From positions 1 through 39,327 of the forward strand of contig JAKQLF010000014.1 in assembly GCA_029567325.1 (NCBI GenBank): a stretch of DNA of 39,327 nucleotides, given 5' to 3'. The notes beneath the pieces were generated by a model, which was given only the letters and a program-made list of their open reading frames with translations, was not told the DNA's origin and ran no database searches. Within the stretch, counting starts at the first letter, position 1. Every line of letters starts with the position of its first letter. The position numbers and the translations under genes are program-made. Positions 1 through 39,327 of the stretch are shown here, piece by piece. This stretch comes from Bacteroidota bacterium. Its GTDB lineage: Bacteria; Bacteroidota; Bacteroidia; Chitinophagales; Saprospiraceae.

Positions 1-1639
1 TAGGCAATACTCCTAATTGTAATGCATTATCCCAGAAACTATCAAAAGTGGCAAATTCTGACTGAGCAGCAAAAGCCGTTGCTTGCCAATTAGCCTTTAA
101 ATATTCAAAATATGGTTGATCACTTGCAACCATGTTAGCACTTTGTGCCCAGGTAAGGTAGGAAAGTTCTGCCTGTCTGGAATCAAAAAGAGGTGCAATG
201 GTTGGTTGGATCAAACTGATTGTTGTTGCTGTAGGCTGCGCATCACCCCAAGACTCTAAGAAATGAGGCTTTGTAGCAATGTAATCACAAAGACTTGATG
301 TTTCGTCTTTACTCAATCCTATCGCTACCTTTGTTTTTACCTTAGCCAATGCAGTTGCAAATTCTTTACCTTTGGCTTGGCTGTAAACTGGGTTCGCACC
401 ATCCACTATGAGTAAGTCAACGCTACCTGCCTTCATTTCAGCTAATAAAGCTGCAAAACCAGCATCATCCCCTTGTTTGGTGAGGATTGCTTGTGAAAAG
501 TCAATAGTAGCGCCATAATTTGTAAGCGTATTATTGATGGCATTGATCAATAACTGTTCTGCCATATTATTAGAGCCAGAAACAACCAAAGATTTTCCTG
601 CAGCAGCTTTTAATTCACCAGCCACAATAGACAATGCTTTTTTGGCTTTATCATTCAAACCTGTTGATGGTGCTCCACCCCCAACGATTTCATTATATAA
701 GTGTGAAATGGCAGCTCCTTGCTCAGAAGGTCTTACCAAAATTCTATTATCAGCATTTGATCCTGTAAGGGTCATGCCGCTTTCCACTTGGATGTGGCGA
801 GACATTTTAGGTGCATTGACATCCTTAATTTGTCTCATTTTTACATAATCACCTGCAAATTTTGATGGAGCAACCCATGTGCCCAAGAAATCAGCACCAA
901 AACTTACAATTACTTCAGCTTTGTCAAAATGATAACCCGGGATAACCCTCACTCCAAAACTTGCTTGGTTAGCATCCAATAAACCAGCATATGATTGATC
1001 ATCGATGCTCACCACTTTTGTGCTTGGATATTTTGCCACAAATTCACCCAAGGCTTTATTACCTGTCGGGCTGATGGTTGTAGACTTCAAAATTCTAACG
1101 TTGGTTGCAGCTGCCAAACTTTTGATCATATCAGCATCTAAATCTGCCCAACTTACTGCCATATAATCGTTACCAGATTTTTTGATTGGCGTTGCAAGTC
1201 TGTTGGTATCATATAGACCCAAAACAGAAGCTTGCACTCTGGCTGAAGTACTGCCCCAGCCAGCAGGTGCCAAGTCATTACCTTCTATTTTAATAGGTCG
1301 GCCATCTCTGGTCTTTACCAATATAGCTGCGTAATCACCTCCATCTACATAAGAAGAAGCATAATAGGTTGCAACACCAGGAACAATAGCATCAGGTTTT
1401 ACCACATACGGAATTGCTCTTTTTACAGGAATATCACATCCTGCTGCCATGGTTGCTGCTCCTAGGCCAAATCCCAAATACTTAAGGAAGTCTCTTCTAT
1501 TGGAAGCAAATAGATTTTGATTGCGCTCATCAGATACACTTTCAACAAGTGAAAATTCCTGATTTGCCAACTCAATGAATTTGTCTCCATTTTCCAGGTC
1601 TTCCTGGCCTATCCAGATATTAGTTTGTACTTTTTCCAT
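1..1639 (-). CDS. actB: Alternative complex III, molybdopterin-oxidoreductase-like subunit ActB (3' end cut off)
   Basis: The frame is open from an ATG at 1639 to the left edge (about 546 codons), so the C-terminus is missing. The N-terminus starts MEKVQTNIWIGQEDL. A Tat-like motif (SNRRDFLKYLGFGLG) near residues 47-61 is followed by a Cys, as in Tat-exported ActB. The rest resembles the large molybdopterin-oxidoreductase-like domain that in ActB binds no molybdenum cofactor; the iron-sulfur domain expected further on lies outside the window. In the family, ActB is a periplasmic part of the quinol:cytochrome c/HiPIP oxidoreductase that replaces complex III. The gene follows actA on the same strand after 54 bp, the usual act operon order. 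Confidence is high for the family; the C-terminal domains cannot be checked. Confidence 0.88.
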   Translation of the reverse strand, partial: MEKVQTNIWIGQEDLENGDKFIELANQEFSLVESVSDERNQNLFASNRRDFLKYLGFGLGAATMAAGCDIPVKRAIPYVVKPDAIVPGVATYYASSYVDGGDYAAILVKTRDGRPIKIEGNDLAPAGWGSTSARVQASVLGLYDTNRLATPIKKSGNDYMAVSWADLDADMIKSLAAATNVRILKSTTISPTGNKALGEFVAKYPSTKVVSIDDQSYAGLLDANQASFGVRVIPGYHFDKAEVIVSFGADFLGTWVAPSKFAGDYVKMRQIKDVNAPKMSRHIQVESGMTLTGSNADNRILVRPSEQGAAISHLYNEIVGGGAPSTGLNDKAKKALSIVAGELKAAAGKSLVVSGSNNMAEQLLINAINNTLTNYGATIDFSQAILTKQGDDAGFAALLAEMKAGSVDLLIVDGANPVYSQAKGKEFATALAKVKTKVAIGLSKDETSSLCDYIATKPHFLESWGDAQPTATTISLIQPTIAPLFDSRQAELSYLTWAQSANMVASDQPYFEYLKANWQATAFAAQSEFATFDSFWDNALQLGVLP

Positions 1640-1693
1640 TATATATCAAGTAGAACTTTTCTAAAATAATTTTTAATTCGTGATCTGAATCTA

Positions 1694-3109
1694 TTAGTAG
1701 TGACATTTTTGACACTCCAATCCTCCAATATCAGATACGGTTACTTTTTCTCTGGTACCATCCTTCAACTCCTTGTGGAATTGCTCATAACTATTATAGT
1801 AAGGATTATCGGTAAATTTCACGTCTGTTTCTCTGTGACAATTGATACACCAGCCCATAGATAAAGGTGAATGTTGTTTTACAACTTCCATATTTTGCAC
1901 TTCACCATGACAGGTTTGGCAAGCTACCTTTCCTACAGATACGTGCTGTGCGTGATTGAAATATACGTGATCTGGAAGACCATGTACTCTTACCCACTCT
2001 ATAGGTCCTTGCACTTTTTTCTTTTGATCATTGGTAAGTGACTTTACAATATTTTTCCATTGATCATCGACCAATTCTTCTCCTTCATTGTCAATAGCTG
2101 TAATGCCCTTCTCAGTAATGTAACTATCTGCTATCCAAGCTGTGTAAATGGCCTTAACGGAATCTTGAGGAAGCATGTCATAATTTTCGATATACTTATT
2201 ATTGAGTGGATCGTAACCTATGGATGCAAATATTTTAGTGATTTCTGCAGTTCCATGTTTTGAACCCACTTTTATTGCTGCATGACAATTCATACAAGTA
2301 TTGGCTGCAGGAATGACACTGTGCTTGGATCTTCTAGCTCCATCGTGGCAATATTGACAATCAATTTTATTGACTCCAGCGTGAGTTTCGTGTGAAAAAG
2401 CAATTGGTTGATCAGGCTCATAACCTTGTTGACGTCCCAAGTTAATAGAGTTGTTTACAGTTGTGTAACCTCCAAAGATTACAATTGCAAATAATAAAAA
2501 GCTAATGATTCCTTTTGCTTTCAAAGTCGTCCATAGTGATGGCTTGTCAAATGACACACCTTCTTTAGCTGCACTGAGTTGGTTTAAGTTACCAATGATT
2601 CTGAATAATAGGTAAGAAAGACCTGCTAAAAACGCTGCCAATAACCAATACAACCAGTTATTGCTTGCTGGTTTTTCTGTAGTTGTGGTATCTGCCGCCA
2701 CTGCCGTTTTAGCTGCTGCACCATAAGTACCATCATAAGTGCCGTTGATGTATAAAAGTAATGAGCCAATTTCGTCATCGGTCAACTTTTCAAAGCTGGT
2801 CATGACCGTTGGCTTGTACTGATTCCAAAGTTCAACAGCCCTAGGATTTCCTGCAGCAATCATTGCTTGAGAATTTCTAATCCAAGCATAAAGATCTGCG
2901 TCATTTCCCCATCTAGCTTGAGAACCACCCAAAGCTGGCCCAGTCAGAGCAGTTTTCATGTTTTTGGCGTGACAAGAAGCACAATTGGCGGTAAACAAAG
3001 TTTTTCCCAAATCTGCTGAAGCTTCTGCCGAAACATTGCTGAGCGTTGTCAAAATCAAAACTGCTGCCAGAAATGATTTGAAAACGGAAAATCTCGAAAT
3101 TATATTCAT
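1694..3109 (-). CDS. actA: Alternative complex III multiheme cytochrome ActA with fused N-terminal monoheme cytochrome c
   Basis: The 471-residue product has six CXXCH heme sites: CASCH near residue 43 and, after two membrane segments (about 152-172 and 199-217), CQYCH (251), CMNCH (272), CQTCH (397), CINCH (421) and CQKCH (466). The last five match the pentaheme ActA core. The first sits in a class I cytochrome c domain behind a signal peptide (residues 1-28), equivalent to a separate ActE-type monoheme subunit. It would pass electrons from quinol to a terminal oxidase in the periplasm. The ATG at 3109 is chosen over an upstream ATG at 3178 because it begins a signal peptide and because 3178 lies inside the predicted -7 promoter element (3176-3183). 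It is the first visible gene of the act operon. Confidence 0.88.
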   Translation of the reverse strand: MNIISRFSVFKSFLAAVLILTTLSNVSAEASADLGKTLFTANCASCHAKNMKTALTGPALGGSQARWGNDADLYAWIRNSQAMIAAGNPRAVELWNQYKPTVMTSFEKLTDDEIGSLLLYINGTYDGTYGAAAKTAVAADTTTTEKPASNNWLYWLLAAFLAGLSYLLFRIIGNLNQLSAAKEGVSFDKPSLWTTLKAKGIISFLLFAIVIFGGYTTVNNSINLGRQQGYEPDQPIAFSHETHAGVNKIDCQYCHDGARRSKHSVIPAANTCMNCHAAIKVGSKHGTAEITKIFASIGYDPLNNKYIENYDMLPQDSVKAIYTAWIADSYITEKGITAIDNEGEELVDDQWKNIVKSLTNDQKKKVQGPIEWVRVHGLPDHVYFNHAQHVSVGKVACQTCHGEVQNMEVVKQHSPLSMGWCINCHRETDVKFTDNPYYNSYEQFHKELKDGTREKVTVSDIGGLECQKCHY

Positions 3110-3175
3110 TTTTCTATTATTCTGAAAATCAAATGATTGAACCATAAGCTTGATAGATCCTTGTGATAATTGGGG

Positions 3176-3206
3176 CAAAAATAAAATTTGGCCTTGTTTA
3201 AACCAA
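3176..3206 (-). promoter_or_regulatory. Predicted Bacteroidota-type promoter of the act operon
   Basis: On the minus strand, TATTTTTG (3183 down to 3176) fits the -7 consensus TAnnTTTG. TTG at 3206-3204 lies 20 nt upstream, as expected for the -33 element. It implies a leader of about 60 nt before the actA ATG at 3109. Assignment is by consensus only. Confidence 0.5.
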
Positions 3207-3227
3207 CTTGTTGAAGCGATTAAATAC

Positions 3228-3248
3228 TATTTAGATAACGTCTAAATA
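3228..3248. repeat. Perfect 8-bp inverted repeat upstream of actA
   Basis: TATTTAGA (3228-3235) and TCTAAATA (3241-3248) are perfect inverted arms around a 5-nt spacer. The element lies about 22 bp upstream of the predicted actA -33 box, where an operator could sit. It is also upstream of the divergent glycosyltransferase gene at 3395. A protein-binding role is only inferred from position and symmetry. Confidence 0.4.
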
Positions 3249-3394
3249 AGGCAAGGAAACATAGAGAGAAATAGACCATGTGTATTTCTCAATAACGTTG
3301 ACCTTTCTTATGGTAATGTCGCTTATTTACCAAATTCGTTTTTAATCAGCAATCAAAAATCGAAGATAGGTGAAACATTGCTAGTTTTGCAGCC

Positions 3395-4093
3395 ATGAAT
3401 AAAAAAATGCCAGTGATTGATATCATTATTCCCGCTTACAATGAAGAGCAAAGTGTGGGAAAGGTGATCCAGGATCTACCAAAATACGGGGTAAGGCATA
3501 TCATCGTGTGTGATAACAATTCTACTGATAGGACTGCAGCTGTTGCAAGCGAAAATGGCGCTGTTGTTGTCAAAACAAATATAAAAGGATATGGTCGAGC
3601 TTGTCTATCGGGTATCGACTATATCAAAGGCTGTGAAACAAAACCAGACGTTGTCGTATTTATAGATGGTGACTATAGTGATTATCCAGAACAAATGCCA
3701 GAACTGATTTCTCCTATAATACATGACGATGTGGATTTGGTCATAGGATCAAGAGCGCTTGGTGACATGCAAAAAGGTAGCATGACCGTTCCTCAAATTT
3801 TTGGAAATTGGCTGGCTACCAATTTGATCAGATTGATTTATGGTTATGAGTTTACTGACTTAGGTCCTTTTAGGGCTATAAAGTGGGAAAAACTTTTGAT
3901 TTGTGATATGGAAGACAAAGACTTTGGTTGGACAGTAGAAATGCAAGTAAAAGCTGCCAAACTTGGATTTAAAACGGGGGAATTTCCTGTTAATTATCGC
4001 AAAAGAATTGGTAAATCAAAGGTTAGTGGCACTGTGAAGGGAACTATTTTGGCAGGTCATAAGATTTTGTGGACTATTTTTAAATTGATGTAA
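3395..4093 (+). CDS. GT2-family glycosyltransferase, dolichyl/polyprenyl-phosphate sugar synthase-like
   Basis: This 232-residue protein has a GT-A fold signature: DIIIPAYNEE near the N-terminus, CDNNSTD, and the DGD metal-binding motif (FIDGDYSD near residue 90). It resembles DPM1/GtrB-type enzymes that move a sugar from a nucleotide donor to a polyprenyl phosphate. No membrane segment beyond a weakly hydrophobic C-terminus is evident, unlike GtrB with its two C-terminal helices. A second glycosyltransferase follows after 2-8 nt, so they are probably co-transcribed and act in one envelope-glycan or glycolipid pathway. Donor and acceptor cannot be deduced. Confidence 0.8.
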   Translation: MNKKMPVIDIIIPAYNEEQSVGKVIQDLPKYGVRHIIVCDNNSTDRTAAVASENGAVVVKTNIKGYGRACLSGIDYIKGCETKPDVVVFIDGDYSDYPEQMPELISPIIHDDVDLVIGSRALGDMQKGSMTVPQIFGNWLATNLIRLIYGYEFTDLGPFRAIKWEKLLICDMEDKDFGWTVEMQVKAAKLGFKTGEFPVNYRKRIGKSKVSGTVKGTILAGHKILWTIFKLM

Positions 4094-4101
4094 TATTGCT
4101 C

Positions 4102-5577
4102 ATGCTCTTTATTAAAATATTAGCATACCTCTGTTTTTTAATATATACAGGCTCACTTATATATGTAGCTTTATTTTGTGTCTCACAATTCCATCTACTA
4201 TATCATTACATCAGGAAAAACAACAAATCCACCTTATTATCAACTTCGGATAAAGCGCTTCCCAAGGTAACAGTGCAACTACCTATTTACAATGAAAAAT
4301 ATGTGGTTGAGCGTTTAGTGGATTCTATTATTGCGCTGGATTATCCAAAAGATAAATTGGAAATTCAAATACTAGATGACAGCACTGATGAGACCTTGGA
4401 ATTGAGCCAAGCGAAAACCTCTTTTTACCAAAACCAAGGTTATGATATAAAGGTAATCAGGAGGTCAGATCGCACGGGTTTCAAAGCTGGTGCCCTGAAA
4501 GAAGCGATGAAAACAGCCACGGGAGAATTTATAGCCATTTTTGATGCTGACTTCATTCCAAATCCAGATTTCCTTAAGCGAACGATTCCTATTTTTGAAG
4601 ATGCCCACATAGGAGTCGTACAAACACGTTGGGAACACCTCAATGAAGACTACTCAATTCTTACCAAATTACAAGCATTTCAACTCAATGTACATTTCAC
4701 CATCGAGCAAAAAGGACGTGAAAATGGCAATTACTTTTTGCAATTTAATGGCACTGCAGGAATCTGGCGTAGCAAAACGATTGCCGATGCTGGTGGTTGG
4801 GAAGCAGATACGCTGACTGAAGATTTGGACCTCAGCTATCGAGCCCAATTGAAAGGCTGGAAAATTCACTACATGGTAGATGTGACCTCTCCTTCTGAAT
4901 TACCGGCTGAGATGAATGGTTTGAAATCTCAACAATACCGATGGATGAAAGGCGGCGCAGAAACCGCTAGAAAATTACTTCCTTCTGTTTGGAAATCGCA
5001 ACTGGGTTTGGGTGAAAAAATAGGCGCCACGGCTCATTTACTTGCCTCCAGTGTTTTTCTATTTGTTTTTGTCTTAGGACTCATCAGTGTGCCTTTACTA
5101 TTTCTTATCAAACCTGCCGGAATAGATATGAGTTTTTTCACCATCTTCTTTTCTTCATTGGTCATCATCAGTCTTATTTATTTTATTGCCAATGTAGGCA
5201 TTGCCTGGAAAAAACAAAACCTGCTGTGGATGATTGTAAAATTCGTGTTGATTTTTCCAATTTTCATGGCACTCAGCATGGGCTTATCATTCCATAATTC
5301 TATTGCTGTTTTGCAAGGCTTCATAGGAAAAAAGACTGATTTTGTTAGAACTCCAAAATATGGAATAAGAAAGATCACAGACAGTTTCCGCAAAGATGCT
5401 TATTTCAATTCTAAATTATCTAAACAAACGATGTTTGAAGGTGTCTTAGCTATATATTTCATCACTGCTTTTGCTGTAGGTATCATTTACCAACTCAACT
5501 ACTTCCAACTTCTGCACGGCTTACTTGCTTTTGGGTATTCTCTTACGTTTTTCATCAGTGTAAAACACGCCAAATAG
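4102..5577 (+). CDS. Membrane processive GT2 glycosyltransferase (cellulose-synthase-like)
   Basis: The product of 491 residues has an N-terminal membrane helix, a cytosolic GT-A domain with the D, DxD, D, QxxRW series (LDDSTD, DADF, TEDLDLSYR, QQYRWMKGG), and a cluster of about five C-terminal helices. This is the plan of cellulose synthase-like and glucomannan-synthase-like processive enzymes. The PilZ domain and long regulatory tail of bacterial BcsA are absent. An ATG at 4102 is preferred to a TTG at 4096. The gene follows a DPM1-like transferase with almost no gap, which suggests joint synthesis of a glycolipid or polysaccharide. Product identity is unknown. Confidence 0.82.
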   Translation: MLFIKILAYLCFLIYTGSLIYVALFCVSQFHLLYHYIRKNNKSTLLSTSDKALPKVTVQLPIYNEKYVVERLVDSIIALDYPKDKLEIQILDDSTDETLELSQAKTSFYQNQGYDIKVIRRSDRTGFKAGALKEAMKTATGEFIAIFDADFIPNPDFLKRTIPIFEDAHIGVVQTRWEHLNEDYSILTKLQAFQLNVHFTIEQKGRENGNYFLQFNGTAGIWRSKTIADAGGWEADTLTEDLDLSYRAQLKGWKIHYMVDVTSPSELPAEMNGLKSQQYRWMKGGAETARKLLPSVWKSQLGLGEKIGATAHLLASSVFLFVFVLGLISVPLLFLIKPAGIDMSFFTIFFSSLVIISLIYFIANVGIAWKKQNLLWMIVKFVLIFPIFMALSMGLSFHNSIAVLQGFIGKKTDFVRTPKYGIRKITDSFRKDAYFNSKLSKQTMFEGVLAIYFITAFAVGIIYQLNYFQLLHGLLAFGYSLTFFISVKHAK

Positions 5578-5709
5578 CCTTAAAAAGTCTTACCATATAC
5601 ATTCAAACTTCGATAATTGCAGAAGTTAAAACAAACAAAAGCCCATTCATTTTGTGTTTTTACTTTTCAAAAAAAAGTTACATTTGTCAGACTCAATGCA
5701 ATATTTCAT

Positions 5710-6090
5710 ATGTTTTTACAAAAGTTATTGCTGCTCATTTTACCCTTTTCATGGTTTTGGGGTAATGGACCTGTAAAGGTTACCGTCTACCACCAAAAGG
5801 GTATTACAGCCAGTGGAGAACATACTGATAGTATAGGAATTCCATTTGCATCCATTTCCAGGGATTTGCTAGCCACCTACCCCATGCACAGCAAGGTAAA
5901 ACTAGAAAATTGTCCTTTTGAAGGTATTTATGTGATAAAGGATAAAATGAACAAAAGAATAAAAAACACCATTGACGTATTTCTTACTGACAACAGTAAA
6001 AAATACAATCCATGTACTTGTGACCTTTCAGTCTATATCGAAGAAATAATTCCTACCGCTGTAGACTCAAGCGCAGTAAGTGGAAAGTAA
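5710..6090 (+). CDS. Small secreted protein with 3D/double-psi-barrel-like domain
   Basis: The 126-residue product has an N-terminal hydrophobic segment (FLQKLLLLILPFSWFW). It then contains a region resembling the 3D / RlpA-like double-psi beta-barrel: ITASGEHTDSIGIPFASIS, a GIYVIKDKMNKR stretch and IDVFL near the end of the barrel, the place where 3D proteins carry their Asp series. That fold occurs in murein-active proteins such as MltA and in RlpA. The ATG at 5710 is chosen over an in-frame ATG at 5617 because it starts the signal segment directly. Enzymatic activity is not established; the fold assignment is moderate. Confidence 0.6.
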   Translation: MFLQKLLLLILPFSWFWGNGPVKVTVYHQKGITASGEHTDSIGIPFASISRDLLATYPMHSKVKLENCPFEGIYVIKDKMNKRIKNTIDVFLTDNSKKYNPCTCDLSVYIEEIIPTAVDSSAVSGK

Positions 6091-6160
6091 AAAACACTTT
6101 TAGACACCTTGTTATCCTTGCATTAAATTTTTTTTTGAAATTCAAAAACCTACCTTGTTT

Positions 6161-8173
6161 ATGCTTAAAGGTGCCTTAATAATAATCAGCTTTTGTTTGG
6201 TTTTTGTCCAACTTAATGGCCAGGATACGATTGCATATGACCTTACGCTACCAGAGGTCTCCATCAATCAATCCAGAATCAAGGATTACACCAAAATCCC
6301 CTTGAAATTTGAGCAAATCGACAGTGCTTATATTGCCAATAACAGAGGTTTGGGCTTAGGTGATATTTTACAAAAAACAAGTGGTCTCTTTACTGCGAGT
6401 ACCGAAAATTTTTCTCAGGATATGCGTATCTCCATCAGGGGTTTTGGCATGAGGTCTGCTTTTGGTATTAGGGGTATTAAACTGATGTTGGACGGACTGC
6501 CCGAATCCACACCAGATGGTCAAGCAGATGTGGATAACATTGACCCTTCTTTACTCAGTACTGTAAACGTCCTGAAAGGTCCAGCAAGCGGTATCTATTC
6601 CAATGCATCGGGTGGTGTAATCGAAATGGCTAGTCTATGGCCTACTGGTGAAAATGAGGCATCTATCAAATCGACGGTTGGTTCTAATGGATTATTTCGA
6701 ACGAGTCTTTCATATGGGCAAAACAGTACGAAGCGTAAATTATTTTTGTCCGTAGGCGGTCTTCAATACAAAGGTTTTAGGGAGTTTAGTGCCTATTCCA
6801 ATTATACATTTCTGGCAAAATCCATGTTTATTTTCCCTAAAAGTACGCTCCAGTTTATTGCCAATGGTTTTCATAGTCCAGATGCTGAAGATGCTGGTGG
6901 TATTACCTTGCAACAAAGTATTGATGAACCCCGAAGTGCCCGTTTGCAAAATGTAGATTTCAGTGCAGGAGAATCGGTCAGTCAGCAAAAATTGGGAGTA
7001 ATTTTTCAAAAAAAAATAAGTCTACTTAAAACATGGCAAACTACTGGCTTCGCCGCCAGAAGGACTTTCTCCAATCAACTACCTTTTGCCAACGGCGGGC
7101 AAGTCAGTTTCAACCGCGTATTTTATGGTGGTAATACCACGCTTTCTTTTTTGAATTTGCTGTCTGACTTTGGAAAACTTGATCTGGGGTTGGATATGGA
7201 GGCTCAAAATGACCACCGTACCAGGAATGATAACCTCAAAACCGATTCTGGTGAGTTGAGGCTTGATCAAAATGAATCTTTTTCAACCATTGGTTTATTT
7301 TCTAAATTCAAGGTAGGAAATAAAAAAACTACATTAGTAGCAAACGGTAGATTTGAAAGAATCAATTTATCACTTGAAGACCTTTTTTTGAGCGATGGCG
7401 ACCAAGGAGGTGATCAAACTTTCTATCCTTTGAGTGGTGGTTTGGATTTCACCTTTGCTGCGTCCAAACTTTTGACCATTTCTGCATCTTCTACCACGGG
7501 GTTTGAAACTCCAACATTGACTGAAATCAGCAACAATCCCGTAGGTGGGGGCTTCGCAAATCTCAAACCAGCCCGTACATTCAACAATGAAATAGGTTTA
7601 GGCCTGCAAACCAAAAAGGTTTCTTTGAAAGCCAATGTTTTTAGGACCACCTCCAGTAATGAGCTACTGCCTTATGAATTGCCTGAAACACCGGGACGGA
7701 TATTTTACAAAAATGGTGGAAAAAGCATTAGAAAAGGGCTGGAATATAATTTATCTTTTTTGCCATCTGCCAATTCTTCAGTTGGTGTATCGGGTGTATT
7801 AAATCAAATGACTTTTACCAACGATCAAAATGTTACCAATCGATTGCCTGGCCTTCCTGGTAGTCAAGTAAACATCAATGGTCTTACTCGCATATTTAAA
7901 GAAGTTTCCATCAGCGGACAAGTGCGATATCAAGGCCAACTTTATGCTAATGAAGCTAATACAGTTTCAATCAATCCAGTTTGGTTTTCCAATTTAGGTT
8001 TGCAATCTTCTTTTGCGCTTGGCAAAATACAAGTTGAACCAATTGCAGGAATTCAGTATATACTTTCAGATCTTTATTACAGTAATATTTTCATCAATGC
8101 CGCTGGAGGAAGGTACTATGAAGTGGGACCAAAAACAAACCTTTATTTTTCTATAAAGCTGAGCATTTTATAG
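6161..8173 (+). CDS. TonB-dependent outer-membrane receptor
   Basis: This 670-residue protein has a signal peptide (about 1-20, ending at LNGQ), a plug domain (about 50-165) with RISIRGFGMRSAFGIRG, a DGLPESTPDGQ loop and the conserved NVLKGPASGIYSNASGGVI strand, and a long beta-barrel ending in an aromatic/hydrophobic strand (LYFSIKLSIL). There is no N-terminal carboxypeptidase-regulatory domain, unlike the receptor at 33.5-35.8 kb. The ATG at 6161 is used rather than a TTG at 6155. No SusD partner is adjacent, so a polysaccharide role is unlikely; iron complexes or another small ligand are possible. Substrate unknown. Confidence 0.88.
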   Translation: MLKGALIIISFCLVFVQLNGQDTIAYDLTLPEVSINQSRIKDYTKIPLKFEQIDSAYIANNRGLGLGDILQKTSGLFTASTENFSQDMRISIRGFGMRSAFGIRGIKLMLDGLPESTPDGQADVDNIDPSLLSTVNVLKGPASGIYSNASGGVIEMASLWPTGENEASIKSTVGSNGLFRTSLSYGQNSTKRKLFLSVGGLQYKGFREFSAYSNYTFLAKSMFIFPKSTLQFIANGFHSPDAEDAGGITLQQSIDEPRSARLQNVDFSAGESVSQQKLGVIFQKKISLLKTWQTTGFAARRTFSNQLPFANGGQVSFNRVFYGGNTTLSFLNLLSDFGKLDLGLDMEAQNDHRTRNDNLKTDSGELRLDQNESFSTIGLFSKFKVGNKKTTLVANGRFERINLSLEDLFLSDGDQGGDQTFYPLSGGLDFTFAASKLLTISASSTTGFETPTLTEISNNPVGGGFANLKPARTFNNEIGLGLQTKKVSLKANVFRTTSSNELLPYELPETPGRIFYKNGGKSIRKGLEYNLSFLPSANSSVGVSGVLNQMTFTNDQNVTNRLPGLPGSQVNINGLTRIFKEVSISGQVRYQGQLYANEANTVSINPVWFSNLGLQSSFALGKIQVEPIAGIQYILSDLYYSNIFINAAGGRYYEVGPKTNLYFSIKLSIL

Positions 8174-8818
8174 TGCACTGATTGATTCTGGATCAAAATT
8201 TCTGGCCACGATCATCAAGTCTGTGGTTGGTTCCCCCCTGTGTAAATAGGAGGCTCTCTTTACGTCAATGACTTCCATTCCTACTCGTTTGATCAATTCT
8301 GTCAAAAAGTTTTCATCATAATAATACATATACAATCCTTCATTGGTACTTCCCTTTTTATAACCAGATTTTTTGTAATCTCCTTCGATTGTACTTATGT
8401 ATAAGTAACCTTGTTCTTTCAAAATTTTTGCAGCTCCAAAAACCATTTGCACACTCTCTTCCAGCGATAAATAAGGCATCACAAAGCCACAAACCACTGC
8501 ATCAAAAGACTTCTTGATATTTCCAATTTTTCGAGCATCCAGGATTTGGAAGGTTGCCTCTGGATTATTGATCCTTGCCAAGTCAAGCATATTGGATGCC
8601 AAATCAACTCCCCACACCTTAAAATCACCTCTTTGTTGCATTAAATATTTGGTGATGTTTCCGGGACCACAAGCGACATCCAATATTTCGGCATCCTCTA
8701 CCAACTCTTCACAAATCAAATCCAATGATTCTTCATAAAGCTCAAGATCCATGTATTGGTCCTGATATTGATCGGCAAGCTGGTTGAATAGTTCTACCGC
8801 TTTTGCATTTTTATCCAT
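8168..8818 (-). CDS. Class I SAM-dependent methyltransferase
   Basis: In this 216-residue protein, motif I of the Rossmann-like fold (EILDVACGPGNITKYL, about residues 44-59) and a following acidic VDLASNML loop indicate SAM binding. Motif IV reads DAVVCGFVMPYLS. It falls in the broad Methyltransf_25/11 group, whose substrates range from quinones to small metabolites; nothing here fixes the substrate. The stop overlaps the convergent TonB receptor gene by 6 bp. Confidence 0.8.
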   Translation of the reverse strand: MDKNAKAVELFNQLADQYQDQYMDLELYEESLDLICEELVEDAEILDVACGPGNITKYLMQQRGDFKVWGVDLASNMLDLARINNPEATFQILDARKIGNIKKSFDAVVCGFVMPYLSLEESVQMVFGAAKILKEQGYLYISTIEGDYKKSGYKKGSTNEGLYMYYYDENFLTELIKRVGMEVIDVKRASYLHRGEPTTDLMIVARNFDPESISAL

Positions 8819-8884
8819 CTACATATTACTTTATAGTTTCCAAAAAGTTTGAAAACTATTCATGAAACCTAAAGGTAACGGTTT

Positions 8885-10150
8885 CTAAGGTATACTCAAA
8901 TCATCCTCACCAACTTCGTCTTTCTTATCTGCCTCGTTCGTTGGCACAATGTGTCTATTTTTCATATTTAAAAAATACAATTGGTCCATGATTTTATTGG
9001 CATTTTTAATAAAATCCTTGCCATCGCCCTCATCGTGTTTCGAGTCGATGATTTTTTCGCCAATTTCAATCACTTTATCGTGTTGATCCAAGTAATAATA
9101 TATCTGTGCAAGATTATAATAAGTCGCTGCTCTTAACTTCTTATCATTTTTGTCTTGACTTCTAGCAAGCTTAGTTGCAATGCCATCAAAATAAGCTATA
9201 ACCGGCTGTAGGTCTTGTGTGATGTCGTCAATGGCCTGATTATACCTCATTTTGCCAAAAATAACCTTTACTGCTTGCATGGCATTGTTGTAGTTTTTAT
9301 ACTCGGGATGATCTTTGGAGTCCAGCTTTTTAAATCTGGCACTTTTTCTCATCGGTTTGAAGCCATAAAGTTCGTTGAGATGATTGTTGACTCTGGATTC
9401 AATATTTCTTAAAAATGTGCTGCCATGTTCTGAAAATTTACTTTCTGCATTTAAATAGAATTCCTTTTCAGCTGCGGTAGGTGTGGCATATTCTCCGGTA
9501 TTATATATGAATGATTCACCAAGATCTATGTCATAAGCCAAGGTCCTTCCAGTTTTATTTACTCGGGTGACCTCCTCCACTTCCTGCACTTGCGTATTTA
9601 CAGATTTGAGGAATGGATTTTCCTCTTCAGCTTTGACTCTTTCCCCCTTTTTCCTTGCCTTTTCTTTTTCCTTTTCTTCCTTTTCTCGTTGTTTTTGAGC
9701 GTCCTTACGAGCATCTTTATAATAATCATAGCTGTTTTTGGGGCCATAAATGACCAATCTTGCATTCCCCGTGTTGGTTACCCCATATTTGTAATAAGTG
9801 GTTCTTGATATCACTTTTCCATCTTTGTCCTTTTTCTCTTCTGTTCTATTGGAAGGGAGCGCTCTACCTGCAGTCATATTTTTTAAAACTATGGTTGCAT
9901 TGAGGTCACTTACGTCATCATTTTCAGGTGTCCATCCAAATATTCTGATTTGATTTCTAAGGTTTCCACGTGAACCGTTTATTGCGCCATCCACAAATAA
10001 AGAATAGGACCTTTCAGAAGGGTGGGTATAATTATCCGGTAAATTTGCATATTTCACCTCGACATTAAAATTGTCAATGTCTACCTTTTGGGCTTGAACC
10101 CCAAGAGAAAGAAAAAATGCACAGATAGATAATAAGACAAAGCGTTTCAT
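8885..10150 (-). CDS. Secreted protein of unknown function with charged coiled segment
   Basis: The product has 421 residues with a signal peptide (MKRFVLLSICAFFLSLGVQAQ). An N-terminal beta-rich part (about 22-140) is followed by a Lys/Glu-rich stretch (KDAQKQREKEEKEKEKARKK, about 150-180) and a helical C-terminal half with TPR-like pattern (AATYYNLAQIYYYLDQHDK). I do not recognise the family. The C-terminal helices suggest a protein-protein interaction module in the periplasm. The ATG at 10150 is chosen because an upstream ATG at 10342 would put 64 residues in front of an obvious signal peptide. It stands alone on its strand. Confidence 0.7.
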   Translation of the reverse strand: MKRFVLLSICAFFLSLGVQAQKVDIDNFNVEVKYANLPDNYTHPSERSYSLFVDGAINGSRGNLRNQIRIFGWTPENDDVSDLNATIVLKNMTAGRALPSNRTEEKKDKDGKVISRTTYYKYGVTNTGNARLVIYGPKNSYDYYKDARKDAQKQREKEEKEKEKARKKGERVKAEEENPFLKSVNTQVQEVEEVTRVNKTGRTLAYDIDLGESFIYNTGEYATPTAAEKEFYLNAESKFSEHGSTFLRNIESRVNNHLNELYGFKPMRKSARFKKLDSKDHPEYKNYNNAMQAVKVIFGKMRYNQAIDDITQDLQPVIAYFDGIATKLARSQDKNDKKLRAATYYNLAQIYYYLDQHDKVIEIGEKIIDSKHDEGDGKDFIKNANKIMDQLYFLNMKNRHIVPTNEADKKDEVGEDDLSIP

Positions 10151-10497
10151 GATGTGGTTTTTTAATAGTTGTTCATTTTCAACCAAAAGTGAATAAATAA
10201 ATCTTGAATTCAAAATGAACCATCTTAAAATTATATGAAGTTTCTTAATTGCAAATTTTCGGAAGAAAAAAGACGAAAGACGAAAGTTGCAAGAGTGAGG
10301 TCTATAGGCGTCAAATACGGTCTTTTCCAAATTCTTTATCAATGCTTTTCACTAATAAACCAAGTATCTTTTTTATGGCATTTCATTTGGTCAAAGTTTG
10401 GGAGTAACGCAAACTTGAAAAAATTAAAGTATTTTTTCAACCAGATATAGAGATATGAAATTTATTGAACTTTCGTCCTTCGTCTCTCGTCTCTAGT
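10151..10497. other. Gene-free stretch with imperfect inverted polypurine arms
   Basis: No convincing gene is present. AGACGAAAGACGAAAGTT at 10271-10288 is matched in inverted orientation by AACTTTCGTCCTTCGTCTC and following bases at 10468-10497. The arms run into the 3' end of rsmE. The DNA between them (about 180 bp) has no recognisable coding content. It could be a small non-autonomous element or simple-sequence expansion. Confidence 0.45.
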
Positions 10498-11193
10498 CTA
10501 TTGAAATATATTCATCACCGTCACCGCATAAACACCCGCCGTCTCAGTCCTGAGTCGCGATGGCCCCAAAGACACCTCGCTAAAACCTAAAAGTTTAGCT
10601 TTTTCAACTTCCTGTGGGCTAAAATCACCTTCAGGTCCAATGAAAACAATTACACCCTCATAGAATGGTCCAAAAGTTTTGAGATGTTGTTCTGGGTCTT
10701 CACAATGGGCAATGTACCTGTTTGGATAATCTTGGAGCTTTTCGATTACTTTAGCAAAATCATTCAACTCATAAAATTGTGGCATAAATGTTTGATAACA
10801 TTGCTTCAAAGCCGTAATGGCAATCCTATTCATTCGCTCAAGATTTACTCTGGGTTTTTCGCTACGCTGAGTTTTTATGAAAAAAATTTCATCAATACCA
10901 ATCTCCACTGCTTTTTCAACAAACCATTCCAAACGATCTGCATTTTTGGTGGGAGCGATGGCGATGGCTCTTTTCAAGGGATTTCTAGGTAAGACCGTTT
11001 TCTCCAAAATAGTACCTGTCAACGTTTTTTTGCCAATTTCAGCAATACGACAAGTAACTTTATCTCCATGGCCAGAGGTCACCTCAAAAACATCGCCTGC
11101 CTTCAATCTCATTACTTTAGAGGCATGTCTGGACTGTTCTTCGTCCAGAATTACCTCTTTTTGGTCTATTTGATTGCTATAAAATAGGTACAC
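10498..11193 (-). CDS. rsmE: 16S rRNA m3U1498 methyltransferase RsmE
   Basis: RsmE methylates N3 of U1498 in 16S rRNA using SAM. The 231-residue reading shows the N-terminal PUA-like part (VYLFYSNQ, EEQSRHASKVMRLKAGD) and the SPOUT knot with IGPEGDFSPQEVE and LGPSRLRTETAGVYAV, both diagnostic. The GTG at 11193 is chosen over the in-frame ATG at 11250. The predicted promoter (-7 at 11220-11227, -33 at 11248-11251) overlaps that ATG, and the family normally begins at this LFY motif. The 19-residue extension from the ATG resembles nothing. Confidence 0.9.
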   Translation of the reverse strand: MYLFYSNQIDQKEVILDEEQSRHASKVMRLKAGDVFEVTSGHGDKVTCRIAEIGKKTLTGTILEKTVLPRNPLKRAIAIAPTKNADRLEWFVEKAVEIGIDEIFFIKTQRSEKPRVNLERMNRIAITALKQCYQTFMPQFYELNDFAKVIEKLQDYPNRYIAHCEDPEQHLKTFGPFYEGVIVFIGPEGDFSPQEVEKAKLLGFSEVSLGPSRLRTETAGVYAVTVMNIFQ

Positions 11194-11219
11194 TTTTTCT
11201 TGTTTTGCGTTATGTTTAT

Positions 11220-11251
11220 CAAAAATACCTATGTTTGCACACCAAACCAAA
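11220..11251 (-). promoter_or_regulatory. Predicted promoter of rsmE
   Basis: On the minus strand TTTG (11251-11248), 20 nt, then TATTTTTG (11227-11220) is an excellent match to the Bacteroidota TTTG / TAnnTTTG promoter. Transcription would begin around 11210-11215, downstream of the ATG at 11250, so the GTG at 11193 is the better start. Confidence 0.6.
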
Positions 11252-11355
11252 AACTTGGGCGTTTGTTTCCTATTTGTCTGTGAAATATCGAAGGCAAATT
11301 CGAGACAGATTTGAGCAAAATTAATTTAAAAATCAGCATTTCGTAAGCGATTATA

Positions 11356-12690
11356 ATGGATATAGTAAGTATAGTATTTCAAGTAATATTGAGTCTCTCT
11401 ATTTTAGTGGTTCTTCATGAATTTGGTCATTACCTACCTGCAAAGTGGTTTAAAACCAGGGTAGAGAAATTTTACCTTTTCTTCAACCCATATTTTTCAC
11501 TTTTTAAGAAACAAATCGGTGAAACAGAATGGGGTATCGGCTGGGTACCTTTTGGGGGTTACGTAAAGATTGCTGGAATGATCGATGAGAGTATGGACAA
11601 GGAGCAATTGGAGCAACCTGTACAGCCTTGGGAATTTAGAGCAAAACCAGCTTGGCAAAGACTCATCATCATGGTCGGTGGTGTGGTAGTCAATTTCATC
11701 CTCGGTTTTCTCATTTTTGCCGGACTCTTGTATTTCTACGGAGAGACTTACTATAAAAATTCTGATTTGAAATATGGCATCATGGTCGATAGCCTTGGCA
11801 TGGAATTGGGCCTCGAAGATGGCGATAAATTGGTCAGCATTGGTGGTAAACCTGTTGATAGATTCTCAAGAGGCATCTTTACAGAAGAAATCGTATTTAA
11901 TAACGCATCTAGCTTCGAAGTAAATAGAAAGGGCAGTGAAATAACGCTTCAAGTACCCGCAAATTTTGCTCAAAAACTTACGGCGCCAAGTAATAAAAAT
12001 AAAGGGTTGATTTTGGAAAGATATCCACAACAGATTGCCAAAGTCAACGATAAAAGTATAGCCGAAAAAGCAGGCCTTAAAAAAGATGATAAGATTTTAT
12101 CTGTGAATGGCCGGCCTACTATTTTCATCAATCAATTATCTACGGAACTCAAAAAGCACAAAAATGAAGAAGTAAAATTGGTTGTTTTGAGAGCCAAGGA
12201 TACTTTGCAAATGGTCGCTGCCCTTGATTCCAATGCAGCAATAGGTGCTGCCTTATATAGTCAAGACAAGTTTCTTACCATTTCAAGAGAAAAATATTCA
12301 TTTGCTCAGGCAATACCTGCTGGAGTTGACAAAGGCATTTCCTTCCTGACCAATCAAATCAAAGCATTTGGCCAAATGTTCAAAGGAAACATAAAGGCAA
12401 AGGATAGCTTAGGTAGTGTTTTGTCAATAGCTACACTATTTGATGCTTCATGGAGTTGGGAAAGATTCTGGACCATCACCGCCATGTTGAGCATCATTTT
12501 GGCTTTTTTCAATATCCTACCAATACCTGCATTGGATGGTGGATATGTGCTCTTTTTGCTTTGGGAAATTGTTACTGGCAAAAAGCCATCAGATCGTTTC
12601 ATGGAGATAGTGACTACTGCAGGTTTTGTAGTATTGATTACACTGATGATTTTTGCTCTTGGATTGGATATCAATCGACTTTTTCAATAA
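11356..12690 (+). CDS. rseP: RseP/site-2 protease family intramembrane metalloprotease
   Basis: In this 444-residue protein, the zinc motif HEFGH (residues 21-25) lies in the first membrane helix. The second metal-ligand motif (NILPIPALDGGYVLF) lies near the C-terminus, with two PDZ-like regions between (about 130-200 and 205-280). This matches the RseP class, which cleaves anti-sigma factors and signal-peptide remnants within the inner membrane. The full family plan is present with no missing catalytic residue. hscB follows after 7 nt and probably shares its transcript. Its native substrate here is unknown, as no anti-sigma gene is adjacent. Confidence 0.9.
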   Translation: MDIVSIVFQVILSLSILVVLHEFGHYLPAKWFKTRVEKFYLFFNPYFSLFKKQIGETEWGIGWVPFGGYVKIAGMIDESMDKEQLEQPVQPWEFRAKPAWQRLIIMVGGVVVNFILGFLIFAGLLYFYGETYYKNSDLKYGIMVDSLGMELGLEDGDKLVSIGGKPVDRFSRGIFTEEIVFNNASSFEVNRKGSEITLQVPANFAQKLTAPSNKNKGLILERYPQQIAKVNDKSIAEKAGLKKDDKILSVNGRPTIFINQLSTELKKHKNEEVKLVVLRAKDTLQMVAALDSNAAIGAALYSQDKFLTISREKYSFAQAIPAGVDKGISFLTNQIKAFGQMFKGNIKAKDSLGSVLSIATLFDASWSWERFWTITAMLSIILAFFNILPIPALDGGYVLFLLWEIVTGKKPSDRFMEIVTTAGFVVLITLMIFALGLDINRLFQ

Positions 12691-12697
12691 TAAATAG

Positions 12698-13216
12698 GTG
12701 AACTACTTTACTTTTTTCGATATTCCAGAAGCATTTGAAATAGACCAAAAACTGCTCAAAAGAAAGTTTTTGGAAAAATCACGGGCTTATCATCCCGATT
12801 TTTTTTCTCAGGAAGATGAAGAATCTCAAGAAGAAGCTTTGCGTTTATCTTCCATCAACAATGAAGCATACAAAGTGCTTTCCAACCAAGAGTTGAGGAT
12901 AAAGTATATTTTGACTGAGCACGCTATTCTTGCTCCTGAAGGTCAAAATACAGTACCACAAGATTTTTTGATGGAAGTCATGGACATCAACGAAGCCATC
13001 ATGGATTTGCAGATGGAGGAGAATGACAAAGCCTTGGAAAACGTAAAAAATCAAATCAGTGATTTCAAAACTACTCTATTGGATCAATCCAAATCATTTA
13101 TGTTGGCCTTTGATTCTGGGGACAAATCAGCAAGGGTTTTGGAAGGCATAAAGGAGTATTATTTGAAACATCGGTATTTGGTACGGATGGAAGAAAATTT
13201 GAAGAAATTGGATTGA
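12698..13216 (+). CDS. hscB: Fe-S cluster co-chaperone HscB (J-domain protein)
   Basis: The product has 172 residues with a GTG start 7 nt after the rseP stop. The N-terminal J-domain has FLEKSRAYHPDFF with the HPD motif at residues 32-34. The C-terminal three-helix domain (about 90-172) is the part that binds the IscU scaffold. HscB delivers IscU to the Hsp70 HscA. No isc genes are adjacent, as is common in Bacteroidota. The length fits the family (about 170-175). Confidence 0.85.
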   Translation: MNYFTFFDIPEAFEIDQKLLKRKFLEKSRAYHPDFFSQEDEESQEEALRLSSINNEAYKVLSNQELRIKYILTEHAILAPEGQNTVPQDFLMEVMDINEAIMDLQMEENDKALENVKNQISDFKTTLLDQSKSFMLAFDSGDKSARVLEGIKEYYLKHRYLVRMEENLKKLD

Positions 13217-13239
13217 TGTTTTGAATGGGGGATTTGCAC

Positions 13240-13638
13240 CTATCTTCTATAAACATACAATAAACATCCCAAGAGTAATGTATTTATAGAAAGAACCAAT
13301 TTCAATGTACTATTGAATTCAGGAAAATTTAAAAAATATAGGAGGATACCTGCTGCCCCCATAATCAATGTAAAATTGATAATTAGTTTTACATATTGAG
13401 GTTTGTAAGTCTCAGGAAGATAAATAGCTTGAGCCACAACAAAGTACAAAGCCCCAATACCAATTAACTCACTTTTACCTGTATCATAGTATAGATAAAA
13501 AGTAAGCAATAAAGCTACAGATACTAAAATGTATATTAAAAATTTTAAGTTCACTTTCAAGAATTTTAATGTACGAAAATTAGAACTATGGCAATTATCG
13601 ATGATTACATGTAAACATAGATTTTTGAGTTCATCCAA
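13240..13638 (-). CDS. Small membrane protein, unknown function (island gene)
   Basis: The product of up to 132 residues has about four predicted membrane segments (LIYILVSVALLLTFYLYY, IGALYFVVAQAIYL, VKLIINFTLIMGAAGILLY, LVLSINTLLLGCLLY). Its 5' end overlaps the preceding gene by 34 bp. A shorter start at an internal GTG (about codon 29) would remove the overlap and begin just before the first helix. A stretch reading ELIGIGALY resembles ELIGTGLVLYY in the upstream neighbour, so the two may be diverged duplicates. No family recognised. Confidence 0.5.
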   Translation of the reverse strand: MDELKNLCLHVIIDNCHSSNFRTLKFLKVNLKFLIYILVSVALLLTFYLYYDTGKSELIGIGALYFVVAQAIYLPETYKPQYVKLIINFTLIMGAAGILLYFLNFPEFNSTLKLVLSINTLLLGCLLYVYRR

Positions 13639-13859
13639 ATCAATCCTACGTTTTCTGGTTTATAAAAATCTTTATCTTTTACAGTAAAAATAATTTTATA
13701 ACTAGATAAAATTGCCACCAAATATTTGATGGGATACAAGGCCCATGTCACAGGGTTTTCATACATGTAATAGAGCACCAAACCCGTTCCAATCAGCTCA
13801 TTGATATCCAATATTGTTCTCCAATTCAATTTTCTAATATTTTTCTGAATTATTTCCAA
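13605..13859 (-). CDS. Small membrane protein, unknown function, possible paralogue of its downstream neighbour
   Basis: The product has 84 residues with one or two hydrophobic stretches (IGTGLVLYYMYENPVTW, IKYLVAILSSYKIIF). It overlaps the next gene by 34 bp. It shares a short ELIGxG...LYY pattern and a similar layout with that gene, which could mean duplication or a frameshift-split larger gene. Base composition is very AT-rich like the rest of the island. No family recognised. Confidence 0.45.
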   Translation of the reverse strand: MEIIQKNIRKLNWRTILDINELIGTGLVLYYMYENPVTWALYPIKYLVAILSSYKIIFTVKDKDFYKPENVGLIWMNSKIYVYM

Positions 13860-13899
13860 ATTGGCTTTATTGCTTTATCATCTTTTGCATTGACTGAAA

Positions 13900-14256
13900 T
13901 TACAAGGCATCAAAAAAAGCTGCAAACCCAAGAACAAATAAAATTATCGCTCCAAATATACCTTCACTCTTTTGATAAATACTGAAATCATCTTTATAAA
14001 GGAATACGGAATAAATCAATGTTAATCCTCCAAGAATGCATACAATACCAAATAAAATTCGAAACATTATGCCAATATTTGTCTCTAAAAAATATACCTC
14101 AATCTTATAATTTTTCATCTGAATGGTTCTCAACAATATCTTGACGCTAGACTCTGCTACTTCCGCGTCTATTGAAATCCTAGATGTCTGATTCAGAAGA
14201 TTTATGATACTATGGTTCATTATTCCAACCATCAAAAAAAAATAGCTGAAAGGCAT
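13900..14256 (-). CDS. Small membrane protein, unknown function, coupled to upstream gene
   Basis: The product of 118 residues has two C-terminal membrane segments (MFRILFGIVCILGGLTLIYSVF and GAIILFVLGFAAFFDAL) and a soluble N-terminal half. Its ATG at 14256 lies one base after the TGA of the upstream gene (TGA-A-ATG), so translation is probably coupled. An internal ATG at 14220 is an alternative start. No family recognised; it may belong to the immunity-gene island. Confidence 0.5.
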   Translation of the reverse strand: MPFSYFFLMVGIMNHSIINLLNQTSRISIDAEVAESSVKILLRTIQMKNYKIEVYFLETNIGIMFRILFGIVCILGGLTLIYSVFLYKDDFSIYQKSEGIFGAIILFVLGFAAFFDAL

Positions 14257-14257
14257 T

Positions 14258-14506
14258 TCAATCGTCGGTAGTAATTCTAATTATCTCTCCCCATTCTATT
14301 CTTGCAACCCAAATTTTTTCCTCGCTTGAAAATTCCACAATGCCAGTCACTGAAAGTTCACACCCGTCCCCAAACAAAAGAGAAAGACCATGTCTTAGTC
14401 TTATGCTTTTCTTTTTCAAATCTTCCTTTGTTCCCTTTAAATTTAAACGCAAACGACCTTGGCTATCAGCATTATTAAAATCGACAAAAATTAAGTCCTT
14501 CATCAC
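14258..14506 (-). CDS. Small soluble protein, unknown function (immunity-island gene)
   Basis: This is an 82-residue beta-rich protein (MKDLIFVDFNNADSQGRLRL at the start). The pattern RLRHGLSLLFGDGCELSVTGIVEFSSEEKIWVARIEW looks like a small beta-barrel immunity-type fold, but I do not recognise a named family. The TGA/ATG junction with the following membrane-protein gene suggests an operon. The perfect hairpin at 14512-14534 sits just upstream of its start. Confidence 0.5.
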   Translation of the reverse strand: MMKDLIFVDFNNADSQGRLRLNLKGTKEDLKKKSIRLRHGLSLLFGDGCELSVTGIVEFSSEEKIWVARIEWGEIIRITTDD

Positions 14507-14511
14507 AAGCT

Positions 14512-14534
14512 GTTTTAAGTTTGCAACTTAAAAC
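14512..14534. repeat. REP-like perfect hairpin, island copy 1
   Basis: 10-bp perfect arms GTTTTAAGTT and AACTTAAAAC surround a 3-nt loop. An almost identical hairpin (arms ATTTTAAGTT and AACTTAAAAT) lies at 15969-15991. Both are inside the immunity island, and this one lies next to a possible RAYT transposase remnant, which fits a REP-type element. Confidence 0.6.
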
Positions 14535-14559
14535 CCATATTAGTTTAACTGCCAACTTC

Positions 14560-14780
14560 ATTCTTCGTTCCAAATATAATATTTCTATGGGTAAAATGAA
14601 GGTCAATCTAATTTCTTGATAGTAATTTTGATAGCTACTACAGGGATATTCTTCAGGGTAATCTACAAATCCTGTGCTTTTTGCCGAAGCTGTGCAAAGT
14701 TTTGGCCAGTTCACTGCTTTTGATCGTTTGTGACGATCTTTTGATTTTTTCACCTCGTTAAAATTCCCTAAAGTCAACAT
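14560..14780 (-). pseudogene. Possible remnant of a REP-associated (Y1/RAYT) transposase
   Basis: In a short open frame on the minus strand, the segment STGFVDYPEEYPCSSYQNYY resembles the C-terminal consensus of RAYT/IS200-like Y1 transposases (AGxVxxPxxYxxSSxxNY). The HUH motif and catalytic Tyr are not visible in the flanking sequence, which is broken by stops in all frames, so it would be a decayed 3' fragment. The similarity is short and judged by eye; chance resemblance is possible. Confidence 0.3.
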
Positions 14781-15008
14781 TGATCCCTCCTGAGTTTATA
14801 TTCAATGCCCAAATCATATGTAATTTTAGCTTTTTTGGTAATTTCTATCTAAAAAGGGTCTGATAATATCTGCTCGTGTGAATCGAGAGGTTTGTACTCT
14901 GAAATCAATTTTTCCAGCTCTGCTTTCATTGAGATTTATAAGCCTTTCAAATTACTTTTGTTAGATATAATAATATACTTATTTTTTATGAGTGGAAAAA
15001 ATTGTATA
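14781..15008. other. Intergenic stretch in the immunity island, nothing recognised
   Basis: This is AT-rich DNA with no convincing open frame on either strand. Together with the remnant at 14560-14780 it forms a gene-poor gap of about 500 bp between two groups of small island genes. Confidence 0.4.
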
Positions 15009-15371
15009 TTATTCATCAACATACGGATAAATACAATCACTGATCATGAAAACAAATTCACTGTCAAGTATCCAGTTTGCTTCATTTAATACCATTTGAT
15101 TTAAGTTTTCATGTTCTACCAAGCTATTCATGTTCTCAATTTTATCGACAAAAACCACTTCAAAGTTTTTTTCGAGTAATCCTGCAGGTAAAATTTCTAA
15201 TACCTCATGAATATCATCAGCTTTTATGATAATATTTGCCCATGCACCAATAAACTCTGGCATATCATTATTCTCATGCTCTATATCAATCAAGTCTATA
15301 AACTTGTGAGGTTTGATTGGCTTTATATTTAAAAAAACAATCCATAAGCTATAGAAACCTTCCTTTCTCAT
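15009..15371 (-). CDS. Small soluble protein, candidate orphan immunity protein
   Basis: The product has 120 residues and is acidic, with alternating strands and helices and no signal peptide or membrane helix. The central part (MPEFIGAWANIIIKADDIHE, then VLEILPAGLLEKNFEVVFVDKIEN) suggests an alpha/beta immunity-type fold. I do not recognise the family. Its place in a run of small AT-rich minus-strand genes with a real Imm33 gene at 16.0 kb makes immunity a reasonable guess, not more. Confidence 0.5.
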   Translation of the reverse strand: MRKEGFYSLWIVFLNIKPIKPHKFIDLIDIEHENNDMPEFIGAWANIIIKADDIHEVLEILPAGLLEKNFEVVFVDKIENMNSLVEHENLNQMVLNEANWILDSEFVFMISDCIYPYVDE

Positions 15372-15450
15372 GTTGATATTGTTTGCGAATTAGGCTTTTT
15401 TTTTTTTGAAAAAAAATGCTAGTAAGAAATTAAAAAATATTATTCCGCTT

Positions 15451-15687
15451 TTAAAGTGCTATAATACTATCAAAAGAAGTTCTATCAACAATCATATCAA
15501 ACTGGAACTTTGACATGCTATCATTTAGCATTAAAGTAAGAACAGGCTTTTCTGTTGAAGAGATCAATTCACTACTTGTGGCATTCATTTTAATATTAAA
15601 CATTTGCCCAAATTCATTATAAAATTCATGTTCAAATAATAATCCTTCATCTCTCCATTTTTTTATAAAATCAATAAATTTTTCCAT
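15451..15687 (-). CDS. Small protein, unknown function (immunity-island gene)
   Basis: The 78-residue product begins MEKFIDFIKKWRDEGLLFEH. It overlaps the upstream gene by 25 bp in another frame, so either the two are translationally coupled or one original gene was split by a frameshift. The acidic, soluble composition fits immunity proteins. No family recognised. Confidence 0.45.
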   Translation of the reverse strand: MEKFIDFIKKWRDEGLLFEHEFYNEFGQMFNIKMNATSSELISSTEKPVLTLMLNDSMSKFQFDMIVDRTSFDSIIAL

Positions 15688-15923
15688 TTCAATTCATCAA
15701 TACAAATTTGAGTAAAGGTTATTCTTTTATCAGTCACCACTTCATTAAAAAATCCATCCATAGCATCCTCTTTCTTCCAGAAATCAGCTTTCAATATTAT
15801 TTCAAAAAGTAGAAAATTATGTCCCATTTTTGATATCGTATTTATTTCTATAAATTTAATCTCTTGCCAGCCATCATTTGATATTATTGTATTCATTTGT
15901 TTAATTTCTTTTGTTCCGCTCAT
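15663..15923 (-). CDS. Small protein, unknown function (immunity-island gene)
   Basis: The 86-residue product is soluble and mixed alpha/beta (NTIISNDGWQEIKFIEINTI, then HNFLLFEIILKADFWKKED). Its end overlaps the start of the next gene by 25 bp. It is AT-rich like its neighbours. No family recognised; grouping with the Imm33 gene is contextual. Confidence 0.45.
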   Translation of the reverse strand: MSGTKEIKQMNTIISNDGWQEIKFIEINTISKMGHNFLLFEIILKADFWKKEDAMDGFFNEVVTDKRITFTQICIDELKWKNLLIL

Positions 15924-15968
15924 TATTTTTTGTAATAAAAATAGGATTAAGCAGAAATAATAATAGAG

Positions 15969-15991
15969 ATTTTAAGTTGAAAACTTAAAAT
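15969..15991. repeat. REP-like perfect hairpin, island copy 2
   Basis: 10-bp perfect arms ATTTTAAGTT and AACTTAAAAT surround a 3-nt loop. It lies between the 3' end of the Imm33 gene and the start of the next island gene, 1.45 kb from the matching hairpin at 14512. Confidence 0.6.
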
Positions 15992-16031
15992 AGCAGTAGT
16001 TGGGAGACTTACAGACTTAGAAGAGCGGGGA

Positions 16032-16361
16032 TTAATCACTGGTACTCTCAATAAAAGAATTATCACCTTGTCTTTCTAATTCCGTTCCAATTTCCATTTC
16101 AATGTAGGGAATAATTGCATTGTCATAATTAGCAATTGTATTTATATCATAAATCATCAAGTTTTCAGGATTATTTATATATTCGTCAGTTTCATATCCT
16201 GAAAAAAATCTCCATCCACTATCTGTTTCAAAATCAGGTTCTTCACGATACATAAATCCTACTTGACATCCATCGATTGCTATTTTATCTGAAGCAATAC
16301 AACTGCCCATATTTGGTAACAATTGTAAGATATCTCCTTTTTTTATTTTAAAATTTTTCAT
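16032..16361 (-). CDS. DUF2185 / Imm33-family immunity protein
   Basis: The 109-residue product contains the DUF2185 core: CIASDKIAIDGCQVGFMYRE, then DSGWRFFSGYETDEYINNP, IYDINTIANYD and IGTELER. DUF2185 (Imm33) proteins neutralise toxin domains of polymorphic secreted toxins in the cytoplasm. No toxin with an Rhs, LXG or T9SS-type scaffold lies in the window, so it is an orphan here. The start ATG at 16361 follows an A/G-rich leader. It heads a run of similarly small genes on the same strand. Confidence 0.8.
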   Translation of the reverse strand: MKNFKIKKGDILQLLPNMGSCIASDKIAIDGCQVGFMYREEPDFETDSGWRFFSGYETDEYINNPENLMIYDINTIANYDNAIIPYIEMEIGTELERQGDNSFIESTSD

Positions 16362-16656
16362 TGTTTCTTTTCATAAAGATTATTATATATTTCTTTTTAG
16401 TCAAATTGATCATCTACGAAATTATAAACAAGACCCATATGTGAGAAAGTTACTTGCATATTTTATTTGTTATTGAATTTTTTTGATCTCTTTCTTTTTT
16501 TATAATGCATTCCCATGAGCTCATTCATGGTTGATAGTCCTAGCTTCATAATCTTTGATTCAACTCGATTGATTAATCATCTTTTTGATAAACTTACCTA
16601 ATGGATGAGGTATGATTGGCCTTCAACCCACGAATTACAATCTTTCCAGTATACAA
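16362..16656. other. Intergenic stretch, nothing convincing
   Basis: AT-rich DNA. On the minus strand short open pieces separated by stops (for example one reading PIIPHPLGKFIKKM) could be a decayed gene, but I cannot name it. No hairpins stand out. Confidence 0.35.
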
Positions 16657-17433
16657 TTAAATGTTTAAACTCACTATCCTCGATCCATCTCCCCGCCTAC
16701 TAATAGAAATTTTTATATGATCTTCCAGCAATGGTTGTATCACCTGTGGCCACTCTATCATCACCAAATTACCGCTGTATAAATAATCTTCAATGCCAAT
16801 ATCCATCGCTTCTTCTACGGACTCCAATCTATATAAATCCATGTGATAAACTTTTGCGCCGTTATTGTCTAAATATTCATTGATCAATGAAAAGGTAGGA
16901 CTATTGGCTTCATCGATTCCAAGTGTTTTGGTCATGGCTTTGATGAGCGTCGTCTTTCCCGCTCCCAAATCACCATAGAAGGTCAAAACAGAGATATTCC
17001 TATTTTTGGCTTCTTCTAGAATTTTTTCAGCAATAACATTCAAATCCAAAACAGATTGGCTGATATAAGTTGTGGAATCGGTTTCTTCAATAGGTGTGAT
17101 TTCATATTGTTCCTTTGGATGCCAAAACACTTTTTTGAAATCTACCACTTTATCATCTTCAACCTTGATACCTTCACTTTCCAATCTTTCTTGCATCAAT
17201 GTCGGGCTCGCAAACATGATCCTGCCCGATAATTCACCCAATCTATTCACCACGCGATGAGCTGGTATTTCCAATCCATGGCTGTGATTGAGGGCCCAAC
17301 CCACCATCCGAGCCGAACCCAAGGACAAGTATTCTGCGATGGCGCCATAGTTTGTGACTCGACCTCGTGGTATCTTATTGGTCACTTCATATACTTTTTC
17401 AAAATAACTTTTCTGTTCCTTCGGCGCACTCAT
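16657..17433 (-). CDS. Fusion of alkyltransferase-like protein (ATL) and TsaE ATPase
   Basis: This 258-residue protein has two domains. Residues 8-105 are an MGMT-fold DNA-binding domain (IPRGRVTNYGAIAEYL, SARMVGWALN) in which the acceptor Cys of PCHR is Ala (IPAHRVV, residues 56-62), as in alkyltransferase-like proteins that bind alkylguanine and flag it for nucleotide excision repair. Residues 125-258 are TsaE: Walker A GDLGAGKTT (154-162), SPTFSLINEY (178-187), HMDLYR (197-202) and IEWP (226-229). TsaE is the ATPase needed to make the t6A37 modification of tRNA with TsaB and TsaD. Both parts look intact. The frame runs through the junction with no stop, so it is either a real fusion or a fused reading of two genes. 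It is divergent from the next gene across 40 bp. Confidence 0.85.
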   Translation of the reverse strand: MSAPKEQKSYFEKVYEVTNKIPRGRVTNYGAIAEYLSLGSARMVGWALNHSHGLEIPAHRVVNRLGELSGRIMFASPTLMQERLESEGIKVEDDKVVDFKKVFWHPKEQYEITPIEETDSTTYISQSVLDLNVIAEKILEEAKNRNISVLTFYGDLGAGKTTLIKAMTKTLGIDEANSPTFSLINEYLDNNGAKVYHMDLYRLESVEEAMDIGIEDYLYSGNLVMIEWPQVIQPLLEDHIKISISRRGDGSRIVSLNI

Positions 17434-17473
17434 TACCTTTACCCTTCAATATTTATAAAACGCTAAGATACAT

Positions 17474-18025
17474 ATGATCCCAATAAAGGTTTATGCTTCC
17501 TCCATTGCTAATTTATCTGATGCCCGATATTTTGCCGCCCAAGGTGCCGAAATCATCAGTTTTCAGTTGAATGCATCCACGCCGATTGATCAAATAAAAG
17601 AAATTATGTCGTGGGTTGAAGTACCTTATTTTGCGCTAGAAATAGAAGATTTGCAATGGAGTGATGACTTATTTGAAAAAATATCGACACTCAAACCTCA
17701 GATCATTGTATTACCGCTGTTGTGGAAGGACAACAAGGAATTTGGCGACTACAAAATCATGCAAAAAGTGATGTGGGGAAATAGCGCTGAGGTAAGCCCT
17801 ATTTTTATACTAGAAACCGATCTGAAAAATTTATCCATAGATGACTTGGAAAAGCTTTCAAATGCCCATGAAGACGTCTATATTGACACCAATATTCAAC
17901 CTGCAGATTTGGACATATTGAAGGATTATGCACCCAATGTCGGCGTTGTACTCAGAGGCGGAGATGAAATTGCTGTTGGTGTAAAATCTTTTGACGAATT
18001 GGATGAAATCTTTGATGCAATGTGA
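17474..18025 (+). CDS. TrpF-like TIM-barrel protein lacking the usual catalytic motif
   Basis: The 183-residue product begins IKVYASSIANLSDARYFAAQ, patterned like the first strand of phosphoribosylanthranilate isomerase (KxCGxTxxxDA), but the KICG motif with its catalytic Cys is replaced by KVYAS. The end (VLRGGDEIAVGVKSFDELDE) matches the phosphate-binding loop and last helix of TrpF. At 183 residues it is shorter than TrpF (about 200-210). It is not among other trp genes. It may be a divergent enzyme or a non-catalytic barrel; TrpF activity looks unlikely. Confidence 0.6.
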   Translation: MIPIKVYASSIANLSDARYFAAQGAEIISFQLNASTPIDQIKEIMSWVEVPYFALEIEDLQWSDDLFEKISTLKPQIIVLPLLWKDNKEFGDYKIMQKVMWGNSAEVSPIFILETDLKNLSIDDLEKLSNAHEDVYIDTNIQPADLDILKDYAPNVGVVLRGGDEIAVGVKSFDELDEIFDAM

Positions 18026-18320
18026 TCAATTGGTCAGCTTTCAGCGATCAGTTTTCAGTTTTCGGTGATTTGCAACGAGCTTTGAGGCGAGGTTTATATG
18101 TTTATGCGTTTATCAGAAAAAATAAACGATTAAGCGCGTAAACAATTAAACATTGCAAACAAAAGGCAGAAAATTTTATGTCTCTATAGGTGGCCAAAAT
18201 GCATTTTTCACGGTGAGCGAAAAGCCTTTCGCCCCTACGTGTGTCCAAACAAACATTTTTCACATAAGGGCTAATTGCAAATTTTCATTTAAATTAGAGC
18301 CCAACTTATAAATCTAAGAC
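18026..18320. other. Intergenic region with small repeats upstream of the symporter
   Basis: A tract of TCAG/TTTTCAG repeats lies at about 18034-18062. A hairpin with 6-bp arms GCGAAA and TTTCGC around a 4-nt loop lies at 18217-18232. Two similar ATTTTTCAC motifs lie near 18203 and 18254. No gene and no clear -7 element for the symporter was found. Confidence 0.35.
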
Positions 18321-19799
18321 ATGCTTTTATTCGCACTTACCCCTACGGTCATCATTTCCATCATCCTGGGGTATTTTGCCATACTCATCTTTATATCCTA
18401 TTTAACTGCCGGGAACAGTGATAGCAATACATTCTTCTCCGCCAATCAAAACAGCCCTTGGCTTTTAGTGGCGATCGGGATGATCGGTGCGAGTTTGAGT
18501 GGTGTTACTTTCATCTCGATTCCAGGAGTGGTGGGAGCAGGAGGAGGAAACCAACAATTTTCCTACATGCAAATGGTTTTGGGTTATTTGGTAGGATATT
18601 TTGTGATAGCCTCGGTGCTCATGCCCATTTATTACAAACACAACCTCACTTCAATTTATGGTTTTCTGGAAGAACGATTGGGCAAAGGCTCATACAAAAC
18701 AGGGGCAGGTTTTTTCCTGCTTTCCAGATTGGTAGGATCAGCATTCAGAATGTATCTGGTGGCCTTGGTTTTCGACAAATTTGTATTAGGACCAATGGGT
18801 ATTCCTTTTTGGCTCACGGTGCTTATTTCCATTGTATTGATTTGGGTTTATACTTTCAAAGGAGGTATCAAGACCATTGTATTTACGGATGTATTCCAAA
18901 CGGTCTCCATGATTACTGCGCTCATATTGACCATTGTTGCAATCACAAGCGCTTTAGGTATCAATGTTACAGAAACCATGTCAGCGATAAAAGATGCAAA
19001 TCTAGATAAATGGTGGTTTTTTGAAGAAGGGTGGAATGATCCCAATAACTTTTTCAAACAGTTCATCAGCGGAGCTTTGATTGCTTTGGTGATGACCGGA
19101 TTGGATCAAGATATGATGCAAAAAAACCTCACTTGCCGATCATTGAAAGATGCTCAGAAAAACATGTTTTTATTTTCTATCATTTTGGTTTTTGCAAATT
19201 TATTATTCCTGACTTTGGGGGCGCTGATGTATATCTATATTGACAAAATGGGCATTCCAGTTCCAGACAGATCTGATTATTTATTCCCTACGCTTGCATT
19301 GCAACACTTGAGTCCCATCGTTGGTGTTTGTTTCATTATTGGCATTACGGCAGCAAATTATGCAAGTGCCGATTCTGCTTTGACTTCATTGACTACTTCT
19401 TTTTGTATTGATTTTTTGGATATGCAAAAGTCTACAAAGTCGGAGGAAGAAAAGAAGAAAACCAGGACCAGGGTTCACATCGGTTTCTCTGTTTTGATAT
19501 TTTTGACCATCATGCTTTTTGCCATCATCAACAATGACGCGGTTGTCAATAATGTATTTAAAGCAGCTGGTTATACTTATGGTCCCTTGCTGGGCTTATT
19601 CTCATTCGCCATTCTGACCAAAAGAAGTGTTTTGGATAAATGGGTTTGGTTGATTTGCATTGGTGCTGCAGTTTTAAGTTATTTTCTAGATATCTATTCT
19701 ACGGATCTGTTTTGGGGATTGAAATTTGGATATCTCAATTTGCTGGTAAATGGACTGCTCACATTTGTGGGTTTAATGCTTATTTCAAATAAAAAGTAA
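18321..19799 (+). CDS. Sodium:solute symporter (SSS family)
   Basis: The 492-residue product has about 13 hydrophobic helices and the SSS signature region (GFFLLSRLVGSAFRMYLVAL, then ANYASADSALTSLTTSF for the conserved helix 8). SSS carriers use the Na+ gradient to import sugars, amino acids or similar. murQ starts 1 nt after the stop, so co-transcription is near certain and suggests an amino sugar such as MurNAc or GlcNAc as the substrate. This is inferred from context, not residues. Confidence 0.88.
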   Translation: MLLFALTPTVIISIILGYFAILIFISYLTAGNSDSNTFFSANQNSPWLLVAIGMIGASLSGVTFISIPGVVGAGGGNQQFSYMQMVLGYLVGYFVIASVLMPIYYKHNLTSIYGFLEERLGKGSYKTGAGFFLLSRLVGSAFRMYLVALVFDKFVLGPMGIPFWLTVLISIVLIWVYTFKGGIKTIVFTDVFQTVSMITALILTIVAITSALGINVTETMSAIKDANLDKWWFFEEGWNDPNNFFKQFISGALIALVMTGLDQDMMQKNLTCRSLKDAQKNMFLFSIILVFANLLFLTLGALMYIYIDKMGIPVPDRSDYLFPTLALQHLSPIVGVCFIIGITAANYASADSALTSLTTSFCIDFLDMQKSTKSEEEKKKTRTRVHIGFSVLIFLTIMLFAIINNDAVVNNVFKAAGYTYGPLLGLFSFAILTKRSVLDKWVWLICIGAAVLSYFLDIYSTDLFWGLKFGYLNLLVNGLLTFVGLMLISNKK

Positions 19800-19800
19800 T

Positions 19801-20607
19801 ATGATAAAAACCACTGAGGAAAGCTCTCTCTATTCCAATTTGGAACAAAAACCCATCGGCAATATTCTTGCTGAAATAAACCAGGAAGATCAAAAAGTAG
19901 CTTTGGCGGTAAAAGCGGTACTTCCTGCAATAGAATCGTTGGTTGAAGTGGTCGTAGCAAAGATGAAAGCTGGCGGCCGATTGTTTTATATTGGTGCCGG
20001 CACCAGTGGAAGATTGGGTATTTTGGATGCATCCGAATGTCCCCCTACCTTTGGTGTTTCCCACGATCTGGTCATTGGATTGATTGCTGGCGGAGATCAG
20101 GCCATCAGAAAGGCTGTTGAATTTGCAGAAGATAGCCCTACTTTAGCATGGGAAGATTTACAAAAATATGATGTCAATGATGGGGATGTGGTTGTTGGAA
20201 TTGCTGCTTCGGGTACAACACCCTATGTAATCCATGGTCTTAAAAATTGTAAAGAAAATAATATAACCACCGGCTGTATTGTCTGCAATCAAGGTTCTCC
20301 AATCGCATCAGCCGTCGATTATCCAATCGAAGTAGTAGTGGGCCCTGAATACTTGACGGGTAGCACGCGTATGAAATCCGGCACTGCTCAAAAACTGGTG
20401 CTCAATATGATTACCACCACAACCATGATTCAATTGGGTCGGGTAAAAGGGAATAAAATGGTAGACATGCAATTGAGTAATAACAAATTGGTGGATCGTG
20501 GGGCTAGAATGATTGCTGAACAAATACCAGTTAAATACGAGGAAGCTTTAGCTCTATTAGAAAAATATGGAAGTGTGAGAGCGGCTGTGGAAAGTTTTCA
20601 ACAATAG
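19801..20607 (+). CDS. murQ: N-acetylmuramic acid 6-phosphate etherase MurQ
   Basis: MurQ removes the lactyl ether from MurNAc-6-P to give GlcNAc-6-P and D-lactate during cell-wall recycling. The 268-residue product shows the SIS-domain series: FYIGAGTSGRLGILDASECP, IAASGTTPYVI and GPEYLTGSTRMKSGTAQK, plus the C-terminal helical tail. The length is slightly below the usual 290-300 residues, lost mainly at the C-terminus. It overlaps no gene and is tightly linked to the SSS symporter, which fits uptake plus recycling. No MurK/AnmK kinase is visible in the window. Confidence 0.9.
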   Translation: MIKTTEESSLYSNLEQKPIGNILAEINQEDQKVALAVKAVLPAIESLVEVVVAKMKAGGRLFYIGAGTSGRLGILDASECPPTFGVSHDLVIGLIAGGDQAIRKAVEFAEDSPTLAWEDLQKYDVNDGDVVVGIAASGTTPYVIHGLKNCKENNITTGCIVCNQGSPIASAVDYPIEVVVGPEYLTGSTRMKSGTAQKLVLNMITTTTMIQLGRVKGNKMVDMQLSNNKLVDRGARMIAEQIPVKYEEALALLEKYGSVRAAVESFQQ

Positions 20608-21307
20608 GAGGTCAATGTCCTGCGGACGCAATTGGCTGCGCCAGCAATTCCCTTCGGGACAATTTGTCAATGGGCAATTTTCTATTTGAGTTCAAGGGGT
20701 CAATTGTAGATGCGCAAAATTTTGCGCCTTCCAAAATGGTTTATCCAAACAGTCCCGTAGATTACGCAGATGAACGCTGAAATAAAAATCAGTGAAGATT
20801 TGCGAGATCAGCGGATTCTAAGTCTCAAGGTTGTCCTGAATAATGATTTTTCCTTTTGGCAATTCTTGGGGTGTTTCAATGGGAATTCAATAGGAGTTCA
20901 ATAGGAGTTCAATTGGCTGCGCCAGCAATCTTTCTACTCGGCGCAGAAAGGCAATTGGCTGCGCCAGCAATTCCATTCGGGAGCAATGACTGCGGCTTGT
21001 CCCTGATTTTGCAAGCGGCGCAATGTCCAGTAGGTGCAATGGAGTTTAATGCCTCAGGCGCTTTTCCCTTCGGCACAATTTGGCAAAGGGCTATTTTCTA
21101 TTGCAGTTCAATTAATTGCGCGAGCAATTTGGGAATATCAGCAATATAGGTGTCCCGCAGATTGCGCAGATGAACGCTGAAATAAAAATCTGCGAAGACC
21201 TGCGAGTTCAGCGGGATTCTAAGTCTCAAGGGTTTTCCAAAATAAAATTCATCAAAGGCGTAAAGATTTATCATCCTACATTCCCCCCAAACTTTCCAAA
21301 CTGTCAC
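20608..21307. repeat. Mixed repeat field downstream of murQ
   Basis: There is no gene here. Three copies of a 20-bp motif CAATTGGCTGCGCCAGCAAT lie at 20629-20648, 20910-20929 and 20952-20971, with a degenerate one near 21111. Two ~86-bp copies of another repeat (beginning GTCCCGYAGATT, containing TGAACGCTGAAATAAAAATC) lie at 20752-20836 and 21152-21238, exactly 400 bp apart. A perfect 16-bp palindrome GCGCAAAATTTTGCGC lies at 20713-20728. Many of the pieces are short-armed hairpins with 3-nt loops. Confidence 0.7.
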
Positions 21308-21451
21308 GAACTTTATGAACTTTATGAACTTCACGAACTTTAAAAACTTTACAAACTTCACGAACTTTACAAACTTTATGGACTTTATGAACTTTACGAA
21401 CTTTACGAACTTTACAAACTTCACGAACTTTACAAACTTTACAAACTTTAC
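21308..21451. repeat. 9-bp satellite array, 16 units (consensus RAACTTYAY)
   Basis: Sixteen consecutive 9-nt units (GAACTTTAC, AAACTTTAC, GAACTTTAT, AAACTTCAC and similar) run without a phase break. The array ends 5 bp before the stop codon of the response-regulator gene. Open frames through it read NFT/NFM or KFV repeats and are not convincing proteins. Confidence 0.85.
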
Positions 21452-21455
21452 AAAC

Positions 21456-22115
21456 TCAATTAAACTTCGAAATTTTCACTTTGTATATGTCATGCTCGAT
21501 GGCAAAAATGATCAGGCCGGCTGTGTTTTTAGCACCCGTTTTGATGAGAATATTATTGCGGTGACCTTCTACTGTTCTGGAACTGATGAATAGTTTTTCG
21601 CTGATTTCTTTATTGGTCAATTCTTCACAAATCAATTTGAGGATTTCAATTTCTCTTTCTGTAAGATCAATTCCTTTTTGGTCTACTTTAGACGAAAGTC
21701 TTCTTTGTCTCAAAAGATTGAAAACGTATTCATTGAAGTAATATCCCTTTTCTGCGACATTCAAAACAGTGCGCATCACTTCTTCTATTTTTTCATTTTT
21801 ATTCAGAAAGGCTGAGGCTCCCTCGGTAATTGTACGAACAATGATGCCAGGATTGTAGTGGGAAGAAAGTATAATGATCCTGGGATAATTTTCCCTTTTA
21901 TTAAGCGCAGATAAAGTATCAACACCATCAAGTTCTGGCATGGATAAGTCAAGTAAAATTACATCTGGCATTTCATCCGTCTGGTCCAGATAATTCAATA
22001 ATTCTTTGCCATTCTGACCGATGATTTTTACATCAAATTACTCTTCTTGTTTGAGCATTAATTCCAAGCCTTTGGCAAATAAAAATTCATCGTCTATGAT
22101 TCCAATTTTATACAT
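21456..22115 (-). pseudogene. LuxR/NarL-type response regulator with in-frame stop at codon 26
   Basis: From an ATG at 22115 the frame reads MYKIGIIDDEFLFAKG, a normal receiver start with the acidic pair DD at 8-9, then meets TAA at codon 26 (22040-22038). The same frame continues as FDVKIIGQNGKELL, with the phospho-acceptor Asp at about 56 (VILLDLSMPELDG) and a C-terminal LuxR helix-turn-helix (LTEREIEILKLICEELTNKEI). Downstream initiation at a TTG (21998) would give 180 residues lacking the receiver's first strand and acidic pocket. The ATG overlaps the kinase stop by 8 bp. A single base change (for example CAA or GAA to TAA) or a sequencing error would explain it. Confidence 0.82.
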
Positions 22116-22908
22116 GCTCTTTTAATATTTTAATGGTTATTTTGGCTTTCATACCTTCATTATCCCTGCTATTGATTTCAATTTTTCCGCCCAAAACATT
22201 CAATCTTGTTCTAATATTGGTAAACCCAATACCTTCCTTTATAGTTTGCAAATCAAAGCCAATTCCATCATCAACATAAGTGAGATATAAATCCTCGTTT
22301 ATCTTTTCAAAATGGACAGCAACTTTATTGGCTTTTGCATATTTAATCGTGTTATTGACTAATTCTTGTACAATTCTGAATAGATGTAATATTTTTTGTT
22401 CTGGCAAACTATCCAAAGTCTCTAGGCCTTGAAGATCTAAATGAACTGTCCCAGCCATATTTACAGCGCTTTGTAAATCTTCAAGCGCATAAGCAAGACC
22501 AAATTTCTTAATCATCGGCGGCATCAATTGATGTGAAATAGATCTTGCAGTCTCTGATGAATCACGTAGCATGGACAATACGCCATTTAAAACTTCTCTT
22601 TTATCCTCACCTGCATGAAATTGATGTTGTAATTGATCCAAATTCATCAATGCAATATTCAGTTTGGACGACACAGCATCATGCAATTCTTGAGCAAACG
22701 TATTGCGTTCATCTTCTTGTGTCTCTATCGTATTGGACAATAATTTTTGTTGAAATTCTATTTCCTTTTGTTTTACTTCTAGCTGAGATCCAATGATTTT
22801 CCTTTGAGAATAATTCAAAAAATAAATAAAACCCAAAGCAAGCAATAGTATAAATAAAATACCAATCACCATTATGAGAATTATCTCCTTTTGATTCATT
22901 TGCATCAT
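22108..22908 (-). CDS. NarL-type sensor histidine kinase (HisKA_3)
   Basis: The 266-residue product has one N-terminal membrane helix (about 9-31), then a coiled linker and the HisKA_3 dimerisation domain with FAQELHDAVSSKL (phospho-His near residue 76). A HATPase_c domain follows (VQELVNNTIKYAKA N-box; DDGIGFD G-box). It has almost no periplasmic sensor, so signal input probably comes from the membrane protein encoded just upstream. Its ATG overlaps that gene's TGA by one base and its stop overlaps the regulator ATG, so the three are translationally coupled. Confidence 0.88.
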   Translation of the reverse strand: MMQMNQKEIILIMVIGILFILLLALGFIYFLNYSQRKIIGSQLEVKQKEIEFQQKLLSNTIETQEDERNTFAQELHDAVSSKLNIALMNLDQLQHQFHAGEDKREVLNGVLSMLRDSSETARSISHQLMPPMIKKFGLAYALEDLQSAVNMAGTVHLDLQGLETLDSLPEQKILHLFRIVQELVNNTIKYAKANKVAVHFEKINEDLYLTYVDDGIGFDLQTIKEGIGFTNIRTRLNVLGGKIEINSRDNEGMKAKITIKILKEHV

Positions 22909-23579
22909 CAGATTAATTTTCTGTCTGCAGCATAATTTTTCAAAAATGCAAGGCCAATAATCAATTTAGCCACTACTATCAACATTGATCTCAGAATCCA
23001 CAAAATGTATTGATTTGATTTTTCAAATCCAGAAATAGCATTGCTAAAAAATAATACGATAATCGAAACAGCATGTGTAATAAAAATACCAAAAATCAAC
23101 CATTTATGTCGTTCATAACTTAAGCCAAGTGCTCCTTTATCCAAAAGCATTTTAAAAAATAAAATACTCATTGTCAAAACTGTAGCACTTACAAAAAATA
23201 AGCCATACGAATTGAAGACAGATATTCCTTGTATAAATACACTATCAGCAATTAAAAATAGAATACCTAATATCATAAAAAGATAAATGTATTTTCTCGC
23301 TTTTTGCGAATAAATCAGATTCGAAAAAAAAGCAACTAAAAGAGAAAATTCAATAATCGCATAAATATGAAATAGAAATAAATTATTGATTCCATTTCTA
23401 GCCAAATAAAGGGAAACAGCCTCAAAAATAAATGCCAAAACAAAATAAATGGACAATACTTTGAGACTGTAATCAAATCCTTTATACTTCGTTAATGATA
23501 TTCCCGCTATGATTCCAGATAAGAAAAGGATGACAAAAGCAAATACTGATAAAATGTGTAATAATCCCTGATGATCCAA
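22908..23579 (-). CDS. Polytopic membrane protein, probable sensor partner of the kinase
   Basis: The 223-residue product has about seven predicted membrane helices with short loops (for example LLHILSVFAFVILFLSGIIA and LFLFHIYAIIEFSLLVAFF). I do not recognise a named family. Stop/start overlap with the histidine kinase (TGATG) shows coupling. Membrane proteins of this kind next to single-helix NarL kinases are plausible signal receptors, but that is inferred from gene order. Confidence 0.7.
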   Translation of the reverse strand: MDHQGLLHILSVFAFVILFLSGIIAGISLTKYKGFDYSLKVLSIYFVLAFIFEAVSLYLARNGINNLFLFHIYAIIEFSLLVAFFSNLIYSQKARKYIYLFMILGILFLIADSVFIQGISVFNSYGLFFVSATVLTMSILFFKMLLDKGALGLSYERHKWLIFGIFITHAVSIIVLFFSNAISGFEKSNQYILWILRSMLIVVAKLIIGLAFLKNYAADRKLI

Positions 23580-23741
23580 TTTTCCTTCTGCTTTTTAATT
23601 GTTTATTTAGCCTATTTCGCCATTTCTAATGATGCGTAATCTTAACAATAGTTCATAAGAAATAAGACATGTATTTATGACCATAAGTTTGAGATAAAAA
23701 GGCCCAATAAGTCTTCTCATTTTACAAACTTTCATCCATAT

Positions 23742-23777
23742 AAACTTTATGAACTTTACAAACTTTATGAACTCTAT
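23742..23777. repeat. 9-bp satellite array, second locus (4 units)
   Basis: Four units (AAACTTTAT, GAACTTTAC, AAACTTTAT, GAACTCTAT) are in the same orientation and consensus as the array at 21308-21451. A single unit and a partial one occur just upstream (23721-23733). The last unit contains the stop codon of the lipoprotein gene (23774-23776). Confidence 0.75.
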
Positions 23778-24232
23778 TTATCACCACCAGTTCCACATGC
23801 AGGTGGGCAAGGTTGAGAGATATCATAAATTTTACCTGATTGACTGGTCATATTATTTCCTAACGAATCTACACCCACCAACATGATATGAGGCATATTG
23901 GGTACAACTGATTCATCAATGCCCAAGTATAATCTAGAAGAAGTTGGTAACTCCCCAAGTAATTCAGAATAGTCAATGATTGGCATATTAAAAAACCTGA
24001 TCGTTTTTGTCACAGGATTTTTACCAAGCCCCTTTTCCCAGTTTTTTACCCATAAGTCAAAAGTGGCTTTAGAGATGGTATCCTTGGGCGTTGGTTTATA
24101 CAAATTTGCTGGCCTGGGAGTTTCTGTCACCATCACTTCTGTTACAGTTTCTGGTGTTGTTGCGGGTTTTTCAGTGCAAGCCACAAAAAGCATTGTGCAG
24201 CTCAAACACAAAAAGATAATTAAACATTTCAT
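23774..24232 (-). CDS. Secreted lipoprotein of unknown function
   Basis: The 152-residue product has a lipoprotein signal peptide (MKCLIIFLCLSCTMLFVAC, lipobox FVAC). A Thr/Pro/Glu-rich linker (ATTPETVTEVMVTETPRP) precedes a globular domain with IDYSELLGELP and HIMLVGVDSLGNN, and a Cys/Pro tail (PCPPACGTGG). I do not recognise the family. The ATG at 24232 begins the signal peptide directly; an upstream ATG at 24283 would add 17 residues. Confidence 0.7.
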   Translation of the reverse strand: MKCLIIFLCLSCTMLFVACTEKPATTPETVTEVMVTETPRPANLYKPTPKDTISKATFDLWVKNWEKGLGKNPVTKTIRFFNMPIIDYSELLGELPTSSRLYLGIDESVVPNMPHIMLVGVDSLGNNMTSQSGKIYDISQPCPPACGTGGDK

Positions 24233-24291
24233 AATTGTGATTTTGGAAATTAATTTAATACTAGACGTAAATGGAATGACCATTTAGATTG

Positions 24292-24461
24292 TGATGATAA
24301 AAGTTTAAAAGTCGAGATGAACCGCGTTAAAAAATCATCGCAAATGATTTTAGCGGTGAACTGTGATCTCCTGATCACAGCTACTCCAAAACCCCAAGTG
24401 GGCGCTCCGGCGTCCCAATCTTTCGACGGGACTAACGAAGAATTTTGAACTTTTAGCAGCA
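24292..24461. repeat. Nested-palindrome element (MITE-like) between lipoprotein and patatin genes
   Basis: Outer inverted arms of 21 nt (24292-24312 and 24441-24461) match at 17 positions, sharing the core TAAAAGTT / AACTTTTA. Inside are two perfect hairpins: AAAATCAT...ATGATTTT at 24331-24351 (5-nt loop) and CTGTGATC...GATCACAG at 24361-24380 (4-nt loop). A GC-rich imperfect hairpin near 24399-24415 (GGGCGC...GCGTCCC) stands out in AT-rich surroundings. No gene is contained. This looks like a folded non-autonomous element. Confidence 0.55.
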
Positions 24462-24559
24462 AGATTGTGGTCAATTCTATTTCCGACTAGTATAGTTCGT
24501 AAATGTACAATTAAAAAAATTTATCACAGCAATCTTAATTATATTATATTTCTTAATAT

Positions 24560-24601
24560 CCCGTATAAGTACCTACAATTAAATGGGGTATTTATACACG
24601 G
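24560..24601. repeat. Hairpin repeat flanking the patatin gene, upstream copy
   Basis: The 42-bp element begins CCCGTATAAGTACC and ends GGTATTTATACACGG. The arms CCCGTATAA and TTATAC(A)CGG, then TACC and GGTA, form an interrupted stem. A clearly related copy lies at 25629-25669. Confidence 0.65.
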
Positions 24602-24743
24602 ATTTTATAATATATGATTCAGTAATCTTGCATAATAATGTTTAATCAAATAGTTACTTTTCCCTAAACACTCAAAGAAAGGTAAGAATATAGTTAAATC
24701 CAATTTTGATCTTAAATGATCCATATTTATAATACTTGAAATC

Positions 24744-25637
24744 ATGACCATTAAAAACCTAGTATTTGAAGGCGGTGGCGTAAAAGGAATTGCCTATGCA
24801 GGCGCCATCCACGAACTCGATGTCAACGGACTACTTTCCGATGTTGAAAGCGTTGCAGGTACCTCTGCGGGCGCAATTACTGCTGCTTTGTTAGCTTTAG
24901 ATTATTCCAGTAAAGACATCATTGAAATCATCAATAATTTAAATTTTAAAAGCTTTGAAGATGGATTTGATCCATTGCGTTTGCTTACGACTTACGGTTT
25001 ATACAAAGGTGATGCATTTCTCAATTGGATGAAAGAAAAAATTAAACACGCAGGATTATCAGAGAACATCACTTTCAATGACCTGTACCACCAAAATAAA
25101 AAATACAAGACCTTAAGGATATTTGCTACTGACTTGTACACTCAAAGCATTCAAGAATTTTCTGTAAAAACAACACCTAATACAATAGTTGCAGAGGCTG
25201 TAAGGGCTTCTATGTCTATTCCTATATTTTTTAAATCTTGGCAATTTTCCAATAATCAACCCAATAATCACTTGTATGTAGACGGTGGAGTTTTGCTCAA
25301 TTATCCGCTCTCCATATTTGACGGAAACAGTAATAATTTCAACGAAACACTTGGGTTTTACTTAGAAAATACTTCAGGGAAACCCATCATAAATGCGTTT
25401 GGAAGTGACCACATTACACATTATATAAAATCATTATTTGACACTTTACTCCAAGCTCAAAACATTGATTTCTCAGTAGATAAAGTTTCACAATCAAGAA
25501 CCGTTATCATCGATGATTTGGGAATTTCTGCCACAGACTTCAGTCTTACAGAACAACAAAAACAAGATTTGATGAAGGAAGGTCAAAAAGCTACAAAAGC
25601 TTTCATCGACAAGCATAATTTAATTACTCCCGTATAA
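24744..25637 (+). CDS. Patatin-like phospholipase
   Basis: The 297-residue cytoplasmic enzyme has the three patatin motifs: oxyanion loop GGGVKG (10-15), nucleophile elbow GTSAG with Ser 41, and DGG with the catalytic Asp (181-183). These Ser-Asp lipases release fatty acids from phospholipids and in bacteria include housekeeping enzymes, secreted toxins and antiphage effectors (CapV). No signal peptide, cyclase or other defence gene is adjacent, so the role cannot be assigned. The gene is bounded by two copies of one ~42-bp hairpin, and its stop codon lies inside the downstream copy. Confidence 0.88.
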   Translation: MTIKNLVFEGGGVKGIAYAGAIHELDVNGLLSDVESVAGTSAGAITAALLALDYSSKDIIEIINNLNFKSFEDGFDPLRLLTTYGLYKGDAFLNWMKEKIKHAGLSENITFNDLYHQNKKYKTLRIFATDLYTQSIQEFSVKTTPNTIVAEAVRASMSIPIFFKSWQFSNNQPNNHLYVDGGVLLNYPLSIFDGNSNNFNETLGFYLENTSGKPIINAFGSDHITHYIKSLFDTLLQAQNIDFSVDKVSQSRTVIIDDLGISATDFSLTEQQKQDLMKEGQKATKAFIDKHNLITPV

Positions 25638-25669
25638 TTACGCGCACTCAAATCAGGTATTTATACGGG
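25629..25669. repeat. Hairpin repeat flanking the patatin gene, downstream copy
   Basis: The 41-bp element begins CCCGTATAATTAC and ends GGTATTTATACGGG. The perfect 9-bp arms are CCCGTATAA and TTATACGGG. The last codon and stop of the patatin gene (CCC GTA TAA) are the first nine bases. Confidence 0.7.
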
Positions 25670-25904
25670 TGGCTTACAGCGTCTTTCAAACTAGTTTTGT
25701 TTCATTGAAAGTAAGAATAATGGTATTTCTAATTTCATGCAAAAGTGAATATCAGTATTGTAACGATTGATAAAGATTTTAAAACAACAAACGTTTTTCC
25801 ATTTTGAATTTTAAACAATAGTTCATCCATATGAAAACTAGAGTGTAAGCTGTATTTTATCAGCAACTAACAGTCTTGTACTCTGATTAACCTCACAATT
25901 CTAT
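25670..25904. other. Gene-free stretch, possible small transcript ending at the 25905 terminator
   Basis: About 235 bp separate the patatin hairpin from a strong terminator, with no convincing gene. This may be a 3' UTR or a small RNA; there is no -7 element good enough to choose between them. Confidence 0.3.
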
Positions 25905-25947
25905 AGGACCAGTATGCATTGTATCCAATTTTGCTGGTCCTTTTTTT
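25905..25947 (+). terminator. Intrinsic terminator
   Basis: Perfect 8-bp arms AGGACCAG (25905-25912) and CTGGTCCT (25934-25941) surround a 21-nt loop and run into a T tract (25941-25947). It lies 268 bp past the patatin stop, so it ends a long 3' UTR or a separate small RNA. Confidence 0.6.
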
Positions 25948-26023
25948 AATTTTTTCCTGCATGATCCTCTTAATAAAAACCTCCTATTTTTGATGCTCGA
26001 AAACTTAGCCCAATGGCAGGAGC

Positions 26024-26970
26024 CCATGTGATCTTGTGGTCAGTTCTCCGTTAGGATATGGACCGTTCCTATGGAACTCTATCCTTTGTTTAGTTATTTC
26101 CCCAGGATTGAAATCCTGGGTTAACATATTGGTCGAGGCGCTGCCTCTTTGCTGAAGCAAACACAATCAAAATGAGCAGGTAAAACTTATCCCGTTTGCC
26201 ATGCGGAACCAGATATTATCTCATAAAAAACGCCTTGACAAGAGCCAGCGGCTCGAAACATTTAGTAACCATGGATTTCAATCCATGGACACCATAAGGA
26301 AATACAATCAGAGTTCTAGCGGAAAGACAAATGTGATCTTGTGGTCAGGTCTCCGTTATGATATGGACCGTTCCTCCGGAACTCAAACCTTTGTTTAGTT
26401 ATTTCCTCAGGATTGAAATCCAAACTCGAGACCATGGATTTCAATCCATGGAGACAAATAGAAAATATAATCAGAGTTCCAGCGGAACGATACATGTGAT
26501 TTTGTGGTCAGTTCTCCGTTATGATATGGTCCGTTCCTATGGAACTCTATCTTTGTTTAGTTTTTTACCCAGGATTGAAATCCTAGGTTACCATATGTGT
26601 CGAGGCGCTGCCTCTCTTTTGGATTTTAAATCCAGTTTATCATAGGATTGACGTTATTAAATCCATGTAATATCCTGAAAAAATATAATGAAAGTTCAAG
26701 CGAAATGGCACTTGTAATATTTTGATTCTCAATACTCAATAAAATCCAGAGCCAGCGGCTCTATCAATTTAGTAACCATGGATTTCAAGCCATGGACACC
26801 ATAAGAAAATACAATCAGAGTTCTAGTGGAACGACCCATGTGATCTTGTGGTCCACCATACTCAATATAATCCAGAGCCAGCGGCTCGATCCATGTAGTA
26901 ACCATGGATTTCAATCCATGGACAGCAAAAGAAAATGCTATCAGAGTTCCAGCGGAACGGCACATATAAT
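26024..26970. repeat. Mosaic array of direct and inverted palindromic units (BIME-like)
   Basis: Four forward units combine modules A (GAGCCAGCGGCTC), B (CCATGGATTTCAATCCATGG), C (GAGTTCCAGCGGAACG) and D (CATGTGATCTTGTGGTC): A/B/C/D at 26242-26346, B/C/D at 26432-26509, A/B/C/D at 26749-26853 and A/B/C plus a partial D at 26875-26970. The last two are exact 126-bp tandem copies by module position. Three inverted units (C', B', A') start at 26063, 26368 and 26531, with B' as CCCAGGATTGAAATCCTGGG and A' as GAGGCGCTGCCTC. A decayed copy lies at 26641-26720. Each module is a small hairpin. The array ends 2 bp before the stop codon of the downstream oxidoreductase gene. Confidence 0.85.
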
Positions 26971-26971
26971 A

Positions 26972-28258
26972 CTACTCCCCGGTCGGATATTCCCAACCAT
27001 CCCTATACTTACGAGACAGCATTCCATTAGCCACCTCATCTCCGGTGATGACATTTTTATCCCCATCCCATTGGACACTCCTTCCCAAATTCTGAGAAAT
27101 CATACCCAACATACTGAGATTAGTAGCCCTGAATCCCTTCTCGATATCACAAGCCGGGAGTTTATCCGATTCAATAGACTGCAAAAAATCAGCCCAAGCT
27201 TCCTTGATATTCTGCTGATCAGGCTGGTGCAATTGTGCGTCCTGATGAATGATTTCTTGATCTTTTTTGCGGGGATAAAACGTCCACCCATCTAGCCATC
27301 CCAAGTGGAATGTACCTTCAGTTCCATAAAAATAACAGCCAACATTGTGCTTTTCATTGTTGTTGGTTGCACACAATTTATGCTCCCAGGTGAGGTCAAA
27401 ATCTTCAAAAGCAAAAGAGACCAATTGCTGATCTGGCACATCCGAATTGTCTTGTTTGATAAATTTACCGCCTGTAGAAAAAATAGTTTTTGGCCATTTT
27501 TCCTCTGTCCACCACAATATTTGATCAAACCAGTGTATGCCCCAGTCACCCAATAATCCATTGGCAAAGTCGGCGTGATATCTAAACCCCTTGGGATGAA
27601 TACTGGTGTTATACGGTTTATAAGGTGCTGGACCTACCCACATGTTCCAATCAATATGAGCCGGAGCTTCAGAATCGGGTATGATACTTCCTACCGGCTG
27701 TGCATAATTGACAAAGGCTTTGACTTGTGTAATTTTACCTGCCTTACCAGATTTCAAAAATTCCATGGCTGAAATGTTGTGAGGAGATAACCTTCTGTGT
27801 GTATCTACCTGCACTTTACGTCCATATTTCCTGGCAGCTCTCAAAATAGCTCTACCCTCATTTAATGTGTGGCCGATGGGTTTCTCCATAAATACGTGTG
27901 CACCAGCTTTGATTGCTTCGATGGCATTGAGTGCATGCCAGTGGTCTGGAGTGGCGACAATGACAATTTCGGGCTTTTCTTTGGCAATCATATCCCGATA
28001 ATCTTTGTACTTTTTGGGGTCATCACCTTTGACTTTTTTGACCGTTTGCCATGCAGCGTTCAATGCATTTTCATCTACATCACAAAGACCAACAATGGTA
28101 CAATTGCCAGCAGCCATTGCTTCATTGAGGATATTCATTCCCCACCAGCCAGTTCCAATGATTGCGATGCGTTTGGGCAGATTCAAAAAGGTTGAACCAT
28201 AAAGTGGCAAGGCCGATATGGCCATGGCTCCTGATTTGATAAAATCTCGTCTTTGCAT
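26972..28258 (-). CDS. Tat-exported Gfo/Idh/MocA-family oxidoreductase
   Basis: The 428-residue product starts MQRRDFIKSGAMAISALPLY, a Tat signal (RRDFIK). A Rossmann domain follows (RIAIIGTGWWGMNIL; VGLCDVDE), then the EKP motif (AGAHVFMEKPIGHTLNEG) typical of the family, and a C-terminal alpha/beta domain. In Bacteroidota such exported dehydrogenases act on sugars or cyclitols with a tightly bound NAD(P). The ATG at 28258 begins the Tat signal; the ATG at 28333 would put 25 extra residues before it. Its stop codon is 2 bp from the BIME-like array. It is divergent from the Sde182-type hydrolase gene. Confidence 0.88.
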   Translation of the reverse strand: MQRRDFIKSGAMAISALPLYGSTFLNLPKRIAIIGTGWWGMNILNEAMAAGNCTIVGLCDVDENALNAAWQTVKKVKGDDPKKYKDYRDMIAKEKPEIVIVATPDHWHALNAIEAIKAGAHVFMEKPIGHTLNEGRAILRAARKYGRKVQVDTHRRLSPHNISAMEFLKSGKAGKITQVKAFVNYAQPVGSIIPDSEAPAHIDWNMWVGPAPYKPYNTSIHPKGFRYHADFANGLLGDWGIHWFDQILWWTEEKWPKTIFSTGGKFIKQDNSDVPDQQLVSFAFEDFDLTWEHKLCATNNNEKHNVGCYFYGTEGTFHLGWLDGWTFYPRKKDQEIIHQDAQLHQPDQQNIKEAWADFLQSIESDKLPACDIEKGFRATNLSMLGMISQNLGRSVQWDGDKNVITGDEVANGMLSRKYRDGWEYPTGE

Positions 28259-28576
28259 GTGGCGTTTTTTAATTTGAATATACCAAAGTAGCGATAAATT
28301 TGAATTTGATAAAGAAAATGAGCACAACTTCATAGATTCGAATAATAAAGTGCGGCAAAATTTTTAAACTACAAGAAACGATTTACTTTATGAAGTAGTT
28401 CGGCTTACAAGATCATTCAAAATTTCCTCAAATAACTTTTCTAAAAAATCCACTCAATCAATAAGAAACCAACAACAGAGATTGTATCTTTCACTATTTG
28501 AATGCAAAGGATGGCTGCTTAAACTGGATGTTGAAAAATCTTTGCAATTCAAATCAATTTTTTAAAGCCAAAAGCA
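28259..28576. other. Divergent intergenic region, nothing recognised
   Basis: This 318-bp stretch lies between the oppositely oriented oxidoreductase and hydrolase genes. It probably contains both promoters, but no clear TAnnTTTG element with a properly spaced -33 box was found. No hairpins stand out. Confidence 0.4.
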
Positions 28577-30100
28577 ATGATCATGTTTTCCAGAAGTCTC
28601 CTTCTTATACTGTTATTTTCTATTTCTAATGATTGTATTTCGCAACGTGCATTGGTGAATACTGGAAAGCCACGCACGATCATAACCACAGATGGCGAAC
28701 TCGATGACGTAGATTCTTTCATAAGGATGCTCCTTTACAGCAATGAATATAAGGTAGAGGGTTTGATCATCAGCAGTTCTCAATGGCATTATAAAGGGGA
28801 CGGCAAGGGAACAAAATTCACATCTGAAATGGACATGACCAAAAGCATGTATGGGGAAAGAACAGAGCTTCGTTGGCCTGGTGAACAATGGATTTATGAT
28901 TTGGTGGATGCTTATGGAAAGGTGTATCCCAGTTTAATAAAACATTCCAAAGATTTTCCTAGTCATCAATACCTCACCGACCTTATAAAAATTGGAAATA
29001 TCGATTTTGAAGGTGAAATGGAAAAAGATACTCCTGGCTCAGACCACATCAAACAAAAGTTATTGGATGACGACATGACGCCGCTTTATCTACAAGTTTG
29101 GGGTGGAACAAATACCATAGCAAGAGCCTTAAAATCTATTGAAGATCAATATAAAAATACCTCGGAGTGGAAAAAGATATATAATAAGGTTTGCAAAAAG
29201 GCCATCATTTATGCCATTTTGGATCAAGATGCGACTTACCGAAAGTACATCTCCGTTTATTGGCCAGATGTAAAGATCTACTATAATGCCAGCCAATTTT
29301 GGGTTTTTGCCTACTTTTGGAAAAGGGCCGTTCCTCAACCTTTACAAGTTTATCTGGAAGGCAAATTCATGGGTGAAAACATCATCAACAATCACGGTCC
29401 GCTAACCAAAATGTATTATAGTTATGGTGATGGAAATCCACCAAAAGGTGAAATTGACGACATTTATAGTTCCATGGAGCAAGCAAAAAACAATCAATGG
29501 GGCAGTTTTGGGCAATTTGATTTTATTTCAGAAGGCGACTCTCCGGCATTTCTTCACCTAGTCAATGTCGGTTTGGAAAATCTGGACCACCCCGAATATG
29601 GAGGATGGGGTGGAAGATTGGTTCAATCCAAACAGCAAGTCAATCGATGGGAAGACGGCGCTAATGCAGCCGACTTTAATCCTTACTCAGATAGCATGGA
29701 CTTGGCCTATGCTCAATCAAGGTGGGTTCCGGTAATTCAAGAGGATTTTGCTGCACGTGCAGATTGGTGTGTGACGGATTATGATCAAGCAAATCATGCA
29801 CCTTCTGTTTCTGTAAAGGGAGAAAAAAATAGAATGGTCAAATCCGGTTCCAAGATCAAGCTCAAATTTAAGTTGAAAGATCCTGATAAAGACAAGGTCT
29901 CATTGAAACTTTGGCAGTATAAAGAGGCTGGATCTGGCAAACATTCATTATTAATTTCTGCGAATGGAAATAATGGAGCTTCTGTTGAAATCCCAAATGC
30001 AGCCAAATCTGGAGAAACTTACCACTTAATTGCTGAGGGTCGGGATGGTGGAAGCCCTGCGATGACACGGTATGAGCGTATCATTTTCAAGATTGAGTAA
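28577..30100 (+). CDS. Secreted Sde182-type (DUF1593) nucleoside-hydrolase-like protein
   Basis: The 507-residue product has a signal peptide (MIMFSRSLLLILLFSISN) and then the DUF1593 domain: PRTIITTDGELDDVDSFIR carries the Asp-rich calcium-binding motif of nucleoside-hydrolase folds. LYLQVWGGTNTIARAL and IYAILDQDATYRKYI follow. A C-terminal Ig-like domain (about 415-505; PSVSVKGEKNRMVKSG, then YERIIFKIE) matches the Sde182 C-terminal domain. Members are often near polysaccharide-degradation genes and their substrate is unknown. An in-frame ATG two codons later is equally likely as the start. Confidence 0.82.
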   Translation: MIMFSRSLLLILLFSISNDCISQRALVNTGKPRTIITTDGELDDVDSFIRMLLYSNEYKVEGLIISSSQWHYKGDGKGTKFTSEMDMTKSMYGERTELRWPGEQWIYDLVDAYGKVYPSLIKHSKDFPSHQYLTDLIKIGNIDFEGEMEKDTPGSDHIKQKLLDDDMTPLYLQVWGGTNTIARALKSIEDQYKNTSEWKKIYNKVCKKAIIYAILDQDATYRKYISVYWPDVKIYYNASQFWVFAYFWKRAVPQPLQVYLEGKFMGENIINNHGPLTKMYYSYGDGNPPKGEIDDIYSSMEQAKNNQWGSFGQFDFISEGDSPAFLHLVNVGLENLDHPEYGGWGGRLVQSKQQVNRWEDGANAADFNPYSDSMDLAYAQSRWVPVIQEDFAARADWCVTDYDQANHAPSVSVKGEKNRMVKSGSKIKLKFKLKDPDKDKVSLKLWQYKEAGSGKHSLLISANGNNGASVEIPNAAKSGETYHLIAEGRDGGSPAMTRYERIIFKIE

Positions 30101-30251
30101 TGGGTACACATGAAATTAGGAAGGATCTCAATTTTACCACAATATTTCTTTTTTAGAAACTATCTATAATTTTGCATTTCTCACCTCATTAAAAGGTAAT
30201 TTTTTATACACTTTGATCGTAATAGAAAGTGAACACCAAACTGTCCCGCCA

Positions 30252-30866
30252 ATGTGTAAAAAGTTCTTTTTTCTATTTATTGTTTTGTTACAGTTTGGTT
30301 GCAAAACTGAAGTAAAACGCATAGGTATTCAACCATTGGGCAAGGTTAATGCAATTTATTTAGACAGAATTCAAAAAGTTTTATCAGATTTCTATTCAAG
30401 GGAGGTTGTCATTTTACCAGCGAAAGCAATTCCTACATCAGCATTTATCAACGTCAAATCTCCAAGATATCGCGCTGATTCACTCATTTATAACTTGAGA
30501 AAAACCAAACCTGACAGCATTGATATAGTATTGGGAGTGCTAGCATCAGACATTTCAATTACCAAAAAAGACGACTCAGGAAAGCCAAAAATGCCAAGCT
30601 CCAAATATGCTGATTGGGGAATAATGGGCTTGGGTTTTTGCCCGGGAAAAAGTAGTATTGTCTCTACTTTTCGTTTGGGTCAAAACAACAAGTCGCTATT
30701 TATGGAAAGATTGAAAAAAATCTCCGCACATGAAGTTGGCCACAATTTTGGACTAAAGCATTGTAAATCTGAATTTTGCGTAATGAGAGATGCAGCAGAA
30801 AGCATTCAAACGGTTGATAAAGTACTTCTTGCTTTGTGCGATGATTGCAAGAGAAAGATTAAATAA
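30252..30866 (+). CDS. Archaemetzincin-type zinc metalloprotease lipoprotein
   Basis: The 204-residue product has a lipoprotein signal (MCKKFFFLFIVLLQFGC). The full archaemetzincin pattern is present: HEVGHNFGLKHC, then C four residues on and M two after it (CVM), then C-x2-C (CDDC) exactly 17 residues after that Met. These supply three zinc His and a structural Cys4 zinc site. Bacterial archaemetzincins are rare and mostly soluble, so a lipoprotein form is notable. The ATG at 30252 begins the lipobox signal. It is alone in its orientation here. Confidence 0.85.
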   Translation: MCKKFFFLFIVLLQFGCKTEVKRIGIQPLGKVNAIYLDRIQKVLSDFYSREVVILPAKAIPTSAFINVKSPRYRADSLIYNLRKTKPDSIDIVLGVLASDISITKKDDSGKPKMPSSKYADWGIMGLGFCPGKSSIVSTFRLGQNNKSLFMERLKKISAHEVGHNFGLKHCKSEFCVMRDAAESIQTVDKVLLALCDDCKRKIK

Positions 30867-30943
30867 CGACTGTTTTATAGCTTATTTTAAGTCCTGTTAA
30901 AGAATGAACTCGATGTAAGAATAAGTAAGCCCATTGTAATATA

Positions 30944-32857
30944 CTATTCTACTATAAATTGAGAATGAGGTTTCAAAACAATCATTTCATTGATTTCGCA
31001 CTGTGAATTTGACTCAACTGTTATCGTATTTAGACTTGGCAAAATCCCAAAAGGTTTCAATCCATTTAACCAATTAGCGGTTTTACTAAAAGGTCCAAGC
31101 CCATTGAAAACGTAATTATTAGTTGTTGTGATAAAATAGGTGCCCAATTCGCCTGAATTTTCAAAACTTACTGTCCAAATTTGAGAAGGTGGCCTGTAGG
31201 TAATATCAGAATCCACAGGATCAATGATTTCAGGAATTGGAAGTGTGTCACCGGGTAGAAATGGAGGAATAGCAGATCCAGGAAATTTCACAACTCTCAA
31301 ATAAGATTTATTACTTTGAGTATCTCCAGTAGGCAGGTTATTGACTGAATATGGATCGCTGTTGAATTCTAAAAAATCAGAATTATGGAAGTTAAGCGTA
31401 ATTCTTCCATTAAAATCATCACCGGAAGTATTGTTTAAATCATACGATCTAGCTACAAATTTTGTATATTCATTGTAAGCTGAATATAAAGAATCAAATT
31501 TAATACTGATGGAAATATTGCCATCAATTGGAACTGATGGTTCCACAACAGCCAATACTTTACAATTTGCTATTGGTAAACCTGTCCTCCCTGAATAAAC
31601 CTTTGCGGTCGTATATTCACCATCTAAAGGTAATCCCGTATATAAGGGAAAAAAATCCAGCTCATACGGACCCAAATCTACTTGTTGATTACTAATTCTA
31701 GCCGAGTTATTGATATCAAAATTAGGTAAATTAGGAGCTGTGTTGAGCCCTCTATTAATTCCAATACTTCCTCTACAAAGCGTTAATCCATCGTCATTTG
31801 TAAAAAATGTGTCATCAGCACCATTGATATCGTCTGGGTTTTCGAATTCTGGATTTTGATATACCACATTAACCCTCACTCCCCCGTTGGTAGTATTATT
31901 ATCTTGTATAATGCATTGACGCAAATTCCTCTCACCCCCACCATTCCAAGAATTGGTATTCCCCCAAACGATGCTATTGTGTAAATTGAGGGTACTTCCC
32001 GTGGTATTATAAACAGCGCCTCCTCCGCCAGAATAATACAGGTTTTTTGAAAAAGTGGAATTGATCACATTTATTGTACTATTGGTCTGCATATAAATTG
32101 CCCCACCATTTACACCAGCTGTATTGTCAGAAAAAATGGTGTTTACAAATCTTACTGTACTTGCATAAGCAAAAATTGCTCCTCCACTACCTAAAGCAAT
32201 ATTGGAATAAAATGCACAGTTTTCAAAAACAACATTTGCATTATCTCTGATAAAAACCGCAGCACCATTTTGTCGTGACATGTTAATCCCCTCGTCAATT
32301 TCAATGCTACCTGAACCCTCGGCAAATCCATTTCTAAATCTAAAACCTTTTACAGAAACGTTGGAAGATTGGTCATAAATAACCATGATATGATAAGCTT
32401 CTACACCCTCCGTCAATCCTGCATCCAAGATAGTCGGATTATTTACATGGTCTGGAGTATTTCCTCCACCTTCTGGATACCCTCCTATTAGCGATATATT
32501 ATTACCTATGAAAAAGGTGAGATCTCTGTTGGTGCCGTTGATGGAAGGCTTATAAGTACCCCTTGCAACTCTTATGGTAGTGATTGAGCTACATTCATTC
32601 GAAATTGCTAAGGCTGAATGAAGATATTTTTTAGCACTTGCCCATGTTTTACCATTTCCATTGTTATTTGGTCTAGAGATATCAACATATATTGTAGAGC
32701 CCATGGTATCACACGAATATGCTGGACCACCTGATCCGCTACCGCCACCTCCGTTATCATTCGGACATCCTAAGCATATTTTTGCTTTTAAAGGCAAAAC
32801 AGAAACCAATAGAAAGAATGTAAAAATTAAAACTCTAGAGCATGATTTTATGTCCAT
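30944..32857 (-). CDS. Secreted parallel beta-helix protein
   Basis: The 637-residue product has a signal peptide (about 1-25), a Gly/Ser-rich linker (NDNGGGGSGSGGP), then repeated strand turns (NGAAVFIRDNANVVFENCAF, GGAIFAYASTVRFVNTIFS, GGAIYMQTNSTINVINSTFS) of a right-handed beta-helix, roughly residues 60-380. The rest is a beta-rich region with Pro/Asp-rich linkers and a domain around FNGLGPFSKTANWLNG near the C-terminus. The final residues (KPHSQFIVE) end inside what looks like a repeated domain, so the C-terminus could be truncated, and no T9SS signal is seen. Function is likely adhesion or polysaccharide binding. Confidence 0.75.
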   Translation of the reverse strand: MDIKSCSRVLIFTFFLLVSVLPLKAKICLGCPNDNGGGGSGSGGPAYSCDTMGSTIYVDISRPNNNGNGKTWASAKKYLHSALAISNECSSITTIRVARGTYKPSINGTNRDLTFFIGNNISLIGGYPEGGGNTPDHVNNPTILDAGLTEGVEAYHIMVIYDQSSNVSVKGFRFRNGFAEGSGSIEIDEGINMSRQNGAAVFIRDNANVVFENCAFYSNIALGSGGAIFAYASTVRFVNTIFSDNTAGVNGGAIYMQTNSTINVINSTFSKNLYYSGGGGAVYNTTGSTLNLHNSIVWGNTNSWNGGGERNLRQCIIQDNNTTNGGVRVNVVYQNPEFENPDDINGADDTFFTNDDGLTLCRGSIGINRGLNTAPNLPNFDINNSARISNQQVDLGPYELDFFPLYTGLPLDGEYTTAKVYSGRTGLPIANCKVLAVVEPSVPIDGNISISIKFDSLYSAYNEYTKFVARSYDLNNTSGDDFNGRITLNFHNSDFLEFNSDPYSVNNLPTGDTQSNKSYLRVVKFPGSAIPPFLPGDTLPIPEIIDPVDSDITYRPPSQIWTVSFENSGELGTYFITTTNNYVFNGLGPFSKTANWLNGLKPFGILPSLNTITVESNSQCEINEMIVLKPHSQFIVE

Positions 32858-33000
32858 CGGTTTACAACTTTTGAATTTTTTACAATATCAAATTCATTAT
32901 TGATTTATTCCTCAAACAAATAAGTTTAAGCGTAGATTAAATCATTTGCAAAGTTGGCGCATGTTTTACATCTTTCAAATAGTTCATTTGTGGTAAATTT

Positions 33001-33474
33001 TCAGTATAACTTTTTCAATATTTTACCTAATTCTTCACTTGTCATAAATCCTGAATACTGAAAAATAATTTCATTATCAGGATTTAAAAATGTGATTGTC
33101 GGATAATTCACCTCACCATTTATGTTGGCTAATTCTAGGGCGAGTGTATTACTTCCAGTTTTATTTCCATTTGGTAAATAAGTGAATGCTGTGTCATTAA
33201 AATGTATGGTTTTTCTTTCTTCGGCATCCAATTGGATAAAATAAAATTGATTATTAAGTGTTTGCTGGATGGTTTTGTTTTTGAATGTTGTCTGCTTCAT
33301 GGCTTTGCAATATTTACACCAATCCGCATGAATAAATACCATCACATTTCTTTTTTCAACCTTTTGCAAACTGTCCAATTTTTCGAAATCATACGTGATC
33401 AATTGCGAAAAAGAAGGCAAAGCTGTCATTAATAAAATGAGGATTATTCCTACTTTCATCTTTTTGAAATTCAT
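33001..33474 (-). CDS. Periplasmic thioredoxin-like protein
   Basis: The 157-residue product has a signal peptide (MNFKKMKVGIILILLMTALPSFS) and a thioredoxin fold with the redox motif CKYC (FIHADWCKYCKAMKQTTF). The cis-Pro region reads NYPTITFLN. The ATG at 33474 lies 1 bp after the receptor stop, so it belongs to the TonB-receptor transcript. It may reduce or assemble metal-related periplasmic proteins; that is inferred from the neighbours. Confidence 0.85.
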   Translation of the reverse strand: MNFKKMKVGIILILLMTALPSFSQLITYDFEKLDSLQKVEKRNVMVFIHADWCKYCKAMKQTTFKNKTIQQTLNNQFYFIQLDAEERKTIHFNDTAFTYLPNGNKTGSNTLALELANINGEVNYPTITFLNPDNEIIFQYSGFMTSEELGKILKKLY

Positions 33475-33475
33475 A

Positions 33476-35764
33476 CTATTTAATTGCATATCTAATTCCA
33501 AAAAACAACCTCCTTCCTTGATTAGGACCAAAAACATAACTTGGATCAAATGTCAAACCATATGGATTACTTGGTGTCGGAATAACATTTCCCTGACTAT
33601 CAAATTCAACAGATTTATCAAATGGGTCAAAACTTCTGGCGATGATGAATGGGTTTCCTTTATTAGGTGTCCAATCCAATAAATTTTTAATGCCACCATA
33701 GATTTGAATGTTTTGAATTTTATCAAATGTAAGTTGGATGTTTTGGATGCTCCACCAAGGTGAGTACTCACGTCTGGGATCTAATTCACCCAATAAAGGC
33801 AACCTCATGGGACTATAAACATTGCCAGTGTAATCCAAAAGTAAATGTCCTAGTTTATGAGATACTGACCAAGTTCCCGTGAATTTTTCTGTCAAAATTT
33901 GCTGTGTGGTTATTTCATTTTCCGTGGTGGTATTTTCCATAAATGTACCTCCAACCAAAAATTTCAAACCATTATTCAATGCCAAATCTACATTCAAACT
34001 GATGCCTTTACTTTCTGCAAATCCATCTAAATTATCGTAAATAATCTTATTGGGGTCCAACTCATAATCTCCCACGATCCTGTTATTGAAATAAGTATAA
34101 AATGTTGATAAATCTATGCCTATCAAAGTGCCAGAATGAAAGAAAAATTTCTTGATGTAATTTAAATTGACATTATAAGATTGCTCTGGTTTTAATTCAT
34201 TTTTGATTTCTATGATTCTGGAACCAGTTAAAGCAGCATGGTCTTCTGTAAATAAACTCACCACCCTGAAACCCGTTCCTGCATTTAATCTTACAGTATT
34301 TTTATCATCTATTGTCCACTTGTATGCGAGTCGAGGCGTAAATATATGACCATGCTGATTGTGGTAATCGTACCGCATTCCAAGTAATAATTTATGGATC
34401 TTATTTAAGGCTATTTCATCCTGAATGAAAATCCCAGGTAACCAGGTTTTCTGAGGTTGATTCATCTGATTTATAGTATCTGCTGAGGAGGTTCCTGGTG
34501 TATTATCATCATAAAATGTATAGCGAAGTGCTGCCCCTGTTAATAACTCGTGACGCTTCCACGATTTATCCCAAGTCAATTGAGTAAATCCTATCTTTTG
34601 GGAAGCGATATATGATGTAATTCCATACCTGCTATCTTGATCGTGACCAATGAAAGAAAATGAAAACATCAATTTTTCGGAAGTTGGTAATTGATAATTT
34701 CCCAATACTTCCCACCGTTTTGTGAAAATACTCTCTCCATATATTTCATCTCCACCTCTGTGTTGCTTTGCCCATTGCATTTCACCACCAAATCTATTTT
34801 CAAATAAATACCTTCCTGCAACACTAAATAGTTTGTTATCCCTGCGCAAAAAATTCCATTTCTGGAAAACAGATGCACGATTTTGCAATGCTACATCCGT
34901 AAAATTATCCTGATTTTTATCAATTCTATTTTGGAAATTAAAATAATTTAGGCCAGTTAATATGCTCACCTTTTTACCAATTTTAGTTTTCAAGCCGATA
35001 TCGGCATTGTATTCTCCCCAACTAGTTGCAAAAATATCTGCAGACATTGTTGGAGCATTTTGAGGTGATTTGGTAATGATGTTGATCAGACCTCCAACGG
35101 CTTCACTACCATATAAAGATGAAGCAGGTCCTTTTACAATTTCTATGCGTTCAACCAATGAATTTGGTATACCCGATAGACCATAAACCGTTGCTAGACT
35201 GCTTACAATGGGCATGCCGTCAATAAGTACCATGGTATAGGGTCCTTCCAAACCATTGATGTGGATATCTCCTGTATTACAAATCTGGCAATTGAGTTGG
35301 GGTCTCACACCATTTACATTTTGCAAGGCATCATAAATATTGGGGCTTGGGTTTTTGCGGAAAAATGCAGGTGTGTAAACTTCCACAGGCACTGGGCTTG
35401 CTGATTTACTTACTGATTTCATTGTCCCAGTTACTACAACTTCATCAAGTGCAATTGCATAGTTTGTCAGATCAAAATTGACTTCCTTAAAGGCACCTAA
35501 CTCCAAAACCACTTCCTTTTCCACAGGAGTAAAGCCTAGAAAGGAGACTTGGATTTGATAGTTTCCAGGGAGTAAATTTTCAACTTTATAGATGCCATTG
35601 GAATCACCTGTTGTTCCAATTTCTGTATTCAAAACAGCTATCGTTGCAAAAGGAACGGGCTCTCCTCTAGCAATGATTTGTCCTGAAATGCCAGTATTCT
35701 GCCCCATCAATGAGCCGTTGATTAAAATAAAACAAAGCAAAATATTATGTCTCCACCAATACAT
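33476..35764 (-). CDS. TonB-dependent receptor with carboxypeptidase-regulatory domain, likely metal uptake
   Basis: The 762-residue product has a signal peptide, a CarboxypepD_reg-like domain (about 26-105), a TonB box-like LDEVVVTGT (107-114), a plug (about 120-235) with GIPNSLVERIEIVKGPASS and SEAVGGLINIITK, and a barrel ending in RLFFGIRYAIK. The plug carries an unusual CQIC (159-162; LNCQICNTGDIHINGLEG). A thioredoxin-like gene follows after 1 bp, and a divergent DtxR/MntR-type regulator lies 103 bp upstream with an operator between. These point to regulated uptake of a transition metal or metallophore; which one is unknown. Confidence 0.88.
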   Translation of the reverse strand: MYWWRHNILLCFILINGSLMGQNTGISGQIIARGEPVPFATIAVLNTEIGTTGDSNGIYKVENLLPGNYQIQVSFLGFTPVEKEVVLELGAFKEVNFDLTNYAIALDEVVVTGTMKSVSKSASPVPVEVYTPAFFRKNPSPNIYDALQNVNGVRPQLNCQICNTGDIHINGLEGPYTMVLIDGMPIVSSLATVYGLSGIPNSLVERIEIVKGPASSLYGSEAVGGLINIITKSPQNAPTMSADIFATSWGEYNADIGLKTKIGKKVSILTGLNYFNFQNRIDKNQDNFTDVALQNRASVFQKWNFLRRDNKLFSVAGRYLFENRFGGEMQWAKQHRGGDEIYGESIFTKRWEVLGNYQLPTSEKLMFSFSFIGHDQDSRYGITSYIASQKIGFTQLTWDKSWKRHELLTGAALRYTFYDDNTPGTSSADTINQMNQPQKTWLPGIFIQDEIALNKIHKLLLGMRYDYHNQHGHIFTPRLAYKWTIDDKNTVRLNAGTGFRVVSLFTEDHAALTGSRIIEIKNELKPEQSYNVNLNYIKKFFFHSGTLIGIDLSTFYTYFNNRIVGDYELDPNKIIYDNLDGFAESKGISLNVDLALNNGLKFLVGGTFMENTTTENEITTQQILTEKFTGTWSVSHKLGHLLLDYTGNVYSPMRLPLLGELDPRREYSPWWSIQNIQLTFDKIQNIQIYGGIKNLLDWTPNKGNPFIIARSFDPFDKSVEFDSQGNVIPTPSNPYGLTFDPSYVFGPNQGRRLFFGIRYAIK

Positions 35765-35792
35765 TTACCAAAAGTTACATCTCTAAAATATA

Positions 35793-35812
35793 CAAAGTTA
35801 GGTTAATCTAAC
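35793..35812. promoter_or_regulatory. DtxR-box-like operator overlapping the TonB-receptor -7 element
   Basis: GTTAGGTTAATCTAAC (35797-35812) is a 16-bp near-palindrome with one mismatched pair and resembles the DtxR/IdeR box TTAGGTTAGSCTAACCTAA. On the minus strand TAACTTTG (35800-35793) is a good TAnnTTTG element for the receptor gene, so the palindrome covers its -7 box. Binding of the divergent regulator would block it. The -33 element is not clear. Confidence 0.6.
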
Positions 35813-35835
35813 AATATTTGTTTTATATTTTTGAT

Positions 35836-35843
35836 TATATTTG
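35836..35843 (+). promoter_or_regulatory. Predicted -7 element of the metalloregulator gene
   Basis: TATATTTG fits TAnnTTTG, 24 bp before the ATG at 35868. An alternative TATTTTTG lies at 35826-35833. No well-spaced -33 element was found, so confidence is low. Confidence 0.35.
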
Positions 35844-35867
35844 TTTTCATATACTAATTTCTTGCAA

Positions 35868-36530
35868 ATGTTGCTTTCCTACACAGAAGAAAATTATCTC
35901 AAAGCCTTACTAAAAATAACTTTTGACAGTGGTGTTGAAAAAGTAGGAACGAATGAACTTGCGTCTGCTCTGGATGTAAAACCGGCAACTGCCAATGACA
36001 TGCTCAAGAAATTGAAGGAGAAAATGTTGGTTGATTACAAGAAGTACGGCAAAATCAACCTGACTTCAGAAGGTAAAAAAATTGCCATTGAAATCATCAG
36101 GAAACACCGTTTGTGGGAAACATTTTTATATCAAAAGTTAGAGTTTAGTTGGGATGAAGTGCATGAAGTCGCAGAGCAATTAGAGCATATCCAATCCCAA
36201 AAACTGGTTGACAAACTCGATAAGTTTTTAGCATACCCAGAATTCGACCCACATGGTGATCCAATTCCAAACAGCAAGGGGGAAATCAAGATACACTACA
36301 AAAAAACATTGTCAGAAATGACGCCTGGTAACACTTGTAAAATGGTTGCAGTAAAAGATAATTCAAGCCCATTTTTACAATATGTAGTGAAGGTCGGTTT
36401 GGGAATTAATAATGAAATAAACATTATTTCGATACAAGAATATGACTTGATGATGGTTATTGAAGTCAATGGACAACAATCTACCGTTAGCCAAAAGTTT
36501 GCTGAAAACATCTACGTCGTCAATAAATAA
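35868..36530 (+). CDS. DtxR/MntR-family metal-dependent transcriptional regulator
   Basis: The 220-residue product has an N-terminal winged helix (MLLSYTEENYLKALLKI, then ELASALDVKPATANDMLKKL) and a dimerisation domain with RKHRLWETFLYQKLEFSWDEVHE and HIQSQKLVDKLDKFL. The C-terminal SH3-like FeoA domain spans about 145-220. Size and domains fit Bacteroidota DtxR-type regulators of iron or manganese. The ATG at 35868 is used because it begins the family's conserved N-terminus; an upstream frame extends from 35841. It is divergent from the TonB receptor with a palindrome between them. Confidence 0.85.
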   Translation: MLLSYTEENYLKALLKITFDSGVEKVGTNELASALDVKPATANDMLKKLKEKMLVDYKKYGKINLTSEGKKIAIEIIRKHRLWETFLYQKLEFSWDEVHEVAEQLEHIQSQKLVDKLDKFLAYPEFDPHGDPIPNSKGEIKIHYKKTLSEMTPGNTCKMVAVKDNSSPFLQYVVKVGLGINNEINIISIQEYDLMMVIEVNGQQSTVSQKFAENIYVVNK

Positions 36531-36694
36531 AAGATCTTAGAAGCATTTTTGGTGTGCATAAAAATACACTTTCACTTTTATCCTTCCCATATCCATTTTA
36601 ATCTTGATTTTGACCTTGCCATTGAACAAATGGGCCAGCCAAAACTTTCCATAATCAAGAATATTATTTTATAACTCAAATAAAATTTATAATT

Positions 36695-36886
36695 ATGGGA
36701 GCTACAGCAGATAAGATTAAAGGTAATTGGAATATTATCAAAGGTAAATTGAAACAACAATATGGAGATCTTACAGATGACGATCTTGCTTACACTGAAG
36801 GTAAGGAAGATGAACTTCTAGGCAGACTTCAAACAAGGGTTGGAAAAACAAAAGATGAAATCAAAAGTTTCATCGATAACGCATAA
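36695..36886 (+). CDS. CsbD-family stress protein
   Basis: The 63-residue product is [18 protein letters not shown] followed by [23 protein letters not shown], the CsbD signature. CsbD proteins are small acidic proteins induced by general stress in many bacteria and their molecular job is unknown. A strong terminator follows the stop. It is monocistronic. Confidence 0.88.
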
Positions 36887-36910
36887 GATTTTTGATAAAT
36901 TCTTATTTAT

Positions 36911-36945
36911 AAAGGGGGTACAAGACAATTGTATCTCCTTTTTTA
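36911..36945 (+). terminator. Intrinsic terminator after the CsbD gene
   Basis: A 13-bp stem (36911-36923 with 36929-36941, two G:T wobbles) with loop GACAA runs into a T tract. It lies 25 bp past the CsbD stop and fits a terminator. Confidence 0.65.
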
Positions 36946-37296
36946 TTTTACATCTTTTAATAAAGATGCCACTAAAATATAATCGTGCAACTAATGCCTA
37001 GAGTAGATCACACAAGACACCACAAAATGATATTCAAGCTCACAAAACTGTAAGCCCACTGGAATAGAAAAATTGAATAGAACCACAACTGCGCCTTTAC
37101 TGCTTGCGAGTTATGAATCAAAGATGGGTAAAATAGTTGAAACAAAAACTCAGGGTATCCCCTGAAAAAGTAGCAAATTCTATTATTGATTGAAATTTTT
37201 ACCCTTAAGGCATTCCACCTATTTGAATATTGAAGCTAAAATGGTTGCTTTTCTTTTCTGCCATTCCTACAATGAAATCCGTTTTGTCGCCCATTT
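36946..37296. other. Gene-free stretch before the 53-bp array
   Basis: No convincing gene. A 6-bp-arm hairpin TCAGGG...CCCTGA with a 4-nt loop lies at 37150-37165. Open frames here are short and unlike any family. Confidence 0.35.
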
Positions 37297-37516
37297 TTTG
37301 AGCAATTACAACTTATTGTTGAGCGCCAAATCCAAAAAATCATTCCACTTTTGGCGACGGATAATTATTTATAGCTCGCCAAATCTATATTTTTTTCATA
37401 CATTTGGCGACTTATAATTATTTATAGCCCGCCAAATCTGCATTTAATTAGTACATTTGGCGACTTATAATTATCTATAGCTTGCCAAATCTATAACTTT
37501 TTCGTACATTTGGCGA
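37297..37516. repeat. 53-bp tandem repeat with embedded inverted repeats, leader of the ATPase gene
   Basis: TTTGGCGA boxes start at 37350, 37403, 37456 and 37509, exactly 53 bp apart. Each of the first three is followed, after an AT-rich spacer with TATAATTATTTATAG or a variant, by a matching CGCCAAA-type arm (37376-37383, 37430-37436, 37482-37489; the third has one mismatch). A decayed unit precedes them (37297-37349, with CGCCAAA at 37324 in exact phase). The last half-box ends 12 bp before the ATPase ATG. Confidence 0.85.
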
Positions 37517-37528
37517 AAGATAGCAGCA

Positions 37529-38959
37529 ATGGAATTAATAGGAAGATTGGAACCTGCAGAAAAATTAAGGCAACGTTTGCGCTCTAAAAATGCAGAGCTC
37601 GTTGCAGTGCTAGGCAGAAGGCGAGTAGGTAAAACATTTTTGATTAAGCAGGTACTAAAAAAGGAAATTGTTTTTCACTACACAGGGCTTCACAACGGAA
37701 CTATGAAAGAAAACTTAGAACGATTTTCTGCCACCCTTTCCAACGCAATGGATTTATCCATTCGTCTGAACACTCCAAAAAACTGGTTTGAAGCATTTGA
37801 CTATTTGAGAACTTTCATCATTACCCACACCACTAAAAAGAAAAAGGTTATTTTTTTGGATGAGTTTCCTTGGATTGCTACCAATAAATCAAAATTCCTT
37901 GTAGCATTCACAGACTTTTGGAATTCATTTGCAGCGGATAGGCAAGACATAATGGTCGTAATTTGTGGGTCATCTGCTTCTTGGATGATTCAAAAAGTTT
38001 TGAAAAATAAAGGTGGGCTTCATAACAGGGTAACTGATCGTATTTTTTTAGAACCTTTTGATTTAAAGGAAACCAAATCTTTTTTAAGGAATAAAAACAT
38101 TATTTTGACCGATGTAGATATCGTTAAACTCTATATGGCCATCGGAGGTATACCCTATTACCTTGAACAATTCCAGAAAGGTGAAAGCATTGTGCAAGGA
38201 ATCGACCGAGTTTGTTTTGAAAAAGGTGCACTTTTAAGAATAGAATACAATGAGTTACTTACATCTTTATTTGATCAAGCCGAAAAACATCAATTGGTCA
38301 TCGACCTTTTGAGTGAAAATCCCCGTGGTTTACAAAGGGCAGAAATCATGGAGCGCACCAAACTCAGCAGTGGGGGAGGCACATCTTCTATATTTGAAGA
38401 ATTAGAAGTGTCTGGATTTATTGTATCTCAAACACCATTCGGCAATAAAATAAAAGAAAAAATTTACCGCCTCAAAGATTATTACATTTTATTCTACACC
38501 AAGTTTATTAAGAATAGTAAACCAAGTACCCATCATTTGTGGGAAAAGATGGCTACACTTCCTTCATATAAAAGCTGGAGTGGCTTAGCTTTTGAAAATG
38601 TATGCATCGACCATATTGATCCAATAAAAAAAGCACTAAAAATAGATGGAATCTTAAGTAACTCTGAAGCTTGGCATTCCAGAGGCAATGACGAAATGCC
38701 TGGTGCACAAATAGACTTGCTCATAGATCGGGCAGATGGTATCATCAATATTTGTGAAATAAAATTTGTGAATGCCCCCTTCACAATTACTGCAGAATAT
38801 CTTAAAAATTTACAATTGAAAATAGCATCCTTTCAACATTTTACAAAAACAAGGAAAACGCTATTCCCCACGATGATTACCACTTTCGGACTGGTAGATA
38901 ATATCCACAGCAATGGCTTTATCCAACAATCCGTGGAGGTGAAAGATTTGTTCTTATAA
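37529..38959 (+). CDS. AAA+ ATPase (ATPase_2/DUF234 type) with nuclease-like C-terminus
   Basis: The 476-residue product has an N-terminal ATPase domain with Walker A GRRRVGKT (29-36), Walker B VIFLDEF (107-113, D111/E112) and a sensor-like CGSSASWM (146-153). A winged-helix region spans about 255-300. The C-terminal DUF234 part (about 345-476) contains E356, D396 (AQIDLLIDR) and E410-x-K412 (CEIKF), the pattern of a PD-(D/E)XK nuclease fold. Members are patchy and often duplicated in bacteria and archaea and their role is unknown. The tandem inverted-repeat array ending 12 bp upstream suggests autoregulation or a mobile cassette. Catalysis is not proven. Confidence 0.85.
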   Translation: MELIGRLEPAEKLRQRLRSKNAELVAVLGRRRVGKTFLIKQVLKKEIVFHYTGLHNGTMKENLERFSATLSNAMDLSIRLNTPKNWFEAFDYLRTFIITHTTKKKKVIFLDEFPWIATNKSKFLVAFTDFWNSFAADRQDIMVVICGSSASWMIQKVLKNKGGLHNRVTDRIFLEPFDLKETKSFLRNKNIILTDVDIVKLYMAIGGIPYYLEQFQKGESIVQGIDRVCFEKGALLRIEYNELLTSLFDQAEKHQLVIDLLSENPRGLQRAEIMERTKLSSGGGTSSIFEELEVSGFIVSQTPFGNKIKEKIYRLKDYYILFYTKFIKNSKPSTHHLWEKMATLPSYKSWSGLAFENVCIDHIDPIKKALKIDGILSNSEAWHSRGNDEMPGAQIDLLIDRADGIINICEIKFVNAPFTITAEYLKNLQLKIASFQHFTKTRKTLFPTMITTFGLVDNIHSNGFIQQSVEVKDLFL

Positions 38960-39212
38960 ACATTTCCTTTTATTCTGTGAAGCCATGGAGTGCCGCAACA
39001 AATCACATTTTACATCTCACATTAACCAATATGCGATCAGGGAAGGCACACTGGCCTTCCTCTGCATGTGGTTCCAATTTATATTTTATCCTGTAAATCC
39101 ACGCCATGCCTTAACAAATCACATTTCACATTTCACATTTTACATCTTTCAACCATTCACTATTTACCATTCACTATTTACCATTCACTATTCAATGTCG
39201 TTAAGTTAAGGC
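38960..39212. repeat. Simple repeats and a hairpin downstream of the ATPase
   Basis: A perfect hairpin GGAAGGC...GCCTTCC with a 6-nt loop lies at 39041-39060; no T tract follows, so termination is doubtful. Three 14-bp units CCATTCACTATTTA lie at 39153-39194. CACATTTTACATCT-like repeats surround them. No gene recognised. Confidence 0.5.
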
Positions 39213-39327
39213 TCAATAGTGCTTATAAGCATCATAGAAATGCCTTTTTCTTTTTTTGGGTCTTGGGTTGGATCGATTGGGCCTAATAATTTCTCTGGTT
39301 TGGTAGACTATTTTGTCGAAGAACTCA
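39213..39327 (-). pseudogene. Possible C-terminus of a transposase (cut by window edge)
   Basis: An open minus-strand frame of 38 codons ends at a TGA at 39213-39215 and reads TREIIRPNRSNPRPKKRKRH before the end. The run of basic residues with RPNRxxPR resembles C-termini of IS4-type transposases. The fragment is short, so it may be something else, and whether the gene is intact lies beyond the edge. Confidence 0.3.

Follow-up and report, generated by a model that had tools for sequence, protein, structure and literature searches.

The window, by which we mean the whole stretch of 39,327 nucleotides analysed here (contig JAKQLF010000014.1, GenBank assembly GCA_029567325.1, from a bacterium of the Saprospiraceae), carries near its right end a gene for a 476-residue ATPase preceded by an ordered array of inverted repeats (Table 1). 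Four TTTGGCGA boxes start at 37350, 37403, 37456 and 37509, with spacings of 53, 53 and 53 bp, and inverted arms start at 37377 (CGCCAAA), 37430 (CGCCAAA) and 37483 (TGCCAAA). A decayed arm, CGCCAAA at 37324, lies upstream in exact 53-bp phase with the array, and 12 bp separate the end of the last box (37516) from the ATG at 37529. The initial annotation had described this arrangement of boxes, inverted partners, decayed arm and short gap, and we confirmed it base by base. In total the array comprises eight alternating arms of the type xGCxAAA. Its unit pattern matches three times in the window and not at all in 100 dinucleotide-preserving shuffles. Judging by the extent of homology to a second, gene-less array on contig C269 of the same genome, the unit may begin on its left side near 37294. 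On the 5' side, positions 33476-36530 encode a TonB-dependent receptor and an iron-dependent repressor with an FeoA domain, neither of which has an evident link to the gene. AT-rich repeats of the CACATTT and ACCATTCACTATT types follow the gene at 38963-39190, and positions 39075-39149 match a segment near the C269 array.

Table 1. Coordinates of the array, the gene and its predicted parts within the window.
Feature	Position	Strand	Basis
Eight alternating arms, period 53 bp (8-mer words start at 37324, 37349, 37377, 37402, 37430, 37455, 37483 and 37508)	37324..37516		Sequence
Stretch 84% identical over 198 columns to the gene-less array G000:C269:37720-37916	37294..37490		DNA homology
TTG within the penultimate arm as candidate -33 element, the -7 element following after 20 bp	37482..37484	+	Sequence and inference from the promoter consensus
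Candidate -7 element TACATTTG (TAnnTTTG), overlapping the last arm TTTGGCGA	37505..37512	+	Sequence; family-wide enrichment
Nuclease-ATPase gene, 476 aa (PADLOC PDC-S27; Pfam ATPase_2)	37529..38959	+	ORF and profile matches
ATPase domain, spanning residues 1-215, with Walker A at 29-36 and Walker B at 111-112	37529..38173	+	Profile, conservation, model, structure matches
Predicted winged helix at roughly residues 250-320, with its recognition helix at 283-294 and its wing connecting strands 298-301 and 312-315	38276..38488	+	AlphaFold2 model; domain name inferred
Codons of residues 281 (S) to 287 (S), 284 (G) among them, where the recognition helix begins; predicted to read bases	38369..38389	+	Co-variation
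Codon of wing residue 309 (K), co-varying with arm base 7	38453..38455	+	Co-variation
C-terminal nuclease-like domain, residues 345-476, with D396 and E410-x-K412	38561..38956	+	Conservation, model

The motifs of a Walker-type ATPase with a nuclease-like C-terminus, which the initial annotation had also proposed, are present in the open reading frame (Walker A GRRRVGKT, Walker B FLDE and a C-terminal QID...ExK). In an alignment of 80 sequences, comprising the window protein and 79 of 80 homologue loci with the partial L094 left out, G29, R30-R32, G34, K35, T36, D111, E112, Q394, D396, E410 and K412 are invariant. The Pfam family ATPase_2 (PF01637) matches the window protein at 74.6 bits against a curated cut-off of 33.2 and is matched by all 80 sequences; DUF234 (PF03008) is matched at E<=0.1 by 51 of the 80 (best 3.3e-5), the window protein not being among them. 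The PADLOC model PDLC04984 (PDC-S27) covers residues 2-475 of 476 with an E value of 5.1e-187. An AlphaFold2 model built from the 80 aligned sequences (mean pLDDT 92.9) places a helix-helix-helix-strand-strand unit at about residues 250-320, after the ATPase and before a C-terminal alpha/beta domain. We read this unit as a predicted winged helix lying between ATPase and nuclease, so that the earlier view that nothing in the product explains such a leader is not borne out. The modelled C-terminal domain has strands at 377-386, 391-401 and 405-412, a helix at 422-439 and a strand at 444-451. The D...(D/E)xK pattern formed by the invariant D396, E410 and K412 makes it a likely PD-(D/E)XK-type nuclease, for which metal-dependent cleavage is putative. 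The best Foldseek match in the PDB was Pyrococcus abyssi PABY2304 (2qen; TM 0.48/0.62), and the second-best was a Cdc6/Orc1 initiator bound to origin DNA (2qby).

Upstream arrays recur across this family, which is itself patchily distributed: counting the genome of the window, 18 of 60 genomes have it, and a single genome can hold as many as 23 matches. The own genome (5.8 Mb in 402 contigs) encodes ten full-length members, and the nine besides the window protein share 38-51% identity with it. By script count, 4 to 9 alternating arms lie upstream of nine of these ten genes, and the tenth, L008, has two widely spaced arm pairs upstream, as judged by eye. Arm words vary among these members, with related ones recurring (L004 and L006 share the core CAGCCA). 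Among 114 homologues with sufficient upstream DNA, a set that includes two duplicate records without an array, 67 have at least four alternating upstream arms. The same count was reached in 4 of 570 shuffles, in 1 of 111 windows taken downstream and in 1 of 114 taken inside the gene; a first, less sensitive 8-mer count had placed 40 of the 114 above all of their shuffles. Enlarging the set to 174 homologues, three of which were dropped for having less than 150 bp upstream, gave at least four upstream arms in 102 of 171 against 1 of 167 downstream windows (99 of 166 once five duplicates had been removed), and a class-level set had them in 14 of 48 upstream windows and in none of 47 downstream ones. 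As a control, four arms were found at one of 30 loci encoding DUF4143 ATPases, these loci coming from 18 of the 30 genomes searched. The own genome also contains ten DUF4143-type ATPase matches, two of them among the 30 control loci. Thus, the recurrence check proposed in the initial annotation was run, and homologues do carry upstream arrays. Fewer than four arms were detectable in 69 of 171 homologues of the enlarged set and in 34 of 48 of the class-level set, so that the array is either not universal or often diverged.

Array-bearing members also occur among plasmid and viral sequences: six of 24 plasmid, phage and viral-contig members have at least four arms, including those of Wolbachia phage WO and of a Malaciobacter plasmid, and a Butyrivibrio plasmid member has an arm pair and a third arm by eye. 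No clear array was seen at one distant haloarchaeal plasmid member, the sole archaeal member examined. In the Wolbachia phage WO record (L246) a four-arm array of the ACCGCGGT type lies upstream of the gene at 1989, and the viral contig L251 is arranged likewise.

The geometry of these arrays is rigid. In the 99 arrays analysed, which had been pre-selected for at least four arms and freed of duplicates, and of which 64 have exactly four arms, the spacings after arm alignment are 27 bp (10-90%: 26-27) and 26 bp (25-28), with a median period of 53 bp; arrays of up to ten arms occur. Spacing is constant across the family, and it is the sequence of the arms that differs from gene to gene.

The downstream end of the array coincides with a likely promoter. 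The motif TAnnTTTG, which we take to be the -7 promoter motif of Bacteroidota, was found in the last 60 bp before the gene in 119 of 219 cases; the reverse strand gave 27, downstream DNA 10 and DNA far upstream 5. Within the last 80 bp it is present in 58 of the 99 arrays, in 56 of these 58 inside the array or no more than 30 bp after it, and 22 of the 58 motifs are accompanied by TTG at about -33. Transcription would be expected to start some 7 bp downstream of the -7 motif, which would leave the array untranscribed.

Arm sequence changes together with the adjacent protein. More similar proteins tend to have more similar arms (rank correlation 0.21; Mantel test, 1 of 1000 permutations), and the local signal peaks in the recognition helix, at residues 281-300 (0.181), with stretches of the nuclease domain close behind (0.167 and 0.161). 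Of single columns compared with arm similarity, 281 ranks first and 382 second, both above the permutation maximum. Column 382 (codon 38672-38674) lies in the nuclease domain and is unexplained by a winged-helix reading. When the arms of the 99 arrays were aligned blind to the protein they gave the profile NNGCNAAAWC, and mutual information was then computed between its bases and the 476 protein columns. Base 5 is highest at residue 281 (z 25.3; largest null 5.0), bases 1 and 2 are highest at 284 (z 11.1 each) with 287 second for base 2 (z 9.2), and base 7 is highest at the wing residue 309 (z 9.0). Off this scheme, base 4 is led by residue 153 (z 16.1) and base 9 by 138 (z 8.3, with 309 second at 8.1), and no protein column rose above the null for base 3 in the 99 arrays.

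At residue 281, serine goes with C at base 5 in 26 of 26 arrays, threonine with C in 9 of 9, asparagine with T in 21 of 25, glutamate with G in 9 of 10 and aspartate with G in 12 of 21. At residue 287, arginine accompanies G at base 2 in 22 of 30 and asparagine A in 5 of 5, and at residue 309, lysine accompanies A at base 7 in 57 of 58 and arginine T in 17 of 26. Familiar rules of recognition couple asparagine with A, aspartate or glutamate with C, and arginine with G. The observed pairings fit these rules, aspartate and glutamate going with C on one or other strand, and make chemical sense. Residues 281, 284 and 287 are moreover spaced as i, i+3 and i+6.

The signal at 281 persists among representatives below 55% identity (41 arrays, z 18.7) and below 50% (22 arrays, z 8.2), and in the latter 281 alone stays top; 284, 287 and 309 do not. 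Co-changes were counted on a tree built without the winged helix (columns 250-320), columns with at least five changes being ranked for bases 5, 1, 2 and 7. Residues 281, 284, 287 and 309 each came first for these respective bases, with 12 observed co-changes against 4.7 expected, 15 against 7.3, 23 against 10.1 and 7 against 2.0; residue 284 was barely ahead of the next column (9.3e-4 versus 9.7e-4), and the p-values are uncorrected for the number of columns. In a cross-prediction trained solely on homologues less than 50% identical, 281 gave base 5 in 69 of 83 cases (majority guess 25), 287 gave base 2 in 54 of 87 (majority 19), 284 gave base 1 in 64 of 91 (majority 39) and 309 gave base 7 in 83 of 93 (majority 71).

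Arrays outside the training material separate the pairings further. Residue 281 correctly predicted base 5 in 11 of the 14 arrays taken from new genomes (majority 4 of 14; no more than 71% in 2000 permutations); one of these arrays, L186, belongs to a protein 96% identical to a training member, the others being at most 72% identical, and leaving it out gives 10 of 13. Among the three misses, two (L218 and L232) look like mis-registered arms, a judgement made post hoc. The remaining rules performed weakly on the same new arrays: residue 284 gave base 1 in 8 of 13 (majority 10) and base 2 in 8 of 13 (majority 5), 287 gave base 2 in 5 of 13 (majority 5), and 309 gave base 7 in 9 of 12 (majority 10). 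For 31 older arrays of three arms, 281 gave base 5 in 19 of 31 (majority 16), 284 gave base 1 in 15 of 24 (majority 15) and base 2 in 11 of 24 (majority 5), 287 gave base 2 in 10 of 31 (majority 5) and 309 gave base 7 in 25 of 30 (majority 20). On these scores, the co-variation of predicted recognition-helix and wing residues with arm bases is well supported for 281 and moderately supported for 284, 287 and 309, and it would point to binding of each array by the protein encoded next to it.

A nearest-pair test of 281 against base 5 was not significant, the base differing in 5 of 13 pairs in which 281 had changed and in 5 of 29 in which it had not (p = 0.24); several of the nearest pairs with a changed 281 are S/T, D/E or K/R substitutions, which read the same base in the residue-base tables. 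Arms differ no more within a genome than between genomes. We also considered exclusion between paralogues with the same arms and rejected it: identical 6-base cores occur in 8 of 282 within-genome pairs against 10.4 expected from permutation (P = 0.38), and cores of 5 bases (11 of 282, P = 0.46) and 7 bases (4 of 282, P = 0.15) give the same picture.

Array and gene are closely associated. In the 5.8 Mb of the own genome, the exact arm-pair pattern of the window occurs solely in the window array and in the C269 array (L216, 37720-37916), which is of the window arm type, has no family gene nearby and looks like the remnant of a lost unit. Among 60 genomes, four hold the CAGCCAAAA dyad, at seven loci in all. 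Six of these loci immediately precede a family gene, and the seventh is a single, terminator-like hairpin just after a stop codon. The TTTGGCGA triple was found at three loci, two directly upstream of a family gene and the third being the C269 array, with no match among viral contigs. Backward control patterns gave no match in the dyad search and one in the triple search. Both arm types searched are thus found almost exclusively beside the family gene, and the concern raised in the initial annotation, that identical arrays might lie next to unrelated genes, was checked in this way and not substantiated. A scan of IMG/VR also turned up a three-arm CAGCCAAAA array at 3059-3121 of the viral contig IMGVR_UViG_3300032322_002195 (L298), with no family gene in the 11.5 kb analysed; it is possibly a captured site, a decoy or a remnant in a phage.

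The association may extend to inheritance. There were 26 pairs with proteins 75-92% identical once duplicates had been set aside, several of them sharing a member, and all were compared. In 25 of the 26, the DNA match consists of the array, or as much of it as was available, and the gene to roughly its stop codon, with no collinear match in the flanks compared; some matches start only within the array, one starts within the gene, and in pairs with L119, L101 or L072 the flank on one side is very short. The exception is one syntenic Pedobacter pair. When the upstream flank of the window was compared with six genomes of the genus, the matches besides its own were in G005 (68%, within the TonB gene) and G004 (204 bp), and this comparison brought no empty site or target duplication to light. 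At L011, positions 1-620 hold two CAACTTGGCGA-type arrays alternating with truncated 3' ends of the gene, that is, tandem and internally deleted units. These observations fit a compact unit of array and gene that spreads and decays.

Taken together, our findings make it probable that the product of the adjacent gene has the array as its specific DNA target, namely its own operator, bound for self-repression. Of the possibilities listed in the initial annotation, a self-repressing operator is the one supported, as far as sequence can support it, by arms that co-vary with the recognition helix and wing and by an array that overlaps a promoter-like motif. We envisage a protein in which an ATPase resembling Orc1/Cdc6 is combined with a winged helix and a nuclease domain of the PD-(D/E)XK type, and for which one arm would be one winged-helix site. 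In each arm, bases 5, 1 and 2 would be read by residues 281, 284 and 287 of the recognition helix, and the A/T flank (base 7) by residue 309 of the wing. Since the arms flip direction every 26-27 bp, equivalent to 2.5 helical turns, neighbouring protomers would face each other across two-fold axes and could assemble cooperatively along the array. Binding would most likely repress the gene because the last arms overlap the promoter, and repression would keep a potentially harmful nuclease low until the complex dissolves, plausibly upon phage infection or a change in ATP state.

Repression alone leaves arrays of up to ten arms unexplained, which counts against the operator reading. It is tempting to speculate that the array is additionally a private self-address, at which the ATPase-nuclease would assemble as an oligomer of fixed geometry that holds the nuclease inactive. 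Paralogues would then be independent sensors that release the nuclease when their address is lost, unwound or titrated, for instance by an invading replicon, and the unit would spread as a 1.5-kb cassette of array and gene. We regard this extension as tentative and less likely than not.

Other readings of the array are weaker than the operator. One, which we consider unlikely, holds that the array is the recognition end of a compact mobile cassette, on which the ATPase-nuclease acts in order to move or copy array and gene. The shared DNA of 25 of the 26 close pairs, the gene-less array homologous to that of the window, the tandem truncated units at L011 and the patchy occurrence of the family would all be expected of such a cassette, and the best sequence matches in the PDB are TnsC transposon ATPases, albeit weak ones (E 6e-5). 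However, array-bearing copies within one genome share at most 66% identity among the 99 arrays, so that near-identical copies are lacking, and ordinary transfer of defence genes would look similar. Moreover, few arms lie on the 3' side: in the 200 bp after the gene at 99 loci there are 16 own-arm matches (0.16 per locus, against 0.08 for the arms of other loci), and an inverted own-arm pair occurs, within 70 bp, solely at L003 and L067. A terminal-repeat transposon, with the recognition sequence at both ends, finds no support on the 3' side, given these 2 of 99 loci. Arms 3' of the gene are also seen by eye at L008. The suggestion in the initial annotation that the array belongs to an element moving with its gene thus stands insofar as array and gene act as a unit in differing contexts, and falters on the irregularity of arms on the 3' side.

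A reading of the array as an RNA leader, also suggested initially, fared worse and seems to us very improbable. Here the transcribed array would form stacked hairpins that control the protein or are processed by it, in the manner of a type III toxin-antitoxin system. Indeed, the predicted RNA fold of 37324-37516 is strong (z -7.0), but any palindromic array would give such a fold. Against it, mismatches between arms are 89 G.T and 84 A.C (p = 0.76), which is no wobble preference on the coding strand; the promoter motifs sit where the array ends on the side of the gene; the arm bases co-vary with a predicted DNA-binding helix; and the spacing fits helical turns. The sole Rfam match in 36900-39327 is snoR1, at 22.3 bits against a gathering threshold of 49 (E 0.13), and it lies for the most part 5' of the array. 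We rejected a type III toxin-antitoxin pair, there being no RNA wobble signature and the window protein matching ATPase families only. Binding of the array by a different, host-encoded regulator, with the gene association a matter of promoter architecture only, would suit the overlap with the promoter motif but is hardly credible, since arm sequence differs between paralogues of the same cell and follows residues of the adjacent protein itself.

The operator reading bears comparison with several known systems. REP palindromes, which are associated with RAYT transposases, are likewise tied to one gene family; in contrast, the arm-pair pattern of the window is not dispersed, being confined in 5.8 Mb to its own array and one gene-less array, and the profile scans run on the window protein matched no transposase family. 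Orc1/Cdc6 initiators are AAA+ ATPases with a winged helix that read inverted sites at origins. The window protein, with its ATPase and predicted winged helix, resembles them (2qby) but differs in its C-terminal nuclease-like domain and in having the array at its own promoter, with no origin function indicated. With PABY2304 (2qen), of the ATPase_2/DUF234 type, it has ATPase_2 in common, but it is not itself among the 51 of 80 sequences matched by DUF234 at E<=0.1.

The family itself is already known as PDC-S27, a putative single-gene candidate for phage defence, validation being pending for most such candidates (PMC12988326, PMC13356809), with 3503 archaeal and 4562 bacterial detections (PMC12988326). 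In the parts of these two accounts that we consulted there is mention neither of an upstream array or operator nor of a tested mechanism; the window protein is a full-length match to PDC-S27, and the upstream array is a feature of the genes studied here. In the literature searched, whose coverage lies mostly outside subscription papers and leaves absence unproven, we found no account of the array or of the residue-base relation. The recurring array and the residue-base pattern would give many PDC-S27 members a predicted DNA target that is directly testable, and the set may be of use as a series of natural variants in winged-helix specificity. Should the array indeed keep the nuclease inactive, a putative defence nuclease would be tied to its own locus in an unusual manner.

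Repression of a defence operon at promoter repeats is also known already, from what we have seen of the description of RptR, the repressor of a defence island (PMC12255303). RptR is there a small, separate regulator with a conserved TAGCTA site (PMC12255303), whereas in the family described here the nuclease-ATPase itself would carry the predicted reader and the arms differ between members. As far as our searches reach, what appears to be new is this pairing of a nuclease-ATPase bearing its own predicted reader with a matching array, the two co-varying across the family.
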